A model generated the notes under the pieces. That model had not been told where the DNA came from and did no database searches. It saw nothing but the letters and a program-made list of their open reading frames with translations. A DNA stretch of 64,000 nt, taken from Halobacteriovorax sp. (lineage in GTDB: Bacteria; Bdellovibrionota; Bacteriovoracia; Bacteriovoracales; Bacteriovoracaceae). Both the position numbers and the translations under genes were made by a program. This document shows, one piece after another, positions 1 through 64,000 of the stretch; position 1 is the first letter of the stretch, and every line of letters begins with the position of its first letter. The DNA lies in contig PBIO01000018.1 of the NCBI GenBank assembly GCA_002720865.1, positions 62,001 through 126,000 of the forward strand, written 5' to 3'.

Positions 1-159
1 TTTATGAAACTTGAACTGGCCAATATGAATTATTCAGATGAGTCGGAAGTAAGTACTAAAAATGGGGCTAAAATACAAAATACTACTCCAACAACTAAAT
101 CAGACCTTGAAGAGGGTAACTCTTTTATTATCTCTACTGGTTTAGGATATAAGTTTTAA
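1..159 (+). CDS. 3' end of a protein, possibly an outer-membrane barrel (partial)
   Basis: An open reading frame enters from the left edge and stops at TAA 157-159. Only about 52 residues are visible, ending in Gly-Tyr-Lys-Phe. A C-terminal phenylalanine after alternating hydrophobic residues is typical of outer-membrane beta-barrels recognised by BamA, so a barrel protein is a reasonable guess, but too little is present to name a family. Its stop overlaps the stop of the convergent next gene within a TTAA tetranucleotide. Confidence 0.6.
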   Translation, partial: FMKLELANMNYSDESEVSTKNGAKIQNTTPTTKSDLEEGNSFIISTGLGYKF

Positions 160-671
160 AGACAGCTTTTATTGACTTCCGGATAAGTTACGACCCACGA
201 CTTTTTTAAGTTGTGGGCACGTCTTATTTCGCAGGAGTTTTTAGACATATCTTTTTTCTCCCTTCCGCTATAATACTCCCAAAGTATATCGTCGTAGGTT
301 CTAACGCTAACTATGGCGATTTGGTTTTTTAATAGACTTTTAATATTTTCATCAAAGTATTCAGGAAGAGAAGATAGGTTTTCCTTACAATTATCTTTGA
401 TATTCGCTACAAACTCTTTAAACTGTTCACTTGAATTAAAATCATTTCCAACGATCGTAGGGATATGTCCAGTGCCATTAGTTTTAGGGAATTGAATTAG
501 ATTTCCAGACTTTAATTTTTGTTTAGAACCTATTCTTACTTTTCCTTTATCTGTTAAAGAACACCAAAGTTTAAAGCTAGGACCGACAAAGACCTTTCTT
601 CCTTCAGTCATTTTATAATTATCTGAAGATAGTAAAAAAGGTGAAATAATTAAGAATAATAAAGCTCTCAT
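156..671 (-). CDS. Secreted protein of unknown function
   Basis: I do not recognise this 171-residue protein. The ATG at 671 is preferred over the longer frame starting at 794. It begins directly with a signal peptide (MRALLFLIISPFLLSS) and avoids a long overlap with the divergent gene that starts near 731. The mature part is polar and has four cysteines, which could form disulfides in the periplasm. It contains no motif I can assign. It converges on the barrel-like gene at the left edge with a 4-base stop overlap. Real but unassigned. Confidence 0.6.
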   Translation of the reverse strand: MRALLFLIISPFLLSSDNYKMTEGRKVFVGPSFKLWCSLTDKGKVRIGSKQKLKSGNLIQFPKTNGTGHIPTIVGNDFNSSEQFKEFVANIKDNCKENLSSLPEYFDENIKSLLKNQIAIVSVRTYDDILWEYYSGREKKDMSKNSCEIRRAHNLKKSWVVTYPEVNKSCL

Positions 672-730
672 AAAACTATTGTAGTTGATACAGAGCGCTA
701 GTGTTTTCAAGGGCATACTCTTCCTATACA

Positions 731-1309
731 ATGCTTCCCATGGGACTTTTATATCCATTTCCGGCCAGTGAACAAGAAGTTGATCGAATTGCACAAACTA
801 AAGATTCGATTACTCTAAAAACCTACGGTCTCCCTATGATTTTCTGGGGATACTTAGCTGCATTTCTTGTGGTGATTTTTGCCATGGTTTTGGCCATTAA
901 AGGTCCACTTATGACCATGATGAGTAGTGATGATCCCATCAATACAAAGCTAGCATATCTAGTTTTGGCCACTCTCTTTATTCTGCCATTTACTGCACTA
1001 GCTGCCTTCTTCTATGAAAAATGGTTACATAAATCTGGAGATCAGCTCACTATTATCCATCGAGTCTTTTTTCTTCCAGTTCTTAAAAAGTCATATTTAC
1101 TCGACTCAAAAACTCCATTTCTTGTAGAGCATTTTATGGATTCACCCAATATTGCTAAGCTAGAAAAAAAGCCTGAAATGCGTGCTTTTGAAAATCAAGG
1201 GCATTTTCTACTCCACGCTCATTTAAGTGATGGTAGTTTTTTAACGATCGATAGACACTCTAGAAAAGCGGACTTAGACAAGATAAACGAACTACTTAGT
1301 AAATTTTAA
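731..1309 (+). CDS. Inner-membrane protein of unknown function, two TM segments
   Basis: The protein has about 192 residues and two strongly hydrophobic segments, around residues 38-58 and 75-95, predicted to span the inner membrane. A charged C-terminal domain of about 100 residues follows, probably cytoplasmic, with a pattern like a small beta-rich (PH-like) domain. I do not recognise the family. The start is uncertain: GTG 701, ATG 731 and ATG 740 are all in frame and none has a strong Shine-Dalgarno. 731 was chosen because it leaves room for a promoter between it and the divergent gene at 671. It sits 14 bases upstream of a glyoxalase-fold gene and probably shares its transcript. Confidence 0.6.
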   Translation: MLPMGLLYPFPASEQEVDRIAQTKDSITLKTYGLPMIFWGYLAAFLVVIFAMVLAIKGPLMTMMSSDDPINTKLAYLVLATLFILPFTALAAFFYEKWLHKSGDQLTIIHRVFFLPVLKKSYLLDSKTPFLVEHFMDSPNIAKLEKKPEMRAFENQGHFLLHAHLSDGSFLTIDRHSRKADLDKINELLSKF

Positions 1310-1323
1310 CATAGGTTTCAGGT

Positions 1324-1695
1324 ATGGCCATTACAGGAATAAGAAGCTTTCACTACTCCACCAATAAGCTAGAAGAGGCTAAGAAATTTTATATAGAGGC
1401 CCTAGGCTTTGAGTTAGATTATGAGCAACCTGGTTGGTGCGCTTTAAAAATGGGCGGCGTGCAAGTTGCTCTTCACCCTGAAGAAGAACCTATTCCTGAA
1501 GTACCTAGAGACTCCCATGGACCAATGACAGGCGGCTGCTTAACTCTTAAGTCAGATAATATTCCAGAGGACAAAGCATTACTTGAAAAGCATGGGGCAA
1601 AAATTTTGGGAGATAATGATATGCCCTGGGGGCATATGCTTGTTTTTGAAGATCTAGATAAGAACGTTCTGATTCTTATGAATGCAAAATACTAG
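1324..1695 (+). CDS. VOC/glyoxalase-fold family protein
   Basis: This is a 123-residue single-unit vicinal-oxygen-chelate protein. The usual landmarks are present: an N-terminal beta strand with histidine (RSFHYSTN), the helix leading to FYIEALGFEL, a central VALHPEE strand, and the C-terminal MLVFEDLDKN motif followed by the last strand. Family members bind a divalent metal with His/Glu residues and act as lyases, isomerases, dioxygenases or resistance proteins. The substrate cannot be told from the sequence. It probably works as a dimer in the cytoplasm. It follows the membrane protein gene by 14 bases. Its TAG stop overlaps the stop of the convergent transpeptidase in a CTAG. Confidence 0.85.
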   Translation: MAITGIRSFHYSTNKLEEAKKFYIEALGFELDYEQPGWCALKMGGVQVALHPEEEPIPEVPRDSHGPMTGGCLTLKSDNIPEDKALLEKHGAKILGDNDMPWGHMLVFEDLDKNVLILMNAKY

Positions 1696-2399
1696 ATAGA
1701 ACAAACGTTTTTCCAATTCGGTATTTCTGTTAAGATTTTTTTCATATCATCAGCACATTTTGGCGTATAAGAATAATAAAGAGCTCCGTCTTTTAGGGCA
1801 TCTGCTACGCTTCTAAACTCGTCGGGGTGAAAGGCAGGACATCCATAACTTCTTCCCATTTGATCACCTTGGTTATACCAAGCTCCATGCATAACGACAC
1901 CATTAGATTTAGCTTTGTCATTAACGCCTTTATTTAGACCATCCATCCGAATACCATTATGACCGTTTGGATACCCACTTCCAAGATAAGGCCAACCATA
2001 AACTAGTCTACCATTTTTATCTCTAAACTCTCCATGGGAGCAACCATACTTTGGTTTTCCGTATATCTTTACATGTTTTTTATAGTTGTCAGATGTACAG
2101 CCTCCAGAAGAAGCGTAGGTATTTTCAACCTTAAAAAAGCCTGGTCTTGTGGCATTGGTTCTTGTTCCATTAGATCTTTTGCAGGTATTAAAAACTCCAG
2201 AGTTATGACTCCCTTTATCGCTAGTTCTACCGTGAGATATTTTTCTACCAACAACTTCTCCAGTATAAAGATCAATTTGCATAGACCTTACTTTAGTGGC
2301 AGTTTGCGAATAATCTGCAATCATCATATATCTAGGGTTCCCTTTAAAAGTTCCAGCATACTTTTTTCTATAAGCAAAAGCTTGCTTTACAGAGTCCAT
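1692..2399 (-). CDS. YkuD_2-type L,D-transpeptidase catalytic domain (probably 3' part of a frameshifted gene)
   Basis: The catalytic half of a murein L,D-transpeptidase of the YkuD_2 kind, a family that makes or edits 3-3 peptidoglycan cross-links using an active-site cysteine. The signature is visible as VVMHGAWY followed about 14 residues later by RSYGCPAF, giving the His and Cys. The frame begins at ATG 2399, has no signal peptide, and starts in the middle of the family's N-terminal helix. The missing secretion signal lies in the ORF immediately upstream (2401-2643), in another frame. Removing one A from an A8 run joins the two smoothly. A second, intact YkuD_2 protein in this window (47265-47921) shows the normal layout. 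The gene could be an inactivated pseudogene, use slippage, or reflect a base-calling error. Confidence 0.75.
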   Translation of the reverse strand: MDSVKQAFAYRKKYAGTFKGNPRYMMIADYSQTATKVRSMQIDLYTGEVVGRKISHGRTSDKGSHNSGVFNTCKRSNGTRTNATRPGFFKVENTYASSGGCTSDNYKKHVKIYGKPKYGCSHGEFRDKNGRLVYGWPYLGSGYPNGHNGIRMDGLNKGVNDKAKSNGVVMHGAWYNQGDQMGRSYGCPAFHPDEFRSVADALKDGALYYSYTPKCADDMKKILTEIPNWKNVCSI

Positions 2400-2400
2400 A

Positions 2401-2643
2401 TCAAATTTTGAATTTATTTTTTTTAATATTCCTCAAGGCTTTTGAATAAATTTTGCAGGGGTCATTATTCATATTCTTAACAACTTCTCCAGAACTTCCG
2501 GCCAAGTAGATCGCCTCTTTCGAGGTGCTTTGAAGTTCTTCGACACATTGAAGTTCAGCTTCAGCATTCTCGTTTTGATCTTCAGCAAAAATTACTGGTT
2601 GAGTAATAAAAAGTAATGATAGGGCGATGGCTATTTTTCTCAT
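2401..2643 (-). CDS. Signal-peptide-bearing N-terminal part of the split YkuD_2 gene
   Basis: An 80-residue ORF beginning with a clean signal peptide (MRKIAIALSLLF..VIFA) and ending at TGA 2401-2403, one base before the ATG of the transpeptidase ORF. The coding sequence passes an A8 run (T8 at 2417-2424 on the + strand). With seven As the reading frame would continue as ..KKINSKFDMDSVKQAF and run into the catalytic domain, giving one secreted protein of about 316 residues with the expected YkuD_2 architecture. It has two cysteines (residues 33 and 62). Alone it has no recognisable function. It is best read as the 5' portion of a disrupted or slippage-decoded gene. Confidence 0.6.
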   Translation of the reverse strand: MRKIAIALSLLFITQPVIFAEDQNENAEAELQCVEELQSTSKEAIYLAGSSGEVVKNMNNDPCKIYSKALRNIKKNKFKI

Positions 2644-2771
2644 GAATTCATATTATATGAACGCTGTTATTCGAGATACTGAGAAGAAGATTCCCTTTAT
2701 AACTATCTTAAATTAGGCGAATTTTGGGATAAACTGACAAAATCGGACTGCCAAATAGAATTGGCGATTTA

Positions 2772-2803
2772 TAAGAAAATAAAGGCCCCCTTAAGGGGAC
2801 CTT
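2772..2803 (-). terminator. Rho-independent terminator of the 2817-3104 gene
   Basis: Read on the minus strand, AAGG-U-CCCC / GGGG-G-CCUU forms a 9-bp stem around UUAA, with the central U-G as a wobble pair, followed by UAUUUUCUUAU. It lies 14 bases after the stop of the small secreted protein gene. Confidence 0.75.
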
Positions 2804-2816
2804 CATTCAAAAATTA

Positions 2817-3104
2817 TTAGTCACGACATGAATACTTTACGTATGCTGTCCATTGCTTCTCAAGTTCACCATGACGGTTTACTCTATAGCTCATTCCGTT
2901 TACACCAGCGGCGTAAACTTTGGCTCTTGAACTGCAGTTATGAGGTCTAAGTCTTCCTCTTTTAATATCTTCTACAGCGTCCATCATTTTAGCTTCTACG
3001 TCAGCTTGGCTGATTCTGCTAAATAGAGTGTGTACACCTGTTACAGTTTCTGCAAATAGTGAAGTTGTTGCAAGTAATGCGAATACCATAATTAATTTTT
3101 TCAT
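2817..3104 (-). CDS. Small secreted two-cysteine protein, paralog A
   Basis: A 95-residue secreted protein with signal peptide MKKLIMVFALLATTSLFA. It is clearly related to the proteins at 4959-5246 and 4612-4962. Shared features are an amphipathic helix with acidic residues, then G-R-x-R-x-PH, a first cysteine, a VYA..V.G segment, an YRVNRxGELE segment, and a final KYSC. The two mature cysteines probably form one disulfide. I know no function for this family. It has its own terminator and a good Shine-Dalgarno (AAAGGAGAAAG). It is divergent from the TIGR02147 regulator, with a spaced direct-repeat motif between them that recurs upstream of paralog C. Confidence 0.75.
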   Translation of the reverse strand: MKKLIMVFALLATTSLFAETVTGVHTLFSRISQADVEAKMMDAVEDIKRGRLRPHNCSSRAKVYAAGVNGMSYRVNRHGELEKQWTAYVKYSCRD

Positions 3105-3201
3105 TGTCTTTCTCCTTTTAAGAAAAGTTCGTTTGTTGTTGAGACATTTGTAGCTTTGTGGATTTGAAAGAACAATTTCATATGAGAAATGCCGAACGAA
3201 T

Positions 3202-3223
3202 CTGTACCTTTTTGTGTACGCTA
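3202..3223. promoter_or_regulatory. Spaced direct-repeat motif, copy 1 (possible operator)
   Basis: The sequence is ctgtac-N6-gtgtac followed by gcta. The same arrangement, gtgtac-N6-gtgtac-acta with TTT at the same spacer position, occurs at 5329-5350. Both copies lie about 85-120 bases upstream of a paralogous small secreted gene on the minus strand. This copy is also about 130 bases upstream of the TIGR02147 regulator, so it could serve both directions. That it binds a regulator is inference. Confidence 0.45.
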
Positions 3224-3303
3224 GTTAGTTCGTCACCATAAATATCACTACGCCAAACCACTTGATTTCAGGTAACTTTACTTAAGATTCGTCGTCACTA
3301 TTT

Positions 3304-3330
3304 TTGACAGCAAATCTAGTTTTTTATAAT
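3304..3330 (+). promoter_or_regulatory. Sigma-70-type promoter of the TIGR02147 regulator
   Basis: TTGACA at 3304-3309 and TATAAT at 3325-3330 are perfect matches to the -35 and -10 hexamers, but the spacer is 15 bases, shorter than the optimal 17. It lies 25 bases upstream of the ATG at 3356, with a purine-rich AAAGAGAG in between as ribosome-binding site. Confidence 0.55.
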
Positions 3331-3355
3331 TTCAGCTCTATAAAGAGAGTACAGA

Positions 3356-4201
3356 ATGAATGAACAGATAGATTTACTTCCAGATATTAGGGCTTACTCC
3401 GATTATAGAGTTTTCCTTAAAGATTTTTTCGAGCATAAGAAAAAGGAGAACTCTAATTATAGTCATCGAGTCTTTATTAGAAAGGCTCAAATGAGTTCAC
3501 CTAGCCATTTAAAAATGGTCATTGATGGAAAAAGAAACCTAACAGGTAAAACAATAAAGAAATATATCACCGCGATTGGTCTCAAAAAGAAGGAAGCTAG
3601 TTTTTTCTCTTTATTAGTAAATTATAACCAAGAGCAAAACCACGAAGAGAAAATCGGTCTTTTCCAAGAAATTATGCAAGAAAGAAGAAAGAAGGGTCTA
3701 TCAGATATAGAGGAGGCCCAGTATGACTTTCTTTCTAAATGGCATTATGTAGCGATCTATTGTTTATTGGATCTAAAGGACTTTAAGAATGACCCTTCCT
3801 GGATTACTTCAAAAATAAAGAAAAAGGTTTCAACTCAAAATATAGAGAAGGCCTTAAGTGAACTTAGAAGGCTTGGGCTTATAAAAGAAAATGAAGATGG
3901 AAACCTCGTACAAACAAATGGTCCACTCGATACGACAGACGATGTTCAGAACTTAGCATTTAAAACTTACCATAAAAATATGTCAGAGCTTGCAATTCAC
4001 TCATTAGAAAATGAAGATGCTTTAAACAGAGAATTTAATGGTGTAACGATTCCCATTGATACAAAAAATATGGGAAAAATAAAGGACATGATCCGTGCCT
4101 TCAGAAAAGAGCTAAATGAAGTTGCAAGTAATATGGATGAGCCGAATGAGGTATATCAAATGAATATTCAATTTTTTCCCTTAACTGAGGTTGATAAATG
4201 A
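3356..4201 (+). CDS. TIGR02147 family (DUF4423) protein, putative regulator
   Basis: A 281-residue protein of the TIGR02147/DUF4423 type, a family expanded in Bdellovibrionota and Fibrobacter and thought to be DNA-binding. Landmarks are the N-terminal YSDYRVFLKDFFEHKK helix, the SHRVFIRKAQMSSPSHLKMV helix-turn-helix-like segment, KNLTGKTIKKYITAIGL-like spacing, the central DFLSKWHYVAIYCLLDL, and a C-terminal winged part with ALSELRRLGLIKE. No signal peptide or membrane segment. Its ATGA stop/start overlap couples it to the downstream secreted protein gene. The family is widely seen beside small secreted proteins. What it senses is unknown. Confidence 0.85.
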   Translation: MNEQIDLLPDIRAYSDYRVFLKDFFEHKKKENSNYSHRVFIRKAQMSSPSHLKMVIDGKRNLTGKTIKKYITAIGLKKKEASFFSLLVNYNQEQNHEEKIGLFQEIMQERRKKGLSDIEEAQYDFLSKWHYVAIYCLLDLKDFKNDPSWITSKIKKKVSTQNIEKALSELRRLGLIKENEDGNLVQTNGPLDTTDDVQNLAFKTYHKNMSELAIHSLENEDALNREFNGVTIPIDTKNMGKIKDMIRAFRKELNEVASNMDEPNEVYQMNIQFFPLTEVDK

Positions 4202-4599
4202 AAGCGAAAATTATTTCTATAGGTATTCTGTCCTTACTTACAACTTCAGCTTATGCAGCTCTAGGTGGGGTTGGTGTTGGAAATAGCCTTACTGTAGCAG
4301 GATTAAACATAGCAAATGGCTTTAAAACCAAAGAAGAAGCTATTGCCCATTTAAAGAAACTTGCCACCGAAATAAATCAAGGTAAGTCCTCAGTCGTCAA
4401 TCGATATATAGCTGAGGGGAACTGTAAAAAATCTTATAGTAGCTTTAGCGGCGCGGATTTTTATGATCTCTATCCAATTGAAAAAGATAGTGTAAAAAGA
4501 ACGCTTCAATTAGCAGTACATGTAAAAGTTCATTTAAAAGATTGTAAGAAAATTTCAAAGATCAAAGACGATCAACCTTTCGATGGGCCTAAGAAATAG
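4198..4599 (+). CDS. Small secreted protein coupled to the TIGR02147 gene, distant paralog D
   Basis: A 133-residue protein with signal peptide MKAKIISIGILSLLTTSAYA. Its ATG overlaps the regulator's stop (ATGA), so translation is coupled. After a glycine-rich N-terminus it follows the pattern of the neighbouring family: TKEEA.. amphipathic helix, a Gly-Lys at its end, one cysteine about 15 residues later, and a late strand ending HLKDC. It lacks the clear YRVNR segment, so the relationship to paralogs A-C is weak and rests on layout rather than identity. Function unknown. Placement with the regulator suggests it is either its target or a partner in the same response. Confidence 0.7.
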   Translation: MKAKIISIGILSLLTTSAYAALGGVGVGNSLTVAGLNIANGFKTKEEAIAHLKKLATEINQGKSSVVNRYIAEGNCKKSYSSFSGADFYDLYPIEKDSVKRTLQLAVHVKVHLKDCKKISKIKDDQPFDGPKK

Positions 4600-4605
4600 G
4601 CCCTT
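4585..4605. terminator. Possible bidirectional terminator hairpin
   Basis: GGGCCT / AGGCCC with a 7-base loop spans the stop codon of the 4198-4599 gene, 12 bases from the stop of the convergent gene. The T-tract is weak in both directions, so termination is only plausible. Confidence 0.4.
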
Positions 4606-4611
4606 GGTTAA

Positions 4612-4962
4612 TTAATCATCAGTATTATGGCTACATCTCTTGTGAGTTACGATAACCGTTGCCTGTTTAAATGATTCAAGCTCGTAAAAACGATTAACTC
4701 GATAAGCTTTTTTCACCGTAAGGGTTTTTACATCAATATATTTAGGTTTTGTGAAGTTGCAGCCCTTTGATTCATATAAGAGTCGTATCGGTTGATGAGG
4801 ATAGCGATATTTCCCGTTTTTTAAACCTGGGATAGCGTCGTCAACTTTATCGAGAACCTCTTCATTAGTTTCTCCTTTGAATTTAACATAAAACTTCCGA
4901 GTTCCCGCAGAAGCATTTGAAGCAAAAGCAATTAAAACTAAAAGAATAACAATCGATTTCAT
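4612..4962 (-). CDS. Small secreted two-cysteine protein, paralog B
   Basis: A 116-residue protein with signal peptide MKSIVILLVLIAFASNASA. The mature part has the family pattern: TNEEVLDKVDDAI helix, NGKYRYPHQ, a cysteine (KGCNF), an AYRVNRFYELESF segment matching paralog A almost residue for residue, then a strand ending HKRC. It is longer than paralogs A and C because of extra residues around the first cysteine. Its ATG overlaps the stop of paralog C by 4 bases (ATGA type), so the two form a coupled operon. Function unknown. Confidence 0.7.
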   Translation of the reverse strand: MKSIVILLVLIAFASNASAGTRKFYVKFKGETNEEVLDKVDDAIPGLKNGKYRYPHQPIRLLYESKGCNFTKPKYIDVKTLTVKKAYRVNRFYELESFKQATVIVTHKRCSHNTDD

Positions 4963-5246
4963 TCGTTACACCTATACTTTATAAAAGTTAAATAAAAAGG
5001 CTCCACATTTCCGTCTCTATCAGTTCTAAACCTTAGACCTGCGACTTCTACAGCGTAAACCCGTGCCTGTCCGTTACAGCTAAAATGAGGACCTCTGTAG
5101 CGTCCTTTTTTAACCAGTCTCATGATCTCTCTCACTTCAGGCTCAATTTGCTCTTCTGTATCTGTTCTAAGAAAGATCACACCAGTCTTCATTTCAGCAA
5201 TTGCCATAGAAGACCACAAAACTAAAATAGTTATGATTAACTTCAT
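4959..5246 (-). CDS. Small secreted two-cysteine protein, paralog C
   Basis: A 95-residue secreted protein with signal peptide MKLIITILVLWSSMAIA. It is the closest relative of paralog A: same length, same GRYRGPH, RVYAVEVAGLRFRTDRDGNVE and KYRC blocks, two mature cysteines. First gene of a two-gene operon with paralog B. Its promoter has a good -35/-10 pair with an inverted repeat in the spacer and the shared direct-repeat motif further upstream, so expression is probably regulated. No function is known to me. Confidence 0.75.
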   Translation of the reverse strand: MKLIITILVLWSSMAIAEMKTGVIFLRTDTEEQIEPEVREIMRLVKKGRYRGPHFSCNGQARVYAVEVAGLRFRTDRDGNVEPFYLTFIKYRCNE

Positions 5247-5273
5247 AATTCGCCCTACCCCTAGTGCTCATTA

Positions 5274-5302
5274 GTTTTAGAATCCCTGCATGACAGGGTC
5301 AA
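5274..5302 (-). promoter_or_regulatory. Promoter of the paralog C-B operon with inverted repeat in the spacer
   Basis: On the minus strand TTGACC (5302-5297), a 17-base spacer and TAAAAC (5279-5274) fit a sigma-70-type promoter. The spacer side carries CCCTG-TCATG-CAGGG (5284-5298), a perfect 5-bp inverted repeat that a repressor or activator could bind. The regulatory reading is inference. Confidence 0.5.
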
Positions 5303-5328
5303 TTCACAGCTCTAATTTCTAAAGAACT

Positions 5329-5350
5329 GTGTACTCATTTGTGTACACTA
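5329..5350. promoter_or_regulatory. Spaced direct-repeat motif, copy 2 (possible operator)
   Basis: gtgtac (5329-5334), six bases, gtgtac (5341-5346), acta. It matches the copy at 3202-3223 in spacing and in flanking CTA. It is 27 bases upstream of the -35 of the paralog C promoter, a position typical for an activator. Confidence 0.45.
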
Positions 5351-5400
5351 ACTGCATAGCGTATCTAGGGCAGATACACCTTAAACATGACGAATTTTAT

Positions 5401-5426
5401 AAAAAAACGTGCCTAGTCTTAAGCAC
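5401..5426 (-). terminator. Rho-independent terminator of the RNA helicase gene
   Basis: Immediately after the helicase stop, the minus strand reads GUGCUU-AAGACU-AGGCAC (6 bp, one G-U pair) followed by GUUUUUUU. A compact but good intrinsic terminator. Confidence 0.7.
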
Positions 5427-6686
5427 TTACCTCTTTCTTCTTCTTTGGGAGGGGCGCTTCTTTTTCTCAGCGCCAGTGGTTTCCTTTTTAACTTTTGGAT
5501 CTCTTTTTGGTGGTCTCTTGTTTACAGGTCCCTTTGGTTTTTGTGGCGCTACACCGTGAAGTGCATGCCCTTCATCTACGGGAATTTTTTGTTTAATTGT
5601 TTTTTCGATATCCTTTAAAAGCGGTCTTTCTGAAGAATCGCAAAACGAAATAGCAACACCTTCTCTTCCTGCCCTGGCCGTCCTACCAATTCGATGTACA
5701 TAACTCTTTGGGTCTTCAGGCAGATCATAATTAACAATATGGGTAATATTAGAAACATCTATTCCACGTGCCGCAATATCTGTGGCCACGAGAACGCGAA
5801 TCTTCCCACTCTTAAACTCACTAAGGGCCCTCTCTCTGGCCCCTTGAGATTTATTTCCATGAATAGCTGCAGAAGCGATATTCATTTTATCCAAATGTTT
5901 AACCACTCGGTTTGCACCATGTTTTGTTCTGGTAAAAACGAGCATGGTTTTAATCTCTTTATCCTCTAGGATACTTTTTAATAAGAGAGGCTTATTAGTT
6001 CGATCCACATAATTAATAGTCTGATTTATCTTCTCTACAGTAGAAGCTTCAGGAGTAACCTCAACTCTTACTGGATTCTTCAAAAGACTATTGGCCAAAT
6101 TAGAAATATCTTTTGGCATCGTGGCGGAAAATAAAAGGGTTTGCTTTTCTTTTGGAAGTTTCGCGATAACTTTTTTCACATCATTAAAAAAGCCCATATC
6201 CAGCATTCTATCTGCTTCGTCTAATACGAAGACTTCTAGCTGATCATAAAAGATATGACCTTGATTCATTAAATCAAGAAGCCTACCAGGAGTGGCAACG
6301 AGAAAATCAACTCCCTTTGACATGGCCTGAACTTGAGGTCTTTGCCCAACACCTCCAAAAATCACCGTAGACTTTATATTAATTCGCTTCCCATAATCTT
6401 TTATATTTTGATTGATCTGTGAAGCAAGTTCCCTCGTAGGAGTTAATATTAAGCATCTCATCCTTGCTGGTTTTGCTTTTTTCTTAAAATTACCAAGTCT
6501 ATGAAGAATGGGAAGTGTAAAGGCGGCGGTCTTACCGGTTCCCGTCTGAGCAATACCTAATAAATCTTTTCCCTCCATTAAGTGAGGAATGGCCTTTGCT
6601 TGTATAGGTGTAGGAGTTTTATAACCGAGTTTTTCGATTGCTTCCATTATAGGCGGAAGCAGTTTCAAAGATTTGAAATCTGACAT
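5427..6686 (-). CDS. DEAD-box ATP-dependent RNA helicase, RhlE-like
   Basis: A 419-residue DEAD-box helicase that unwinds RNA duplexes using ATP, for ribosome assembly or mRNA decay. All core motifs are present: Q motif (TPTPIQ), Walker A AQTGTGKT near residue 46, PTRELA near 83, TPGR, DEAD near 156, SAT near 187, then domain 2 with ARGID and HRIGRTARAG. A lysine/arginine-rich tail of about 50 residues likely binds RNA. Two upstream in-frame ATGs exist (6710 and 6728). 6686 is preferred because AGAGAAAC precedes it and the helicase core starts there (MSDFKSLKL). RhlE is the closest type by length and tail, but the exact paralog is not certain. Confidence 0.9.
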   Translation of the reverse strand: MSDFKSLKLLPPIMEAIEKLGYKTPTPIQAKAIPHLMEGKDLLGIAQTGTGKTAAFTLPILHRLGNFKKKAKPARMRCLILTPTRELASQINQNIKDYGKRINIKSTVIFGGVGQRPQVQAMSKGVDFLVATPGRLLDLMNQGHIFYDQLEVFVLDEADRMLDMGFFNDVKKVIAKLPKEKQTLLFSATMPKDISNLANSLLKNPVRVEVTPEASTVEKINQTINYVDRTNKPLLLKSILEDKEIKTMLVFTRTKHGANRVVKHLDKMNIASAAIHGNKSQGARERALSEFKSGKIRVLVATDIAARGIDVSNITHIVNYDLPEDPKSYVHRIGRTARAGREGVAISFCDSSERPLLKDIEKTIKQKIPVDEGHALHGVAPQKPKGPVNKRPPKRDPKVKKETTGAEKKKRPSQRRRKR

Positions 6687-6952
6687 AGTTTCTCTTTTAT
6701 TTATAGTCATACTGCCTAATCCAAACACCAGCAGTAAACCAGTAATAAAAGTTCGTGTTCAGATTTGAACTAGGTATCCCTTAATCCCCCTCTTAAGTCA
6801 ATAAATCCGCCTAATTCCAACAATTTGGGGCAACCAAGGAGCCGCCTAAGTCCCCAATTTAATGAGGATACAGGGCAATTCAGTCCCACCTTTAGTGTAT
6901 TTTATATCTCATGCTAAAATTTGATTAACTTAATCAAGCCAGTGGAGTCATC

Positions 6953-7645
6953 ATGTTTGGAAAATTTCTATGCTTATTCTTTTTTATCCTATCTTCCATA
7001 AGTTTATCGTACGCAGGACCTTTTGAAGACATTCAAAAAGCTGTTGAGAACGGTGACAAGGATACTGAGTTCACAATGGCGTTTTCAGATGGCTACGAGC
7101 AAAAGGTTAAAGGCCCGTTTGAGTTAATTAAATCTGATGTTACTTACCGCTGCCCATGTGCTGACTATACAATAGTTTTTACTGACGAAAACGGAAGACA
7201 AGAAAGAAAAATACATCATAAGCAGTTTGGCGGAAGAGTTGAGTACTACTCCAAGGACGGTAGCTCTAAATATGAACTCTCTTCGGTAAAGGAATCAAAT
7301 GGTGAGGCCAGTAAAGGTGGCTGCCACGGAGTTGGAGAACTTAAAAAGCTAGTCGTTAGAACTAAAAAGGTTCTCCCTAAAGACCAAAAGATGTGTCCAA
7401 AAAACGGTGTTACCACTTGTATGGGTGAAAAAATGCTTAAGTGTGAAGGTAGATTAAAATGTCGAGGTGATAAGAAATTTCCTGACGGAGAATTTGATGT
7501 TTACTGTATGGCCTCAGACTCTGATGGTTGCCCTAGCCCATATAAATGCGCCGAAGATGAGGCTTTTGATAAATATATTGCCGAAGCTAAAGCAGATGGT
7601 GCTAAGATTATAGAAGATAAAAATTCAACGACTAGAGGTAAATAG
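6953..7645 (+). CDS. Secreted cysteine-rich protein of unknown function
   Basis: A 230-residue protein with a signal peptide (MFGKFLCLFFFILSSISLSYA). I do not recognise a family. The mature protein has about ten cysteines, including YRCPCADY, GGCHG and several CxxxxxC-like pairs in the last third, so a disulfide-rich periplasmic or extracellular fold is likely. The N-terminal half looks like beta strands alternating with charged turns. Shine-Dalgarno GTGGAG precedes ATG 6953. The next small secreted gene starts directly after its stop, forming a two-gene operon closed by a strong terminator. Confidence 0.65.
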   Translation: MFGKFLCLFFFILSSISLSYAGPFEDIQKAVENGDKDTEFTMAFSDGYEQKVKGPFELIKSDVTYRCPCADYTIVFTDENGRQERKIHHKQFGGRVEYYSKDGSSKYELSSVKESNGEASKGGCHGVGELKKLVVRTKKVLPKDQKMCPKNGVTTCMGEKMLKCEGRLKCRGDKKFPDGEFDVYCMASDSDGCPSPYKCAEDEAFDKYIAEAKADGAKIIEDKNSTTRGK

Positions 7646-7924
7646 ATGAAGTCAATAATTGGAGTTTTTGCTTTTGTAGTTTTTACGAGCCCATCATTTG
7701 CATACATGGAGAATGTTAATAAGATCGACCTCAAAGAAAAAAAGGCCTTAAAAACAATGACCGTTGATAAAGCCTCTTTAGTAATGTTCGAGCAATATAT
7801 GTCTAAGAAGAAAAAATATAACGGTAAAGACTCTTATGCGATGAACTTTATCTGTAAGAAAGTTAATAAAGATACAAAATGTAATTTAGTTGAATATGAG
7901 ATATTGAAAAAAGAAACAAGATAA
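7646..7924 (+). CDS. Small secreted protein of unknown function
   Basis: A 92-residue protein with a signal peptide (MKSIIGVFAFVVFTSPSFA) and a lysine-rich mature part containing two cysteines near the C-terminus (FICKKV and TKCNLV). The start codon follows the previous gene's stop with no gap. AGAGG in the end of that gene is the likely ribosome-binding site, so translation is coupled. No family is recognised. Confidence 0.6.
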   Translation: MKSIIGVFAFVVFTSPSFAYMENVNKIDLKEKKALKTMTVDKASLVMFEQYMSKKKKYNGKDSYAMNFICKKVNKDTKCNLVEYEILKKETR

Positions 7925-7933
7925 AAGCATTAG

Positions 7934-7956
7934 GCCCATCTTTGATGGGCTTTTTT
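7934..7956 (+). terminator. Rho-independent terminator after the secreted-protein operon
   Basis: GCCCATC (7934-7940), loop TTT, GATGGGC (7944-7950), then TTTTTT. A textbook intrinsic terminator, overlapping the stop of the convergent ferredoxin gene by two bases. Confidence 0.85.
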
Positions 7957-8530
7957 ATTTCTCAGAATCATCATCTTTTTTATCAAGTTCTTCTCGTTCG
8001 ACAGACTTAAAGAGCTTTGGTCTTTTGCCGCCCCCTAGCCTTTTGGGGTTCATGGGGTCGTCTCGGTTCGCGGGCGACTTTTTCCAATGACCTTTCCACT
8101 CATCTCGCTCTTTCATACGTTCTTCACGTTCTTTTTCACGCTCAACGTACTCCGCATCGACCTGAGCCTTCTTTTTGACTTTGATTTTGGACTTGATGAA
8201 TTCTTTATTCTTTTTCTCTCTTCTTTCTTGATCAGTTTCAATATTGTGGTGAGAGATATCTACGGTGACGTCACCGCTTATTTTTAATTGGCAGGCCAAT
8301 CTTTCTTTAGTTAAGTGAAAAACATTTCCTAATAGCTGAATCTCTTCAAAAGGGGGCGCTGAAAGATTATCATCCCCTGACAAAACTTTAATCATACAAT
8401 CTGAGCAAGATCCAGTTCCACCACAGCTTGAGCGTACATATATCTCTTCTTCCCTTAGCCTATCTAAGACATTAAGGTTTTCGTTTATTTCTAGTACTTG
8501 CCCACTCGGGTGTAGCGTTAATTTAGGCAT
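7955..8530 (-). CDS. 2Fe-2S ferredoxin-domain protein with long charged tail
   Basis: The first 90 residues are a plant-type 2Fe-2S ferredoxin. Cluster cysteines are C36, C42 and C45 (SSCGGTGSCSDC) and C80 (RLACQL), the spacing seen in this fold. It should transfer single electrons in the cytoplasm. The remaining 100 residues are unusual: a highly charged Lys/Glu/Arg-rich helix (around 108-150) and a flexible basic tail, absent from ordinary ferredoxins of about 100 residues. Last gene of the pnp-dut-PHA-like-ferredoxin cluster. Its start overlaps the previous stop by one base. The redox partner is unknown. Confidence 0.85.
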   Translation of the reverse strand: MPKLTLHPSGQVLEINENLNVLDRLREEEIYVRSSCGGTGSCSDCMIKVLSGDDNLSAPPFEEIQLLGNVFHLTKERLACQLKISGDVTVDISHHNIETDQERREKKNKEFIKSKIKVKKKAQVDAEYVEREKEREERMKERDEWKGHWKKSPANRDDPMNPKRLGGGKRPKLFKSVEREELDKKDDDSEK

Positions 8531-8814
8531 TAGACATACTTCTTTAGCTTTCGCTCAATGGTCTCAAGTACTTTACCTTTAAAGGCCTTGAGAAGAAAAC
8601 CAAACTCAGAAGAAAGCTCTACTCCATCATCTTTAAAATCAAGGGCCAGCTTAAAACCTTTACCTTTAGCAGTGATATTGCCTGCGGCTTTATCAGTTTG
8701 TACGTCAGCTTTTACATTGAATTTAGCAATATACTCTTCAGTTATTTGTGCCATCGCGGCATCAAAGGCTTCATCTTTATTTGCTGTATTTGAATAAGGA
8801 ACTTTTAAATCCAT
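8530..8814 (-). CDS. Polyhydroxyalkanoic-acid-system-like small protein
   Basis: A 94-residue cytoplasmic protein resembling the PHA_gran_rgn (polyhydroxyalkanoate system) family. It has an N-terminal YSNTANKDEAFDAAMAQI helix, alternating strands with NITAKGKGFKLALDFKDD, and a C-terminal amphipathic helix ending ETIERKLKKY. Members occur beside PHA genes in some bacteria but are also found alone, and their biochemical role is not established. No other PHA gene is present here, so a granule role is not supported by context. It sits between dut and the ferredoxin gene. Confidence 0.6.
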   Translation of the reverse strand: MDLKVPYSNTANKDEAFDAAMAQITEEYIAKFNVKADVQTDKAAGNITAKGKGFKLALDFKDDGVELSSEFGFLLKAFKGKVLETIERKLKKYV

Positions 8815-8828
8815 TTTGAATCTCCCTT

Positions 8829-9296
8829 CTACTTTTTACCTGTTGAACCAAAGCCGCCTGCTCCGCGATCAGTTTCCCCGAGGTCATCAACGACTTCATA
8901 CTTTGCTTGTGTAACAGGGGCCAATACAAGCTGAGCAACTCTTTCACCGTGGTTAATAACTTCGTCTTTACTTCCAAGGTTTCCAAGAATGACTTTTACT
9001 TCACCTCTGTAATCACAATCGATTGTTCCAGGGGAATTACAAACCATTAATCCAGTTTTAAAAGATAGACCAGAACGTGGTCTTACTTGAATTTCATACC
9101 CAAAAGGTATTTCCATTGCTAGCCCCGTAGGAATAAGCGTCCTTTCACCAGGCTTAATAGTTATTGATTCATTAGGCCCGATAGAGGCGCGAACATCAGC
9201 TCCCGCCGCTCCATCGGTTTCATAACCGGGAAGTTGTAATTCCCGGTCAAAATTTTCAAGTAACTTAACTTTTACTAAAGTGTTATTTGATCCCAT
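8829..9296 (-). CDS. dut: dUTP diphosphatase
   Basis: A trimeric dUTPase of 155 residues that hydrolyses dUTP to dUMP and PPi, keeping uracil out of DNA and feeding dTMP synthesis. All five family motifs are present: GADVRA (32-37), PRSGLS (73-78), [11 protein letters not shown] (90-100, with the catalytic Asp and uracil-binding Tyr region), RVAQL (119-123), and the glycine-rich GAGGFGSTG near the C-terminus that closes over the active site. Starts 9 bases after pnp and is probably co-transcribed with it. Confidence 0.97.
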
Positions 9297-9305
9297 TACT
9301 AAGTC

Positions 9306-11432
9306 CTAACCTTTTTTAGTTAGTGCCTTAGCGGCCTTAGCAGAAAGTTTAATTCTTCCCATACGATCAATTTCGATAACCTTAACTTTAATCTTGTCAC
9401 CTTCAGATACATACTCGTTTGGATCTGAAACTCTTTCATCAGCCAATTCAGAAACGTGAACCAGACCTGAGATCCCTTGAGCAATATCAGCAAAGGCACC
9501 GTACTCTTTAATCGTTCTAACGACTGCATCGTATTCAGTACCAACAGCTGGTCCATCGATTTGAAGTTGAGCAAGAGCGATACACTCAAAAATCTTCTCT
9601 TTATCAACACCAAGAACACGAACAGTTCCGTCTTCATCGATATCCATATTAACTTCAAAAGACTCTTGAAGGGCCTTAATATTTTTCCCACCAGGACCAA
9701 TAAGGCCACCGATTTGATCAGGTTTAATCTTAAAAGACTCGATTCTTGGAACACCGTCTTTAAGCTCTTCTCTATGAGTAGAGATCGTTTTCGCCATCTC
9801 ACCTAAGATATGCTCACGACCTTCTTTAGCTTGACCCATGGCCTTCTCAACGATTTCGCGAGTTAGACCTTGAATTTTAATATCCATTTGAAGAGCAGAG
9901 ATACCATCTTTAGTACCTGCTACTTTAAAGTCCATATCACCTAGGTGATCTTCATCCCCTAAAATATCGGTAAGAACTTTAAATCTTTCACCATCAGTGA
10001 TTAGACCCATGGCAATCCCAGCAACCGGATCTTTAATTGGAACACCAGCATCTTGAAGGGCCATTGAGCCTGAACAAACTGATCCCATAGATGAAGAACC
10101 ATTAGATTCTAAAACCTCACATACAAGTCTCGTTGTATATGGGAACTCTTCTTTAGAAGGCATAACAGCTTTAATCGCTCTTTCAGCCAGGTTTCCGTGA
10201 CCAAGTTCACGACGTCCAACACCACGAACACCACGAGCCTCACCTACTGAGTAAGGAGGAAAGTTGTAGTGAAGGTAGAAGTTTGCATATGATAGACCGT
10301 CAATTCTGTCGGCCATCTGCTCTCCAGAAGAACCACCAATTGTAGCTGTTGCTAGAACCTGAGTCTCCCCTCTTGTGAAGAGTGAAGATCCGTGTGGGCT
10401 TTGAAGAATATTTGTTTCTGTTTCAATTTGACGAACTTCAGCCATTCCTCGACCAGCAATACGCTTTTCTTCGTCAAGAATATCAGCTCTCATCATTTCA
10501 TAAAGAAGTTCATCAACAGCTTTATAAGACTCTTTACCAGCAGAAGCTCCTTCTTCAAGTCCCCAAGCAGCTAGATCAGCAGTCATTGACTCTTTAACTT
10601 TTGCTTCAAGTGCCTTAACTGCTTTTTGTCTATCCATCTTGTCGTTAATTCCAAGAAGGGCGCGGGCATCAGCAGTATAATCAGCCTTTACTTTGGCCAT
10701 CATTGTTTCATTAGCAGCTGCAGAGATAAACTCTCTTTTTGGTCTACCAACTTCTGATCTCATTGTGTCTAAAAGCTTAACAAATTCTTTACACTGATCA
10801 TGTCCAAAGAAGATTGCTTCAAGCATTTCGTTCTCAGGAATAATATCCCCTTCACCTTCAACCATTAGAATGGCGTCAGAAGAACCAGCAACGATAATTT
10901 CTAAATCTGAGTTTTCCCATTCTTCATGAGCTGGGTTGATACAAAGTTTCCCGTCAATACGAGCTACTTTACAAGTAGCAATTGGACCAGCAAATGGGAT
11001 ATCTGAAATAGTAAGAGCAGCTGAAGATCCTAGGGCCGCTAGAATTTCAGGGTCACCACCGTTGGCGTCGTAAGACATAACGGTACAAGAAACAACTGTG
11101 TCGAACATATACCCGTTAGGGAAAAGAGGACGTAGTGGACGGTCAATAAGACGCGCATTTAAAGTTTCTTTAGTTGAAGGACGACCTTCTCTTTTTAAGA
11201 AACCACCTAGGAATTTACCTGCGGCATAAAATTTTTCTGTGTACTCAACTAAAAGAGGGAAAAAGTCTTGCCCATCTTTTACTGAAGTTGCACTACAAAC
11301 TGTAGTTAATACTTGTGTTCCACCACAAGAAACTAGGACTGAACCATCTGCTTGTTTAGCAAGACGATTTGTTTCAATAGTGACTTCTTTTCCGCCCCAA
11401 TTGATTGAATAAACTTTTTTGTTTTCGTTCAT
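9306..11432 (-). CDS. pnp: Polyribonucleotide nucleotidyltransferase (PNPase)
   Basis: A 708-residue PNPase, the phosphorolytic 3'-5' exoribonuclease of the mRNA-decay machinery. The first RNase PH domain contains the FLKREGRPSTKE loop. The second catalytic RNase PH domain carries the FNFPPYSVGE-like segment (here YNFPPYSVGEARG) and GDMDFKVAGT. Near residue 575 is a KH domain with the IGPGGK GxxG loop, followed by an S1 RNA-binding domain. Length is normal. It lies downstream of rpsO as in many proteobacteria, but here a strong terminator and about 200 bases separate them. The leader has two hairpins that could be the substrate for autoregulation. Confidence 0.98.
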   Translation of the reverse strand: MNENKKVYSINWGGKEVTIETNRLAKQADGSVLVSCGGTQVLTTVCSATSVKDGQDFFPLLVEYTEKFYAAGKFLGGFLKREGRPSTKETLNARLIDRPLRPLFPNGYMFDTVVSCTVMSYDANGGDPEILAALGSSAALTISDIPFAGPIATCKVARIDGKLCINPAHEEWENSDLEIIVAGSSDAILMVEGEGDIIPENEMLEAIFFGHDQCKEFVKLLDTMRSEVGRPKREFISAAANETMMAKVKADYTADARALLGINDKMDRQKAVKALEAKVKESMTADLAAWGLEEGASAGKESYKAVDELLYEMMRADILDEEKRIAGRGMAEVRQIETETNILQSPHGSSLFTRGETQVLATATIGGSSGEQMADRIDGLSYANFYLHYNFPPYSVGEARGVRGVGRRELGHGNLAERAIKAVMPSKEEFPYTTRLVCEVLESNGSSSMGSVCSGSMALQDAGVPIKDPVAGIAMGLITDGERFKVLTDILGDEDHLGDMDFKVAGTKDGISALQMDIKIQGLTREIVEKAMGQAKEGREHILGEMAKTISTHREELKDGVPRIESFKIKPDQIGGLIGPGGKNIKALQESFEVNMDIDEDGTVRVLGVDKEKIFECIALAQLQIDGPAVGTEYDAVVRTIKEYGAFADIAQGISGLVHVSELADERVSDPNEYVSEGDKIKVKVIEIDRMGRIKLSAKAAKALTKKG

Positions 11433-11444
11433 TTAATTCTCCAT

Positions 11445-11470
11445 TCAGGCCCACTAATCCACTGGCCTGA
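11445..11470 (-). promoter_or_regulatory. Hairpin in the pnp leader next to the ribosome-binding site
   Basis: TCAGGCC (11445-11451) and GGCCTGA (11464-11470) form a perfect 7-bp stem with a 12-base loop, ending 13 bases upstream of the pnp start codon and about 4 bases from its GGAGAA ribosome-binding site. In other bacteria PNPase controls its own leader through an RNase III-cut hairpin. Such a role here is inference. Confidence 0.45.
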
Positions 11471-11544
11471 GACTATATATAAAAATGTTAATTGAAAGGT
11501 TGATTGTCGGATCAGACTTATGGAATCCAAAGAATATTTCAAAC

Positions 11545-11572
11545 TTTAAATCTTTAGGGCAACAGATTTAAA
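11545..11572 (-). promoter_or_regulatory. Second inverted repeat in the rpsO-pnp intergenic region
   Basis: TTTAAATCT (11545-11553) and AGATTTAAA (11564-11572) form a perfect 9-bp stem with a 10-base loop. It lies about 110 bases upstream of pnp. It could be part of the pnp leader RNA or an operator in its promoter. Confidence 0.35.
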
Positions 11573-11634
11573 ACTTCAAACATTCCCTACATTCCAGTGA
11601 CTCTCAGGTCCCTTCATTTTATTAATTATACTAT

Positions 11635-11661
11635 AAAAAAAAAGGGAGGCAATAGCCTCCC
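11635..11661 (-). terminator. Rho-independent terminator of rpsO
   Basis: On the minus strand GGGAGGC-UAUU-GCCUCCC forms a 7-bp GC-rich stem followed by nine Us, 17 bases after the rpsO stop. Confidence 0.9.
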
Positions 11662-11678
11662 CATTCGTTCTTTTAAAA

Positions 11679-11957
11679 TTACTTACGTAGTCCAAGATCA
11701 GCAATCAGACCTTTGTACTTATCCATATCTTTTCTTTGAAGATACTTAAGTAGTGACTTACGTGAACCAATCATTTTAAGAAGACCACGGTTTGAGTGGT
11801 AGTCATGGATATGCTTTCCAAAATGATCTTTTAGTTCATTAATTCTGTGAGTAAGAATGGCAACTTGAACAGCTGGACAACCAGTGTCGTTTTCACCTGA
11901 GCCGTATTTAGCTCCATAAGTTTTAGTAAGTTCTGCTTTGATTTCTGATGCTAACAT
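11679..11957 (-). CDS. rpsO: 30S ribosomal protein S15
   Basis: S15, the 16S rRNA-binding protein that helps assemble the platform of the small subunit. It matches the family along its 92 residues, including GCPAVQVAILTHRINELKDH, then HSNRGLLKMIGSRKSLLKYL and the final Y..LI..LGLRK. The frame is open further upstream, but ATG 11957 is the right start: it gives the usual S15 N-terminus (MLASEIKAEL) and has AAGGAAA 5 bases upstream. Followed by its own terminator and then pnp. Confidence 0.97.
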   Translation of the reverse strand: MLASEIKAELTKTYGAKYGSGENDTGCPAVQVAILTHRINELKDHFGKHIHDYHSNRGLLKMIGSRKSLLKYLQRKDMDKYKGLIADLGLRK

Positions 11958-12041
11958 AATGTTTCCTTTACTTGCCCATGATTCAGAAAGGCGTTGAGGC
12001 CAAACCAATTTCAGGGTGCTATTTCTAATAATTTGGGGAAT

Positions 12042-13025
12042 TTAGCGAATAAATTCGGACATGTAAACTTTTAAGTTATCCAAGAGCCTGGCTTCAATTT
12101 GCCTAATTCTCTCCCTTGAAACCCCATAATCATCCGCTATAGATTGAAGAGAGGGAGGAACTTCACTAAGTAGCCGTTTTTTAAAGATTTCTCTATCCCG
12201 ATCCTTTAATCCTTCAAGAAAAGCTTCGAGGTTATCCTTTAGGATCTCCACGCTTTGCCGCTGGGAAACGTCTTCTTCAACCCCAGGTGCGTCATAAGGA
12301 ATAAAGTCTGCCACAGTCGTCTTACCCGTCGCATCATTACCCACAGGTGTATCAATACTGACCTCTCCACTCTCAGGGGATAATCTCTTATCCATAAGGG
12401 CCACAGCCTTTTCGCTAACTCCTAAATTCTCAGCTATCACTTTATTATCTGGCTTTATACCAAGCTGATCTAGGCGCTCCTTCTCTTTCATAAGATTATA
12501 AAAAAGTTTCTTTTGCTCGTTAGTAGTCCCAATTTTTACAAGACGGAAATTATCTAGAATGAATTTTAGAATATAAGATTTAATCCACCAGCTAGCGTAG
12601 TAGCTAAGCTTCGCTCCCTTTTCGGGGTTATATTTAGACACGGCCTTCATTAGACCAATATTCCCTTCCTGAATTAAGTCCATGACATTCTGATGGGCAG
12701 AGCGATACTCCATAGCAATTTTAACTACTAGTCTTAGGTTCGCGGCTACAAGTTTTTTAGCTATTTCAATTTCACCGGTCTCAATCAACTTTTGTGTTAA
12801 CTCTCGTTCTTCCTCTATGGTTAATAGGTCAATTTTACTTATTTCTTTCATATATAAAGAAAGAGGGTCACCGTCTTTAGGTGTATAAGTCGTAAGATCT
12901 TTTGAAGTGGTCTCAGCTGGAAGAATTTCTTCTTTAACAATTAAGGCATCCGAATGATTAGTTTCAGCACTTGAGTCTAGGATCTCAACATCGATAATGT
13001 CTTCTTCTTTAGTTTTTTTAGTCAT
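12042..13025 (-). CDS. rpoH: RNA polymerase sigma factor, RpoH (sigma-32) type
   Basis: A 327-residue sigma-70-family factor. Region 1.2 starts near residue 53 (PLSLYMKEI). Region 2 has RLVVKIAMEY, DLIQEGNIGLMKAV and the region 2.4 segment SYYASWWIKSYI (141-152). The sequence EQKKLFYNLMK at about 170-180 is the RpoH box that is specific to heat-shock sigma factors. Region 4.2 ends with SIADDYGVSRERIRQIEARLL. An extra acidic N-terminal tail of about 48 residues precedes region 1.2. It should direct RNA polymerase to heat-shock promoters, with chaperone-controlled stability as in other RpoH proteins. It is upstream of rpsO but about 85 bases away. Confidence 0.85.
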   Translation of the reverse strand: MTKKTKEEDIIDVEILDSSAETNHSDALIVKEEILPAETTSKDLTTYTPKDGDPLSLYMKEISKIDLLTIEEERELTQKLIETGEIEIAKKLVAANLRLVVKIAMEYRSAHQNVMDLIQEGNIGLMKAVSKYNPEKGAKLSYYASWWIKSYILKFILDNFRLVKIGTTNEQKKLFYNLMKEKERLDQLGIKPDNKVIAENLGVSEKAVALMDKRLSPESGEVSIDTPVGNDATGKTTVADFIPYDAPGVEEDVSQRQSVEILKDNLEAFLEGLKDRDREIFKKRLLSEVPPSLQSIADDYGVSRERIRQIEARLLDNLKVYMSEFIR

Positions 13026-13067
13026 ATCTATGGCTTAATATGGGGGTTTATTCTCGAAGGTCAAGGT

Positions 13068-14780
13068 CTATTGATTATTTAGATTGGCCCTAATTTCTTG
13101 TCTCTTTTGAAAGTCCTCAAAATAGTCTTTATCGCGTTTCTCGTTCTCTTTAACTAGGTATTGATACCTAATATAGCGCAGAGCAAGAGGAGCAAAATTA
13201 AACTGAACAGGTATTTGAGCTAATCCATTTTCACCTTTGTAGAAGGGACCTATGTATTGAACGATTTGCTCAAGTAGCTCTCTAACAATTAAGTTCTCAA
13301 GGTCCCCTTTCCAAGGAACTAATCTAAATTTTGTTTTTGCCTTTTGAACTGAATCAGTAATCTCAATTTTAAACCTATCAACGATGGCCTGTTTTTTCTT
13401 ATCTTGTCCCGGTGGAATTCCGTTCCATTCGTTTCTGGCCCATCTTAAAAATGTCTTAGAGATGCTTAAATTAAAATGATTAGAAATCTTTCCAACTTTT
13501 TGATTGGCCCTATCAAATTCTCCTAAATTTACATCAAAGTGCACTGAGAATTTTGGAATTGTGTTTTTGTAATAAAGATCTCGTTGAACTAGCTCTAGAG
13601 TTAGGGGTTCTTCATAATATAAATCTTTTGCAAAGTTAGTCGTCTGTTTTTTTGCCCAATTATTCCAATTTCTATCCATACTTAATCTTAAAAATTCTTT
13701 TCCGTCAGAGAACTGTTCAGATCTTAAAAAGAAATCGGGAACCTTAGTGATCAAACTTAAAAAAGAAGAAACCACCAAGTTTTCTTCATCAAAGGTCATT
13801 TTCTTAATCCAGTCTTTAACTTTTGGTTCTTGACCTTTACTCACATAATCAACATCCCTCATTTCCTCACAGTAGAGACGATCAAGGTCTTCTTTGATAC
13901 TTTTTGTTCCAGCTCCTCTAGGAAACTCTCGGTCAATTGTTTTTTCCGAAGTCTTACGACAGATCATATTGCGGCAAAGAACCTTAACTGTCTCTTGCTC
14001 CTCTCTTATTACAACATTATTATCAAGGGGCTCCCACTCTAGTTTTTGGCCTGAAAGCTGTCTTGCAACAAAAGAATAGATCACTGGGTGTCTGATAAGT
14101 GGTACTAGTAATCTTAAATTATCAGTATCTCCCCCCCACGAACAAAAAGTTTTGAAAAGCTTTATGGCCTGAACAAATTCTTGCTTCATAACTCTTTCTT
14201 TAGATGTAATATTTGTTATTTTCGTTGGAAATAAAGGGTTATTATCGACACTTGGAAGTTCGTATTCGTTTTTCTTAGTGAACTTAATCATCCAATTCTT
14301 TTTTAACTGCTCAATACTTATGAGGCTTAAGTTTTGAGAACACCAGTTGCCAATAAGCCCATCTCCAAGGTTTTTATATTCTTCCTCGCTAAATTCAAAG
14401 TGATTGGCGTATTTAGGCATGGCCCTTAAGACTACATCTAGTCCGATATATTGAAGAGTGGAAACAAAAGACCTGATAACCTTTCTTCTATCCCAATCAA
14501 CTGAGTACTGTACTCGAGGTTTAACCTTACACAGATTTTTAAGATTTTCACCCTCTTCATAAAATCCTCTATAGAGTGCCAAGTTTCTTCTATGCTCAAA
14601 ATCCTTAGAGCTCACATCTTTATTTCGAGGAATAGGATTAAAAATATATTCAATCGGGTCCGTTTCCTTATCTCTATACTGATCTGAGAAATCGCCTAAT
14701 AGTATAGACTCTAGTGGGACGAGAGCGTGGGCAAGCGGAGCTAGACAAACTGCCATCAGTACAATAAATGCTTGCTTCAT
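13068..14780 (-). CDS. Large secreted protein of unknown function
   Basis: A protein of about 570 residues with a signal peptide (MKQAFIVLMAVCLAPLAHA). I do not recognise any domain. It is rich in charged residues, with several cysteines in the middle (VLCRNMICRK) and a C-terminal half of alternating aromatic and charged residues, so a soluble periplasmic or surface protein is likely. ATG 14780 is preferred over ATG 14789 because GGAAG sits at proper distance only from the former. A sigma-28-like promoter lies about 70 bases upstream on this strand. Confidence 0.65.
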   Translation of the reverse strand: MKQAFIVLMAVCLAPLAHALVPLESILLGDFSDQYRDKETDPIEYIFNPIPRNKDVSSKDFEHRRNLALYRGFYEEGENLKNLCKVKPRVQYSVDWDRRKVIRSFVSTLQYIGLDVVLRAMPKYANHFEFSEEEYKNLGDGLIGNWCSQNLSLISIEQLKKNWMIKFTKKNEYELPSVDNNPLFPTKITNITSKERVMKQEFVQAIKLFKTFCSWGGDTDNLRLLVPLIRHPVIYSFVARQLSGQKLEWEPLDNNVVIREEQETVKVLCRNMICRKTSEKTIDREFPRGAGTKSIKEDLDRLYCEEMRDVDYVSKGQEPKVKDWIKKMTFDEENLVVSSFLSLITKVPDFFLRSEQFSDGKEFLRLSMDRNWNNWAKKQTTNFAKDLYYEEPLTLELVQRDLYYKNTIPKFSVHFDVNLGEFDRANQKVGKISNHFNLSISKTFLRWARNEWNGIPPGQDKKKQAIVDRFKIEITDSVQKAKTKFRLVPWKGDLENLIVRELLEQIVQYIGPFYKGENGLAQIPVQFNFAPLALRYIRYQYLVKENEKRDKDYFEDFQKRQEIRANLNNQ

Positions 14781-14849
14781 ATGAGTCATCTTCCTTCCCT
14801 TAGTCAGGCATTCTGGAAAAATGTTCTACCTTTATATGCGTTCATTAAG

Positions 14850-14877
14850 TTATCGGCTCTAAATCCGAAAGGCTTTA
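14850..14877 (-). promoter_or_regulatory. Sigma-28 (FliA)-like promoter candidate
   Basis: On the minus strand TAAA (14877-14874) and GCCGATAA (14857-14850) match the -35 core and the exact -10 octamer of the flagellar sigma-28 consensus. The spacer is 16 bases, one longer than usual. It points at the secreted protein gene starting at 14780. Confidence 0.4.
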
Positions 14878-14878
14878 T

Positions 14879-16303
14879 ATGATTACAATAACTTTGGTCA
14901 AAATTTTCCTGTACAGTTTGCTCGGCTATTCTAATACCGCCTTAGCAGCAACTGGTGAGATTGAGTGGTCTGCTCTTAGTGGTGCTCAAATTCAAGAATA
15001 CCTGCAGCTACAGCAAGCGACTAAAAGAGGTTCTGACTTAGGTCACCTAATGGCTGCAAAAGACTTTCTTATAAATGGAAATACTAAAATGGCTCGTTTT
15101 CATCTAGAGCAAATTAACTTAAAGAGCTCACAGGTTAAGCTAATAAGAAATCGATATATGTCACTAATTGAATTTATAGAGGGGAACTACCGTGAAAGTT
15201 TAGACCTGGTTTCATCTTTTAAATATGAAGATAAGAAATATTACAAAGAAATATGTGTCCTTCGAGTTCTAAATTTAATGGCCTTACATACATTAGACCA
15301 AGACAACCTAACCAGGCAAAAGGTAGATAAGAAGTTTTTAAATGAATATCGAAGCTGTGCCGTCCAAACACTAAGTTTCACAAAAAACGATCATTACTGG
15401 ATGGAAAGTATGAGTCGATTTAAAACCCGCAATAAAAATTACCTGGCCGGGGGAGAGATTGATAACTACCGCTATGCCATTGGCGATATAGACTTAACTA
15501 GGATTTGGATAAAATTAGGACTTTATCTCAATAAGGAAAAGAAACTATCTAATGTCATTTCAAATATTCCAGCAGATGCCTATCAATCCAATATAGTAAG
15601 AGAGCTTTTAGGTCTTATGTATTATAGACTCGGTGATTATAAAAAAGCAGCTGAATTCGTTGAAGGAATCACCTCCCCTAACGCAGAAAATATTAAAGGA
15701 AATATTCGTCTAAGGACTAAAGAGTACGAACTTGCTTTTGGACATTTTAACGTAGCACTACTAAAAAAAGAAAATAGCGTTAACGCCCTTGAAAGAGCAA
15801 TTCCACTGGCCTGGATTCTTGGACAATGGAAAGAAGGAATCAAACTACTAGGAAGATTTATTAAGCCCGATCAAGATGAGCGAAAAAAGATGGCCCTTGA
15901 TACAGCATTTAAGATCAAAATAGAGGACTATGAAAGAGCTGATCAACAGCTTTTTATACTTGAAAGACTCTTTAAAAGACAAGTTCCACAAGAAGTGGAG
16001 ATTATGAGGTCTTACGTAAAACTGAGAAGAAAAGAAGTTCAGACTTTATCTGAAAGCTCTGGTATTGCTTGCAAAAGGCACGATGGAGTTAATTGCTGGA
16101 TTCAGATGCAAATGAGTATCTGGGAAAATCTTGGGTTTACAATTGAGAGAGAGGAAAATATTTTCAGTGAAGATGAGCTTGATATCGAAGCTTTAAAAAA
16201 GCCCATTGCCTTAAATCCCCTAAAAGAAACTATCATCGTAGATCAAAAAGATATTGAAGAGCTTGATTCCGAAAAACTTAAGATTGACCCGACAAAATTC
16301 TAA
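14879..16303 (+). CDS. Secreted helical-repeat (TPR-like) protein
   Basis: A 474-residue protein with an N-terminal signal peptide ending near ALAA. The body is mainly helical, with paired-helix patterns such as VRELLGLMYYRLGDYKKAAEFVE and KEYELAFGHFNVALL that look like tetratricopeptide repeats around residues 240-330. The last 60 residues are acidic and proline-containing. Such periplasmic solenoids act as protein-interaction scaffolds, but the partner is unknown. It is followed 19 bases later by the LpxR-like gene in the same direction, so the two may act together at the outer membrane. Confidence 0.7.
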   Translation: MITITLVKIFLYSLLGYSNTALAATGEIEWSALSGAQIQEYLQLQQATKRGSDLGHLMAAKDFLINGNTKMARFHLEQINLKSSQVKLIRNRYMSLIEFIEGNYRESLDLVSSFKYEDKKYYKEICVLRVLNLMALHTLDQDNLTRQKVDKKFLNEYRSCAVQTLSFTKNDHYWMESMSRFKTRNKNYLAGGEIDNYRYAIGDIDLTRIWIKLGLYLNKEKKLSNVISNIPADAYQSNIVRELLGLMYYRLGDYKKAAEFVEGITSPNAENIKGNIRLRTKEYELAFGHFNVALLKKENSVNALERAIPLAWILGQWKEGIKLLGRFIKPDQDERKKMALDTAFKIKIEDYERADQQLFILERLFKRQVPQEVEIMRSYVKLRRKEVQTLSESSGIACKRHDGVNCWIQMQMSIWENLGFTIEREENIFSEDELDIEALKKPIALNPLKETIIVDQKDIEELDSEKLKIDPTKF

Positions 16304-16322
16304 TTCTAAGTTAGAATTATCT

Positions 16323-17198
16323 ATGCCCAACTTACTAATACTTTTTCTTCTCTTAACTCCGCACTTAGCCAATTCTAAAGAGTTCAAATTTCAATACTCG
16401 AATGACTTTTTTACGGGGAGTGACCAATACTTTACTCAAGGAATAGAGTTTAAACATGTCAGTGATTATGGCGATATACTTCCCTCTAAGGTTCCCTTTA
16501 TTGATTCTCAAATTATCTTAAAGAATAGCCATGCACTTGAGTTTCACTATATGGGCTTTACTCCTAAGGACCCATACTCCCCTCTTATTCAATCCGGAGA
16601 TCGTCCATTTGCCAATTCACTCTATTTCACTGGCGTAACTCAATCTCGATTAAAAGTTAGGAATGTTGTCCTAGAATCTAAAATAGACTTTGGCTTTATA
16701 GGAAAGATGACAGGTGGGGAATTTATTCATAAATCAATACATAAGGCTACAAATAATAAAACGCCAAGGGGCTGGGATAATCAAATTAGAAACGATGTCA
16801 TCATAAACTATACCCTCATGGGGTACTACCCTTTTTATGATTCAAAACTATTAAACCTGGGATTAGGCTCATCTATTAGTTTTGGTACTTATAAAATTAA
16901 TACTCGGCATTTTTCAAAAATAGTATTTACTCCATTCACATTTTTAGAAGTTTATTTGATTCCTAGTTTTTCAAATATTTTTTACGACGCAACTTTGCAA
17001 GGGGGAATCTTTGATAAAAAATCTCCCCATAAAGTCGCAAGAAGAGACATTCAAAATTATACGTACGACTTAGTATCAGGGATTAAGATAAAGTCTAAAT
17101 CTTTTCATATTGCTTACGATCAAACATGGAAATCTAAGGAATTCAGTGGAGCTGATGCCCACGCTTGGGGTCGTGTCAGCTTAAACTTCCTCTTTTAA
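16323..17198 (+). CDS. LpxR-like lipid A deacylase family outer-membrane protein (DUF2219)
   Basis: A 291-residue beta-barrel of the LpxR/DUF2219 family. In Salmonella LpxR removes the 3'-acyloxyacyl chain of lipid A at the outer membrane. Family marks here are the signal peptide (MPNLLILFLLLTPHLANS), the YSNDFFTGSDQYFTQG segment carrying the active-site Asn-Asp, GDRPFANSLYF, and a His near HKATNNKTPRGWDNQ at the place of the catalytic histidine. The protein ends LNFLF, a barrel C-terminus. ATG 16323 was chosen over the ORF start at 16254 because the signal peptide begins there. Deacylation could soften host detection or alter the envelope. Its stop overlaps the next convergent gene in TTAA. 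Confidence 0.75.
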   Translation: MPNLLILFLLLTPHLANSKEFKFQYSNDFFTGSDQYFTQGIEFKHVSDYGDILPSKVPFIDSQIILKNSHALEFHYMGFTPKDPYSPLIQSGDRPFANSLYFTGVTQSRLKVRNVVLESKIDFGFIGKMTGGEFIHKSIHKATNNKTPRGWDNQIRNDVIINYTLMGYYPFYDSKLLNLGLGSSISFGTYKINTRHFSKIVFTPFTFLEVYLIPSFSNIFYDATLQGGIFDKKSPHKVARRDIQNYTYDLVSGIKIKSKSFHIAYDQTWKSKEFSGADAHAWGRVSLNFLF

Positions 17199-19090
17199 AA
17201 AAGAAATCCCAGTCCTAATTTTAAACCAGCTTTTGTTAGACTATTGTCGGCCTTAAACCCAGTATTTTGCACCGTTTGACTCTGATGCTCAAAACTAAAG
17301 CCCGTATAAAGATTCCATTTCTTAGTAAGCCACCATCTTGGTAAGAGCTCAAAACCGTATCCAAATCCAGAAGCGACTTTATGATTTCCACTTTTCTTAG
17401 GCATGGCAGCCATTAGATATAGATGCGAGCCAAATGAAAATCTTCCTTTTGAAAAGATTGGACCTTCAAGACCAAGCTTTAATTTAGGAATAGAAACTCT
17501 TTTTAATAGAAGACCGTTACTTTCATTGTCTAGGTAGTACTCTTGTTCAAGCATCAACTCACTTAAAAAATTCCACCTCTTTGAAATATTATAACGGACC
17601 CCTAGTCCAAGCATGACCCCATCCCTAGTTGGCTGATTTACAGAACCTGCTGCGGTCAATGGGTACTCCGTAGACTTCCAACCAAAACTAGTGGTTGGCT
17701 GCCAGTTAGATTCAGAGTTATGACTCCATTTTATTAAAAGTCGTTTAGCATTCTCTGAGTCTAGATTTCTTCCAGTACTTCCAGACTCGTTAGTGCTTTC
17801 AAAAGATTCGCCGTAGCCAAAAAGCTCTACTTCAATCATATCCTTTGAAATCTTTTCTGTTTCTGACCAAGCGATAAACTCACTGGCCAAAGTTGCAGCA
17901 GCTCTTCTTTCACCGGCCCAAAGTTTTGGTCTTGCGGACTTGTTTAAATTATCTGCCTTTGCCAATAGTATTTCGGCATCTTCACCTTTAAGTTTTCTTG
18001 AAGCAATAAAACCCTTTAAAGGGTCTAACTTTAGTCCTTTTGGAGCCACATATTGCCCCGTTTCACTATCAATTTGACCGGCATTATCTTTAGGTACGAA
18101 AACTTTTAATTTTGCATCATAGACCGCTTCATTTTCTGGTGGAATATATAAACCAGTATTTAAGTCTAAAACTCCCCCAGACCTTGGAGCAAACTCACCT
18201 GTCTCCTTTTTAAACATCCCTTCTGGTGGAGCCTCTTGTTCAGCGGACTGAATTTGAAAGCTCTCCGATGAAGGAGTCAAACTTTTCTCTTTTACTTCAG
18301 AACGTTTTACTTTTTCATTCATCTCTTCATTTTTATAAAGAGCGTTTAACTGAACAGGCGAAACTTTAACTGGTAAAGAAGCCCTTTTGATACTGTTTAC
18401 AGTTCCAGAATATTGACCAGGCTTTACAATAACGGTCTCATTTGTGGCCAAGGCCTGATCCATTCTACCTTCTAAGTCATATTTAGGCTGACTTTCTACA
18501 ACATCCACTTTACCGCTGGCGTCGGTATGAACTTTTCTTTCTTTGAGCTGCTTTCTTCTTATTTTTTTTAATCTCTTTAATTCCGTCGCTGGATCTTCCT
18601 CGACTTTAGCCATGGCGACTTCGCCTTGGTAAGTGAGAAGGGAGCTTACATTATTATCTGGGTTATAAACGACCTGAAAGTCTGTTCCCCTTACTCCCAT
18701 AGCGGCACTACGAGTTTTAAGATAATACTTATGTTTAGCATCCTTAGATGTTGCTTTGATGATTCTTGAGCGTACGGAGCCTTTTAACAAATGAATAAAA
18801 CTTGTTCCATCTTCTTTAGACTCTAAAATGGCTACTTTAGACCTGGGGCCAATATTTAAAATTGAGTTATCATTAAACTGAATACGAGCAAAACTTCTAC
18901 TTCCAGTTAAGACACTACTATCTTCTCGAAGCTTGTCCCCTTTCTTCACAGTTCTTGATATTTTTGAGCCGGGCTCCAGCTGTGAAACTGTTCCTCTAAG
19001 TTTAACGACTTTAGCAATATAAGACTTAGCTAAGGAAGAACTCATATTGATTGAGAAAAAGAGCAACGAAATCAAAAATGTTTTAATCAT
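17195..19090 (-). CDS. FecR-domain protein with short tandem repeats and C-terminal beta-barrel
   Basis: A 631-residue protein. After a signal peptide (MIKTFLISLLFFSINMSSSLA) comes a FecR-type beta domain at about residues 25-170 (RGTVSQLEPGSKISRTVKKGD, ..TRSAAMGVRGTDF, TYQGEVAM). A basic linker follows, then about five tandem units of roughly 15 residues (about 293-366, pattern D..TG.Y..P), then a C-terminal domain of about 200 residues ending GLGFLF like an outer-membrane barrel. Classical FecR is an inner-membrane sigma regulator. Here the domain is periplasmic and tied to a barrel, so a scaffold or sensor role is more likely. ATG 19090 starts the signal peptide, whereas the frame's first ATG at 19153 does not. 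Confidence 0.75.
   Translation of the reverse strand: MIKTFLISLLFFSINMSSSLAKSYIAKVVKLRGTVSQLEPGSKISRTVKKGDKLREDSSVLTGSRSFARIQFNDNSILNIGPRSKVAILESKEDGTSFIHLLKGSVRSRIIKATSKDAKHKYYLKTRSAAMGVRGTDFQVVYNPDNNVSSLLTYQGEVAMAKVEEDPATELKRLKKIRRKQLKERKVHTDASGKVDVVESQPKYDLEGRMDQALATNETVIVKPGQYSGTVNSIKRASLPVKVSPVQLNALYKNEEMNEKVKRSEVKEKSLTPSSESFQIQSAEQEAPPEGMFKKETGEFAPRSGGVLDLNTGLYIPPENEAVYDAKLKVFVPKDNAGQIDSETGQYVAPKGLKLDPLKGFIASRKLKGEDAEILLAKADNLNKSARPKLWAGERRAAATLASEFIAWSETEKISKDMIEVELFGYGESFESTNESGSTGRNLDSENAKRLLIKWSHNSESNWQPTTSFGWKSTEYPLTAAGSVNQPTRDGVMLGLGVRYNISKRWNFLSELMLEQEYYLDNESNGLLLKRVSIPKLKLGLEGPIFSKGRFSFGSHLYLMAAMPKKSGNHKVASGFGYGFELLPRWWLTKKWNLYTGFSFEHQSQTVQNTGFKADNSLTKAGLKLGLGFLF
17993..18214 (-). 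repeat. Tandem ~15-residue repeats inside the FecR/barrel protein
   Basis: Five consecutive degenerate units of the form (I/L/Y)D..(T/L)G.(Y/F)(I/V)(P/A)P are visible in the translation, for example LDLNTGLYIPP, YDAKLKVFVPK, IDSETGQYVAP. They probably form a short beta linker between the FecR domain and the barrel. Confidence 0.6.
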
Positions 19091-19187
19091 AAGAGCGCCA
19101 GATTTATTAAATAACAATGAGTTAATTTTCCTAAAATCTAGGGCGTGGGTCAACTTATTCTATATAATAAAGAGGAACACTCGAGTA

Positions 19188-20690
19188 TTAATTTGAGGTC
19201 TTAATTTCTTTACCATCAAAGCTAACAATTGTTTCTGTCTCTTCTTGAGTTGTGGAAATATTGACTGGACGCTTCCAAATAAAGTGAATATTTTTCAATG
19301 TCTCAGCGGCGTAATTTACATCCAAATCCACACCTTGATGAACATGTCTGAGAAGTAGTTCACCCCTATTTTTATAGTTTGTAGACTCAACTTCAATTAC
19401 GGGAGATCCAAAATTTGTCAAACTTTGTAGCAGTTTCGCTTTGATTGATTCAAACTCTCTAGAGTCGACTTCGTTACGCCCAGTTCTTGGATTGTATTTA
19501 TACGTGAAAATTTGTTGTCTTTCACAGAACTCAGGAGTGAAAAATTCATCAATAAAAGTTATATCGTTGTGAGTTCTCCTCACTTCAAAAATTTTCTCTC
19601 GCCCCAGACCAGTTTCTTTATTCCAGTTTTCTTTCATCTCCATATTGGTGCACTCAAGATATTCTTTACCAAATTTCCCGGTATCCCAGCGGTATTCAAT
19701 ATCTCTAAAAAGCTCTATTCCAATTTTATAGGGATTTATATTTTGTTTGCTCATGGCCATGACACCAGCATGATGATCAGCAAAATCGATGATCTCACTG
19801 GCCTTTAGTGCTTTTTTAGTCATGATAGTTGAATGCCAATAGCTGGCCCAACCTTCATTCATAATTTTTGTCATACGCTGAGGTAAAAAGTAATAAGCTT
19901 CTTCTCTCAAGATTCCTAGGATATCCGCCTGCCACTCCTGTAGAGGAGCATGCTCTATAAGATAAAGCATCACATCCCTTGGAGAAATATAACGCTCAGT
20001 ACTCGCTTCTCGATGAATTTCGTCTTCCTCAGTACTATCTGGGACTTCCGGTAAGACCTCATTTCTAGCCTTACTACGCATAAAAGATTTTAAAGCGGAT
20101 GATCTATCATCACCTGTATCTTCATGCTCTTCATCTACCCTACTCTCAATTCTTCTTCTAGCCACTTCTGGAGTTTCAAAAAGTACAGAAGGGTCTAAGA
20201 GGTTCTCTAAACTAAGAACTTTATCGATAAAAACTTCAACGGCATCTTGTCCGTATCGGTCCATATAACGACGGATCTTAGTACCGTGGTTGGCCATTAC
20301 ATCCATCATATTTTTATCTGTGCCAGAGAACCAATAATTATTCTTAAAAAAGTCAGCATGCCCAAAGACATGGGCCATAACTATTTTTTGATCAACCCAG
20401 TGGTTGGCATTTAGTAGATATGCATAGCAGGGATTGGTATTAATAACCATTTCATAAATTTTTTGTAGACCATAGGCATAACCTTTTGAGAGTTGGTCAT
20501 AGTCCATTCCAAAGCGCCAGTGAGGGTATCTTGCAGGAAAGCCGCCTTGAGCAGCTAAAATATTTATCGTATCATAATCACAAACTTCAAAAACTACAGG
20601 GTAGTAATCAAGTCCATATTCTTTAGCATAGCCTTCGATCTCTTCTCGAAGTTCTGCCAAGGCGCCGTCAATGGGTTTTGTTCTCATCAT
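19188..20690 (-). CDS. SpoVR family protein (YcgB-like)
   Basis: A 500-residue SpoVR/YcgB protein. Typical segments are YPVVFEVCDYDTINILAA, GFPARYPHWRFGMDYDQL, INTNPCYAYLLNAN and VMAHVFGHADFFKNN. In Bacillus SpoVR is needed for spore cortex formation, and in enterobacteria YcgB is co-regulated with yeaG-yeaH in stationary phase. The molecular function is not established. Here it is the third gene of the prkA-yeaH-spoVR operon, 2 bases after yeaH, and the gene set is the same as in proteobacteria that do not sporulate. Confidence 0.93.
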   Translation of the reverse strand: MMRTKPIDGALAELREEIEGYAKEYGLDYYPVVFEVCDYDTINILAAQGGFPARYPHWRFGMDYDQLSKGYAYGLQKIYEMVINTNPCYAYLLNANHWVDQKIVMAHVFGHADFFKNNYWFSGTDKNMMDVMANHGTKIRRYMDRYGQDAVEVFIDKVLSLENLLDPSVLFETPEVARRRIESRVDEEHEDTGDDRSSALKSFMRSKARNEVLPEVPDSTEEDEIHREASTERYISPRDVMLYLIEHAPLQEWQADILGILREEAYYFLPQRMTKIMNEGWASYWHSTIMTKKALKASEIIDFADHHAGVMAMSKQNINPYKIGIELFRDIEYRWDTGKFGKEYLECTNMEMKENWNKETGLGREKIFEVRRTHNDITFIDEFFTPEFCERQQIFTYKYNPRTGRNEVDSREFESIKAKLLQSLTNFGSPVIEVESTNYKNRGELLLRHVHQGVDLDVNYAAETLKNIHFIWKRPVNISTTQEETETIVSFDGKEIKTSN

Positions 20691-20692
20691 AA

Positions 20693-21808
20693 CTATTTAC
20701 CCTTACCTAAAAAATCTTTTATTGAATCTAAGATGGCATCCTTATTTTTAATCTTTGAGAGCAGGACTTCTTCATTAGACTCTCCATATTTCGCATGAAG
20801 GTCCTTATAAAACTGCCCAGACCCATAGCGGCTCTCAACCTGACCGTAGCAAAACACATTACTTTCCGGGATGATATCCTTATCAAGGATCTCTAAACAT
20901 AGTTTAGTGTCATCAGTTGACCAGTTATCACCGTCCGAAAAGTGAAAAGGGTAAATATTCCACTCGGCACTATTATAATCAGATTGAATTATATCTCTAC
21001 AGAGTTTAAGAGCAGAACTGATCAAAGTTCCACCGGACTCTCTTGTCCTAAAAAAAGTTTCTTCATCGACTTCTTTTGCCGTCGCATCGTGAATAATATA
21101 TCGAATTTCGATGTCTTTATACTGGCTCTTTAACCAAAGATTTATCCAAAAACTTTCTGTTCGAACTATTTCTTTTTGTTCATCACCCATGGAGCCAGAT
21201 ACATCCATCATATATATGACGACTGCCGAGTTTTCAAATTCTACTTTTGCATCAGCACTACGAAAGCGCATATCAGCTTTAACCGGAACGATGATAGGAT
21301 TGTCCGCATCATACTCCCCCATAGCCAATTGTCTTTTAAGTGCTTCTTTATAAGATCTTTTGTAGTGTTTTAACGAGTCCGGACCTTGAGTTCCAATGGA
21401 GGTATACTTTTCTGTTAAAGACTCCATGGTCTTTTTACCCTTAGGCTCGATATTGGGAAGCTCAAGCTCTTCCCCTAGGATTGAAGCAAGTTCATCTAAA
21501 CTTAAATCGACTTCAAGTTCTTTACTACCTTCATCACTTCCAGCTTCACCTTCTCCTGGTTCACCTTCACCTTCTTGCCCGTCAACAGGGTCACCAGGCT
21601 GTCCATCACCTTGACCCATTCCACCCTGTTGTTTATCCCCAAATTTAAACCTTGGAGTATCGATAGAGGGCATAGGTATCTTAAACTGACCGTCGCCCTT
21701 AGGGCTGGGCATTTCACCGTTAGAAATATAGCGGCGAAGATTATCTCTAATCCTCCCCTTAACTATTTTTCTAAACCGCGCATGGTCCCTTTTAATTGGG
21801 TGATCCAT
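20693..21808 (-). CDS. YeaH/YhbH family protein (DUF444), VWA-like
   Basis: A 371-residue DUF444 protein. It has the basic N-terminal segment ([20 protein letters not shown]), a Gly/Glu-rich low-complexity linker at about residues 75-105, and a C-terminal von Willebrand A-like part with [17 protein letters not shown] (MIDAS-type DxSxS) and [12 protein letters not shown]. The family partners with the PrkA/YeaG kinase in stress and starvation responses. The exact role is unknown. It lies 12 bases after prkA and 2 bases before spoVR, so it is the middle gene of the operon. Confidence 0.93.
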
Positions 21809-21820
21809 GAAATCTCCAGT

Positions 21821-23875
21821 TTATGACTTAGCCGAATCGCCTTTTGCGAAAATCGAAGCCACAAAGTTTAAGGCATCAGTTGCACAAATCTCGCAATACC
21901 CATGGTTCTTTATCAATCTGCTTTTAACTACATCAATTTTCTCTTGGGTTTCTTTATCAACCACTTTTGAAATAATTGTTGTTAGTTTAATTGAGTCTTT
22001 TTGATCCTCAAATAACTTAAGCTCTAGAGCTCTATGAAGTCTTTCATTCATTTTATAATCGAATTGCTTACCTTCAATTGCTAAAGCACCGATGTAGTTC
22101 ATGATTTCTCTTCTGAAATCTTCTTTTCTACTTTCAGGTATATCAATCTTCTCTTCAATAGATCTCATGAATCTTTCGTCAGCATCCTCAAGTTTATTAG
22201 AATACTTATTTCTAATCTTTTCCTTTTGAGTATAGGCCTTAACATTATCGATATAATTAGCACAAAGAGTTTGAATAGCTGTTTCATCGACTGAAATCGC
22301 TTTTTGAACATCGTTTTTCACAGTGTCTTCATACTCTTGACGAGCGATAGCGAGAACTTCTTTCATATGATCAAGCTGATCCGCTGAATTGATTAAACTA
22401 TGGTGCTTAAGTCCAGTTTCTAGCTCATTGAAAACCATAAAAGGATTTAGACAACCCACATGTCCGTTCTTAACTAGAGCATTTGAAATTTTATCTTGAA
22501 TATAACGAGGCGAAATTCCTTCAAGCCCTTCTCTAATGGCCTCTTTACGAAGTTCTTTTACATTATCTTCGTTATAGCCAGGAAGAGTTTTTCCGTTATA
22601 AAGCTTCAACTTTTGAAGCTTAGTCAAATCGCTTTTCTTAGGCTCTTCAAGTCTAGTTAAGATAGACCATGTCGCTGCCATTTCAATAGTATGGGGAGCA
22701 ATATGAACGTGAGGGATCTTTTCAGCGTTAAAATCTTTTTGATAGATACGCACTTCTTGATCAAGCCTTGTAATATAAGGAACGTCGATTTTTACGGTTC
22801 TATCTCTAAGGGCTTCCATAAACTCATTGTTTTGAAGCTTTCTAAATTCCGGTTCATTTGTATGGCCCAAAATAACTTCATCAATATGTGTTTGAGCAAA
22901 CTTTTTAGGTTTAATACTTTGTTCTTGAGAAGCCCCTAAAAGATCATAAAGGAATGCCACATCAAGTTTTAACATCTCGATAAATTCTACAATCCCTCTG
23001 TTTGCAATATTAAATTCACCATCGAAGTTAAATGCCCTTGGGTCAGAATCAGATCCATATTGAGCAATCTTTCTATAGTTAATATCACCAGTTAATTCAG
23101 TAGAGTCTTGGTTCTTTTCATCTTTTGGTTGGAAAGTACCAATCCCAATTCTATCTTTTTCTGAAAGAATTAGCCTTTTCACTCTCACATGTTGCATGAC
23201 TTTTTCCCAATTCCCGTCATACTTTTCCATATATTTTGCAAAAATAAATCTATCGGCAGGACAAACTTCGCCTTTGATATTTATCTTTAATCCATCAACA
23301 CCTTTATTAACTTCTTCTAAAAATGCTTTTCTAACTTCAACAGGGATAAGTTTAAGTGGGTCTTCGTGCATTGGGGAAGGGAAAACTTTTTGTCCACCTA
23401 AAATGTCTGTCTCTTCTTCATCAAACCATTCAAAAGTATAAAGTGCACCTTCGTCAGTTTTTGCATAATGCTCTAATCCCTTTTTAATCATTCGAGCAAT
23501 TGAAGATTTTGCTGAACCAACAGGTCCATGTAAAAGAAGAACCCTCTTCTCAGTTCCGTAACCAGCAGAAGCTGATTTAAAAAAGTTTACAAGTTTCATT
23601 AGATGAACGTCGATTCCAAAGACCGCATCTTTTCCGCCATCAATAGGGTCATCGAAAAAATGATAACGAGTAATTTCTTTTTTATACTCAGTGTATTTTG
23701 TTTCACCCGCTGCCATGATCATGTCATGAATTCTTTGGAATGCATTTCTTGCTATCCGTGGGTCTTCAGTAACTTTGTCGACGTAGTCTTGAAAAGTTCC
23801 TTGCCAATGCAAATGAGTAAAGTCACTTACCTTGTAGTTTTCTTCCATAAATTTTGTGATATCAATTTGGGCCAT
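21821..23875 (-). CDS. prkA: PrkA family serine protein kinase (YeaG-like)
   Basis: A 684-residue PrkA/YeaG protein: an N-terminal AAA+ module with Walker [10 protein letters not shown] (117-125) and Walker B-like TFEWFDEEE nearby, and the C-terminal PrkA kinase-like domain with [21 protein letters not shown]. Family members are reported Ser/Thr kinases (some studies report AAA+ protease activity) that act in nutrient stress and sporulation. First gene of the prkA-yeaH-spoVR operon. A PP2C-type phosphatase is encoded divergently 211 bases away, suggesting a matched kinase/phosphatase pair. The intergenic region holds a 12-bp inverted repeat with a hairpin inside. Confidence 0.93.
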
Positions 23876-23953
23876 GAGTTACCTCGAGGTGGTTGCGCTC
23901 GAAATTCCCTTCCCGAGCTTCCTTAATATTATAACCTTTTAACTAGTCGATAT

Positions 23954-24023
23954 TAAAAGACAAAAGCTTACTTTTCATGCCGTCCCGCTTTCCGAGGGCT
24001 TAGCTCGGGTATTTTGTCTTTTA
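23954..24023. ncRNA. Structured element between prkA and the PP2C gene (candidate leader RNA or sRNA)
   Basis: TAAAAGACAAAA (23954-23965) and TTTTGTCTTTTA (24012-24023) are perfect 12-bp inverted repeats. They enclose about 46 bases containing a second stem, CCGAG/CTCGG (about 23992-24008). Transcribed in either direction it would form a closed two-helix RNA. On the minus strand it would lie in the prkA leader. It matches no riboswitch consensus I know. A DNA operator is the alternative. Confidence 0.4.
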
Positions 24024-24086
24024 GTGGACATTTTTTCCTAGCCTCCTTAGAATAATTCTACGGATTATCAATTAATTGGAGCCAAA

Positions 24087-24830
24087 GTGGGACTGCTTTC
24101 TTCGGGATTAACAGACATTGGAATGAAGAGAAAGACCAACCAGGACTCTATCTACCTCAATCCAGAAAAGAACATCTTCGTCGTTGCAGATGGTATGGGT
24201 GGTCATAACGGTGGAGATATCGCTTCAGCCATGGCCGTAAAATGTGTACCCGACTATATCTTAAAAAATTATGGAGCCGACCCTATTGAAATCACCAAAA
24301 GGTCTATCCAGTATGCCAATAACAGCATAAAGGCTCGCGGTGAGCAAGATGATAAATTGGTTGGAATGGGTACAACCGTTGTTAGCTTTTATTTTAAAGG
24401 ACCAAACTTATATTTAGGAAATGTTGGTGATAGCCGAGCTTATCTCATCAATAGACAAAGGCTCTTCCAACTCACTAAAGACCACTCTCTAGTCCAAGAA
24501 AAACTAAATCTAGGAATTTATGATAGAGAAGAAGCTGCAGCAGACCCTCAAAAAAACGTTTTAGTAAGAACTGTTGGTTTTGAAGAGGATGTAGAAGTTG
24601 ATACTTTTACTTATAAAGTTTCGCGCAACGACATTTTCTTAACATGTAGTGATGGATTACACGGAAAAGTTAGTGATCCAGATATTCTCTACATAATTAA
24701 TCAACATATTCCAGAGGCTTCAAAATGTACTCAGCAAGCAATTGACGCCTGCGTAAAAGCCCTTGTTGCCCAGGCCAATGCAAATGGCGGTAATGATAAT
24801 ATCAGTGTGATAATCGTAGTCGCGAAATAA
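24087..24830 (+). CDS. PP2C-family serine/threonine phosphatase
   Basis: A 247-residue metal-dependent PP2C phosphatase of the bacterial Stp/PrpC kind. The motifs are RKTNQDS (metal Asp region), VVADGMGGH (31-40), GMGTTVVSF, GNVGDSRAYLI, LTKDHSLV, TCSDGLHGKV and GGNDNISVIIV with the last metal Asp. It removes phosphate from Ser/Thr residues in the cytoplasm. The GTG start at 24087 is set by TTGGAG 6 bases upstream. Divergent from prkA, it is the natural candidate to reverse PrkA phosphorylation, although no physical proof is in the sequence. Confidence 0.92.
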   Translation: MGLLSSGLTDIGMKRKTNQDSIYLNPEKNIFVVADGMGGHNGGDIASAMAVKCVPDYILKNYGADPIEITKRSIQYANNSIKARGEQDDKLVGMGTTVVSFYFKGPNLYLGNVGDSRAYLINRQRLFQLTKDHSLVQEKLNLGIYDREEAAADPQKNVLVRTVGFEEDVEVDTFTYKVSRNDIFLTCSDGLHGKVSDPDILYIINQHIPEASKCTQQAIDACVKALVAQANANGGNDNISVIIVVAK

Positions 24831-24949
24831 CTCCTGCGTCATCATTAACTTCTGCATCGCACCCTCCTTAATATAATTTACAACTGCTCTGCTCCCGAAT
24901 AGAATTATCAAGCACATAGACTAGTGTATTTCCAATACGAGGAGACCAA

Positions 24950-26014
24950 TTGGATCGGTATTTTACAGTTATGTTAATACCCGAAAGGGAAAAAGGAGTA
25001 CGTTCATTTCGTATTCCAAGAATTGTATTTCAGGCCCTCGTCTTTCTCTTTGTTTCTTTTCTTATTCTTTTAGGGATTCTTAGTTACGACTATATAAAAA
25101 TCCTAAATGAACTTCATCTTAATAAACATTTAACTATAGAGAACAGACAACTAAGAGAACAAATACAGAACTTTCAAAACAGACTAAATACTCTAAATGC
25201 CGACCTTGAAAGAATTGATGTCTTTGAGAAGAAACTTCGTATCATTACTGGTATTGAAGAGATGGACATGACTAAGAGCTTTAATCGCTCTGAGGAATCG
25301 AAAAAGAACTCAAAAGAGGTTCCAGACCAATCATCAAGGTCTCGTAGCAGTATCCTAAAGAAACTTGAAAATTTTTCTGAAGATGAAAGCTTTTTAGAAA
25401 TTAAAAGACAACATGAGCAGAGAATTGCCACAAACTTTGGGCTCACCTCTGGTTATTCATTTACTAAAGATTGGCGCGAACTAACCAAACAAAGTTTTGC
25501 CTTAGCCAGTCAGTATGCAGCCTTTGATTATAAACACAAAATTTTAGCAAACTTCGTGAAGGACCTTGAAGTAGGAATTCACCAGCTTGATCAATTTTTA
25601 TTAGATAAAGAATCTTTTTTACGTTCAACTCCAACTCTTTTACCAACCAAGGGATGGGTCACAAGTTATTATGGCCCAAGAAAATCCCATTATGCGGGAC
25701 GAGTAAAAATGCATGAGGGGTTAGATGTAGGTGCAAAATCCGGTGAAGGTATCTTAGCAACAGCAGATGGGGTTGTGACTTTTTCAGGTCATAAACCGGG
25801 CTTTGGTAAGTTCGTTCAGATGGATCATGGGTACGGTGTAGAAACCATCTTTGCTCACGCCTCTAAATTAAATGTCAAAAAAGGTGAAGTCATCAAGCGC
25901 GGTCAAACTATTGCCTATGTTGGTAGTACTGGTTACTCAACAGGTCCTCACGTGCACTATGAAGTTAGAGTTAACGGAACTCCCGTTGATCCTCTTTACT
26001 TTATATTAGATTAG
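24950..26014 (+). CDS. Membrane-anchored M23 family metallopeptidase (murein endopeptidase)
   Basis: A 354-residue protein. A transmembrane segment at about 26-46 is followed by a coiled coil (50-95), a charged linker, and a C-terminal lysostaphin-type M23 domain. Zinc ligands and catalytic residues are visible: H255 and D259 (HEGLDVG), H303, and H334/H336 (GPHVHYEV). Such enzymes cut peptidoglycan cross-links in the periplasm, and coiled-coil versions often work in cell division or shape. The start is TTG 24950 with GGAG 5 bases before it. It precedes secA by 21 bases and may share its transcript. Confidence 0.9.
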   Translation: MDRYFTVMLIPEREKGVRSFRIPRIVFQALVFLFVSFLILLGILSYDYIKILNELHLNKHLTIENRQLREQIQNFQNRLNTLNADLERIDVFEKKLRIITGIEEMDMTKSFNRSEESKKNSKEVPDQSSRSRSSILKKLENFSEDESFLEIKRQHEQRIATNFGLTSGYSFTKDWRELTKQSFALASQYAAFDYKHKILANFVKDLEVGIHQLDQFLLDKESFLRSTPTLLPTKGWVTSYYGPRKSHYAGRVKMHEGLDVGAKSGEGILATADGVVTFSGHKPGFGKFVQMDHGYGVETIFAHASKLNVKKGEVIKRGQTIAYVGSTGYSTGPHVHYEVRVNGTPVDPLYFILD

Positions 26015-26035
26015 AAATTATTTAGGAGAAGTTGA

Positions 26036-28582
26036 ATGAATCCGCTACGAAAGTTTTTTGGCAGCAAGCATGACCGAGATGTAAAAGCATTAAAACCATT
26101 TGTTAAAAGAGTAAATGCTCTTGAAGAACAAATGAAAAAAATGTCCGATGAGGAGTTAAAAGCTCAAACAAATAAATTCAGAAAAATGTTTGAAGAAGGA
26201 ACTCCCCTTTCGGCAATGATGGAGGAAGCATTTGCTACCGTTAGAGAAGCTTCAGTTCGTGTTTTAGGCATGAGGCATTTTGATGTTCAGCTTATTGGTG
26301 GGAAAACCCTTTTTGATGGAATCATTGCAGAGATGAAGACCGGTGAAGGTAAAACACTTACCGCGACACTTCCTCTTTATCTTCATGGCCTAAGCGGAAA
26401 AGGATGCCATGTTGTTACAGTGAACGACTACTTGGCTTCAAGAGATGCTGAAGAAATGGGAGTGCTATTTAAATGGCTTGGTCTTAGTATTGGATGCATT
26501 GTCAATGACATGGACGATGAAGATCGAAAAGCAGCCTACGCTTCAGATATCACCTACGGAACAAATAACGAATTTGCCTTTGACTATCTTAGAGACAATA
26601 TGAAGTTTGATCTTGAGGACTACGTTCAAAGAGACCATAACTACTGTATTGTCGATGAAGTTGATTCAATTTTAATTGATGAGGCGAGAACTCCCCTACT
26701 TATCTCAGGTCCCAGTGAAGGAAATACTGATCTTTATGGGCAGGTCAATAAAATCATCCCAAAATTAGATAAAGAAAAACATTTTACCGTAGACGAAAAA
26801 GCAAGGTCCTGTGTTTTTACAGATGATGGGATTAATGAGTTACAAAAGATTCTCAATATTCCAAATTTGTTTTCAATGGAACATTCGGAATTACTTCATC
26901 ATCTAAATCAGGCCCTCAAGGCCCATAATTTATTTAAGATTGACGTTGATTATGTAGTTAAAGATGGTCAGGTTATTATTGTTGATGAGTTTACAGGTCG
27001 TCTAAAAGAAGGATCTCGCTGGTCAGATGGTCTTCACCAATCAGTAGAAGCAAAAGAAGGAGTTCAGGTAAAAAGTGAAAACCAAACTCTTGCTTCAATC
27101 ACTTTTCAAAATTACTTTAAACTTTATAATACTCTTGCTGGTATGACCGGTACTGCTGATACAGAAGCTGAAGAATTTAGAAAAATTTATAATTTAGATT
27201 GTCTTGTTGTCCCAACTAACTTGCCACTTATAAGAGATGATCAACCAGATATTATTTATAAGACAAAAAGTGCGAAGTATAAGGCCGCAGCAGAACTGAT
27301 ACAACAGCTTCATGAAAAAGGGCAACCGGTTCTTGTGGGTACTATTTCAATCGATAGCTCTGAAATTCTTTCCAACTATTTAAAGGAATGGAAAGTTCCT
27401 CATGAAGTTTTAAATGCCAAACAGCATGAAAGAGAAGCGACAATTGTAGCTAATGCTGGCCAAAGAGGTGCCGTAACGATTGCCACCAATATGGCCGGTC
27501 GTGGTACCGATATTAAGCTGACCCAAGAAGTAAAAGATCTAGGTGGTCTCTTTATTCTCGGTACAGAAAGACATGAATCTAGACGTATCGATAATCAGCT
27601 TCGTGGTAGATCGGGACGTCAAGGAGACCCGGGGGCCTCAAAGTTCTTCCTCTCTCTTGAAGATGATCTTATGAGAATTTTTGGCTCGGGAAAAATCTCT
27701 AAGTTTATGGATACTTTAAATATGGGTGAAGATGAGCCTATCGAGCATAAAATGATTTCTAATGCTATCGCTAAAGCTCAAAAGAAGGTTGAAGGACATA
27801 ACTTTGAGATTCGTAAGCACTTATTAGAATATGACAATGTTATGAATGAGCAAAGAAGAGTCATCTATCGCCTTCGAAGAGATATCCTTGCAGATAAAGA
27901 AAATATGGAATTTATTTATGAGATGATCGATGAGGTTTCTGAGCTTCTGGTTGAAAATTATCGTCCTCAAAGGAAGGTTCCATTAGACCATTGGCCTTGG
28001 GAAGATATGACCAAAGGCTTTGGAGTCACATTTCACTCTGACTACAAACTAACTCCACTAGAATGTGCAGAAAAATATGATTCAGAAATTCATGTTTATT
28101 TTGCTTCCGTAGCGAAAGAAATTCTCGAGAAAAAACTTTCAGCATATGATCCTGAGCAGGTTAAATATGCAGTAAGGGAAATTTTACTTTCAATATTTGA
28201 TCAGCATTGGAAAGATCATCTTCTTTCAATGGACCATATGAAAGAAGGGATAAACCTTAGGGCCTATGCTCAAAAAGATCCTCTTACAGAATACAAGAGA
28301 GAATCGTTCGGTCTTTTTGGAGCTATGAAAGTTGAAGTAAAAAAATCAGTCGTTAATAATGTCTTTAGTGTACAATTATATACAGTAGAGGAAATCGAAG
28401 AGCTCAAGAAAAGACAACAAGCTGAACTTGAGGCTCAACTCGAGGCATCTAAAAAGGCCCAGGAAAAAGAACAACGTGCTGCGGACCCAGTTCCAATTAA
28501 ACGTGGTTCTAATAAAGTAGGTCGAAATGATGCTTGCCCATGTGGCTCTGGCAAAAAATTTAAACACTGCCACGGAGCTTAA
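26036..28582 (+). CDS. secA: Preprotein translocase ATPase SecA
   Basis: An 848-residue SecA, the motor that pushes unfolded preproteins through SecYEG. Landmarks are Walker A KTGEGKT (101-107), [30 protein letters not shown] (DEAD-type Walker B), the preprotein cross-linking domain, [21 protein letters not shown], and [12 protein letters not shown] of the second nucleotide domain. The C-terminal SEC-C zinc motif has C834, C836, C845 and H846, which bind SecB. Length and domain order are normal. Confidence 0.98.
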
Positions 28583-28609
28583 CAAAGTCACCTCTACAAA
28601 AGGGGTAGC

Positions 28610-30190
28610 ATGAGCAATAGTGATGATGAAACAAAACCGGACATGACTCGAATCGAGGACTTGTCCGAGTATCTTCACGAAGAAGACCCAGAGACTGATG
28701 CTCAGTTTGATATCCCACCTACACCTGATCAAGATGAGGAAGAAGAATCTTTTGAGACTATGTCCGTTGATGATTTAGAAGATGCTCCTCCAACCTTTGA
28801 AGAACCAAGCGATGACAATTCAATTGAAGATGATGAAGAAGTAGAAGAAGAGGTTTCTTCATTTGAATCTGACGATAGCACCTTTGACTCAGATGACGAT
28901 AACACTTTCGGGTCAGACGATGACTCGTTTTCAGGAGAAAGTACCGAACCTGATTTTGAAACTCCCGCAGAGTTTTCCGCCGATTCGGAAGATGACGAAG
29001 ATGGCTTTGCGACCCTAGATGAAGTTCAAGAAATTGAAGAAGAGTCTAGTCTAATAGAGGAAGTTGAAAACGAAATTCAAGATGCCATGTCTGAAGAGGA
29101 TAATGAGGAAGAAGAAGAAGCAGCAGCAAGCTTTGATTCTGATGATAGCTTCGAAGCTGATGATAGTGAAGATAGCGTAGATAGCGAAGAGCCTGAGGAG
29201 GCATTTAGCTTTTCAGAAGAAACTGAAGAAACCAATGAAACAGAAGAATTTGAAGAGCCTTTTGAAGAACCAGCACCGCTACCAGAGGTCTCTTCGGCCC
29301 CGCCCCCTAGCTCACCTATTGTAACTCCTTCCCCTGCCCCAAAAGCTAGGGAGAACTTTAGCGACATTAATGAATTTGGAAATGCTATTTCCTATGGACA
29401 AGTTACGGCCGGTGGAAATCCCCCTTTTAGCCTAATCTTAAGAAAAATTAAATATTTAGAAGATAGCGAAAGAATTATTGAAATTTTAAGAGAGCATGGA
29501 CTTTGTGACGAAAGTAATGAATCAGACTATCAACAAGGTCTAAACAACGGATCAATGCTCATAAGCCAGCTAAACGAGTATTCAGCCATCTATCTGGCCC
29601 ATAAGTTTAGAAGGTTTGATTTAGAGATTCTCGTAGGTCTTGCTGATGAAATTCATCCTTCAAAAAATTATGATATGGACTACAAAGGGCTCGTTAGAAA
29701 AGAGAACTTAAGACAAAACAAAAGTGAAACCTTTTCATTAGAAGATCAAATCGTTGAAGTTGAGGCCATTCTTTTGGCCACAACTCCGACTCTTGAAAAC
29801 TATAGAATCGACAGATACTTAGGTCTCGTAAGCACCCATATCATGATAGAAGAAGCTGAATTTCAAAAACTCCAGGAAACCGATAGTTTAAAAAATGAAG
29901 TTGATGCTGACGAAATTTTAAAAGAAATTGATGAAGAGCTTAATGAAGAAAAATCTCACACGGCCGTTGTAGAAGTTGGGTTAGAGGAAATCTATCAAAA
30001 CCTAGCAGAGGCTCTTAAAGTTAAGGCCTATAAATTAAGAGGAAATGCCGTTGTTGGAATCAATTATCAAATTACCCCATTGATCAATCAAAAATCGGGT
30101 GATCAGACTCCATCTATCAGATATAAAATCAGTTGTACTGGAAATGCTGTTTGGGTTGGTGGTAAAGAGGCTCCAAGAAGTGAAGCTTGA
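28610..30190 (+). CDS. Acidic, partly disordered protein with YbjQ-like C-terminal domain
   Basis: A 526-residue cytoplasmic protein. Residues 1-225 are extremely rich in Asp, Glu and Ser, with repeated SDD and EEE tracts, and should be disordered. A proline-rich hinge (about 226-242) follows. Residues 250-430 look folded and helical. The last 75 residues (ALKVKAYKLRGNAVVGINYQI .. GNAVWVGG) resemble the YbjQ/DUF74 heavy-metal-binding-like domain, whose sugar-like pattern is A..GANAVVG. No enzyme motif is seen. It starts 28 bases after secA, and the dehydrogenase downstream overlaps its end. Function unknown. Confidence 0.7.
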   Translation: MSNSDDETKPDMTRIEDLSEYLHEEDPETDAQFDIPPTPDQDEEEESFETMSVDDLEDAPPTFEEPSDDNSIEDDEEVEEEVSSFESDDSTFDSDDDNTFGSDDDSFSGESTEPDFETPAEFSADSEDDEDGFATLDEVQEIEEESSLIEEVENEIQDAMSEEDNEEEEEAAASFDSDDSFEADDSEDSVDSEEPEEAFSFSEETEETNETEEFEEPFEEPAPLPEVSSAPPPSSPIVTPSPAPKARENFSDINEFGNAISYGQVTAGGNPPFSLILRKIKYLEDSERIIEILREHGLCDESNESDYQQGLNNGSMLISQLNEYSAIYLAHKFRRFDLEILVGLADEIHPSKNYDMDYKGLVRKENLRQNKSETFSLEDQIVEVEAILLATTPTLENYRIDRYLGLVSTHIMIEEAEFQKLQETDSLKNEVDADEILKEIDEELNEEKSHTAVVEVGLEEIYQNLAEALKVKAYKLRGNAVVGINYQITPLINQKSGDQTPSIRYKISCTGNAVWVGGKEAPRSEA

Positions 30191-31601
30191 TTCCCCTCTG
30201 CTCAACTGTGAAAATCATTATCCCGCACTTATCGTTGGAGGCGGCATAGTTGGCGCTGGTATCTTTAGAGACTTATCCATTCATGGAATTCCTACATTAT
30301 TAATAGAGAAAAAAGATTTTTCCTCTCAGACCTCTCAAAGCTCAAGTAAAATGCTTCACGGTGGTATTAGATATTTAGAAAACTTAGACTTTGCCCTTGT
30401 TTGGGAAGCCCTTCATGAGAAAAATCTCTGGCTCAAACTGGCGCCTCATCTTTGTAAAGAAAAGGCTTTTTATATGCCCGTTTATAAAGATGCCCTAAGA
30501 CCCCTTTGGATGGTTAGATGTGGTCTTATGCTTTATGACTTTTTAAGTAGCTATCAAAACTCTCCCCATAAAGTTCTTGGAAAAGATGAAACAATTAGGA
30601 GCCTAAATCATTTAAGAAGTGAAGGTCTGACAGGTTCTGGTATTTATTACGATGCTATAGTAGATGATGCCAAACTTACTTTAGAGGTTATTTACGATGG
30701 ACTTGTTGAAAAGCACTCCCAGGCCCTTAACCATGTAAGTCTAGAGTCCGTTGAGATTCATGGAGAGCTTTATAAATGTCATTTAAAAGACTCTCTCACC
30801 GGTGATATGCGAGTTGTAACAACGGATAATCTGATTTTTGCCACCGGTCCTTTTACTGACCAATTAATGAAAAAACTTAATCTTGTGAAATGGCATGACA
30901 AGCTTCTTCCCTCAAAGGGAAGCCATCTTTGGGTCTCTAAAGAGTCCTTAGATATTAAGCACCCGGTGGTCCTTACACCAAAAGACGGTAGAGTTATTTT
31001 CGTTATTCCACAAAATGACAAAGTTCTTGTTGGCACTACGGAGGTTCAGCCTGAAAAAGATTTTTTTGATATTGATGCCTCTCATTTAGAGATTGATTAT
31101 CTTATCCATAATTTAAATGAGTTTTTTCCTAGCGCTAAAATTACCAAAGACTCAATTTTATCAACTTTTGCCGGAATTCGCCCTCTAGTAAAAGATGAAA
31201 GTGGCGACAAAGGAAAAACTGCCAGAGAACATAAGCTCTACCAACCTAGATCTAATATGTATTTAATGTTAGGTGGAAAGTACACTACCTTTAGAGTAAT
31301 GGCCTCAGATGTGGCCAGAGAAATTTGCTCTAAGTATCGTGTTTCTTATAATTCTAACAAAACAAAATCCCCTCTAAGACAAACTTCAGCTATCCTACCT
31401 TTCGATAGATCAACATTAACGAGAGAGAATGTGATGAAGGCCTTAGAGTTTGAAAAGGTAAGAACCTTTGAGGACTTACTATCAAGGAGACTTGGTGTTC
31501 CCCACCCTGGACATTGGAAACATGAGCAAAGCTTTCAAGAGTTTTTTACACCAATGCAAAAAGACATGAGTCATTTTATTTCAGTTACGAATAACTTCTA
31601 G
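30180..31601 (+). CDS. glpD: FAD-dependent glycerol-3-phosphate dehydrogenase
   Basis: A 473-residue GlpD-type flavoenzyme that oxidises glycerol 3-phosphate to dihydroxyacetone phosphate and passes electrons to quinone at the inner membrane. The FAD-binding GGGIVGAGI motif, SSKMLHGGIRYLEN, ILSTFAGIRPLV and GGKYTTFRVMA are conserved GlpD features. ORFs extend upstream inside the previous gene, but the GTG at 30180 is the best start: it leads directly into the Rossmann strand (ALIVGGG) and overlaps the previous stop by only 11 bases. The C-terminal domain is somewhat short compared with the E. coli enzyme (about 500). Its TAG overlaps the convergent gene in CTAG. Confidence 0.88.
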   Translation: MKLDSPLLNCENHYPALIVGGGIVGAGIFRDLSIHGIPTLLIEKKDFSSQTSQSSSKMLHGGIRYLENLDFALVWEALHEKNLWLKLAPHLCKEKAFYMPVYKDALRPLWMVRCGLMLYDFLSSYQNSPHKVLGKDETIRSLNHLRSEGLTGSGIYYDAIVDDAKLTLEVIYDGLVEKHSQALNHVSLESVEIHGELYKCHLKDSLTGDMRVVTTDNLIFATGPFTDQLMKKLNLVKWHDKLLPSKGSHLWVSKESLDIKHPVVLTPKDGRVIFVIPQNDKVLVGTTEVQPEKDFFDIDASHLEIDYLIHNLNEFFPSAKITKDSILSTFAGIRPLVKDESGDKGKTAREHKLYQPRSNMYLMLGGKYTTFRVMASDVAREICSKYRVSYNSNKTKSPLRQTSAILPFDRSTLTRENVMKALEFEKVRTFEDLLSRRLGVPHPGHWKHEQSFQEFFTPMQKDMSHFISVTNNF

Positions 31602-32749
31602 AATAAATAACTCATTCCTACAATAAGTCTTGGTCCCGATTTAGTGGTTACTGACTCAACATCAGAAGTAGACACAGAGCTCTTAATTCCTTGACTATAA
31701 AAATCTAGCATTCCCCTTACACCAAAACCAGATGCGGTGTAGTACTTAGCCCCAATTCCTAAACTAAAGAAGGTGCCGCTTCCTTTTGTTTCCGCATCAC
31801 CGACTGTAGTACTACTATTGATGAGACCTAAGCTTCCACTAACAAACCCAATCACCCTCTCAAAGGACAGGATATCGTTATAAAAATGCCAGTTAGTTCC
31901 AATTCCAATATTGGTTTGAGAAGTCTTTATATCATTTGTGGACGCATCACTAGAGCTAGTAGTAGATGAATAATCAAGAGTTCCAAAAAACGAAAACTTC
32001 CTTAACCAATCCTTTCGATGTGGAAAATATTTTTCAAGTGAACCACCAATACCCATAGTTGTTTCTTTTCCAGTCGTTACTTCATTTCCTTCAATTCCAT
32101 CATCGACACTTGTACTAAGCGAGTGATACTGAAATCTAGCAATAAACTCCCAAGACTTATTATCAAATACACCTCTGCCTTGGGCATAGGAAGTATCCTG
32201 TGAGTCCATATTTCTAATATAACCACCTCGTTTTAAATTAACCTGAGGTCTGCTTGTACCTCTTTTTGATTCTACAATTGGTCCATCATTTAAACTATCA
32301 ATCTCATCTTGATCACTTGAGGTTTGCATCCCTCTTTGTCTAGAGGAAGTATCCCCTCGACTTATTGAAATTGAATCTGTTCCAGAAGGAACCGGCTCAT
32401 AGACTAAACTTTTAGAAGCATCCTCGGTTAGTTTCAGAGGACTTGAAATTTTAATATTTACAACTTTATCTACATTTACTGAGTCTGCTTTTATTAATCT
32501 GTAAATAGACCAAATTGACCTTGTTGGGGAGGCTTTCGAGACAACTCCTCTAGCAATTACCCCAGTCGTTAAGAAAAATTTTGCATGATCTCCTACGACA
32601 AGGCCATCTTCTAAGCCTCTATTTAAAAGAACTGTCTTTTTAGTCGATGAAACACTTAGAATTCGAGTCGTCAGTTTTTCATCGATTTCTAAAGCAAATG
32701 CTGAAGATGCAAAAAATAATATGAAAGATAAAAATAATTTCCCGTACAT
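31598..32749 (-). CDS. Outer-membrane protein with N-terminal SH3-like domain, paralog 2
   Basis: A 383-residue protein with signal peptide (MYGKLFLSFILFFASSAFA). The N-terminal 100 residues (VLLNRGLEDGLVVGDHAKFF .. SIWSIYRL) match the start of the next upstream gene and look like a small beta-barrel domain. After a Ser/Arg-rich linker, the last 200 residues alternate like outer-membrane strands and end GMSYLF. Probably the second gene of an operon, 10 bases after its paralog, with a strong Shine-Dalgarno AAGGAAGG. Cargo or partner unknown. Confidence 0.7.
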   Translation of the reverse strand: MYGKLFLSFILFFASSAFALEIDEKLTTRILSVSSTKKTVLLNRGLEDGLVVGDHAKFFLTTGVIARGVVSKASPTRSIWSIYRLIKADSVNVDKVVNIKISSPLKLTEDASKSLVYEPVPSGTDSISISRGDTSSRQRGMQTSSDQDEIDSLNDGPIVESKRGTSRPQVNLKRGGYIRNMDSQDTSYAQGRGVFDNKSWEFIARFQYHSLSTSVDDGIEGNEVTTGKETTMGIGGSLEKYFPHRKDWLRKFSFFGTLDYSSTTSSSDASTNDIKTSQTNIGIGTNWHFYNDILSFERVIGFVSGSLGLINSSTTVGDAETKGSGTFFSLGIGAKYYTASGFGVRGMLDFYSQGIKSSVSTSDVESVTTKSGPRLIVGMSYLF

Positions 32750-32759
32750 ATTTCCTTCC

Positions 32760-34295
32760 TTAGAAATAAGCGCTTAGCCCAAAAGCCACCTTAAAGCGAT
32801 TTAACGTTATACTTCCAGTGATATCTTCCCCCGAGGGAACCGTGTCTAATATTGAATATTTTGTTGGCTCATAGCTAAATGAAACACCTAGAGCAAATCC
32901 AATTTTTACTAACTCATCATCTGTATCCCCAGACTTAAACCTATATTTTAAGCCCCCTTGAAAAATGGGAAGAGCTAGAGTTGAAACCTTATACTCTTGC
33001 TGCAACTCTGAAGACAGTAAGTTTCCATTTCCTCTCGCAGCTCCCATGCCTACATAACCGATAACTTTTTTAATTGTGACGGGCTCGTTCCACCAATACC
33101 AATTTAAAAAGCCCTGAAAGTTTCCATACTTTAATCTGGCGTTTGTACTGCTATTTACGGCGTAAAAAGTGTTCCCTTGTTCAAAACCAATTTCAAAAGT
33201 AAAACTCTTAAAAAAGTCCACGCCTCCTCTAAGAGGAACTTCATAGGTAACATTTAGTGAATAACCAAGACCGGTATTATTGGGGTCTTCGGCTGAAACG
33301 GAATTATCCATATCCGTATAAACTTTTATATTAATCTCATGACCCATTCGCTCAGAAAGAACTCTTTTTCTTCTAGCCTGCTCTTCGGCAATACCGGAAC
33401 GAATAAAATATTTTCTAAGCTGCTCATCTTCCATATCGGCAGACCAAGCCTCCCCTTCCCTAGCTATTTTTTCTCTAGCTCGAGGACTAATTCTTCTTTC
33501 ACGCTTTGAATGGGCCATCGTTTCTTGATAGGTATTTAGATGGGTCAGTCGATCGGGTTTTGAGTCACGATAAAGCCCCTCAAGCCCCGCCTTCTCTCCA
33601 TTGACTTTAGTTACAGCCCCTTCCACCGTGGACTTTGCAATCTCCCTGTCAATGGCAGCTCGTATAGCACTTGGCTTAACTCCCTTGTTGTTTTGATCAA
33701 TAAACATGGTCTCTATCTCATCGAGATAATTCTCAGAGAATTCTGGGTTACCACGTTTTTTCCAATTCAAAAATTTGGTTTGCTTAATATCGTAATCAAC
33801 AGTTGACTCTGTATCAACAATCTGTTCAGACTTTTTGTATTCATTTTCCTTGTAAACCATCTCCGAAGGCATTCCTCTTTGACGGTCTTCCACATACTCA
33901 CTTAAACTTTTGGCCCTTGGGAGCAAAACTTTTTTCTCTCTAATTTTATATTTTCTTCTTCCTTCTAATACGACTGTATCTCTAGCAAATAATATAGATT
34001 TTCCCTTTTTTAAAAATTGGAAATTTTCAATATTTCTAAAAAACCAAAAGGATCTTTCACTATGGGCCTTAATGACTTCAGCCTCTCCTATGAAATAAAG
34101 TTTTGGATGTGATGCTTTACCTGACTGGTAAAAGAATTGACCGGTTTGTCCTTCCCTAACTCCTTCAAGAGTTCCACGGTCGACAACAATACTTGAGCCT
34201 GAGCTTGAAACCTCTAGAACTTTGATTCCCTGCATGCCGAAAGCTTGTCCAGCATACAAAAATACTATGGAGAGAAATAATAAGGTCTTAATCAT
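32760..34295 (-). CDS. Outer-membrane protein with N-terminal SH3-like domain, paralog 1
   Basis: A 511-residue protein with signal peptide (MIKTLLFLSIVFLYAGQAFG). Residues 25-110 contain SSIVVDRGTLEGVREGQTGQFF and SERSFWFFRNIENFQ, the same layout as paralog 2 (DRG-GL..G..G.F, then RSxWxxYR). A long charged region (about 115-310, rich in Arg/Glu, with REKIAREGEAW) separates it from a C-terminal barrel of about 180 residues ending FGLSAYF. The central region is absent from paralog 2. Function unknown. The pair looks like a duplicated surface protein. Confidence 0.7.
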   Translation of the reverse strand: MIKTLLFLSIVFLYAGQAFGMQGIKVLEVSSSGSSIVVDRGTLEGVREGQTGQFFYQSGKASHPKLYFIGEAEVIKAHSERSFWFFRNIENFQFLKKGKSILFARDTVVLEGRRKYKIREKKVLLPRAKSLSEYVEDRQRGMPSEMVYKENEYKKSEQIVDTESTVDYDIKQTKFLNWKKRGNPEFSENYLDEIETMFIDQNNKGVKPSAIRAAIDREIAKSTVEGAVTKVNGEKAGLEGLYRDSKPDRLTHLNTYQETMAHSKRERRISPRAREKIAREGEAWSADMEDEQLRKYFIRSGIAEEQARRKRVLSERMGHEINIKVYTDMDNSVSAEDPNNTGLGYSLNVTYEVPLRGGVDFFKSFTFEIGFEQGNTFYAVNSSTNARLKYGNFQGFLNWYWWNEPVTIKKVIGYVGMGAARGNGNLLSSELQQEYKVSTLALPIFQGGLKYRFKSGDTDDELVKIGFALGVSFSYEPTKYSILDTVPSGEDITGSITLNRFKVAFGLSAYF

Positions 34296-34457
34296 CCTTC
34301 CCTGGATAAATAGTTTAATAATATCAGCTCATTAGAATTTTAACACACTTGGGCGGAAGGAGGAGAAAAAATCAAAATTTGCAGTGCATCAATATTGAAA
34401 TCTTGACTCATTCTGTCTATATATAACTATCTTAAATTACATAAAAGGAAGTGCCCT

Positions 34458-34646
34458 GTGGCCAGAAAGAAATTTAAAAAGATTTATCGTTATTCTTGCA
34501 ACTTAACCGGTGAAGAATACAAGGTAACTGCAGAAGCAAAAAACCCTGACGAGCTTATGTCCGTTAAGGCCTATTATGAAATGAACCCTGAAAAAGATGA
34601 TCGTCCTGAACACATCAAGATTCAGTTGGAACAACAAGAACAGTAA
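34458..34646 (+). CDS. Small conserved-looking cytoplasmic protein
   Basis: A 62-residue protein starting at GTG 34458 after AAAGGAAG. It is compact and charged, with a possible beta-hairpin (KKIYRYSCNLTGEEYKVTAEAKNPDEL) and an acidic tail (YEMNPEKDDRPEHI). I have no family name for it. It lies 15 bases upstream of trxB and shares its transcript, so a redox or housekeeping role is possible but not shown. TTGACT at 34403-34408 is a likely -35 for this operon. Confidence 0.6.
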   Translation: MARKKFKKIYRYSCNLTGEEYKVTAEAKNPDELMSVKAYYEMNPEKDDRPEHIKIQLEQQEQ

Positions 34647-34661
34647 GCCAAAAGGAAAATC

Positions 34662-35594
34662 ATGGAAAAAAGAAAAGTGATCATCGTTGGATCCGGTCCT
34701 GCGGGATATACAGCAGCTCTTTATGCGAGTAGAGCAGATTTAAAACCATTAGTTATTCTTGGGCATGAGCCTGGTGGTCAATTAACCACTACTACAGAAG
34801 TTGAAAACTTTCCTGGATTTCCGGAGGGAATTCAAGGCCCAGAGTTAATGGAAAATATGAAAAAGCAGACGGAAAGATTTGGTACTGAATACTTAGGTGC
34901 TAACGTCACTGCTGTCGACTTAAAAGAACGCCCATTTAAAGTCGTCTGTGATAATGGTAGTGAATTTCTAGCTGAAACCCTTATCATTTCAACAGGAGCA
35001 TCGGCTAAATACCTAGGTCTTCCTAATGAGAAAGAACTTATTGGAAAGGGAGTTAGTGCCTGTGCAACTTGTGATGGATTCTTTTATCGCGATAAAATTG
35101 TACATGTTGTTGGTGGCGGCGATACGGCCATGGAAGAAGCTAGCTTTCTAACAAAATTTGCTTCTAAGGTAACAGTCATTCACAGAAGAGATACGCTTAG
35201 GGCCAGTAAAACAATGCAACAAAGGTGTTTTGATAATCCTAAAATCGAATTCCTTTGGGATAGTGCCGTAAGTGAAATTCTTTTTGATGATACCGGTGTA
35301 ACGGGTATCAAAGTAAAGAATACTAAGACCGGTGAAGAGTCCACTAGAGATACTCATGGTCTTTTTATGGGGATTGGTCATTCTCCCAATACAGCTTTTC
35401 TAGAAGGCCAGATTACGACTGACGACCATGGTTTTATAATCCCTTCAAACTCACCTCATCCAGATACCAATGTGCCTGGAGTATTTGCTTGCGGCGATGT
35501 TCAAGACTCTTATTATCGTCAGGCCATTTCAGCTGCGGGAACTGGTTGTATGGCCGCAATTAGGGCCGAAAAATTCTTAGAAGACCAAGAGTAA
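34662..35594 (+). CDS. trxB: Thioredoxin-disulfide reductase
   Basis: A 310-residue low-molecular-weight thioredoxin reductase that moves electrons from NADPH via FAD to thioredoxin. Motifs are GSGPAGYTAALYASRA (FAD), the redox pair C134-x-x-C137 (SACATCDGFF), GGGDTAMEEASFL (NADPH), and the second FAD motif GVFACGDVQD. Length and layout are standard. It ends with a strong terminator. Confidence 0.97.
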   Translation: MEKRKVIIVGSGPAGYTAALYASRADLKPLVILGHEPGGQLTTTTEVENFPGFPEGIQGPELMENMKKQTERFGTEYLGANVTAVDLKERPFKVVCDNGSEFLAETLIISTGASAKYLGLPNEKELIGKGVSACATCDGFFYRDKIVHVVGGGDTAMEEASFLTKFASKVTVIHRRDTLRASKTMQQRCFDNPKIEFLWDSAVSEILFDDTGVTGIKVKNTKTGEESTRDTHGLFMGIGHSPNTAFLEGQITTDDHGFIIPSNSPHPDTNVPGVFACGDVQDSYYRQAISAAGTGCMAAIRAEKFLEDQE

Positions 35595-35630
35595 AGACCG
35601 AGTACTAAACTCACCTGACATAAATACTGC

Positions 35631-35674
35631 GAGAATCGGAAGTGACTGAAATCACCCGATTCTCTATCTTTTTT
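35631..35674 (+). terminator. Rho-independent terminator of trxB
   Basis: GAGAATCGG (35631-35639) pairs perfectly with CCGATTCTC (35656-35664), with an inner GTGA/TCAC helix, followed by TATCTTTTTT. It lies 36 bases after the trxB stop. Confidence 0.9.
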
Positions 35675-35781
35675 GGTCCTATGCTTCATTTATTTTTGAC
35701 GATGTGTAAGCGAGTTGAAAAAATTTACTAAATCGGAATCTTACGGAGTGAGATTCTTAATGGTCAACCAAGGAAGGTGCA

Positions 35782-36600
35782 GTGACCCCACTTTTTCAAT
35801 TGGAAACATTGAAGGTATTTTTGCAAATGGATGTGCGAAACCTTTATGTGGAATTCCAAGATAAAACCATAAAAAAACAATCACTTAAAGACCTCAATGA
35901 CATAATTGATTGGCTTCAAATACATATCGAAGTTGATTCAGTTCTTTTGACAACCAAACATAAAGACTTTGGTTCCGGTTGGAATGTCGAAGAGTGGAAG
36001 ACTCTAAATTCTTCTGAGGTAAATAATCAAATTGAAGAACTTAGACAGATCGTTTTTAAGCTTATCCATCTTCCCCAGACAGTTGTTGCTGACTTAAAAA
36101 GAGGGGCCAGTGGATCTAGCCTTGAGCTCGCCCTTGGGGCTGATATTAGAATTATGGAAGAAGGTGGCAGACTAGTCTTTAATCATCTTCAACAAGGAAT
36201 GGTTCCGGCCTCAGGAGGTCTTGGCTTACTAAGTTCACTTATGGGTAAGGCACAAGCAAAAAACTGGGTTCAAACTTCTCTTCCTGTTCCCATTAAGTCT
36301 TTAATCACTAGTGGTTTTTTACAAGAAGTTTATAACTTTCAAGATGGTTATACCGATACTTTATTAGATGCTATCGCTCATCAATCACCAGTTGCAAGAA
36401 TTCAGGCAAAAAGAGCTTTTGCGCAGATGATTCAATCCGATATTGCTAAGACTCAAGAAGTGGAGTCAACATTCTCCATGGCCGGATATGCAACTGGCGA
36501 TTTCTTTAAGTATCTAAGAGATAAAACTCACAAAGTTTTTATTAGTGCTAAGGAATGGAAACAAACACTAAGAGGCGAAGTTAAAGAGCCAGTTGCTTAG
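35782..36600 (+). CDS. Enoyl-CoA hydratase/isomerase (crotonase) family protein
   Basis: A 272-residue crotonase-fold protein. The oxyanion-hole region is visible as KRGASGSSLELALGADIRI, followed by FNHLQQGMVPASGGLGLL at the place of the second conserved loop. The catalytic glutamates of true enoyl-CoA hydratases are not obvious, so the reaction (hydratase, isomerase or other acyl-CoA chemistry) cannot be assigned. The start is GTG 35782 with AAGGAAGG 4-5 bases upstream. Convergent with the mevalonate operon, one base apart from mvk, but not part of it. Confidence 0.8.
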   Translation: MTPLFQLETLKVFLQMDVRNLYVEFQDKTIKKQSLKDLNDIIDWLQIHIEVDSVLLTTKHKDFGSGWNVEEWKTLNSSEVNNQIEELRQIVFKLIHLPQTVVADLKRGASGSSLELALGADIRIMEEGGRLVFNHLQQGMVPASGGLGLLSSLMGKAQAKNWVQTSLPVPIKSLITSGFLQEVYNFQDGYTDTLLDAIAHQSPVARIQAKRAFAQMIQSDIAKTQEVESTFSMAGYATGDFFKYLRDKTHKVFISAKEWKQTLRGEVKEPVA

Positions 36601-36601
36601 T

Positions 36602-37510
36602 TTACTCTGGCTTAAATTTTAAAAGAGGTCTAATTTCATAGTGACCTAAAGCATTTGAAGTTTCTTCATAGTTTTTAGTCATTCCAAGAATAAAACCACC
36701 GCCACCAGCTCCGCAAAGCTTTAAGTAGAATAGTCCTTCATCTAGTCCCTTTTTCCAAAGGTCTTGATAAAGCTTAGGAATCATAGGTGTAAAATGTCTC
36801 GATTGAAAGTCAGATAACTGTCTAAAGAATTCGAAAAGTGAATTTACGTTTCCTTCCATAAATGAAGTTATACAACCATTTGTTATTGGAAGTAGGACAC
36901 TTTGGCAAAGTTTATCAAACTCACTACCCTTACATTTCTCTAAAAAAAGATTCACAAGTGGCTCAGTTCTTCTTGGTCTTCCTGTGTTTAATAAAAAGAT
37001 AGCCCCTTCACCCATGCTATAGTCTGGAATATTGACCTGACAAACTTCAGGTCCACTACCATTAATCAACATTGGTGCATCTACATGACTAATCAACGGA
37101 TCCACCCCACTTGAGGATCCATGAAAATGACTCTCCATAAGTGAAAAACGTTTTTTTAGCTCCGAAATATTTTCCGTTTTATCTTTTGTATATTCAGAAT
37201 ATATAGCAGCAACTAGTGCTCCACTAGAGCCTAATCCATAACCCTGAGGAATCGAACTATCGAAGAATAATCCTCGACCCATATCAAACTCAAAGCGACT
37301 AATATCAAATTCAAACCCAAGCTGATCTCTTGAATCTAGTTTTTTAAGGTAGCTAGAAAAGTCCTTTAGCTCTGGATCTATAGACTTATCGGTCTTGAAG
37401 CTTAGCTCACCCCCGAATACATTATAAGGAATTGATAGGGCCATCGAATCCTTAATAACAGAGTATTCGCCGAATAAAAGTACTTTTGAATTATATTTTT
37501 TACTTAGCAC
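36602..37510 (-). CDS. mvk: Mevalonate kinase (GHMP family)
   Basis: A 302-residue GHMP kinase that phosphorylates mevalonate with ATP. The ATP loop PQGYGLGSSGALVAAIY, ESHFHGSSSGVDPLIS (matching the mevalonate-kinase form with the substrate Asp) and the C-terminal LCGAGGGGFILGM are present. The N-terminus KVLLFGEYSVIKD is typical. Last gene of the operon, overlapping mvaD by 11 bases. Among the three GHMP proteins here it is the best candidate for mevalonate kinase because of the HG.SSG.DP motif. Confidence 0.85.
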   Translation of the reverse strand: MLSKKYNSKVLLFGEYSVIKDSMALSIPYNVFGGELSFKTDKSIDPELKDFSSYLKKLDSRDQLGFEFDISRFEFDMGRGLFFDSSIPQGYGLGSSGALVAAIYSEYTKDKTENISELKKRFSLMESHFHGSSSGVDPLISHVDAPMLINGSGPEVCQVNIPDYSMGEGAIFLLNTGRPRRTEPLVNLFLEKCKGSEFDKLCQSVLLPITNGCITSFMEGNVNSLFEFFRQLSDFQSRHFTPMIPKLYQDLWKKGLDEGLFYLKLCGAGGGGFILGMTKNYEETSNALGHYEIRPLLKFKPE

Positions 37511-38525
37511 CGAAAACCTCCGGTCCCATTCCTACTTTATCATCAATCCACTTCCCTTCTTCTAATAAAGGTGAAAGCTCATTATTTACAAAATCCTTAA
37601 TTTCCGCTTTTTTCTCAAGAGGATAAAGCAGATGAATATTAGGACCTGCATCTAAGGTAAAGCAGGCCGGAATCTTAGTCTCAATTCTAAAAGCTCGAAC
37701 TTTTTCAATAATGGCTAAAGATTCAGGTTTCATCAGAATAAAGGAAGGGTTTGAGTTCATCATTAAACCGTGAAGCTCTAAGGCTTCGGTTTCAACAATT
37801 TCGCAAAATTTTAAAAGGTCCTCTTCCAACATCACTTTATATAATTCAGTAAGCCTATTTCTTGCGTTTGAAAATCTAGACTCAGCGTAGGGATGATCCA
37901 TCATCAAAGCATGCCCCTGCCGACTGCTCACTGGCTTCTCTTTAGAGGAAACTAACAAAATGGCATCTCCCCAGGAGCTCCATTTTTTAGAGAGCTCTGG
38001 AATTTCCGTCGCATATTCATCGCTAGTTCCTTCACGCCATTGGCCCCAAGTAACAACCCCACCATATAAACTTCTGCAGGCGGACCCTGAGCCAAGTCTG
38101 GCAAAGCTTGAAGCATTTTCTAGAAAGCTATTTTTATCAAGATCAAGTATCCCCTCGTTCTTAAGGAGTTCTGAAAAACAAAGTGAAAGGCTGGCCATAG
38201 AAGAAGCAGAACTAGCAATCCCCGCTGAATGAGGAAAGCTGTTTTGGCTTTCAATCTTTAAGTCGTAATTTTTTAGACTGGGGTATTTATTTTCCCATAG
38301 TGTTCGAAACGTGCTGATTTTAGTCTCGAAGTTAGGCGCGTGTTTTCCTTCAAAAAGAAATTCTGTATTACCCTTGCCCTTCTCAAACAAAACTTTTGTT
38401 CTCGTTACTGACTCACTTAAGGTAAAACTTAATGATGGGTTCTGGGGGATTTGAATATCTTTTTTTCCCCAGTACTTAACTAATGCAATATTTGAAGGTG
38501 CGATGCACTCAATGAAGTTGGTCAT
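37500..38525 (-). CDS. mvaD: Diphosphomevalonate decarboxylase
   Basis: A 341-residue ATP-dependent decarboxylase that makes isopentenyl diphosphate from mevalonate 5-diphosphate. Family residues are ALVKYWGKKD, PQNPSLSFTLS, AGIASSASSMASL, RLGSGSACRSLYGGVVTW, and the late CFTLDAGPNIHLLY. This matches true MvaD rather than the archaeal or isopentenyl-phosphate routes. It overlaps mvk by 11 bases and the upstream GHMP kinase by 17 bases, indicating tight translational coupling. Confidence 0.95.
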   Translation of the reverse strand: MTNFIECIAPSNIALVKYWGKKDIQIPQNPSLSFTLSESVTRTKVLFEKGKGNTEFLFEGKHAPNFETKISTFRTLWENKYPSLKNYDLKIESQNSFPHSAGIASSASSMASLSLCFSELLKNEGILDLDKNSFLENASSFARLGSGSACRSLYGGVVTWGQWREGTSDEYATEIPELSKKWSSWGDAILLVSSKEKPVSSRQGHALMMDHPYAESRFSNARNRLTELYKVMLEEDLLKFCEIVETEALELHGLMMNSNPSFILMKPESLAIIEKVRAFRIETKIPACFTLDAGPNIHLLYPLEKKAEIKDFVNNELSPLLEEGKWIDDKVGMGPEVFGAK

Positions 38526-39561
38526 TATTCCCTTCCCCTTGATGAGTTAAAATTAACTCATTATAAGGGATCACAACCTCTAGGCCTTTTTCTTGGAAGT
38601 AAGACCGTGTCTCTTCAAAACCTTTTTTAGAAGTTACTAAAACAAAGTCTCCTCCCCAGGCTCCAAGAGATTTTACCTCTCCCCAAAAGTCAGGAAACTT
38701 TTCTTCTTTAACTGCTTTCATACCTAAGTTTTCTGAGACTATTTTTTCATGATCTTTAATCAATAGTTCAAATTCGTCAAAGTCCTGGCATTCAAGCATT
38801 GATTTAGAGATATAACTTAGACTCTTAAATACATCGTTTGAAAATGGTCTTTTTTCACAGTAGTGGTTAATCGCTTCTCTGCTATCTTTTTTCTGACCTA
38901 AATAAACAAAATATAAGTTTTGATGAAAAGATGGCTCAAATAAAACCGGAGACCAGTGAGGCCCCTCATTGTCTTTTTCATACATGATAGGCCCTTCAGA
39001 CTGGGCACAAGCAATATCATACCCACTGCCACCGTAAGTATTAAATTGAAGCTCAAAAGGACTTACATAGGCCCATTGAGCGATATTATAAATTAACGTA
39101 GAGCTACTACCTAGGCCCCATTCAAGTGGAAAGCCAAGTCTCGTCTCCACTGTTACGTCAACACCATCTCTTAAGAAATGTGAGTTTTGTTTTCTCGCTT
39201 GTCTTAAGATCTTTTGTAGAAAAAGAACTTCTTGGCTAGGGTTTTCATCTATACAATCAAAATGCCAGAATTCAAACTTGGCCTCAAGCCAAAGTCTTCC
39301 TTCAACATCAAAACTTTTCCAGACTAGAGTTGGGTTAAAGCTTGGAGAATAATGGACTGACATACTTTGACCTACTCGTGTAGGTAGAGCGATAGACTTA
39401 GCACCATCTAAAACAAAGTACTCTCCAGTTAGTAAAAGCTTACCTTGCCCAAAATAAAAATCGTCTGAGCTTTGACCATCTAACCTTGGTCCGTCTTGGT
39501 CTTGCTCTACTAAGTATTTTAAAAGTGGATTGTCCTTTTCTGGTTGTTCCAAATTTCTCAC
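38509..39561 (-). CDS. GYDIA-type GHMP kinase, candidate phosphomevalonate kinase
   Basis: A 350-residue GHMP-superfamily protein. The N-terminus GQGKLLLTGEYFVLDGAKSIALP, the nucleotide loop WGLGSSSTLIY and the motif GGSGYDIACAQSEGP define the GYDIA subgroup otherwise typical of Bacteroidota mevalonate clusters. In this operon both flanking GHMP enzymes are assigned (mvk, mvaD), so by elimination it should phosphorylate mevalonate 5-phosphate. That assignment is inferred from context. It begins 15 bases after mvaA and overlaps mvaD. Confidence 0.8.
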   Translation of the reverse strand: MRNLEQPEKDNPLLKYLVEQDQDGPRLDGQSSDDFYFGQGKLLLTGEYFVLDGAKSIALPTRVGQSMSVHYSPSFNPTLVWKSFDVEGRLWLEAKFEFWHFDCIDENPSQEVLFLQKILRQARKQNSHFLRDGVDVTVETRLGFPLEWGLGSSSTLIYNIAQWAYVSPFELQFNTYGGSGYDIACAQSEGPIMYEKDNEGPHWSPVLFEPSFHQNLYFVYLGQKKDSREAINHYCEKRPFSNDVFKSLSYISKSMLECQDFDEFELLIKDHEKIVSENLGMKAVKEEKFPDFWGEVKSLGAWGGDFVLVTSKKGFEETRSYFQEKGLEVVIPYNELILTHQGEGNNDQLH

Positions 39562-39576
39562 AGCATATCCCCCAAA

Positions 39577-40893
39577 TTACTGATAGTTTCTTATTCCCGC
39601 TAAGAACTCACGTACACCTTGAAAAGAAATAATTTCATTTTCAAATTTTTCTTTTACGAGTTCTCTTTCTTCATCCGAGGCCTCGAGGTGATTAAGTATA
39701 TTCATAAGGTGCATTTTCATATGACCTTTTTGTATTCCTGTTGTGGTTAAAGACCGAAGAGCTCCAAAGTTCTGAGCAAGCCCTAGAGTCGCGGCAATCT
39801 CCATAAGCTTAGAAGCAGATGGTCTACCAAGCGTATCTAAACTTATTTTTGCTAATGGATGAAGTGAAGTTAATCCACCAACCGTTCCTAATGAAAGAGG
39901 AAGTTCCAGCTGAAACTTAAACCTATTACCTTCTAAGAATACATCCGTTAAACCTCGGTATACGCCATCTCTACAGGCCCAAGTATGACCACAAGCCTCA
40001 ACCGCTCTAAAGTCATTTCCAGTAGCCAATACGACGGCATCAATGCCATTAAAAATACCTTTATTATGGGTGGTAGCCCTGTTTACATCAATTTTAGCAA
40101 TACGAACTGCTCTAGAAAATTTTTCAGCAAATTCTCGACCACTCATTCCATGCCCTGGGTCTTCTAGTTCGTCGATATCGCATTCAACCCAGGCCTTTAC
40201 TCGGCAGTCTGGCGTGTAATTTGAAAGAATTGCCATGACGACTTGAATCTCAGATTCAATACCATCAAAATTATTTTCAACTAGGTCTGAGAATTTTTTA
40301 CCGATCGCTTCTAAAACGGAATTGATAAAGTTGGCTCCCATGGCATCACAAGTATTAAACTCTGCCCAAATTTGATAGTACCCAGGTTCGTCGATCGTTT
40401 TATTTCTTAAAGAAATATCAATCAGACCTCCGCCTCTTGACTTCATATTTTTGGTCAAAGGGGCAACTTCTTTAATTAGTTCTTCTTTTACTTCTTCGAA
40501 ATAATTTTCAAGGACCGATGTTTCTCCATGCCAGATAAAGTGAACCTGTCCAATTTTATTGGTGCTGATAACTTCTGTTTTGAAACCGCCTCTAGATGAC
40601 CAAAACTTTGCAGCCTTTGCTGCAGCGGCTACCACAGAGCTTTCCTCAATCACCATTGGAACACAAAGAAGCTCATCATTCATAAGAACATTGGGAACTA
40701 CTCCGTAGGGAAAGTAAAAATTAGTTAGTGTATTTTCTGAGAAATCATCAAAAATCTTTTGCTCTTCTTCGTCGTCATGCCAATAACTTTTGATAAGTTC
40801 ATTAGTGGACTTACTACCATCAAGGACTTCTTTTACAACGTAGTTGATTTTTTCGACTTTACTTAATTTTGAAAACCCTGAAACTTGTTTCAT
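39577..40893 (-). CDS. mvaA: Hydroxymethylglutaryl-CoA reductase (class II type)
   Basis: A 438-residue HMG-CoA reductase of the bacterial class II form, which interconverts HMG-CoA and mevalonate. Conserved residues are visible: the Glu in VIEESSVVAAAAKAAKFW, DVNRATTHNKGIFNGID (catalytic Lys), LATGNDFRAVEACGH (catalytic Asp) and the C-terminal GHMKMHL with the catalytic-type His. Cofactor preference cannot be read with confidence. In this operon it works in the biosynthetic direction. Its start overlaps the stop of fni by 4 bases. Confidence 0.95.
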   Translation of the reverse strand: MKQVSGFSKLSKVEKINYVVKEVLDGSKSTNELIKSYWHDDEEEQKIFDDFSENTLTNFYFPYGVVPNVLMNDELLCVPMVIEESSVVAAAAKAAKFWSSRGGFKTEVISTNKIGQVHFIWHGETSVLENYFEEVKEELIKEVAPLTKNMKSRGGGLIDISLRNKTIDEPGYYQIWAEFNTCDAMGANFINSVLEAIGKKFSDLVENNFDGIESEIQVVMAILSNYTPDCRVKAWVECDIDELEDPGHGMSGREFAEKFSRAVRIAKIDVNRATTHNKGIFNGIDAVVLATGNDFRAVEACGHTWACRDGVYRGLTDVFLEGNRFKFQLELPLSLGTVGGLTSLHPLAKISLDTLGRPSASKLMEIAATLGLAQNFGALRSLTTTGIQKGHMKMHLMNILNHLEASDEERELVKEKFENEIISFQGVREFLAGIRNYQ

Positions 40894-41918
40894 TGTATTA
40901 TTCCTTCACTGGGAGTTAAGTATTTTTCGGCCATGGCAAGCCCTTCAAGTTGTGAACTAAGGAACTCCCTAAACTCACTGTAGTCGCCTTTGGCTGCCAT
41001 TAGCATTGCCTTCGCTTGTCCATAAACACTATTACCCATGCAGCGATTCATTAGATCATAACCTTGTAGGGCGTTTTGAATCCCTCCAGATATAATGAAT
41101 TGCTTACAATTAATTTCGTTTTTCTTATTTTTAAAAGCACTATTTACAAAGCCAACCATCTCTTCGGCCGTATGACCAACGAGGGCCATCTCTCTAAAAC
41201 CTTTTTTATCTTCCGTTTGTCTTAGTTGCTCTAACCTAGAAAAATTTGTTCCGCCAAAGGCACCAAACTCAATCGCTTCAAGTTTTCGTGTCATCAGAGT
41301 TTCTAGACTTTTAGGTCCCATTCCCTGTCCGACTTCTTTGATTATAAGGGGAAAACTATTTTTCTCTAAAGCTTGGTCAATGGTTTCCAATGGACTTCTT
41401 TTTAAAAGATCTCCTTCCGGCTGAAACCATTCCTGCATTGGGTTCAAATGTATAATTAAACCGTCTGCCTTCAAGCTTGAAACAAGATGCTCAATTTTAT
41501 CCCAAGAATTATTCAACAAACTTTGTTCAACCTGTGCGATTCCAAGGTTTGCATAAAAAGGCTGGTTTCCTAAATGCTTCCTTAAATCAAAGTCAGAAAA
41601 AAATTCATCACTAGATAGTAAAGAACGACAAGAGCCAAGCCCCATACCAAGACCAAACTCTCCAGCCCCGCGGGCAAGGTTTTGGTTTATATGTCTGGCC
41701 GGTCCAGTTCCACCAGTCATGCTCGAGATCCAAAGAGGAGCATTAAGTGTCTTTCCTAAAAATTGTTTTTTCTTTGGTCCTTCTCCTGGTGTCGGATGGG
41801 ACTCAAAAAGAGGCTCGTAGTTAAAGCGCTTGTCCTTAAGAACAGATGAAATCTGAGCTTCCACAGTTAAGTCGATATGAGCGAGCTTGCGTTCAATTGA
41901 AGATGGATCTCCGTCCAT
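40890..41918 (-). CDS. fni: Type 2 isopentenyl-diphosphate delta-isomerase
   Basis: A 342-residue FMN- and NADPH-dependent IDI-2, which converts isopentenyl to dimethylallyl diphosphate. Typical segments are RKLAHIDL at the N-terminus, WISSMTGGTGPARHINQNLA, LIIHLNPMQEWFQPEGD, PLIIKEVGQGM and GGTNFSRLE with the phosphate-binding glycines. First gene of the mevalonate operon. A 12-bp palindrome lies 55 bases upstream. Confidence 0.95.
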   Translation of the reverse strand: MDGDPSSIERKLAHIDLTVEAQISSVLKDKRFNYEPLFESHPTPGEGPKKKQFLGKTLNAPLWISSMTGGTGPARHINQNLARGAGEFGLGMGLGSCRSLLSSDEFFSDFDLRKHLGNQPFYANLGIAQVEQSLLNNSWDKIEHLVSSLKADGLIIHLNPMQEWFQPEGDLLKRSPLETIDQALEKNSFPLIIKEVGQGMGPKSLETLMTRKLEAIEFGAFGGTNFSRLEQLRQTEDKKGFREMALVGHTAEEMVGFVNSAFKNKKNEINCKQFIISGGIQNALQGYDLMNRCMGNSVYGQAKAMLMAAKGDYSEFREFLSSQLEGLAMAEKYLTPSEGIIQ

Positions 41919-41972
41919 ATTTCTCCCAATTTTTCTTTTTACTACGAGGTGCGTTTTTTAGCATATTGAACA

Positions 41973-41984
41973 CATGACGTCATG
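41973..41984. promoter_or_regulatory. 12-bp palindrome upstream of the mevalonate operon
   Basis: CATGACGTCATG is a perfect palindrome. It lies upstream of a plausible TATGCT -10, near where the -35 would be, in front of fni. Its core TGACGTCA suits a dimeric regulator. Function as an operator is inference. Confidence 0.4.
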
Positions 41985-42026
41985 AAACTTTTAAAGAGTG
42001 ACGCGTGGCGCTTATAGTTGATTTTA

Positions 42027-42710
42027 CTAAAATATAATCAAAATAAACTCAGCTTTTAGATCTTTTACTTTCTTATAAAGATCCTTGGCCTTTCCCCTAA
42101 ATAAAGCTTCATTGGCCTGATTTAGGTTTAGGGCAAGAAATACCTTTTTTTGAGGACTTAGAGAGCTTAACTCTTCCATCGTTTTAGATAAACGATAAGG
42201 GGTGTCCATTAAGACCTGGGTGAAGTTATTCTTTAATATCCTTTGCCACTCCTGTTCTCTTAAATCTTTTTTGGCAGGAAGAAATCCACTGAATAGAAAT
42301 TGCTTATGACAAAAACCACTAAGTGCAATGGCGAGGGCAATAGAGTTACAAAAAGGAGTAGCAGTCACTGTTATCCCTCTTTCATGACAAGCATCCACTA
42401 ACTCTTGTCCTGGATCACAAAAGGCCGGAAGCCCCCCATCACTCATAAGATAAACAGATTTACCATTTTTCAATTCAGCTAAAAGAAGCTCTAGCTGCTC
42501 GTTTCTTGTGTGCTCATTATAAAGAACGAAATTTTCAATGGCCTCACGGGGAAGTCCCCAGTTTAGCCACCTTCTTCTTCCAGGTTTAGCGTCTTCAACA
42601 GCAATAATTGAGTTTGAATCAGTTACTGCCTTGTTTAATTCTTCAAGAGCAATAGGCTCAAGGGGGGATTCATCGTCAATAGGAGTTGGAACGAGGATTA
42701 ACTTACTCAT
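42027..42710 (-). CDS. SAM-dependent methyltransferase of the tetrapyrrole methylase fold, RsmI-like
   Basis: A 227-residue protein of the SAM-binding tetrapyrrole methylase fold. MSDGGLPAFCDPGQELVDACHERGITV corresponds to the RsmI core (DAGTPGISDPG), and FLFSGFLPAKKDLREQEW to the RsmI FxGFLP segment. RsmI methylates C1402 of 16S rRNA. This protein is shorter and lacks the C-terminal extension, so it may be an RsmI relative with another target. It overlaps the upstream U32-like gene by 8 bases and ends the operon. Confidence 0.75.
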   Translation of the reverse strand: MSKLILVPTPIDDESPLEPIALEELNKAVTDSNSIIAVEDAKPGRRRWLNWGLPREAIENFVLYNEHTRNEQLELLLAELKNGKSVYLMSDGGLPAFCDPGQELVDACHERGITVTATPFCNSIALAIALSGFCHKQFLFSGFLPAKKDLREQEWQRILKNNFTQVLMDTPYRLSKTMEELSSLSPQKKVFLALNLNQANEALFRGKAKDLYKKVKDLKAEFILIIF

Positions 42711-43878
42711 AAGAAAAATACACAGAGGCTCTCACGCTCACTCCGCCCACATGATTAACAAAGACTAAGTCTTCTCCTGATGCGGTTTTTTTATCATTAC
42801 CCGCACAGTCTTTAAGCCAGTTAACAGTTAAATATTTAGTTTTTCCATCTGGCGTTTGAAGACTCAACTGATCCCCTAGCTCTAAGTTCTTTTTGGGATT
42901 TTTTAGTTTTATGGCCAGATAGTTCTTCTTATTAACATCTAAGACCTGTCCTAAGTAGTTTTCATCTCTTCTTTGAATTCTGTGGTTCTTTAACTTCTTA
43001 AAAAGAACATCGGATTTATTTGTATTATAAAAACCTCTAATAAGTCTTGATTCAGAATTTTCTTTTATTTTTAAATACCCCTCTTCAGAAGGAGTTTTTA
43101 CTTGCTCTAAGACTAGATTAAGAAGCTCATCGCTCATAAACCTATTGTCGATTCTAAGATTAGAGATTCCTACCTCACTAAGATCTTTTAAATGATCCAA
43201 GAGACAATGATCACTTGGGAGAAACATATAAGTACCATGTCTATTTTCTAAAAGAGGAAAACCTTTGTGGGGACTCTCCTCACTTTGACCGGCAGCCTCT
43301 AGCCAATGGTTTGTATTTCCCATTTCAAGAGTACTTTCTCTATTGGATAAACCTATATTTAGTAAAAAACGAGGGGTATAGAATAATAAAATTCTTCCCA
43401 TTCCTAGAAACTCGACAGGGCATTCAAGTTTGGGAAGAAGTTCACTTAACTGTGACTTACTCCACTCAATCGACAAAATAATTCGGGAGATTCTATTTTT
43501 GCCCTTATCAAGCCAAGACTTGATTCCAGGAAAATTATGATTACCAGTTTCTAAGTTTAGATGAAGATTGTGGTTTGTGTTTTCTAAACACCAATTTATG
43601 GCCCCAGGGTCTTGAACTCTAATAGCATCAAAATTATCTAGCTCTATTTTTTTAAAAAAATTAATGGCCTGAACAAAATCTTTTTCTACCATTAAGATAT
43701 CCCATTCAAGGTATACCTTATGCCCTAGTGCTTTGGCTTTTTGACTCAATTTATTTGTTTTATCTAAATCTAATTTTCCAAACCTAGAGAGCATCGATGG
43801 CTCAACAATAAAATCAGTATTTGAAAACTTCTCTAATTCAATGGATTCTGTAAGGTATAAAATGGGAGACATTAGCAA
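42703..43878 (-). CDS. Divergent peptidase-U32-like protein
   Basis: A 391-residue protein with the U32 layout: a TIM-barrel-like N-terminal part (DAIRVQDPGAINWCLEN, LHLNLETGNHN), a central RISRIILSIEWSKSQLSELLPKL segment like the VLARELSL strand of U32 proteins, and a C-terminal OB-like domain (VLDVNKKNYLAIKLKN). It has lost the usual cluster of cysteines, keeping only scattered ones, so an iron-sulfur site is unlikely. It sits between a canonical U32 gene and the methylase with short overlaps. It may form a heterodimer with the canonical one. Confidence 0.65.
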   Translation of the reverse strand: MLMSPILYLTESIELEKFSNTDFIVEPSMLSRFGKLDLDKTNKLSQKAKALGHKVYLEWDILMVEKDFVQAINFFKKIELDNFDAIRVQDPGAINWCLENTNHNLHLNLETGNHNFPGIKSWLDKGKNRISRIILSIEWSKSQLSELLPKLECPVEFLGMGRILLFYTPRFLLNIGLSNRESTLEMGNTNHWLEAAGQSEESPHKGFPLLENRHGTYMFLPSDHCLLDHLKDLSEVGISNLRIDNRFMSDELLNLVLEQVKTPSEEGYLKIKENSESRLIRGFYNTNKSDVLFKKLKNHRIQRRDENYLGQVLDVNKKNYLAIKLKNPKKNLELGDQLSLQTPDGKTKYLTVNWLKDCAGNDKKTASGEDLVFVNHVGGVSVRASVYFSYE

Positions 43879-45062
43879 AGCCTCCTTCGAACAAGATTAA
43901 GCTTCTCTGCTCCGGGGACCCATGGCAGTTTAACAAGCTCACCAGGTTTTGTTTTTTCACGGGTTTCATTTATAAAATTTAACACAGAGTCAGCTTTGAA
44001 CTTTTGACTTCTACCTTTGAATGGCATGAGCTCTAGCTCATCTCCAATGTAAAAAGCATGACGAACTTCTAATAAAATAAATTCATCTCTGACAAAATCT
44101 GCAACGACTCCTGAGACCTCATATTCTTTCTCATCATGCTCTCTTTCGCTATAAACACTTTCATCTCCTGCAGCGCCGCTCAGGCTTCCCGTAGAGTAGT
44201 CGCGATGAGTGACTTTTAAGAGCTCGGAGTCGTAATAGGCCAAAGACTCTGGGCTGAGGCTATCCTTTGTTTCTAGTTCCCTCAATGCATCCGCATAAAT
44301 TTTAGTAATTGTTCCAGCGTAATGAGGTCCTTTCATTCTCCCTTCAACCTTAATTGAGTCCACACCTGCTGCCACAAACTGCGGAAGTAGTGCGACCCCT
44401 TCTAAATCTTTGGAGCTCATAAAGGTAGACTTGGAGTTTTCCCCATTCGAATAATCAATTGAGTACTCAAAACGGCAGCTATGGGCGCACCCTCCACGGT
44501 TGCTATCCCGTCCTTGAGTATAATTACTAATAGTGCAATTGCCGGAATAGGCCATGCACATAGACCCATGTATAAAAACTTCAACTTCAATCTCAGCTTT
44601 TTCTCTAATTTCTTTGGCGTCTGATAGACTTACTTCTCTTCCTAAGACAACTCGCTCAGCACCCTTACTTTTCCAAAGTTTTGCTGACTCCACATTTAAA
44701 CAGCTCGCCTGTGTAGATAAATGAATGGGAACATTACAATTGGCCTTGACCGTTTCAATAGTTCCAAGGTCGCTAACGATAACCGCATCAACTTTTATAG
44801 CCTCTAGAAGATGTAAAAACTCTGGAAGAGAGACTAGATCTTCGTCATGCAAAAATCCATTAAGGACAACATAAACTTTTGATCCATGAGCGTGAGCAAA
44901 GGCCACTCCTTCTCTTAACTCTTCATTGGTAAAGTTATCCGAAGCCATTCTAAGACCAAATTTCTGCCCGCCACAATAAACGGCGTCGGCACCATAAAGG
45001 ACAGCAATCTTGAGTTTATCAAGGCTACCGGCCGGTGAAAGTAATTCTGGTCTAGTTCTCAT
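43872..45062 (-). CDS. U32 family protein, TrhP/YegQ-like tRNA hydroxylation protein
   Basis: A 396-residue U32 protein. RPELLSPAGSLDKLKIAVLYGADAVYCGG at the N-terminus, STQASCLNVESAKLW, RVVLGREVSL and HGSMCMAYSGNCTISNY followed by TQGRDSNRGGCAHSCR give the conserved cysteine set. The NRGxC form resembles TrhP (YegQ), which is needed for 5-hydroxyuridine at the tRNA wobble position using prephenate. RlhA (23S rRNA) is a second possibility. ATG 45062 (MRTRPELL) was chosen over 45098 because the family domain begins there. First gene of a three-gene operon with the U32-like and RsmI-like genes. Confidence 0.8.
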   Translation of the reverse strand: MRTRPELLSPAGSLDKLKIAVLYGADAVYCGGQKFGLRMASDNFTNEELREGVAFAHAHGSKVYVVLNGFLHDEDLVSLPEFLHLLEAIKVDAVIVSDLGTIETVKANCNVPIHLSTQASCLNVESAKLWKSKGAERVVLGREVSLSDAKEIREKAEIEVEVFIHGSMCMAYSGNCTISNYTQGRDSNRGGCAHSCRFEYSIDYSNGENSKSTFMSSKDLEGVALLPQFVAAGVDSIKVEGRMKGPHYAGTITKIYADALRELETKDSLSPESLAYYDSELLKVTHRDYSTGSLSGAAGDESVYSEREHDEKEYEVSGVVADFVRDEFILLEVRHAFYIGDELELMPFKGRSQKFKADSVLNFINETREKTKPGELVKLPWVPGAEKLNLVRRRLC

Positions 45063-45141
45063 ACTGGAACATTGTGTTAGCAGAAAATTCCTATACAATA
45101 AAGACGTAGATAAATATTTAATCTTTCAGGCATTGACGCTA

Positions 45142-46266
45142 ATGGTTAAAAAGCTTTTAATTATCCTCTCCCTAACCTTTGCAGCTGGAATTGGCTGGAT
45201 TGGGCATCGTTGGTTTACCCAGCCCACCCTAATTGCTCCCCTGCCATACCAAATTAAGGTCGATTATGGCACAGACTTAGATCTGGCCCAGGAAGCCAAT
45301 GTTCTCATTATTGGAGATAGGCTGGGAAAAAGCTTGGACCCTTATATTGGCGATTTAATAGAAAAGCTAAGCGTAAAGCTTAAAGACCCCCTAAGAATTG
45401 TCAACTGGTCTTCTCCTCATGAAAATTTAGGGAGAAGTCTGCATAAAATAAAACAGCTTAAAAAGTTTCCAGATATTATTTTATATTTAGGCGGCTCTGA
45501 AGAGTTTTTTGAAGAAAGATTTCATATTCAAGATAGAAAGAAGATCTTAGAGAATATAAAGTTTTTTAAAGACGAGAATAAGTCTTCTCTTATTTACACT
45601 TTCCCCCCATTATCAAGATTTATCTATAAGCCAGTAAAAAGATATGAACTTTCAGCGGATCCCTTGAAAGATCCAGGCGACTTTACCTCTAAATATCAGC
45701 AGCTAAAAATGGAAATCACCTTTAAGCTTTTTGATGTAGAGCTCGAAGAACTTGTTTCTCTTGTTAAAGAAAAGGGCTCCTATTTAATTTTATCAACGGC
45801 CCCTGTGAACCTAGAGTTAAAGCCGAAGAAGGTTTGTCTTAATTCCACCACAGATTCCTTGGAACAATATCAAAGAGAACTAGAGGCTAAAATTGAGAAA
45901 GGAAATCACAAGGCCGTTCTTTCTGAAGTTAGAAAATTAAGTGAAACCAGTATTGGCAACGCCCAAACGTTTTATTTATTAGGAATGGCCCAACTTGGTT
46001 CAGGTCATTTTGATCAGGCCAGAGTTTCTCTTAGAAAAGCAGCTGCCTTTGACTGTGGTCCTGATGGTAGCCATCCTGTCTTCAATTCTATAATTAAGAA
46101 GAAAGTTATAGGTCAGGGAATCAAACTTTTAGATTTTAATAATATTGTCACCAGACACTTAGGACTTAATGAATTATTCCTAGCTGAGCATTTCCCTCAA
46201 GAAATCTATTATAGACACTATGTAGAAGAACTCTATGTTACGATTAAAGAGAAGTTTAAACTTTAA
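45142..46266 (+). CDS. SGNH-hydrolase-like protein with a TPR-type repeat, membrane-anchored
   Basis: A 374-residue protein with an N-terminal signal anchor (KKLLIILSLTFAAGIGW). Residues 50-220 follow the SGNH/GDSL hydrolase order: VLIIGDRLGKSL where the catalytic Ser motif belongs, then LYLGGSEEF in the block where GxND is usual. Around residues 270-310 is a TPR-like pair (AQTFYLLGMAQLGSGHFDQARVSL is the visible pattern). The C-terminal EHFPQEIYYRHYVEEL recalls the DxxH block. Key residues look replaced (Arg for Ser), so it may be a non-catalytic relative. ATG 45142 begins the anchor. An earlier in-frame start at 45010 would overlap the divergent gene. Confidence 0.6.
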   Translation: MVKKLLIILSLTFAAGIGWIGHRWFTQPTLIAPLPYQIKVDYGTDLDLAQEANVLIIGDRLGKSLDPYIGDLIEKLSVKLKDPLRIVNWSSPHENLGRSLHKIKQLKKFPDIILYLGGSEEFFEERFHIQDRKKILENIKFFKDENKSSLIYTFPPLSRFIYKPVKRYELSADPLKDPGDFTSKYQQLKMEITFKLFDVELEELVSLVKEKGSYLILSTAPVNLELKPKKVCLNSTTDSLEQYQRELEAKIEKGNHKAVLSEVRKLSETSIGNAQTFYLLGMAQLGSGHFDQARVSLRKAAAFDCGPDGSHPVFNSIIKKKVIGQGIKLLDFNNIVTRHLGLNELFLAEHFPQEIYYRHYVEELYVTIKEKFKL

Positions 46267-46278
46267 GGTGGTTTTTTT

Positions 46279-46746
46279 ATGAGCGAACAAATTGACGGTC
46301 CTCTCACAATTAATCTAGATGCTGGAGAGCTAGTCTGCTGCGCAGGCCAAGAAGATTATGACCTTTATATTATTCATTCAGGAAAGCTTTTAATCTATGT
46401 TAACGATGGTACAAAAGTTACTCCACTTGCTTATCTTGGTGCTGGAGAATACTTAGGTGAGCTTTCGTTTTTTGACAGAAAATCAAGATCAGCTCACGTT
46501 GCCACTCTAGAGCCAACCACTCTAATTCAAATTCCAGTTGATCAACTTAATAAACAATTTCCAGAATGGCTTATCACTATCGCCCAAAATATTACTTCTA
46601 AACTTAGAAGAACTGGTGATGTGATTAGACAAAAAGGAATCCGTAAACAAAATGTAGAGACTATTAAGCCCCTTAGTATTGACGAGCAAAGGCATTACTA
46701 CCAGCTTGTTGAAAAGTTTAAAGAAACTAACCACGTTCCCGACTAA
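46279..46746 (+). CDS. Cyclic nucleotide-binding domain protein without DNA-binding domain
   Basis: A 155-residue protein consisting of one cNMP-binding (Crp-type) beta-roll: GELVCCAGQEDYDLYIIHSGKLLIY, then GEYLGELSFFDRKSRSAHVATLEPTTLIQI, which is the phosphate-binding cassette with Glu and Arg-Ser-Ala in the expected places. The C-terminal 40 residues are a helix, and no helix-turn-helix follows, so it is not a Crp-like transcription factor. It could be a regulatory subunit that reads cAMP or cGMP. It follows the SGNH-like gene by 12 bases. Confidence 0.8.
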   Translation: MSEQIDGPLTINLDAGELVCCAGQEDYDLYIIHSGKLLIYVNDGTKVTPLAYLGAGEYLGELSFFDRKSRSAHVATLEPTTLIQIPVDQLNKQFPEWLITIAQNITSKLRRTGDVIRQKGIRKQNVETIKPLSIDEQRHYYQLVEKFKETNHVPD

Positions 46747-46773
46747 AACCATCAATTACCGGTAACAAGATGC

Positions 46774-46806
46774 GCCTAAATAGTTCCATAGCTGAACTAT
46801 TCAGGC
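46774..46806. promoter_or_regulatory. Long inverted repeat upstream of the sigma-54 promoter (possible activator site)
   Basis: GCCT-A-AATAGTTC (46774-46786) pairs with GAACTATT-C-AGGC (46794-46806) with a single mismatch, around a 7-base centre. It lies about 60 to 100 bases upstream of the GG of the sigma-54 promoter at 46868, the usual place for an enhancer-binding protein. A terminator for the gene ending at 46746 is the alternative, but no T-tract follows. Confidence 0.5.
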
Positions 46807-46867
46807 CCTATTTGACCATTTACTCCAGTATTTAAGGACTTTTTGTCACCAAACTCCCTTCTAAAAG

Positions 46868-46884
46868 TTGGCACGACCTTCGCA
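46868..46884 (+). promoter_or_regulatory. Sigma-54 (RpoN) -24/-12 promoter
   Basis: TTGGCACGACCTTCGCA matches the consensus YTGGCACGRNNNTTGCW with one mismatch (C for T). The invariant GG (46870-46871) and GC (46882-46883) are exactly 10 bases apart. It is oriented toward the lipoprotein gene at 46961, giving a leader of about 65 bases. Such promoters need an AAA+ activator. Confidence 0.75.
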
Positions 46885-46960
46885 ATATTAAATAGTGAGA
46901 GATTACCAAGGATGGGAAATCTCAGACGACAAAGCGATCTTCACTTACAAGGAGGTAAGA

Positions 46961-47167
46961 ATGAACGCCACACTACCACATAAGCTACTTCTTTTACTTA
47001 CCTTTAGTCTGCTGGCCATGGTGAGCTCAGGCTGCGCAAATCAAGGTACGGAAGAAAATCAGACAGCGAAGTATCCAGATGAAACAGATTACAAAGGTAA
47101 TAAAAAGGCTAAGTATAAGCCTTATGTTTCAAGTGATAACTATCACGCTTTTTTAGACGCAAAATAA
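46961..47167 (+). CDS. Small lipoprotein
   Basis: A 68-residue lipoprotein. The signal peptide (8 leader residues, then a leucine-rich core) ends in a lipobox VSSGC with the lipidated Cys at 25. The mature part is 44 residues, polar, with a Lys/Tyr/Asp-rich C-terminus. It has a near-perfect Shine-Dalgarno (AAGGAGGT, 46949-46956), a sigma-54-type promoter and a very stable downstream hairpin series, which suggests strong and inducible expression. ATG 46961 is chosen because of that ribosome-binding site. Family unknown to me. Confidence 0.75.
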   Translation: MNATLPHKLLLLLTFSLLAMVSSGCANQGTEENQTAKYPDETDYKGNKKAKYKPYVSSDNYHAFLDAK

Positions 47168-47176
47168 AATTTCAAT

Positions 47177-47248
47177 GTCCCTGCGCTGAAAAGTGCAGGA
47201 CTCTCTCCCTCAGAGAGGCCCAGGTAGTCCGCAGCTACCTGGGCTTTT
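47177..47248 (+). terminator. Three back-to-back hairpins ending in a terminator (3' UTR, candidate sRNA)
   Basis: Hairpin 1 is GTC-c-CTGC / GCAG-GAC (47177-47201). Hairpin 2 is CTCTCT / AGAGAG with loop CCCTC (47201-47217). Hairpin 3 is a perfect 10-bp stem GCCCAGGTAG / CTACCTGGGC (47218-47244) followed by TTTT. The helices follow each other without spacers, 10 bases after the lipoprotein stop. The last one is an intrinsic terminator. Confidence 0.75.
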
Positions 47249-47264
47249 CATATTTTATAATTAT

Positions 47265-47921
47265 TTATTTAAAGGCGTAGAGAATAGAACCGTTTTCTGT
47301 TTGCTCTACGACAGAATTGATTTTATTCATGGCGACTGCTGGGCAGCCCCAAGATCTACCTTGAATTGATCTTCCAGGGGAAACGTACTTCGCCCCGTGG
47401 ACAACGATGTAGCGAGACCTAGCATTAGAGTTACTGGCCTCCTTTCCATCTAGACGCATACTTAAGCCATTACTTCCCCAGTATCTTTCAGCCGTTAGAT
47501 AAATTCCCAGGCTACTTTTTTTAGAATTATGAACATTTGAAAAATATTTTGCATAACCGGTATGCCCTGGGTCCGTTCCTTTTCCATGGGCCACATGAAG
47601 AACTTCATGAGTTTGATTCACAAGATCTAAAAGATAAAATCTGGCCTTGGAGCTATGCTTAGAAAAATCAACTAGAGTCATATAATCTTTGTTTTTTACA
47701 TATTGATCATTTTCTTGAAGATAAAGAAGAGCTTTCTTTAAAGGCTCCGCCGGAACTCCCTGTGAAACAAAAGTTTCAAAAAGATCGAGATTAATAAGTT
47801 CAACCCCTTCGACTCCATTAAATAGTTTTGGAACTGTTGGATCAGGAGTGCCGTACTCAGGCTCACTTCCACAACCAAAACTTAAAAATGCCACTAATAA
47901 AAATATAAGTGTCTTTTTCAT
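47265..47921 (-). CDS. YkuD_2-type L,D-transpeptidase family lipoprotein
   Basis: A 218-residue protein with a lipoprotein signal (MKKTLIFLLVAFLSFGC, lipobox Cys 17). The murein L,D-transpeptidase YkuD_2 domain has KNKDYMTLVDFSKHSSKARFYL at the start, HGKGTDPGHTGYAKYFSN, SSLGIYLT and the active-site block IVVHGAKYVSPG .. GRSWGCPAV with the His and Cys. It should form or exchange 3-3 cross-links in peptidoglycan from an outer-membrane or inner-membrane lipid anchor. This intact protein is the reference for the split gene at 1692-2643. Confidence 0.88.
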   Translation of the reverse strand: MKKTLIFLLVAFLSFGCGSEPEYGTPDPTVPKLFNGVEGVELINLDLFETFVSQGVPAEPLKKALLYLQENDQYVKNKDYMTLVDFSKHSSKARFYLLDLVNQTHEVLHVAHGKGTDPGHTGYAKYFSNVHNSKKSSLGIYLTAERYWGSNGLSMRLDGKEASNSNARSRYIVVHGAKYVSPGRSIQGRSWGCPAVAMNKINSVVEQTENGSILYAFK

Positions 47922-47971
47922 AACTACCTCTTCCTTGAGATTCGTGTATGTTCTCTTACTAATATTTTATA

Positions 47972-48056
47972 AAAACCTTTAGCTGGTGAGAACCGGAGCA
48001 AGAAAGTGCTGGCGGCTCTAACAAGGGAAAACTAGAGTGCAAAGCTTGGAGGTTTT
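47972..48056 (+). ncRNA. Candidate structured RNA with 13-bp closing helix
   Basis: Bases 47972-47984 pair with 48043-48056 in a 13-bp helix (two G-U pairs, one bulged U). Inside are three hairpins: GGU/ACC with a GAGA tetraloop (47985-47994), AGCA/UGCU (47997-48010), and GCUCUA/UAGAGU with a 12-base loop (48015-48038). A promoter-like TTGAGA at 47935-47940, 16 bases, TACTAA lies just upstream. It matches no riboswitch class I can recall. It may be an sRNA or the leader of the gene at 48156. Confidence 0.5.
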
Positions 48057-48155
48057 AAACTTAATTCTTTTAAATTAATCACTTAACGTTTTGCGACATG
48101 ATTAATTCCAAGAGCTTTCCTCTATTGTAAAGTTTCTGTTAACTTTAAAGAACTT

Positions 48156-48983
48156 ATGAAAATTGCCGTTATATCTCTTCTTTCTCTCACAATTGGTCTT
48201 CTCATCGGAAGTCAGTTTTTCCCTGTAGAAAAAGTTAAAACCAAAATAGTTGGGGAAAAAACATCAAACCCAGAAGTAAAAGTCATTACTAAAACAGAAT
48301 ATAAAAAAGACAAAGAAGCTGAAGCTTTTTATGGAAAAGCATTCTCTCTTTTCTTGGCAAACTTAGGTTTAAAGCTAGATAAAGAAAAGGAAGAAAACCT
48401 AAAAGAACTTTTGGAAAATCCTAAAGAGTATTTGGCCGTTACAAAAAGAAATCCTGAAACTGAAGTTTATATCCCAAGAGAAATTGATTTTAATCCGACC
48501 AGCTGGTTTAAAGATTTTATTCAAAAAGAAAATGCAAATCTTAAGCATATTAATGATGATGCCCTTATCAAAGATGCCCAGGAGTTTATGTTAAAAGATC
48601 CGGCCCTCTTCCATGCTCGCTCAACTTTTATAAAAAAATTTCCAATCCTAAAACTTCTACTTGGTGAGTATAAAGGAAATCTTTATCGAATAGCGGGAAA
48701 TAACCGCGGCCGTAGAGATGATATTTACCTCAATATCGATTTTCAGCTTAAAGAAGAAGATAAAGTCGATGGGAGCTTTACTTTAAAACTCTCCGCTGAC
48801 GGAGAAACCTATTCAAACTCTTCAGGTCGTGGGGGCAATGGAGATGTAAAGATTAAAAACGACTCCATCTTAATCCAGGCCGGCCCTGGTAGCTTCTTTC
48901 ATTTCAAAGGTAAATCAATCGATGTGGCCAATTTCTACTCGAACGGAAAGCTCGTAGGTCTTGCTCGTTTTACCAAGCAGTAG
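48156..48983 (+). CDS. Membrane-anchored periplasmic protein of unknown function
   Basis: A 275-residue protein with an N-terminal signal anchor (KIAVISLLSLTIGLLIGS). A lysine/glutamate-rich helical stretch (about 40-95) is followed by a folded C-terminal domain of about 110 residues with strands such as DDIYLNIDFQL and KIKNDSILIQAGPGSFFHF, which look like a small beta-barrel or jelly-roll. I do not recognise it. It is preceded by the structured RNA candidate, and its stop codon TAG is the first three bases of a repeat unit. Confidence 0.65.
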   Translation: MKIAVISLLSLTIGLLIGSQFFPVEKVKTKIVGEKTSNPEVKVITKTEYKKDKEAEAFYGKAFSLFLANLGLKLDKEKEENLKELLENPKEYLAVTKRNPETEVYIPREIDFNPTSWFKDFIQKENANLKHINDDALIKDAQEFMLKDPALFHARSTFIKKFPILKLLLGEYKGNLYRIAGNNRGRRDDIYLNIDFQLKEEDKVDGSFTLKLSADGETYSNSSGRGGNGDVKIKNDSILIQAGPGSFFHFKGKSIDVANFYSNGKLVGLARFTKQ

Positions 48984-48997
48984 GTACGTGGTTACTT
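48982..48997 (+). repeat. 16-bp repeat copy 1 (one mismatch)
   Basis: AGGTACGTGGTTACTT. It differs by one base from the copy at 49050-49065 and is inverted relative to 49591-49606. It begins inside the stop codon of the preceding gene. Confidence 0.7.
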
Positions 48998-49033
48998 TTC
49001 GCGAAAACAGGTAGATATAAGTTAAATTTTTCT

Positions 49034-49065
49034 AGCAATAGGTAGCAATAGGTACCTGGTTACTT
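49034..49065 (+). repeat. Tandem 10-bp duplication plus 16-bp repeat copy 2
   Basis: AGCAATAGGT occurs twice in a row (49034-49053) and runs into AGGTACCTGGTTACTT (49050-49065). The stop codon of the 49060-49530 gene lies inside this unit. Confidence 0.75.
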
Positions 49066-49530
49066 CTGTTCTTTAATTGCCTTTTTATATAGTTCAATTT
49101 TTTCATCAAACTTCGAAAGGTCTTGAACTCCTGCTTTTTTATATTCTTCTCTTATTTTTATGATATATTCTAGTTCCTTTTGATAATCATGATAACCAAT
49201 GCATATTCTATTTTCACATTTAGGATATAAATACTCACCCCAAAAAGAACACAGGGTGTGTACTGGGTCTATATACTTCTTTTCGTATGATCTAATAAGC
49301 TCGTAAGCTATATCTTTCTCTTTAATGTTTACAATAGGATCACAAGGTCTACCGGTTGGATAACAATCCTTATCTGTGTCGCAATAATTTAGACTTTTCA
49401 GCTTACTTTTAAAAATTTTGGTATCTTTTTGATATTGCGTTTCATTGAAAAAGATATCCCAGACTCCATATCCACATATCAAAACTCCAAATAGTAGTAA
49501 GGCTTTCTTAATTTTATTTTTTTTAGACAT
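49060..49530 (-). CDS. Hypothetical protein with signal anchor, boxed by inverted repeats
   Basis: A 156-residue protein with an N-terminal membrane anchor (KKALLLFGVLICGYGVWDIFF). The outer domain has six cysteines, beginning YCDTDKDCYPTGRPCDP, which suggests a disulfide-bonded fold, then a charged coiled helix at the C-terminus. I do not recognise it. It is flanked by 16-bp inverted repeats (49050-49065 and 49591-49606), and its stop is formed by the left one. The gene looks like an inserted passenger between the preceding gene and mdh, with AT-rich composition. Confidence 0.6.
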   Translation of the reverse strand: MSKKNKIKKALLLFGVLICGYGVWDIFFNETQYQKDTKIFKSKLKSLNYCDTDKDCYPTGRPCDPIVNIKEKDIAYELIRSYEKKYIDPVHTLCSFWGEYLYPKCENRICIGYHDYQKELEYIIKIREEYKKAGVQDLSKFDEKIELYKKAIKEQK

Positions 49531-49545
49531 TTTCTAATATTAACA

Positions 49546-49570
49546 CAAAAAAAGGAGCCCTAAGGCTCCT
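49546..49570 (-). terminator. Rho-independent terminator of mdh
   Basis: On the minus strand AGGAGCC-UUAG-GGCUCCU forms a 7-bp stem followed by a U-tract of at least seven. It is about 60 bases after the mdh stop, beyond one of the 16-bp repeats. Confidence 0.85.
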
Positions 49571-49590
49571 CTGATATTTTTCATTTAAGC

Positions 49591-49606
49591 AAGTAACCAG
49601 GTACCT
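49591..49606 (-). repeat. 16-bp repeat copy 3 (inverted)
   Basis: AAGTAACCAGGTACCT is the exact reverse complement of 49050-49065. It lies between the mdh stop and its terminator, so the repeat was probably inserted into the mdh 3' region. Confidence 0.75.
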
Positions 49607-49628
49607 AACGCAATTTGACTGCTGGAAT

Positions 49629-50618
49629 TTAGATTAGGCCCATTTCTTTAACGGTGTCGCGTTCTGTGCGAAGTTCGTTAAGAGTTGTGTTGAACTTTTC
49701 TGTTCCAAAGTCTCCGTGCTTCCAAGACTCATCAACCACAAGTTTTCCGCCTTCTGTGCGGCATGGGTAAGAGAAGATTAATCCTTCGTCTACTCCGTAC
49801 TGTCCGTTTGAGCAAAGACACATTGAGTAGGTTTCACCTGCTGGAGTATCGTGAGTAAGATTCCAAATGCCATCAACTACGGCGTTGGCAGCTGAGGCAG
49901 CGGATGAAAGTCCTCTTGCTTTAATAATGGCAGCCCCGCGCTTTTGAACAGTAGAGATAAAATCATTTTCAAGCCAAGCATTATCAGAGATTGACTCTGG
50001 GGCCGGCTTTCCATTGATCTTTGCATTGTGAAAATCTGGATACTGGGTTGCTGAGTGATTTCCCCAGATCGTCATATTTGTTACGGCGTCAACATCAACA
50101 CCCGCTTTTTGAGCAAGCTGAGTTTTCGCTCTATTTTCATCTAGAGTTGTCATGGCATAGAAGCGATCGTTTGAAATTTTAGGTGCGGCATTCATAGCTA
50201 TAAGACAGTTAGTATTACATGGGTTTCCAACGACAAAAACTCTAACATCATCAGCAGCATTGTCGTTAATGGCTTTACCTTGACCTGTAAAGATTCCACC
50301 ATTTATTTTTAATAGGTCTGCTCGCTCCATTCCATCTTTTCTTGGAACTGATCCAACCAGGATGGCCCAATTTACATCTTTCATGGCAACGTTTAAGTCG
50401 TCCGTACAAACTATATTTTTAAGAAGTGGGAATGCGCAATCATCCAGCTCCATAGCAACACCTTTTAGGGCGTCTAGGGCCTGGGGAAGTTCTAGAAGCT
50501 GAAGCTCTACTTCCGTATCTGGTCCAAACATTTGACCTGATGCGATTCTAAATAAAAGGGCATATCCAATCTGCCCAGCAGCGCCTGTTACAGCTACTTT
50601 AACTCTTTCTTTTGCCAT
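49629..50618 (-). CDS. mdh: Malate dehydrogenase
   Basis: A 329-residue NAD-dependent malate dehydrogenase of the TCA cycle, cytosolic type. [17 protein letters not shown] is the NAD-binding loop, [17 protein letters not shown] the mobile loop with substrate arginines, [21 protein letters not shown] and the catalytic His of [12 protein letters not shown] follow. ATG 50618 is chosen over the longer ORF start 50717. It has AGGAGAAT just upstream and starts right before the first beta strand. Ends with a good terminator. Confidence 0.97.
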
Positions 50619-50745
50619 AATTATTCTCCTTAATATTGAAACTCCCGATAAGTTAACAGAACTAGAGGTTTCAAAGAAGGTATGCTGTGTTATGGCACAT
50701 TGTGACATATTGGTCATATCCTGTCGGATTTTATAGACTTACTAA

Positions 50746-51333
50746 ATGGCTGACGAAAATCAGGGTGGCGGGGAAAAGAAAAAAAATAACCGCAACCGAA
50801 ACAGAAATAGAAATAAAAACCGCAACCGAAAAAAATCTTCAGGTAATTCGGAAAACCGAAATAATACCCCAAGAAATAATAATGGTTCTAAGAAGAAGTC
50901 GAATAATCGTCGTCGTCCAAAGCGCCGTTATAAACTGAGTAAAGAAGATACAATTTATAATAAGTATTTAACCATGATGGAGCAGCACCTAGCTGCCCGT
51001 AAAAAATACTTTGCCCTCTTTGATAGAGCCGACCCTCAGCAAAGGGCCAAGCTTGAAAGAAATTTTACCAATACTATGAATAAGGTTCGGGAATTTGAAA
51101 ATTCCCTCGAGGGTGAGGACCGTGAAAAGTTCTTAGCTAGGGTAAATGGTTTAACTTTTGATAGCACCTATAGTGAAAACCATGAGATTCCCTTTGATGG
51201 TGAAAAAGTTCCGGCCGACTTGCCGTCTGAAGATCCGCATTTTCTTGAAACCCAAAAAGCCAGCGACTTCAGTAGTGATACTGAAGAAAGCGTTGGCTCT
51301 ATGGAAGATTATTTAGCTTATAAAGGTCTTTAG
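50746..51333 (+). CDS. Protein with basic low-complexity N-terminus, unknown function
   Basis: A 195-residue cytoplasmic protein. Residues 1-62 are almost entirely Asn, Arg, Lys and Gly, with RNRNRNRNKNRNRKK repeats, a kind of tail that often binds RNA or nucleic acid. Residues 63-140 are helical (KLSKEDTIYNKYLTMMEQHL, ARKKYFALFDRADPQQRAKLERNF) and the C-terminus is acidic. I do not recognise a family. Its stop overlaps the convergent regulator gene in TTAG. Confidence 0.65.
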   Translation: MADENQGGGEKKKNNRNRNRNRNKNRNRKKSSGNSENRNNTPRNNNGSKKKSNNRRRPKRRYKLSKEDTIYNKYLTMMEQHLAARKKYFALFDRADPQQRAKLERNFTNTMNKVREFENSLEGEDREKFLARVNGLTFDSTYSENHEIPFDGEKVPADLPSEDPHFLETQKASDFSSDTEESVGSMEDYLAYKGL

Positions 51334-51638
51334 GAAAGCGGCGCAGCCGTTTGAAGATTTTCTCTAGCTGCAGATTCTAGAAAATTATTAAGAGTTACTT
51401 CTTGGTCTTTAAGGATTGCTTCTTTTAATTCTGTTGGAGCAATATCTAAAACTTCACTAACACGCTTAAGCATTTTCAATGGCACATTGCACAGTGCTCT
51501 TTCTACATTAGAGATGAATTGGCCGTTCTTATATCCTAATAGATGAGATAGCTCAGATTGTGAGTATCCTTTTGGGTGAGATGTTCTTCTATCTCTGATT
51601 AATTTTGCTATATTTTCAAAACAACGATTGCCTGACAT
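51330..51638 (-). CDS. XRE-family helix-turn-helix regulator
   Basis: A 102-residue protein with one XRE/Cro-C1 helix-turn-helix (about residues 10-75): GYSQSELSHLLGYKNGQFISNVERAL and LKMLKRVSEVLDIAPTELKEA. A 20-residue tail follows. No effector domain is seen, so it may need a partner or simply bind DNA as a dimer. It is divergent from xth. Confidence 0.85.
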   Translation of the reverse strand: MSGNRCFENIAKLIRDRRTSHPKGYSQSELSHLLGYKNGQFISNVERALCNVPLKMLKRVSEVLDIAPTELKEAILKDQEVTLNNFLESAARENLQTAAPLS

Positions 51639-51750
51639 GATTACTCCTAGTAGTTATCAAATTCTCTCTAAAACTATTTTAAAATTTTAAGGGACTTATG
51701 TCGCATGAAGTTTTCTTTACAAATATTATACATTTACAACGCGGGTAATC

Positions 51751-52536
51751 ATGGCAAAGTATAAATTAATGAGTTGGAACGTAAATGGCATTAGGGCCTG
51801 TGTTAGGCATGGTTTCCTTGACTGGTTGCAAGAAGAAAAGCCCCATGTGATCTGCCTTCAGGAGACCAAGGCCCATGTAGAACAGCTTGAAGAGGAAGTT
51901 CTTGCCCCAAAAGGTTATAAGTCCTACTTCTTCTCTGGGGTTCGAAAAGGCTATTCTGGTACTGCAATTTTCGTCAAAGATAAGTTCCCTTTAGTTGAGG
52001 TTACTAGCGGACTGGGTAAAAAGATTTTTGACGATGAAGGCAGGACCCAAATTTTAGAAAGTGAAGAGTTCTTTCTCATCAATGGTTACTACCCCAACGG
52101 CGGACGTGATCATAGTAGAGTCGATTTTAAATTAGAATTTTCTAGGGCCATGGTCAAAAAGGCTCTTCAGTTAAAGAAGAAAACAGGAAAAGAAGTCATT
52201 CTCACAGGAGACTTTAATACGGCCCATAAAGAGATAGATTTAAAGAATCCTAAATCAAATAAAAAATCTACCGGCTTCCTCCCCCATGAGCGCGAGTTTA
52301 TAGATGAAATGCTTGCTCAAGGATTTGTGGATATCTTTAGAGAGAAACACCCTGATGAAGAAGGCCATTATACTTGGTGGACTTATCGAGGAGACTGCCG
52401 CAAAAAAAATGTGGGTTGGCGGATTGATTATTTTTTCGTAACTGAAGGACTTAGAAACAATATTAAGAAGTCTTTTCACAAACCAGAAGTTTTAGGTAGT
52501 GATCATTGTCCCCTTGGGATTGAAATTAGCCTTTAG
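51751..52536 (+). CDS. xth: Exodeoxyribonuclease III (AP endonuclease)
   Basis: A 261-residue EEP-fold DNA repair enzyme that nicks abasic sites and removes 3' blocks. Conserved residues are MSWNVNGIRA, VICLQETKA (metal Glu), NGYYPNGG, LTGDFNTAHKEID (catalytic Asp/Asn), WRIDYFFV and the final SDHCPLGIEI (catalytic His). Length is typical. Its stop overlaps the convergent amidohydrolase in TTAG. Confidence 0.95.
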   Translation: MAKYKLMSWNVNGIRACVRHGFLDWLQEEKPHVICLQETKAHVEQLEEEVLAPKGYKSYFFSGVRKGYSGTAIFVKDKFPLVEVTSGLGKKIFDDEGRTQILESEEFFLINGYYPNGGRDHSRVDFKLEFSRAMVKKALQLKKKTGKEVILTGDFNTAHKEIDLKNPKSNKKSTGFLPHEREFIDEMLAQGFVDIFREKHPDEEGHYTWWTYRGDCRKKNVGWRIDYFFVTEGLRNNIKKSFHKPEVLGSDHCPLGIEISL

Positions 52537-53846
52537 TTTTTTTGATAAACAGACTCACCATTATAGTAAGTTTGTAAAACTTTCTGGGAAAGCTGCTCTC
52601 TAGAACCTCGGTGGATAATTCTTTTTAGGATTTCTTCAGCTTTATCACCTTCTCTTAATTTAGGTTTCTCTAAGATGATAAAACTGGCCATTTTACTTTT
52701 TTGAAAATTCCCTCGTTTTTTAGCAAGACCCAATAATTCAGCTCCCGCCTGAGTAGCTCTGTAGAAGGCCTTGATATAGGTGGCCTCTTTAATTTTCTTT
52801 TTTTGATTTTGTTTATAAAAAGATCTCATAACATCAAGCATAGATAAGAAAGGTCCTCCTCCAATATCTGAGGCTAAGGACCAACGAACTCCTGCTTTTT
52901 CTGCTCGTTTAAAATCAAATAGACCAGAGCCAAGACCCAGCTCTTTTACTGGTGCATTTGAGGTGGGACAATGGGCCACTGCCGTTTTGGATTTTGCTAA
53001 CATGGCCAGTTCTTCTGAACTTAAATGTATGCCATGCCCCATGATAGTTTTAGAGCTCAAGAGGCCACATTTTTTATATATTTCTGTATAGGACTTTATT
53101 TTCTCAAATCCTTTGATCCCTCGGTATATTCCAAGAACATATTCAATCTCATTAGGTGTTTCACTTAAGTGAGTTTGAATAAAGTTTTTATTTTTCTTAG
53201 CTAGCTTTGAGCCTTCGGCCATCACATGGGGATGAGTGGTGGGAGCAAAGCGAGGTGTTAGAGCGTAGTTTTCAAGATACTTCTCACTTCGGTTCTTTAC
53301 TAAGGAGAGGGCCTGTTTTGGGGTTTGACTTAAATATGGCGGCGAATTCATGGTCATGAGCACGTTTCCAATCGTATAGTCTCCAATAAATTCTTTTAGA
53401 GCATGATCGACACTATGACCGTGAATTGAAGCATAACAAGCTCCCCCAAGGGTGCCCACCTCTAAAAGCTTTTTAGAAAACACTTTCGCCTTGTTTTTTG
53501 AATAAGTTTTATCTTTGTATTTCGCTTCATGGGGCCAGGTGTATTTTGATAGCCAAGTTAACAAGCTATCTTTTGGCATAGTTCGTACGTCTTCTTGCAC
53601 CCAATGAAAGTGTGTATCATAAAAGCCAGGTGCGATGATTCCCCCAGGAAACTCACAGACCTCCAGAGATCGCTTTTGCCCATACTTAGCGAGTGCTTCC
53701 CTTTCTTTTCCAATAAAGCACCATTTATATTCATTATTAGAGCTTAGCTTTGCCACAAGGGCCCCTTGCCGGACCCACTGACAGGACTTATCATTAAGAG
53801 GGTTAAGGTAATCACCTAAAAAAATTTTAAATTGGGGTTTACCCAA
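52533..53846 (-). CDS. Guanine-deaminase-like amidohydrolase
   Basis: A 437-residue metal-dependent amidohydrolase. The HxH motif (FYDTHFHWVQED), LLTWLSKYTWPHEA, TPRFAPTTHPHVMAEG, FIQTHLSETPNEIEYV, GHGIHLS, AHCPTSN, GLGSGLFDF and ASDIGGGPFLSMLDVMR follow the guanine deaminase (GuaD) pattern closely. GuaD hydrolyses guanine to xanthine and ammonia in purine salvage. Since the relatives also include other deaminases, the substrate is probable rather than certain. It starts 15 bases from the divergent NfeD gene. Confidence 0.75.
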   Translation of the reverse strand: MGKPQFKIFLGDYLNPLNDKSCQWVRQGALVAKLSSNNEYKWCFIGKEREALAKYGQKRSLEVCEFPGGIIAPGFYDTHFHWVQEDVRTMPKDSLLTWLSKYTWPHEAKYKDKTYSKNKAKVFSKKLLEVGTLGGACYASIHGHSVDHALKEFIGDYTIGNVLMTMNSPPYLSQTPKQALSLVKNRSEKYLENYALTPRFAPTTHPHVMAEGSKLAKKNKNFIQTHLSETPNEIEYVLGIYRGIKGFEKIKSYTEIYKKCGLLSSKTIMGHGIHLSSEELAMLAKSKTAVAHCPTSNAPVKELGLGSGLFDFKRAEKAGVRWSLASDIGGGPFLSMLDVMRSFYKQNQKKKIKEATYIKAFYRATQAGAELLGLAKKRGNFQKSKMASFIILEKPKLREGDKAEEILKRIIHRGSREQLSQKVLQTYYNGESVYQKN

Positions 53847-53861
53847 AACAGGACTCCATAA

Positions 53862-55181
53862 ATGACGATATTTAAAAAAATAAATTTACTGGCACTTATT
53901 ATCCTCTGTCTATCACCATTTGCCGAGGTAAAATCTGAAGATTCAACGCTTAAAGTCGATAAAGTTCTAATTTTAAATATTGATAGCACCATAAACCCGG
54001 CAACCTTAAATTATATTAAGACTGGATTTAAAAGGGCGCAAAAAGAAAACTTCGATCTTATTAATATCGAAATCAATACCCCTGGCGGACTTGTTACAAC
54101 AACAAAAGATATTTTAACTGTTTTTGGTAATAGCGATAAGCCAGTGGTTGTTTGGGTAAAGCCAGAAGGAGCATCCGCAACCAGTGCCGGTGCTATTATC
54201 GCAAGCGGAGCTCATCTTTTATTTATGGCCGATGGGACAAATATTGGGGCAGCCACTCCAGTTGAAGGCGGCGGAGATATTAAAGATCAAGACCTAAGAA
54301 AAAAGGCCATTAATGACCTCGTTGCCTTAGTTCAAAGTCTTTCGGAGTCAAAAGGCAGAAATCCAGAGCTTTTTGGTGACATGATTAAAAAAGCCACTTC
54401 TTTTAAAGCTGGGGAAGCTAAATTAAAAAAATTAGCAGATGAAATCGTCAATAGCAGAAGAGAATTTGAAGAAAAACTCGATGGAAAAAAAATAAAAATT
54501 AAAGGTGTCACTTATACCCTCGATGTTGGTTCTCTAGAGTGGAAAGAGCAACCCTGGGACGGTGGTCAAAAACTACTTAATATTTTCGCCAACCCTTCAA
54601 TGGCCTATATCTTGTTTCTAATCGGCGCTGCACTTATTTATCTCGAGCTTCAGGCAGCCGGCGGTTTTATCGCTGGAAGTATAGGTGCTGTATGTTTGAT
54701 TTTAGCGGCCATAGGCTTTCAAGTGCTCCCCCTAAATATTGGTGCTCTTGGGCTTATAATTTTAAGCTTTATTCTTTTTATTATTGAAATTTATGTCACT
54801 AGTTATGGAATCCTTTCCGCGGCCGGAATAGCAGCGCTTATCTTTGGCTCTATGTTTTTGTATCGGACAGAGGACTCATATTTAACTTTAAGTACCTCTT
54901 TGATTGCTTCTTCTGTGGCCGGGATAGCTACATTTATCGCTTTTATCGCCTGGTTCTTACTAAGAGATCATAAAAATATTGGGACCGGGCATTTTAACGA
55001 TCACTCAGGGAAAATGGCAAAGGTCATTGAAGAAATTGAATCGGACGATCCCGATAGTTTTACTTATTCCGTTAAAGTTGGTGGAGAATTTTGGAAAGCA
55101 CTAAGTAAAACAAAATTAGAGGACGGCGGAATGTACGAGATAAAAGAGCATGATAATGAAAGAATGCTTCTCATACTTTAG
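53862..55181 (+). CDS. NfeD family membrane serine protease
   Basis: A 439-residue long-form NfeD protein. After a signal peptide, residues 35-200 form a ClpP-class protease domain with EINTPGGLVTTTKDIL and the ATSAGAIIASGA segment carrying the nucleophile serine. About four to five membrane helices follow (245-375), then a soluble OB-fold NfeD domain. Long NfeD proteins cut stomatin-family partners. Here the slipin gene lies 1.6 kb downstream on the same strand, separated by an opposite-strand gene. Confidence 0.88.
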   Translation: MTIFKKINLLALIILCLSPFAEVKSEDSTLKVDKVLILNIDSTINPATLNYIKTGFKRAQKENFDLINIEINTPGGLVTTTKDILTVFGNSDKPVVVWVKPEGASATSAGAIIASGAHLLFMADGTNIGAATPVEGGGDIKDQDLRKKAINDLVALVQSLSESKGRNPELFGDMIKKATSFKAGEAKLKKLADEIVNSRREFEEKLDGKKIKIKGVTYTLDVGSLEWKEQPWDGGQKLLNIFANPSMAYILFLIGAALIYLELQAAGGFIAGSIGAVCLILAAIGFQVLPLNIGALGLIILSFILFIIEIYVTSYGILSAAGIAALIFGSMFLYRTEDSYLTLSTSLIASSVAGIATFIAFIAWFLLRDHKNIGTGHFNDHSGKMAKVIEEIESDDPDSFTYSVKVGGEFWKALSKTKLEDGGMYEIKEHDNERMLLIL

Positions 55182-56656
55182 AAATCGTATTTAAACTGAA
55201 CCCAGCCGGCAGTTTGTTTATTATCCTCATAATTATCTCTAGCGACTTTTATGCTTATGCTAGAATTTTTTGAGAGGTTACGTGAATGTCCTACTGAGAC
55301 ACTCTCCCCTTTTTTATTTCCATGTAAACCTACATCCATATAACGTCTTTTCGTAGTTCCATCGACAATGCTCCAATTACCGCCAAAGCTTCCATCTTGC
55401 CCGGCCACAACTTTACCATTGATATCGAGCCCCGTTTCATAAACATTGAAGCTCATAGGAACACCTAGTCTGGCCAGACCTGCCCTATCAACAGAGAGTT
55501 CAACTACTTCTTTATCTTTATCATCACGAAATTGAACGGAGGCACTCGAGGTGTTTCCATGTTTCTTGACTTGCCCAGTTACGGCAAAGCTTTCAAAATC
55601 TGTTCTAGAGCTAAGGCTTAAGTCTCCATCAGCCTCTAGCTCTAAGCCAACGTAGTCCTTCCCTTCCTTACTTTTAACTTTTATTCCAGCTGCCTGTTTC
55701 TTACTAGAGATTTCAGCTTCTCCTTGAATAGAAACCGTATCAAAGTGAGAGGCTCCATCGAGTGAAAGTATTGTGACCTTTTTGGGTAATAATCCATCCC
55801 CCTCGGTCTTCCATCCATAATCAATATCAAGATGATCACTGGCCGCCTTTTTCTCTGCAGCTTCCTTTGCAAGCTTTTGTTCTCTTAGTAATCGTTTTCT
55901 CTTTTCAGGGGCCATGGCCTCAAGTTCTCTTAATCTTTGATCGTTAACTTTCTTTGCCTTTAAATAAATCTCTTTATTTCTAAAGTAAGCCACTTGCGCA
56001 TTGCCTTTACTATCTCTAATGACTCGAATAACGATGTCCTCATGTGGATATTGTCCTCTTAAAAAATAAGTCTTTTGAACTCCTGGCTCTAAAAGCTGGG
56101 CCTGAGAAATATTCTTAAAGTTAATATTTCTCGAGAAAACTAAAATATTTTCACTGGCATCAAACTCTTCCGGGTCCTGAAAAGGCATAGAGCCACGACC
56201 AAGTTCCCATCTTCGGCATGGAATTTCCTCGGCGGTTTTTATAGAATGCCTTGCTTCTTCTTTTGTAAAATAGAACATGCCGTCTAAAGAATTAACTTCA
56301 TTTAAAACAGAAGGCGGTATCTTAGATTTTGGATCTTTGGCCAGGTGCTGAAGAATATCATTTACCTGCTCTGTTAAAAGAAAAGTATTTGGACAATCAA
56401 CGCAGATAGTTCCTTCTTCAATCTTTTCCCTATTAACTTCCTTTAGGTAGTTAGCATATTCAGGGTCGTTAGTTGTTCTCCCTCTTATTCTCTCTGTTTC
56501 TTTGTAAGCATCATAAAGGACCCTTACAAAGCTTTCCGGGTCTTTTTCAGGATCAGCATTATTTAGACGTTCTTGAATATCCTTGAAGTCTTTTGCGACT
56601 GCAAAAGGAATACCTGACCAAAGCCCTATGAATAGAGTGATAAACAAAACTCTCAC
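55178..56656 (-). CDS. Secreted protein with C-terminal beta-strand domain, unknown function
   Basis: A 492-residue protein with signal peptide (MRVLFITLFIGLWSGIPFAVA). An N-terminal helical, charged region contains a CVDCP pair. A middle region with a Glu/Lys-rich helix (about 240-270) precedes a C-terminal half made of alternating strands (YVGLELEADGDLSLSSRTDF and similar), ending FKYDF, as in outer-membrane barrels. I do not recognise it. It sits between the NfeD and slipin genes in the opposite direction, and overlaps NfeD's stop by 4 bases. Confidence 0.65.
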   Translation of the reverse strand: MRVLFITLFIGLWSGIPFAVAKDFKDIQERLNNADPEKDPESFVRVLYDAYKETERIRGRTTNDPEYANYLKEVNREKIEEGTICVDCPNTFLLTEQVNDILQHLAKDPKSKIPPSVLNEVNSLDGMFYFTKEEARHSIKTAEEIPCRRWELGRGSMPFQDPEEFDASENILVFSRNINFKNISQAQLLEPGVQKTYFLRGQYPHEDIVIRVIRDSKGNAQVAYFRNKEIYLKAKKVNDQRLRELEAMAPEKRKRLLREQKLAKEAAEKKAASDHLDIDYGWKTEGDGLLPKKVTILSLDGASHFDTVSIQGEAEISSKKQAAGIKVKSKEGKDYVGLELEADGDLSLSSRTDFESFAVTGQVKKHGNTSSASVQFRDDKDKEVVELSVDRAGLARLGVPMSFNVYETGLDINGKVVAGQDGSFGGNWSIVDGTTKRRYMDVGLHGNKKGESVSVGHSRNLSKNSSISIKVARDNYEDNKQTAGWVQFKYDF

Positions 56657-56765
56657 GTCTTCTTTTCGGATTATCTTTATAGGCTCTTGAATTGATAAAC
56701 CGGAGCAAAACCGTTAAGCTTTTCCTAGTTTTAATACCTTAAACTTAGTTTCAACGGAGGAGACT

Positions 56766-57503
56766 ATGGCCTTTGTACCTTTTATCGTAATCGCGATAAT
56801 TTTACTTTTTAATACTCTTAAAATCCTAGCGGAATACGAAAGAGGTGTCGTATTTAGACTCGGTCGTTTTACTGGAGTTAGAGGTCCAGGTCTTATCATC
56901 CTGATCCCGGGTCTTGAGAAAATGAGAAGAGTTGATCTTCGAACTGTGACTATGGATATCCCAAGCCAGGATATTATCTCTAAAGACAATGTCACTTTAA
57001 AAGTTAACGGTGTTGTATACTTTAGAGTTAATAACCCAGAGCGAGCGGTCATCGCCGTTGAGGATTTTATTCAGGCCACCAATCAAATTGCTCAAACGAC
57101 TCTTAGGTCGGTCATTGGTCAATTTGAGCTCGATGATATTTTAAGTGGTAGAGATCAAATTAACCATAAACTGCAAGTCATCCTAGACGATCAAACGGAG
57201 CCTTGGGGAATCAAGGTATCAGCCGTTGAAGTAAAGGCCATTGACCTTCCAATTGAAATGCAAAGGGCCATGGCCAAACAAGCGGAAGCAGAAAGAGATA
57301 AAAGAGCAAAGATTATTTCTGCTCAAGGTGAATTTGAAGCTTCAAAGAAGCTCGCTGAAGCTGCTGCGGTTCTTGATACTCAAAAGAACGCCATTGTTCT
57401 TAGATACCTAGACACAATGAAAGAGATTTCAGGAAGTAATGCTGCTTCAACAACTTTCTTCCCTCTTCCAGTAGATTTTTTATCTAAAATTATGTCTAAA
57501 TAA
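56766..57503 (+). CDS. Slipin (stomatin/prohibitin-like SPFH protein)
   Basis: A 245-residue slipin: an N-terminal membrane hairpin ([18 protein letters not shown]), then the SPFH/Band 7 domain with [61 protein letters not shown] and EVKAIDLP. A helical C-terminus rich in Ala and Glu follows. Such proteins form membrane-associated cages and are natural partners of NfeD proteases. Shine-Dalgarno GGAGGAG is adjacent to the start. It is followed 2 bases later by a DOMON-like gene. Confidence 0.92.
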
Positions 57504-57505
57504 AG

Positions 57506-58039
57506 ATGTGGAAGAATCTTATTCCCTTTAATCAATCGGACCTAAACCTTGAGTTTAGGTCCAAGGCCTGGGTCGAAGCTAAAGTTCTAAAAGTTGCTTT
57601 TGAATTAAAGGGAGACCTCTCAAATATTCTACTTCCTAAGCCTTTAGTTAATCCAAGCCGTGTTATTGGGCTATGGGAATCCACATGCTTTGAAATGTTT
57701 GTTAAAAACTCATCCGGTGATGAATACTTTGAGTTCAATGTTTCAAGCGCATACAATTGGAATTTGTTTTACTTTCCTAGTATCAAAGCTCGTTTAAAAG
57801 AATATACAAATATTTCAAATTTGGCCGTTAGCGCAGTAAAAAAAGAAGATAGCTTTTGTCTAAAGTTTTGGATTGCCCTTGATAAATTTCCTAGTGGATT
57901 TTGGGAAAGCGACAATATGAAAATAGGGCTTACTGCGGTTATTGAGAATAAAACTGGCCCTTTAAGCTACTGGGCACTTGCTCATAAAGAGGATAAGCCC
58001 AACTTTCATCATATGGACTCCTTTATTTTTGAATTATAA
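57506..58039 (+). CDS. DOMON-like domain protein
   Basis: A 177-residue protein with the DOMON-like pattern: LWESTCFEMFVKNSSGDEYFEFNVSS, YNWNLFYF and the C-terminal PLSYWALAHKEDKPNFHHMDSF. The fold is a beta-sandwich related to heme or sugar-binding domains, but no heme ligand or signal peptide is evident, so it probably acts in the cytoplasm. It starts 2 bases after slipin and is likely co-transcribed. Its stop overlaps the convergent gene by 6 bases. Confidence 0.8.
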   Translation: MWKNLIPFNQSDLNLEFRSKAWVEAKVLKVAFELKGDLSNILLPKPLVNPSRVIGLWESTCFEMFVKNSSGDEYFEFNVSSAYNWNLFYFPSIKARLKEYTNISNLAVSAVKKEDSFCLKFWIALDKFPSGFWESDNMKIGLTAVIENKTGPLSYWALAHKEDKPNFHHMDSFIFEL

Positions 58040-58669
58040 TTTCTCGAATTCAATGGCGGTTTGAAAATCTTCCCCCTTTGCTAAACTAACCATGAGTTTC
58101 GCTATATCCTCAACTTTAGAGCCCCTATACTTTTTAATCGGTCCAAAAAATAAGGGGTCAAGCATTTTAAAGCCAATCATCGCAAGTGCTTCACCAGGGC
58201 GGCGCTCCTCTCTTTTACCTACAATCAGTGAAGGTCTTACTACATAAAATGTTTCTAGACCTAGTTTAGAAATACTATCTTCAACTTCACCTTTTGTTTT
58301 ATTGTAAAAAACAAATGAATTTGAATCAGCCCCAAGAGCACTAATAAGGACAAACTTATTTACTCCATTTAGCTTGCACAGCTTGGCCGCCTCTAGTGGC
58401 AAATCATAATCAATTTCTTTAAAGGCAGATTTGCTCCCAGCTTTTTTAATAGTCGTCCCTAGGCAGCAAAAACAAATATCGACATTGAAGGCTTGGTCGA
58501 ATTTTGACATTTTACTTAATGGGGCAATGCATTCTTCTATCTTTTGATGTTCCACACCAGACGAGCGCCTGCTAACTAAATAGACCTTTTCCACTGCTGA
58601 ATCTTGAAGCATTAAGTCCAAAACTCTAGAGCCTACGAGGCCGGTTGCCCCTAAAATTAGTACCCTCAT
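58034..58669 (-). CDS. NAD(P)H-binding oxidoreductase, SDR/HTATIP2-like
   Basis: A 211-residue atypical SDR protein with the Rossmann motif GATGLVGSRVLDLML, ICFCCLGTTIKKAGSKSAF, KFVLISALGADSNSFVFYNKTKGEVE (active-site-like YxxxK) and RPSLIVGKREERRPGE. Relatives include human HTATIP2/TIP30 and bacterial NAD(P)-binding proteins of unknown substrate. ATG 58669 (MRVLILGATG) was chosen over 58684 because the Rossmann strand starts there. Monofunctional and cytoplasmic. Confidence 0.85.
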   Translation of the reverse strand: MRVLILGATGLVGSRVLDLMLQDSAVEKVYLVSRRSSGVEHQKIEECIAPLSKMSKFDQAFNVDICFCCLGTTIKKAGSKSAFKEIDYDLPLEAAKLCKLNGVNKFVLISALGADSNSFVFYNKTKGEVEDSISKLGLETFYVVRPSLIVGKREERRPGEALAMIGFKMLDPLFFGPIKKYRGSKVEDIAKLMVSLAKGEDFQTAIEFEKL

Positions 58670-58730
58670 TTGAGTATTCCTCACAATACAAGTATCTTAT
58701 TATAGATTCACATTATAATGGGAACTACCT

Positions 58731-59942
58731 ATGAGACCTATATTTATTTTAGCATTAATTTTTATTAGCTCCTGCGGAAGCTTTTCAAATAAAGCTCCAA
58801 TTAGGATTGTTCATTACAATATAAAAGAGCTTGATAGTAATAAAATTAATAAACCTAACCCACAACTACAGTACGTTAAAAATATTTTATCAAAGCTTGA
58901 CTTTAATATTCTTAGTCTCAACGAAGTTCAATACGATATCCCAGGCGTTCCTTCTTATAAATTTAAATCAAGAGGGGAGAATTTGAGAAATTTAGGTTCT
59001 TATATTGATCCCAAAATGAAAAATTGGAATTTTAGTTTCCACCCTGCCAATACTGGTGCCTTGGCCAGAAAAAAGGGTAATGGAAATTTCTATACAGACT
59101 TTAGTGACCCAAGAGCACGAGATTTTGCTGATAAAGTAAATTATGGAATATTTCCGGCTCAATACTCAACAGGTGCCCTATTTGACTTTAAAAAGACTTA
59201 CGAGGTTCTCGTTAAAGATTTAAAGTGGAGTGATTTTAATAAAAGAATTAATCTTTCAAGGTATAAACAGGCCAATGGAAAATCCCTTCCAAAAGATATG
59301 GAGCTTTTTGATAAAACCTTTAGTGATGTGACCTTAAATATTAAAGGAAGAGAAGTTCATTTAATTTTACTTCATACTGTCCCTGCTTACCATTTTGGGA
59401 ATAAAAGATCCCCTAACTATATTAGAAATGCTGATCAGCTAAGATTCTTAGAGTGGTACTTAACGGGCAAGACTGATTTCCCAGTTGAACTAGAGCATGT
59501 TAAACCACTTCCTCCTGGGACTCCTTTTATCGCCGTTGGGGACTGGAACACAGATATAACCAATAAAAAGAATAAGGGTTCAGAGATACTAAGAAGACTA
59601 TTTAATAAATTTCAACCTTGGATGAAGAATCCAGGTCATACAAATGAGAGCCCTGGGTTTGCTAAAAAAAGATTAAAGCTTACTCTCGATTATATGATGT
59701 TTAGTGACCATTTTGAGATCATAAAAAGTGGAGTCGTTATGGCCAATGAAGATAGAGTTTTCATGGGCTGCAATAAAAACCAAGCTAAATTCAAAAATAT
59801 CCCAGAGGATAGAAAACTAACATACTGGACCAATCGTAAAAATAAAAAGAAATGTTTTGTCGGGGTTAATAAAGACTTTTTTGAACTAAAAGAAGCAAGC
59901 GACCACTTCCCAATCTTTGCTGATTTAAAGTTTAAAGACTAA
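58731..59942 (+). CDS. Endonuclease/exonuclease/phosphatase family lipoprotein
   Basis: A 403-residue protein with a lipoprotein signal (IFILALIFISSC, Cys 15). The EEP catalytic order is present: VHYNIKELDS, LSLNEVQYD (metal Glu), LLHTVPAYHFGN, VGDWNTDI (Asp/Asn) and KEASDHFPIFADL (catalytic His). An exported EEP enzyme may degrade extracellular DNA or sugar-phosphates or act as phosphatase. Predatory relatives secrete nucleases, but the substrate is not determined. Its stop overlaps the convergent gene in CTAA. Confidence 0.82.
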   Translation: MRPIFILALIFISSCGSFSNKAPIRIVHYNIKELDSNKINKPNPQLQYVKNILSKLDFNILSLNEVQYDIPGVPSYKFKSRGENLRNLGSYIDPKMKNWNFSFHPANTGALARKKGNGNFYTDFSDPRARDFADKVNYGIFPAQYSTGALFDFKKTYEVLVKDLKWSDFNKRINLSRYKQANGKSLPKDMELFDKTFSDVTLNIKGREVHLILLHTVPAYHFGNKRSPNYIRNADQLRFLEWYLTGKTDFPVELEHVKPLPPGTPFIAVGDWNTDITNKKNKGSEILRRLFNKFQPWMKNPGHTNESPGFAKKRLKLTLDYMMFSDHFEIIKSGVVMANEDRVFMGCNKNQAKFKNIPEDRKLTYWTNRKNKKKCFVGVNKDFFELKEASDHFPIFADLKFKD

Positions 59943-60541
59943 GGCTTACAAATAACTTTCTTTTTGGGGGACTGAACTTTTAAAAATTTCATTTTTCCAC
60001 CACTTAAAAGAAGTTCCATCTTTATGTCACCTTTTACGAATATTTGAGAATATTCGTTGATGAGAACTTGTTTTCCTTCAAGCCTTTCTTTTAGCTCATC
60101 TAAGGAATCTAATTGAACCTTTTCAATTTCCCTAAATTCTCCTCCCTCAAGCTCTTTTGAAATTTTTAAATTTAAATCTTGTCCTAAAAAGAGTTTTACC
60201 TTTTCCCCAAGCTCGTCAATATAGGTCACTTTATTCCAGGAAAAAGTTCCTTCATCAAAAACATGGTCGTCAAAAATATCTCTGGCCTCTCTTAAGACCT
60301 CTAACTCAATAGGACTGTATCCTCTGCCTAAACACCGTTTAAAGTCTCGTGCTAGATTAGGAACTTCTAAAACTCCTTGTACGTAGTTTCCTGTTCTCTC
60401 ATTCAAAGATTTACTTGAAGGCTTAGTTTTTTTAGCTACTTTTAGAGATGTTTTTTGGGTGTCTCCTTCCATTAGTAAATAAATAGAGGATCCCACGGAA
60501 GCAATTATTAGAAATATTAAAACAATATGGATCTTTGACAC
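59939..60541 (-). CDS. Membrane-anchored protein of unknown function
   Basis: A 200-residue protein with an N-terminal signal anchor (IVLIFLIIASVGSSIYLL) and a mature part of Lys/Ser-rich linker and mixed alpha/beta region. It has two cysteines (CLGRG and the final VICKP). No family is recognised. The GTG start at 60541 is preceded by GAGG. It is in the opposite orientation to the EEP lipoprotein. Confidence 0.6.
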   Translation of the reverse strand: MSKIHIVLIFLIIASVGSSIYLLMEGDTQKTSLKVAKKTKPSSKSLNERTGNYVQGVLEVPNLARDFKRCLGRGYSPIELEVLREARDIFDDHVFDEGTFSWNKVTYIDELGEKVKLFLGQDLNLKISKELEGGEFREIEKVQLDSLDELKERLEGKQVLINEYSQIFVKGDIKMELLLSGGKMKFLKVQSPKKKVICKP

Positions 60542-60656
60542 AGAACAAACCTCAATAAGTTACAGATTATATTAGACCACTTTCCTCTATTTTGCTCAAT
60601 CTAAAAAAATCTGTCACTACCCTTGACTCTCATAAAATCAACCTCATCTTGTGTGT

Positions 60657-60980
60657 ATGAAGGAATCAAGAAAGAATTCATTCAAATGCTTTAGTCTTAC
60701 TCTAGTGCAAATTAGTTTAATCGCTGGTTCAATTGCACTGGGAGCAAGTACAAGCAAGTGCAATAAATCAATTTCCTCGGCAAAGATAAGCTCTTATCAA
60801 AAATGCCAAGAAAATCGCGATAATGTCGACTTTTTTCTAATCGACCCTATTGCCCAGCTCAGAGTAAAAACAAGACATATATCACTTGCAGTTCAAAGAA
60901 TTAGTGAAACTCATTTTATCATTGCCGACCCGGCCCTAAGCCTAAAGTCAGGTCTATCTCCCCCTACAATCCTCGTTTAG
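60657..60980 (+). CDS. Possible small secreted or membrane protein (doubtful)
   Basis: A 107-residue ORF starting ATG 60657, or GTG 60651. The first 32 residues could be a signal peptide (KCFSLTLVQISLIAGSIALGA). The remainder shows no motif. No clear Shine-Dalgarno. It lies in the interval 60542-61019. Kept because the signal-peptide-like start is plausible and it sits 39 bases upstream of the HPF-like gene. It may be spurious. Confidence 0.35.
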   Translation: MKESRKNSFKCFSLTLVQISLIAGSIALGASTSKCNKSISSAKISSYQKCQENRDNVDFFLIDPIAQLRVKTRHISLAVQRISETHFIIADPALSLKSGLSPPTILV

Positions 60981-61019
60981 AAGTTTAACTAAATTTATTT
61001 AAAGAACGAGGAGTTCAAT

Positions 61020-61325
61020 ATGAAAATTGTTAATGGCGACTATTCGCCTATGAGTAAAGAAGTTTTTACGAAAATTCAGAATAACTACCCAGAAGCTAGG
61101 AATTTTAAATTTTCGATTAAAGAAGATAACCATTCATTTTTTACAACCACACTAGAAGTGAGGGTTGGAAAGAAAAAGCTCGTTGCCAAAAAAATTGGCG
61201 CCTCTGCAAACGAGTCAGTTCGAAATGCTCTTTCAGCATTGAAAAAGCGGCTTGAAAAAATTGCTGATCGATCTAACCGAAAGAAAAAGCATTTTTTCTC
61301 TTTTTCCTCACTACACGCAATTTAA
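61020..61325 (+). CDS. HPF/RaiA-like ribosome-associated protein (short)
   Basis: A 101-residue protein resembling the hibernation-promoting factor/RaiA fold: strands KFSIKEDNHSFFTTTLEVRVGKKKLVAKK followed by the helix ESVRNALSALKKRLEKIADRS and a basic tail. The helix AL..LKKRLEK matches the C-terminal helix of RaiA-type proteins, which bind the ribosomal A/P site in starvation. It lacks the long C-terminal dimerisation domain of long HPF. The assignment is moderate: no strict signature is visible. Good Shine-Dalgarno (GAGGAG) at 6 bases. Confidence 0.55.
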   Translation: MKIVNGDYSPMSKEVFTKIQNNYPEARNFKFSIKEDNHSFFTTTLEVRVGKKKLVAKKIGASANESVRNALSALKKRLEKIADRSNRKKKHFFSFSSLHAI

Positions 61326-61344
61326 TAAATTTTCTTTAAAACCA

Positions 61345-61360
61345 GGGGGCGGTCGCCCCC
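61345..61360. terminator. GC-rich hairpin between convergent genes
   Basis: GGGGGC / GCCCCC with loop GGTC. It lies in the 39 bases between the stops of the two convergent genes. T-tracts on both sides are poor, so it may act bidirectionally but weakly. Confidence 0.5.
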
Positions 61361-61364
61361 TTCC

Positions 61365-63071
61365 CTACATATTAATAATATCTCTTCTAATTTGATAATA
61401 GATATACTTTCCAATGATCTGATCTAATGTGTAAATAATTGAAGCCTGTGTGATAGCAGCTTTCATATTTAGCCCACCCATACACATCGTCCTATATATC
61501 CAAAGACCCATTAACAAGCTTTTTGGCACATCTAACATGTCATATGATCTAACAAAGATATATCGATCCATCGTGTGGCTTCCAAGCTTTATACTACCTG
61601 AGTTTTCATTATATATTTTTTGAGTGATTGCCTCCATTAAACGCTCTTGCATTTCATCATCCTCTAGCTCACCGGCCGAGATTTCTTCTAAGCTTAAGAT
61701 TTCATCGAACTCATTTTTTTCAACTTCTACTTTTCCTCTCATGACTTCTGAAATGAATTTTTTAATCTGCTCAGGAAAATATTCATTATTCAGAGAGTTC
61801 ATGGCCGCATTATATTCTTTAATAAATTCGGGATCCTCTTTTTTTCTAAGTTCAACTATTCTTTCGTACTCTTCTTTAATAAAAGAATTTTCTTCTCCAA
61901 ACTCAAGTTCATACATAGCCGCTTCAATATAGTCTGCGGGGGTATAAAAAATATGCAAGGAAACCATTTTCTTCAAAAAGGTGGCAGCTTGATCTGTCAT
62001 AATGGCGTTGTATCCATATTGAAAAATAAACTTCCAAGCTAAATCATGACCTAATTTCCCATACCAATCAAACTCAGTTTTATCCTTGTCCCAATTGGCG
62101 TAGGCATAAGTTCCTGCCGTTGCTGAAATCCCCATTGCCATAAAAAACGAGGAGGTTCTCTTTGCGGCGTACTTACTTTCAGGAGTTGGTTTTGTTGAGC
62201 GACAGGCGTATTTCATATTAGAATATACCGCTGTCATTTCCTTTGCTTGTTTTTTTGCAAAAGCTTTTGCTTCATCTCCCTTTAAACCTTTTTTAAGGGC
62301 CTTCTTTTCTTGTTTTTTAATCTGCTTCAGTTCAAATTTATCAATACTATTTCTAAGTTTTTTAAATTTATCTATGTATTTCCCTGAATCCTCTGGGTAA
62401 AAGAGTTTCGGCAGTTCGGCTAAAGCGCGCATTTGATGCTTTTGTCTCATGGCCGTAGCAAAACTTAAATATTCTTTTAATATTTTCCATTCCTCATCAC
62501 TTTCAGGAAATCTAACAAAGTACTTTTGAAATTCATTAAATTCTAGAGGAGTGAACTCAGAATCAGTAAGAAGCTTTCGAAGCCTTATAACTTGGTCGCT
62601 ATCAGGCTGACTTCTCGCGAGGATGAGGTCCATAGTTTCATCTAACTTAGGAAGCCCCTCCCAAGACCTAGGAATCAACCTGACTTCTCCATACGAAAAA
62701 TCCAAGAGAAACTTAGAGGTATCGGTCTGAGCTAACAAAGGTGGTACATCTTCAGGAGATATAAGTTTCTCCTTAATCATCTTATTAATAGTATCGGCGT
62801 ACATTTGAGTTAGAAACTGAAATCGTCCTTTCCTGGCCTTCAATAATTTTAAGAAAGAAAGACGGGACTTTAAGCTATGTCGAGATAATTTTTTTACTGT
62901 AGGTGAAATAACTTTTTCTTTAACAATTCCAAATGTGTTCTTCTTAGTTTTAGTAAGAATACTTTTTATCAATTGTTTACAATTTCCTGTGTTAAAGGAT
63001 GCCGGGGAACGCTCCACCGTGTGACTGCATGTAAACAGCAGTAAACCTATAAAAAGATACCAGACTCTCAC
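61365..63071 (-). CDS. Large lipoprotein of unknown function
   Basis: A 568-residue protein with lipobox (LFIGLLLFTC, Cys 15). The mature part is mainly helical and charged, with a Lys-rich stretch (KKQEKKALKKGLKGDEAKAF) near residue 260, one hydrophobic segment at about 302-320 (SFFMAMGISATAGTYAYA) and acidic runs in the second half. Cysteines are few. I do not recognise the family. It starts 40 bases after the end of the upstream gene on the same strand and probably belongs to one operon with it. Confidence 0.65.
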   Translation of the reverse strand: MRVWYLFIGLLLFTCSHTVERSPASFNTGNCKQLIKSILTKTKKNTFGIVKEKVISPTVKKLSRHSLKSRLSFLKLLKARKGRFQFLTQMYADTINKMIKEKLISPEDVPPLLAQTDTSKFLLDFSYGEVRLIPRSWEGLPKLDETMDLILARSQPDSDQVIRLRKLLTDSEFTPLEFNEFQKYFVRFPESDEEWKILKEYLSFATAMRQKHQMRALAELPKLFYPEDSGKYIDKFKKLRNSIDKFELKQIKKQEKKALKKGLKGDEAKAFAKKQAKEMTAVYSNMKYACRSTKPTPESKYAAKRTSSFFMAMGISATAGTYAYANWDKDKTEFDWYGKLGHDLAWKFIFQYGYNAIMTDQAATFLKKMVSLHIFYTPADYIEAAMYELEFGEENSFIKEEYERIVELRKKEDPEFIKEYNAAMNSLNNEYFPEQIKKFISEVMRGKVEVEKNEFDEILSLEEISAGELEDDEMQERLMEAITQKIYNENSGSIKLGSHTMDRYIFVRSYDMLDVPKSLLMGLWIYRTMCMGGLNMKAAITQASIIYTLDQIIGKYIYYQIRRDIINM

Positions 63072-63111
63072 ACCTAGCTATTCGGTTTTTTTTAGACAAT
63101 TATAAGCTTTA

Positions 63112-63999
63112 TTAAGGTGAAGCAGCATTATTTAGACCATTATCTAACAGATAGCTATCAATGACCCCTAAACCATTGAAATCCCCTTCTCTAAAATAGG
63201 AGATAAAATCTCTTCCTTCTAAGTCCAGAGCCTCAAATGACCCATGTAAAAAGACATTTGGTAAACCAAAATAATTGTAAAGATCCACTTTGGTGCGGGA
63301 TTTTTCTGTTAGTTTTTGGGCAAAATCTTTAAATCTCCAGAGGGGAATATTTTTTAATCTTTGATCTATAGAAAGCTTTGTTCTTTTTTGAATACAAGAC
63401 TCCCAGAGATATCTTTTCTTTTTTGCACTTCTGAAGAGTTTAAATTTTGGTTTACAATAATCATAAAGCTTCTTTGAATAAGAGCGATGACTGACTTCTT
63501 TCCAATAACGATCAAAGCTCTTCTCTAGTGAAATCCTACAGAAAAAACGTTTTCTACATGTTTCTTTTATAACGGTATATACTTCCTTTAAGCTTAATTT
63601 ATTAAAGTACTCGAGGCCCTCTTTCTTTATAATATACTTCCCCGTTAAAGTTAGGGGACCTTGTAGTTGTTGACTTCGAAGGAGATGCCAAACGAGAGGG
63701 TCAACACCACCATAGCTTTCGAGAATCTCAACGGCATGTTTTTTGGTAAGTTTAGTAAGCTTTCCTGAGTTATACTTTCTTTCGATAACCATAGAGAAAT
63801 TTTCTTTATTGATGGATAGCTTCTCTCTTTTTTCAATAAGGTTTTCACTACTTTTATATTCAATCTCAAGCCTTCTTAGATCTACTAGTGACTTTCTAGT
63901 GACTGAATCAAGCCCAAGCAATGACCTCATTACCCCACCAAAGATTCGACTCCAAATATTCTGAACAAAGTTAGCTTTCTCGTAAAAGTGCTTAAAGAA
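63112..63999 (-). CDS. Basic protein of unknown function (partial, runs off the right edge)
   Basis: The last 272 residues after the first in-window ATG (63930) are visible, but the same frame stays open for 23 further codons to the edge of the window (translation includes HFYEKANFVQNIWSRIFGGV), so the true start lies outside. The protein is lysine/arginine-rich, with several cysteines and many aromatic residues. No motif is recognised. It lies upstream of the large lipoprotein in the same orientation. Confidence 0.55.
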   Translation of the reverse strand, partial: FFKHFYEKANFVQNIWSRIFGGVMRSLLGLDSVTRKSLVDLRRLEIEYKSSENLIEKREKLSINKENFSMVIERKYNSGKLTKLTKKHAVEILESYGGVDPLVWHLLRSQQLQGPLTLTGKYIIKKEGLEYFNKLSLKEVYTVIKETCRKRFFCRISLEKSFDRYWKEVSHRSYSKKLYDYCKPKFKLFRSAKKKRYLWESCIQKRTKLSIDQRLKNIPLWRFKDFAQKLTEKSRTKVDLYNYFGLPNVFLHGSFEALDLEGRDFISYFREGDFNGLGVIDSYLLDNGLNNAASP

Positions 64000-64000
64000 A

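Follow-up and report, generated by a model that had tools for sequence, protein, structure and literature searches.

The stretch of Halobacteriovorax DNA analyzed here (64,000 nucleotides, referred to below as the window) contains what is probably a self-contained regulon module, in which a TIGR02147 regulator would set the levels of small predicted-exported proteins of two types, a tagged type B and an untagged type A, through an 18-bp palindrome. As judged from comparative sequence analysis, the regulator of this clade very likely binds the palindrome, and it is highly probable that types A and B represent its output. If so, this would give a first handle on TIGR02147, namely a predicted operator and regulon in one clade and a tagged-partner rule in several phyla, both of which are testable in cultured predators.

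Organization of the locus and the TIGR02147 regulator

The four small-protein genes and the regulator gene were all found at the positions given in the initial annotation. The first type A gene (2817–3104, minus strand) encodes a small predicted-exported two-cysteine protein of 95 aa (P0001; family profile A3; orthologs in G001 and G002) and is divergent from the regulator gene (3356–4201, plus strand). The latter overlaps the type B gene (P0004; 4198–4599, plus strand) by four nucleotides (ATGA, 4198–4201), as had been claimed, and the mature N-terminus of the type B product, ALGGVGVGNS, bears the partner motif described below. Two further type A paralogs, identified by direct comparison and profile, lie on the minus strand at 4959–5246 (P0003, 95 aa) and 4612–4962 (P0002, 116 aa) and are likewise coupled to each other by ATGA. 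A perfect copy of the candidate operator (TGTACTCATTTGTGTACA) is located at 5330–5347, 83 nt upstream of the gene at 4959–5246. Another candidate copy (CGTACACAAAAAGGTACA, minus strand) at 3203–3220 matches at 12 of 16 positions, which equals the background score; its orthologous copies score 14 (G001) and 13 (G002). The gene order of the module is kept in the orthologous loci of these two relatives, which belong to the same genus, and chance is ruled out as the origin of the arrangement of family and regulator.

The assignment of the central gene to TIGR02147 held firmly: its product scored far above the curated cut-off against TIGR02147 (Fsuc_second) over the full length (residues 9–278, E 1.6e-72, 244.3 bits, cut-off 50) and also matched Pfam DUF4423 (E 4e-43, 147.5 bits, cut-off 30). 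The AlphaFold model of the regulator (pLDDT 91.3) combines an XRE/HigA-like HTH (residues about 14–98) with a MarR/ArsR-like winged helix (117–191); the former resembled XRE-type repressors such as HigA (Z about 8), the latter MarR/ArsR/HxlR proteins (Z about 7.5), both likenesses being readable at the level of domain class only. TIGR02147 genes were present in 98 of the 114 sampled Bdellovibrionota genomes, with up to 19 per genome. The TIGR02147 and DUF4423 entries in the searched libraries give neither function nor partner, and none of the papers searched names TIGR02147. A single lead comes from Bd3700 of Bdellovibrio bacteriovorus, a different member of the DUF4423 family, which one proteome study counts among the proteins upregulated while this species grows in prey (PMC12546842).

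A family of small two-cysteine proteins

The kinship proposed for the three type A proteins was evident from direct pairwise comparison, with 33% identity between P0001 and P0003 (E 1e-17) and a more distant match between P0001 and P0002 (E 1e-6), each value coming from a single comparison. The weak likeness suspected for the regulator-coupled product proved to reflect a distant yet genuine membership: the type A and type B subfamilies aligned significantly in hhalign (E 3e-6, probability 88%), and both cysteine columns were invariant across 46 aligned members of the two types. The first round of profile iteration retained the signal peptides, which drew unrelated exported proteins into the profile, and so the iteration was redone without them. 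The profiles seeded with either A or B then converged on practically the same set (118 and 117 ORFs, respectively, with 117 in common). By sequence, types A and B are thus placed in one superfamily. Its description as a new family agrees with the Pfam and NCBIfam searches, in which no family covered the A/B proteins (46 members compared with Pfam), and no relative with a solved structure was found by sequence. Two weak signals were discarded. The Pfam model Arm-DNA-bind_4 matched P0004 below the cut-off (E 2e-4) over a short helical stretch and was seen in two of the 46 members only, and the weak matches of P0001 on C30 and C31 of its own genome received no support from the mature-only profiles.

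A confident AlphaFold model (pLDDT 90.6) was obtained for type A and has a beta-alpha-beta-beta order, probably closed in the A/B proteins by one putative disulfide. Export via the Sec pathway is predicted from a signal-peptide heuristic and from reading of the N-termini; the heuristic is loose, passing 58% of the other genes in these loci compared with 95% of the partners, and the statistics given below therefore rest on the tag and not on the signal peptide.

Several known small proteins resemble the family in part. Dodecins are similar to type A in size and order of secondary structure elements and gave the top Foldseek rows for its model, but with TM 0.4–0.5 and E 0.06 or worse, while their VIA Z of 5.5–5.6 equaled that of the ribosomal proteins S10/S6. 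Since the dodecin and S6/S10-like fold matches were all weak, they indicate a common arrangement only. In contrast to dodecins, the A/B proteins have two invariant cysteines and are predicted to be exported, which argues against a dodecin-like cytosolic location, and a dodecin identity was considered unsupported. The DUF1471 (YhcN/BhsA/McbA) proteins are also exported. They are small proteins of unknown function from Enterobacteriaceae, with several paralogs per genome, as in the A/B family, and with roles in stress (PMC4092069); none of the 46 members matched DUF1471 at E 0.01 in Pfam. Another small predator protein, Bd0108 from the hit locus of Bdellovibrio, is tied to signaling (PMC3818213) and was reported to be intrinsically disordered (PMC4267844), whereas the A/B proteins are predicted to be folded.

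Distribution of the module in Bdellovibrionota

Among 369 genomes of the phylum, type A was detected in 24 and type B in 23 at E 1e-3, and 21 genomes had both (p about 6e-29 for the co-occurrence). The module recurred in about 20 Bdellovibrionota genomes belonging to two families of the phylum (f1 and f11), including Halobacteriovorax, Bacteriovoracaceae and MAGs of Bdellovibrionales. Most commonly, type A was divergent from the regulator-B pair, with variants in which A was located upstream on the same strand (one genus) or behind B (others), and in nearly all cases type B followed the regulator with a 4-nt overlap. The genome of origin contains two modules, one in the window and another at the beginning of contig C32 (L045, 1–2013), which consists of A (210–542), regulator (761–1600) and B (1597–2013) and has, in the interval separating A from the regulator, the perfect dyad AGTGTTCACGGCCGTGAACACT.

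Each regulator of the clade that was checked had a family member coupled behind it, so that the co-occurrence with TIGR02147 genes, about which the initial annotation had asked, was found, and TIGR02147 genes outside of the clade had no A/B member adjoining. In a quick tree, the regulators with an A/B partner formed a single group (support 80), and the A/B partner corresponded to one change on the tree, a value as low as this being reached in none of 500 shuffles. In L164 (601–4000), a regulator just outside of the clade was followed by two large exported proteins in tandem, both with GGVDVGNG and neither belonging to the A/B family; the partner domain behind this tag may have been swapped here.

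A palindrome shared by the module genes

An 18-bp palindrome, TGTWCWCANNTGWGWACA (TGTWCWCA-NN-TGWGWACA), was present upstream of most module genes. The A genes share it with those regulators from which no A is divergent, and it usually lies 85–120 nt ahead of the start codon. A best score of at least 14/16 was reached in 22 of 40 A and regulator upstream regions and in 1 of 223 control upstream regions. The consensus was derived from the same sequences that were later scored, while the scan of whole genomes is largely independent of them: the seven perfect copies of the palindrome present in ten genomes (about 38 Mb) were all located at the module, one of them being the copy at 5330–5347 of the window. 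This makes direct control of the small proteins by the regulator the most likely reading. In its own genome (4.9 Mb), the window copy was the sole match with at most one mismatch.

Most of the A genes standing alone, with the regulator or type B elsewhere in the genome, also carried the palindrome (L117, L120, L122, L128, L130 and L143), some of them weakly. No good palindrome was seen at the module loci L133, L135 and L142, the latter being a stand-alone A gene. The palindrome was likewise absent upstream of the A genes in G046 and G130, the only high-quality genomes with A and without B, which have no intact clade regulator either. Of all observations, the distribution of the palindrome, including its absence upstream of these two A genes, speaks most strongly for direct control of the family by the regulator. 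The A gene of G046 (L038, 7353–7643) stands alone without an operator in a genome that keeps no more of the regulator than a stretch of 109 residues, and looks like a case of lost control.

A tag on the exported partners of TIGR02147 regulators

Genes coupled to TIGR02147 genes nearly always began with a signal peptide or a lipobox, very often with the short motif G-[TV]-[DE]-[TVI]-G-N-[GPA] or one of its variants directly behind it. The motif appeared as GGVDVGNG in the A/B family, as GTETGNP in lipoproteins of Myxococcota and Fibrobacterota and as GFEIGNG or GGEIGN elsewhere, and tagged coupled partners of TIGR02147 were found in Bdellovibrionota, Fibrobacterota and Myxococcota. The original proposal of a link between family and regulator stands as far as an undescribed family is tied to a TIGR02147 regulator, and was too narrow in that the coupling to tagged partners spans several phyla; an environmental or host-contact response, the role suggested there, may or may not apply. 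No published description of such coupling was found, and none of the papers searched names GTETGNP.

In the first set, with the regular expression built from its own loci, the tag was detected in 25 of 49 partners not belonging to the A/B family and in 1 of 429 other ORFs resembling signal-peptide proteins, the exception being a gene in second place of a tandem. Without further change, the expression was then run on 89 Bdellovibrionota regulators from a separate search, a few of which were identical or close to loci of the first set, so that this held-out set is not fully independent. A coupled gene was present in 63 of the 89 loci (at exactly -4 in 33 of them), and the tag was found in 29 of the 63 partners and in 1 of 244 neighbors, an aspartokinase. 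A broader expression gave 39/63 against 5/244 and was noisier, and hence the narrower version is reported. The latter missed the tag of the window type B protein, GGVGVGNS. None of the 26 held-out TIGR02147 genes without a coupled gene had a tagged neighbor, which means that the tag rule covers the coupled loci and not the whole family. In the genome of origin, two tagged genes lacked direct coupling, one being divergent (L053) and the other placed second in line (L047).

A reverse DNA scan of 13 genomes with G-T-x-[ATVI]-G-N-x produced 34 matches, of which 30 were inspected. All five tags located within the first 60 residues of signal-peptide ORFs followed a TIGR02147 gene, as did a sixth match, in an ORF whose start is uncertain; the other in-frame matches were internal, in cytosolic proteins (e.g. 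aspartokinase), or in doubtful ORFs. The 128 partners fell into 46 sequence clusters, mostly unrelated apart from the tag. Its codons vary freely, and a role as a DNA element was rejected. Some short partners (L248, 2321; L247, 1287; L252; L253) had the tag at least twice in tandem (GTEVGNGG...GTEVGNGG).

Proposed mechanism and alternatives

In the mechanism proposed here, the two-domain TIGR02147 regulator would bind the palindrome upstream of itself and of the genes for the small exported proteins and thereby set, by repression or activation, the amount of these proteins made. The A and B products would be single-domain, Sec-exported beta-alpha-beta-beta proteins, probably with one disulfide. 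Type B would be translated together with the regulator and carry its GG-x-x-VGN tag behind the signal peptide, and the type A members would form the untagged regulated output. Type B may, through its tag, feed back on the regulator, for instance by binding it before export, and the pair would thereby read the export or envelope state; this step is suggested tentatively. Just as speculative is its extension, according to which TIGR02147 regulators of several phyla might form an unrecognized class of regulator/export-substrate pairs matched by the tag. If true, gene expression would be tied to the fate of a coupled exported protein (its export, processing or surface delivery), and the window module would represent a branch where the tagged protein is joined by regulated paralogs that lack the tag and are under a shared operator.

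With somewhat less than even odds, the loci may be ordinary local autoregulated operons, in which TIGR02147 controls neighboring genes for envelope proteins while responding to some unrelated small ligand, and in which the role of the tag is confined to the structure of the partner. The operator in the divergent promoter and the shared regulon need nothing further, but such operons leave unexplained a tag common to 46 partner clusters in several phyla. The tag might also be a sorting signal for a dedicated route of surface export or processing, comparable to the lipoprotein export signals after the lipidated cysteine, with TIGR02147 regulating the cargo and no contact between tag and regulator. 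This possibility deserves to be taken seriously: the tag is situated at the mature N-terminus of lipoproteins as well as non-lipoproteins (with residue 26 as its median start) and is conserved at the protein level, with free codon use, on partners of so many clusters. However, exported proteins other than TIGR02147 partners almost never carry it, which is unexpected for a general signal, and this near confinement favors, without proving it, a link to the regulator.

The layout of an HTH regulator and an adjacent gene for a small exported protein is known from peptide-regulator pairs, and an HTH regulator next to the gene for a small partner, or coupled with it, is likewise seen in pairs of the HigA type, HigA being among the best HTH matches, and of the ComR/ComS type; the window pair differs from them in that no toxin and no TPR domain were seen and the partner is predicted to be exported. 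Peptide signaling of the RRNPP kind, with a released partner fragment sensed by the regulator in neighboring cells, would fit this layout and the conserved short stretch, but is very improbable, considering that in the model of the regulator the HTH is followed by a winged helix (117–191) and long helices (TM only about 0.2 to ComR and PrgX) and that in other clades the partner is a full-size protein with a length of up to several hundred residues.

Neighboring genes in the window

Ahead of the module, the gene for an exported L,D-transpeptidase (YkuD_2, PF13645, E 3e-23; 1692–2643, minus strand) is broken into two ORFs near position 2400, either by a frameshift or by an assembly error; in the relative G001 it is a single ORF of 316 aa (L035, 9259–10209). 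Beyond the module, at 6953–7924 on the plus strand, there are two adjacent genes for exported-looking proteins, the first encoding a cysteine-rich protein of 230 aa and the second a two-cysteine protein of 92 aa. The pair had no Pfam match and is kept in G001, where the same helicase gene precedes it.
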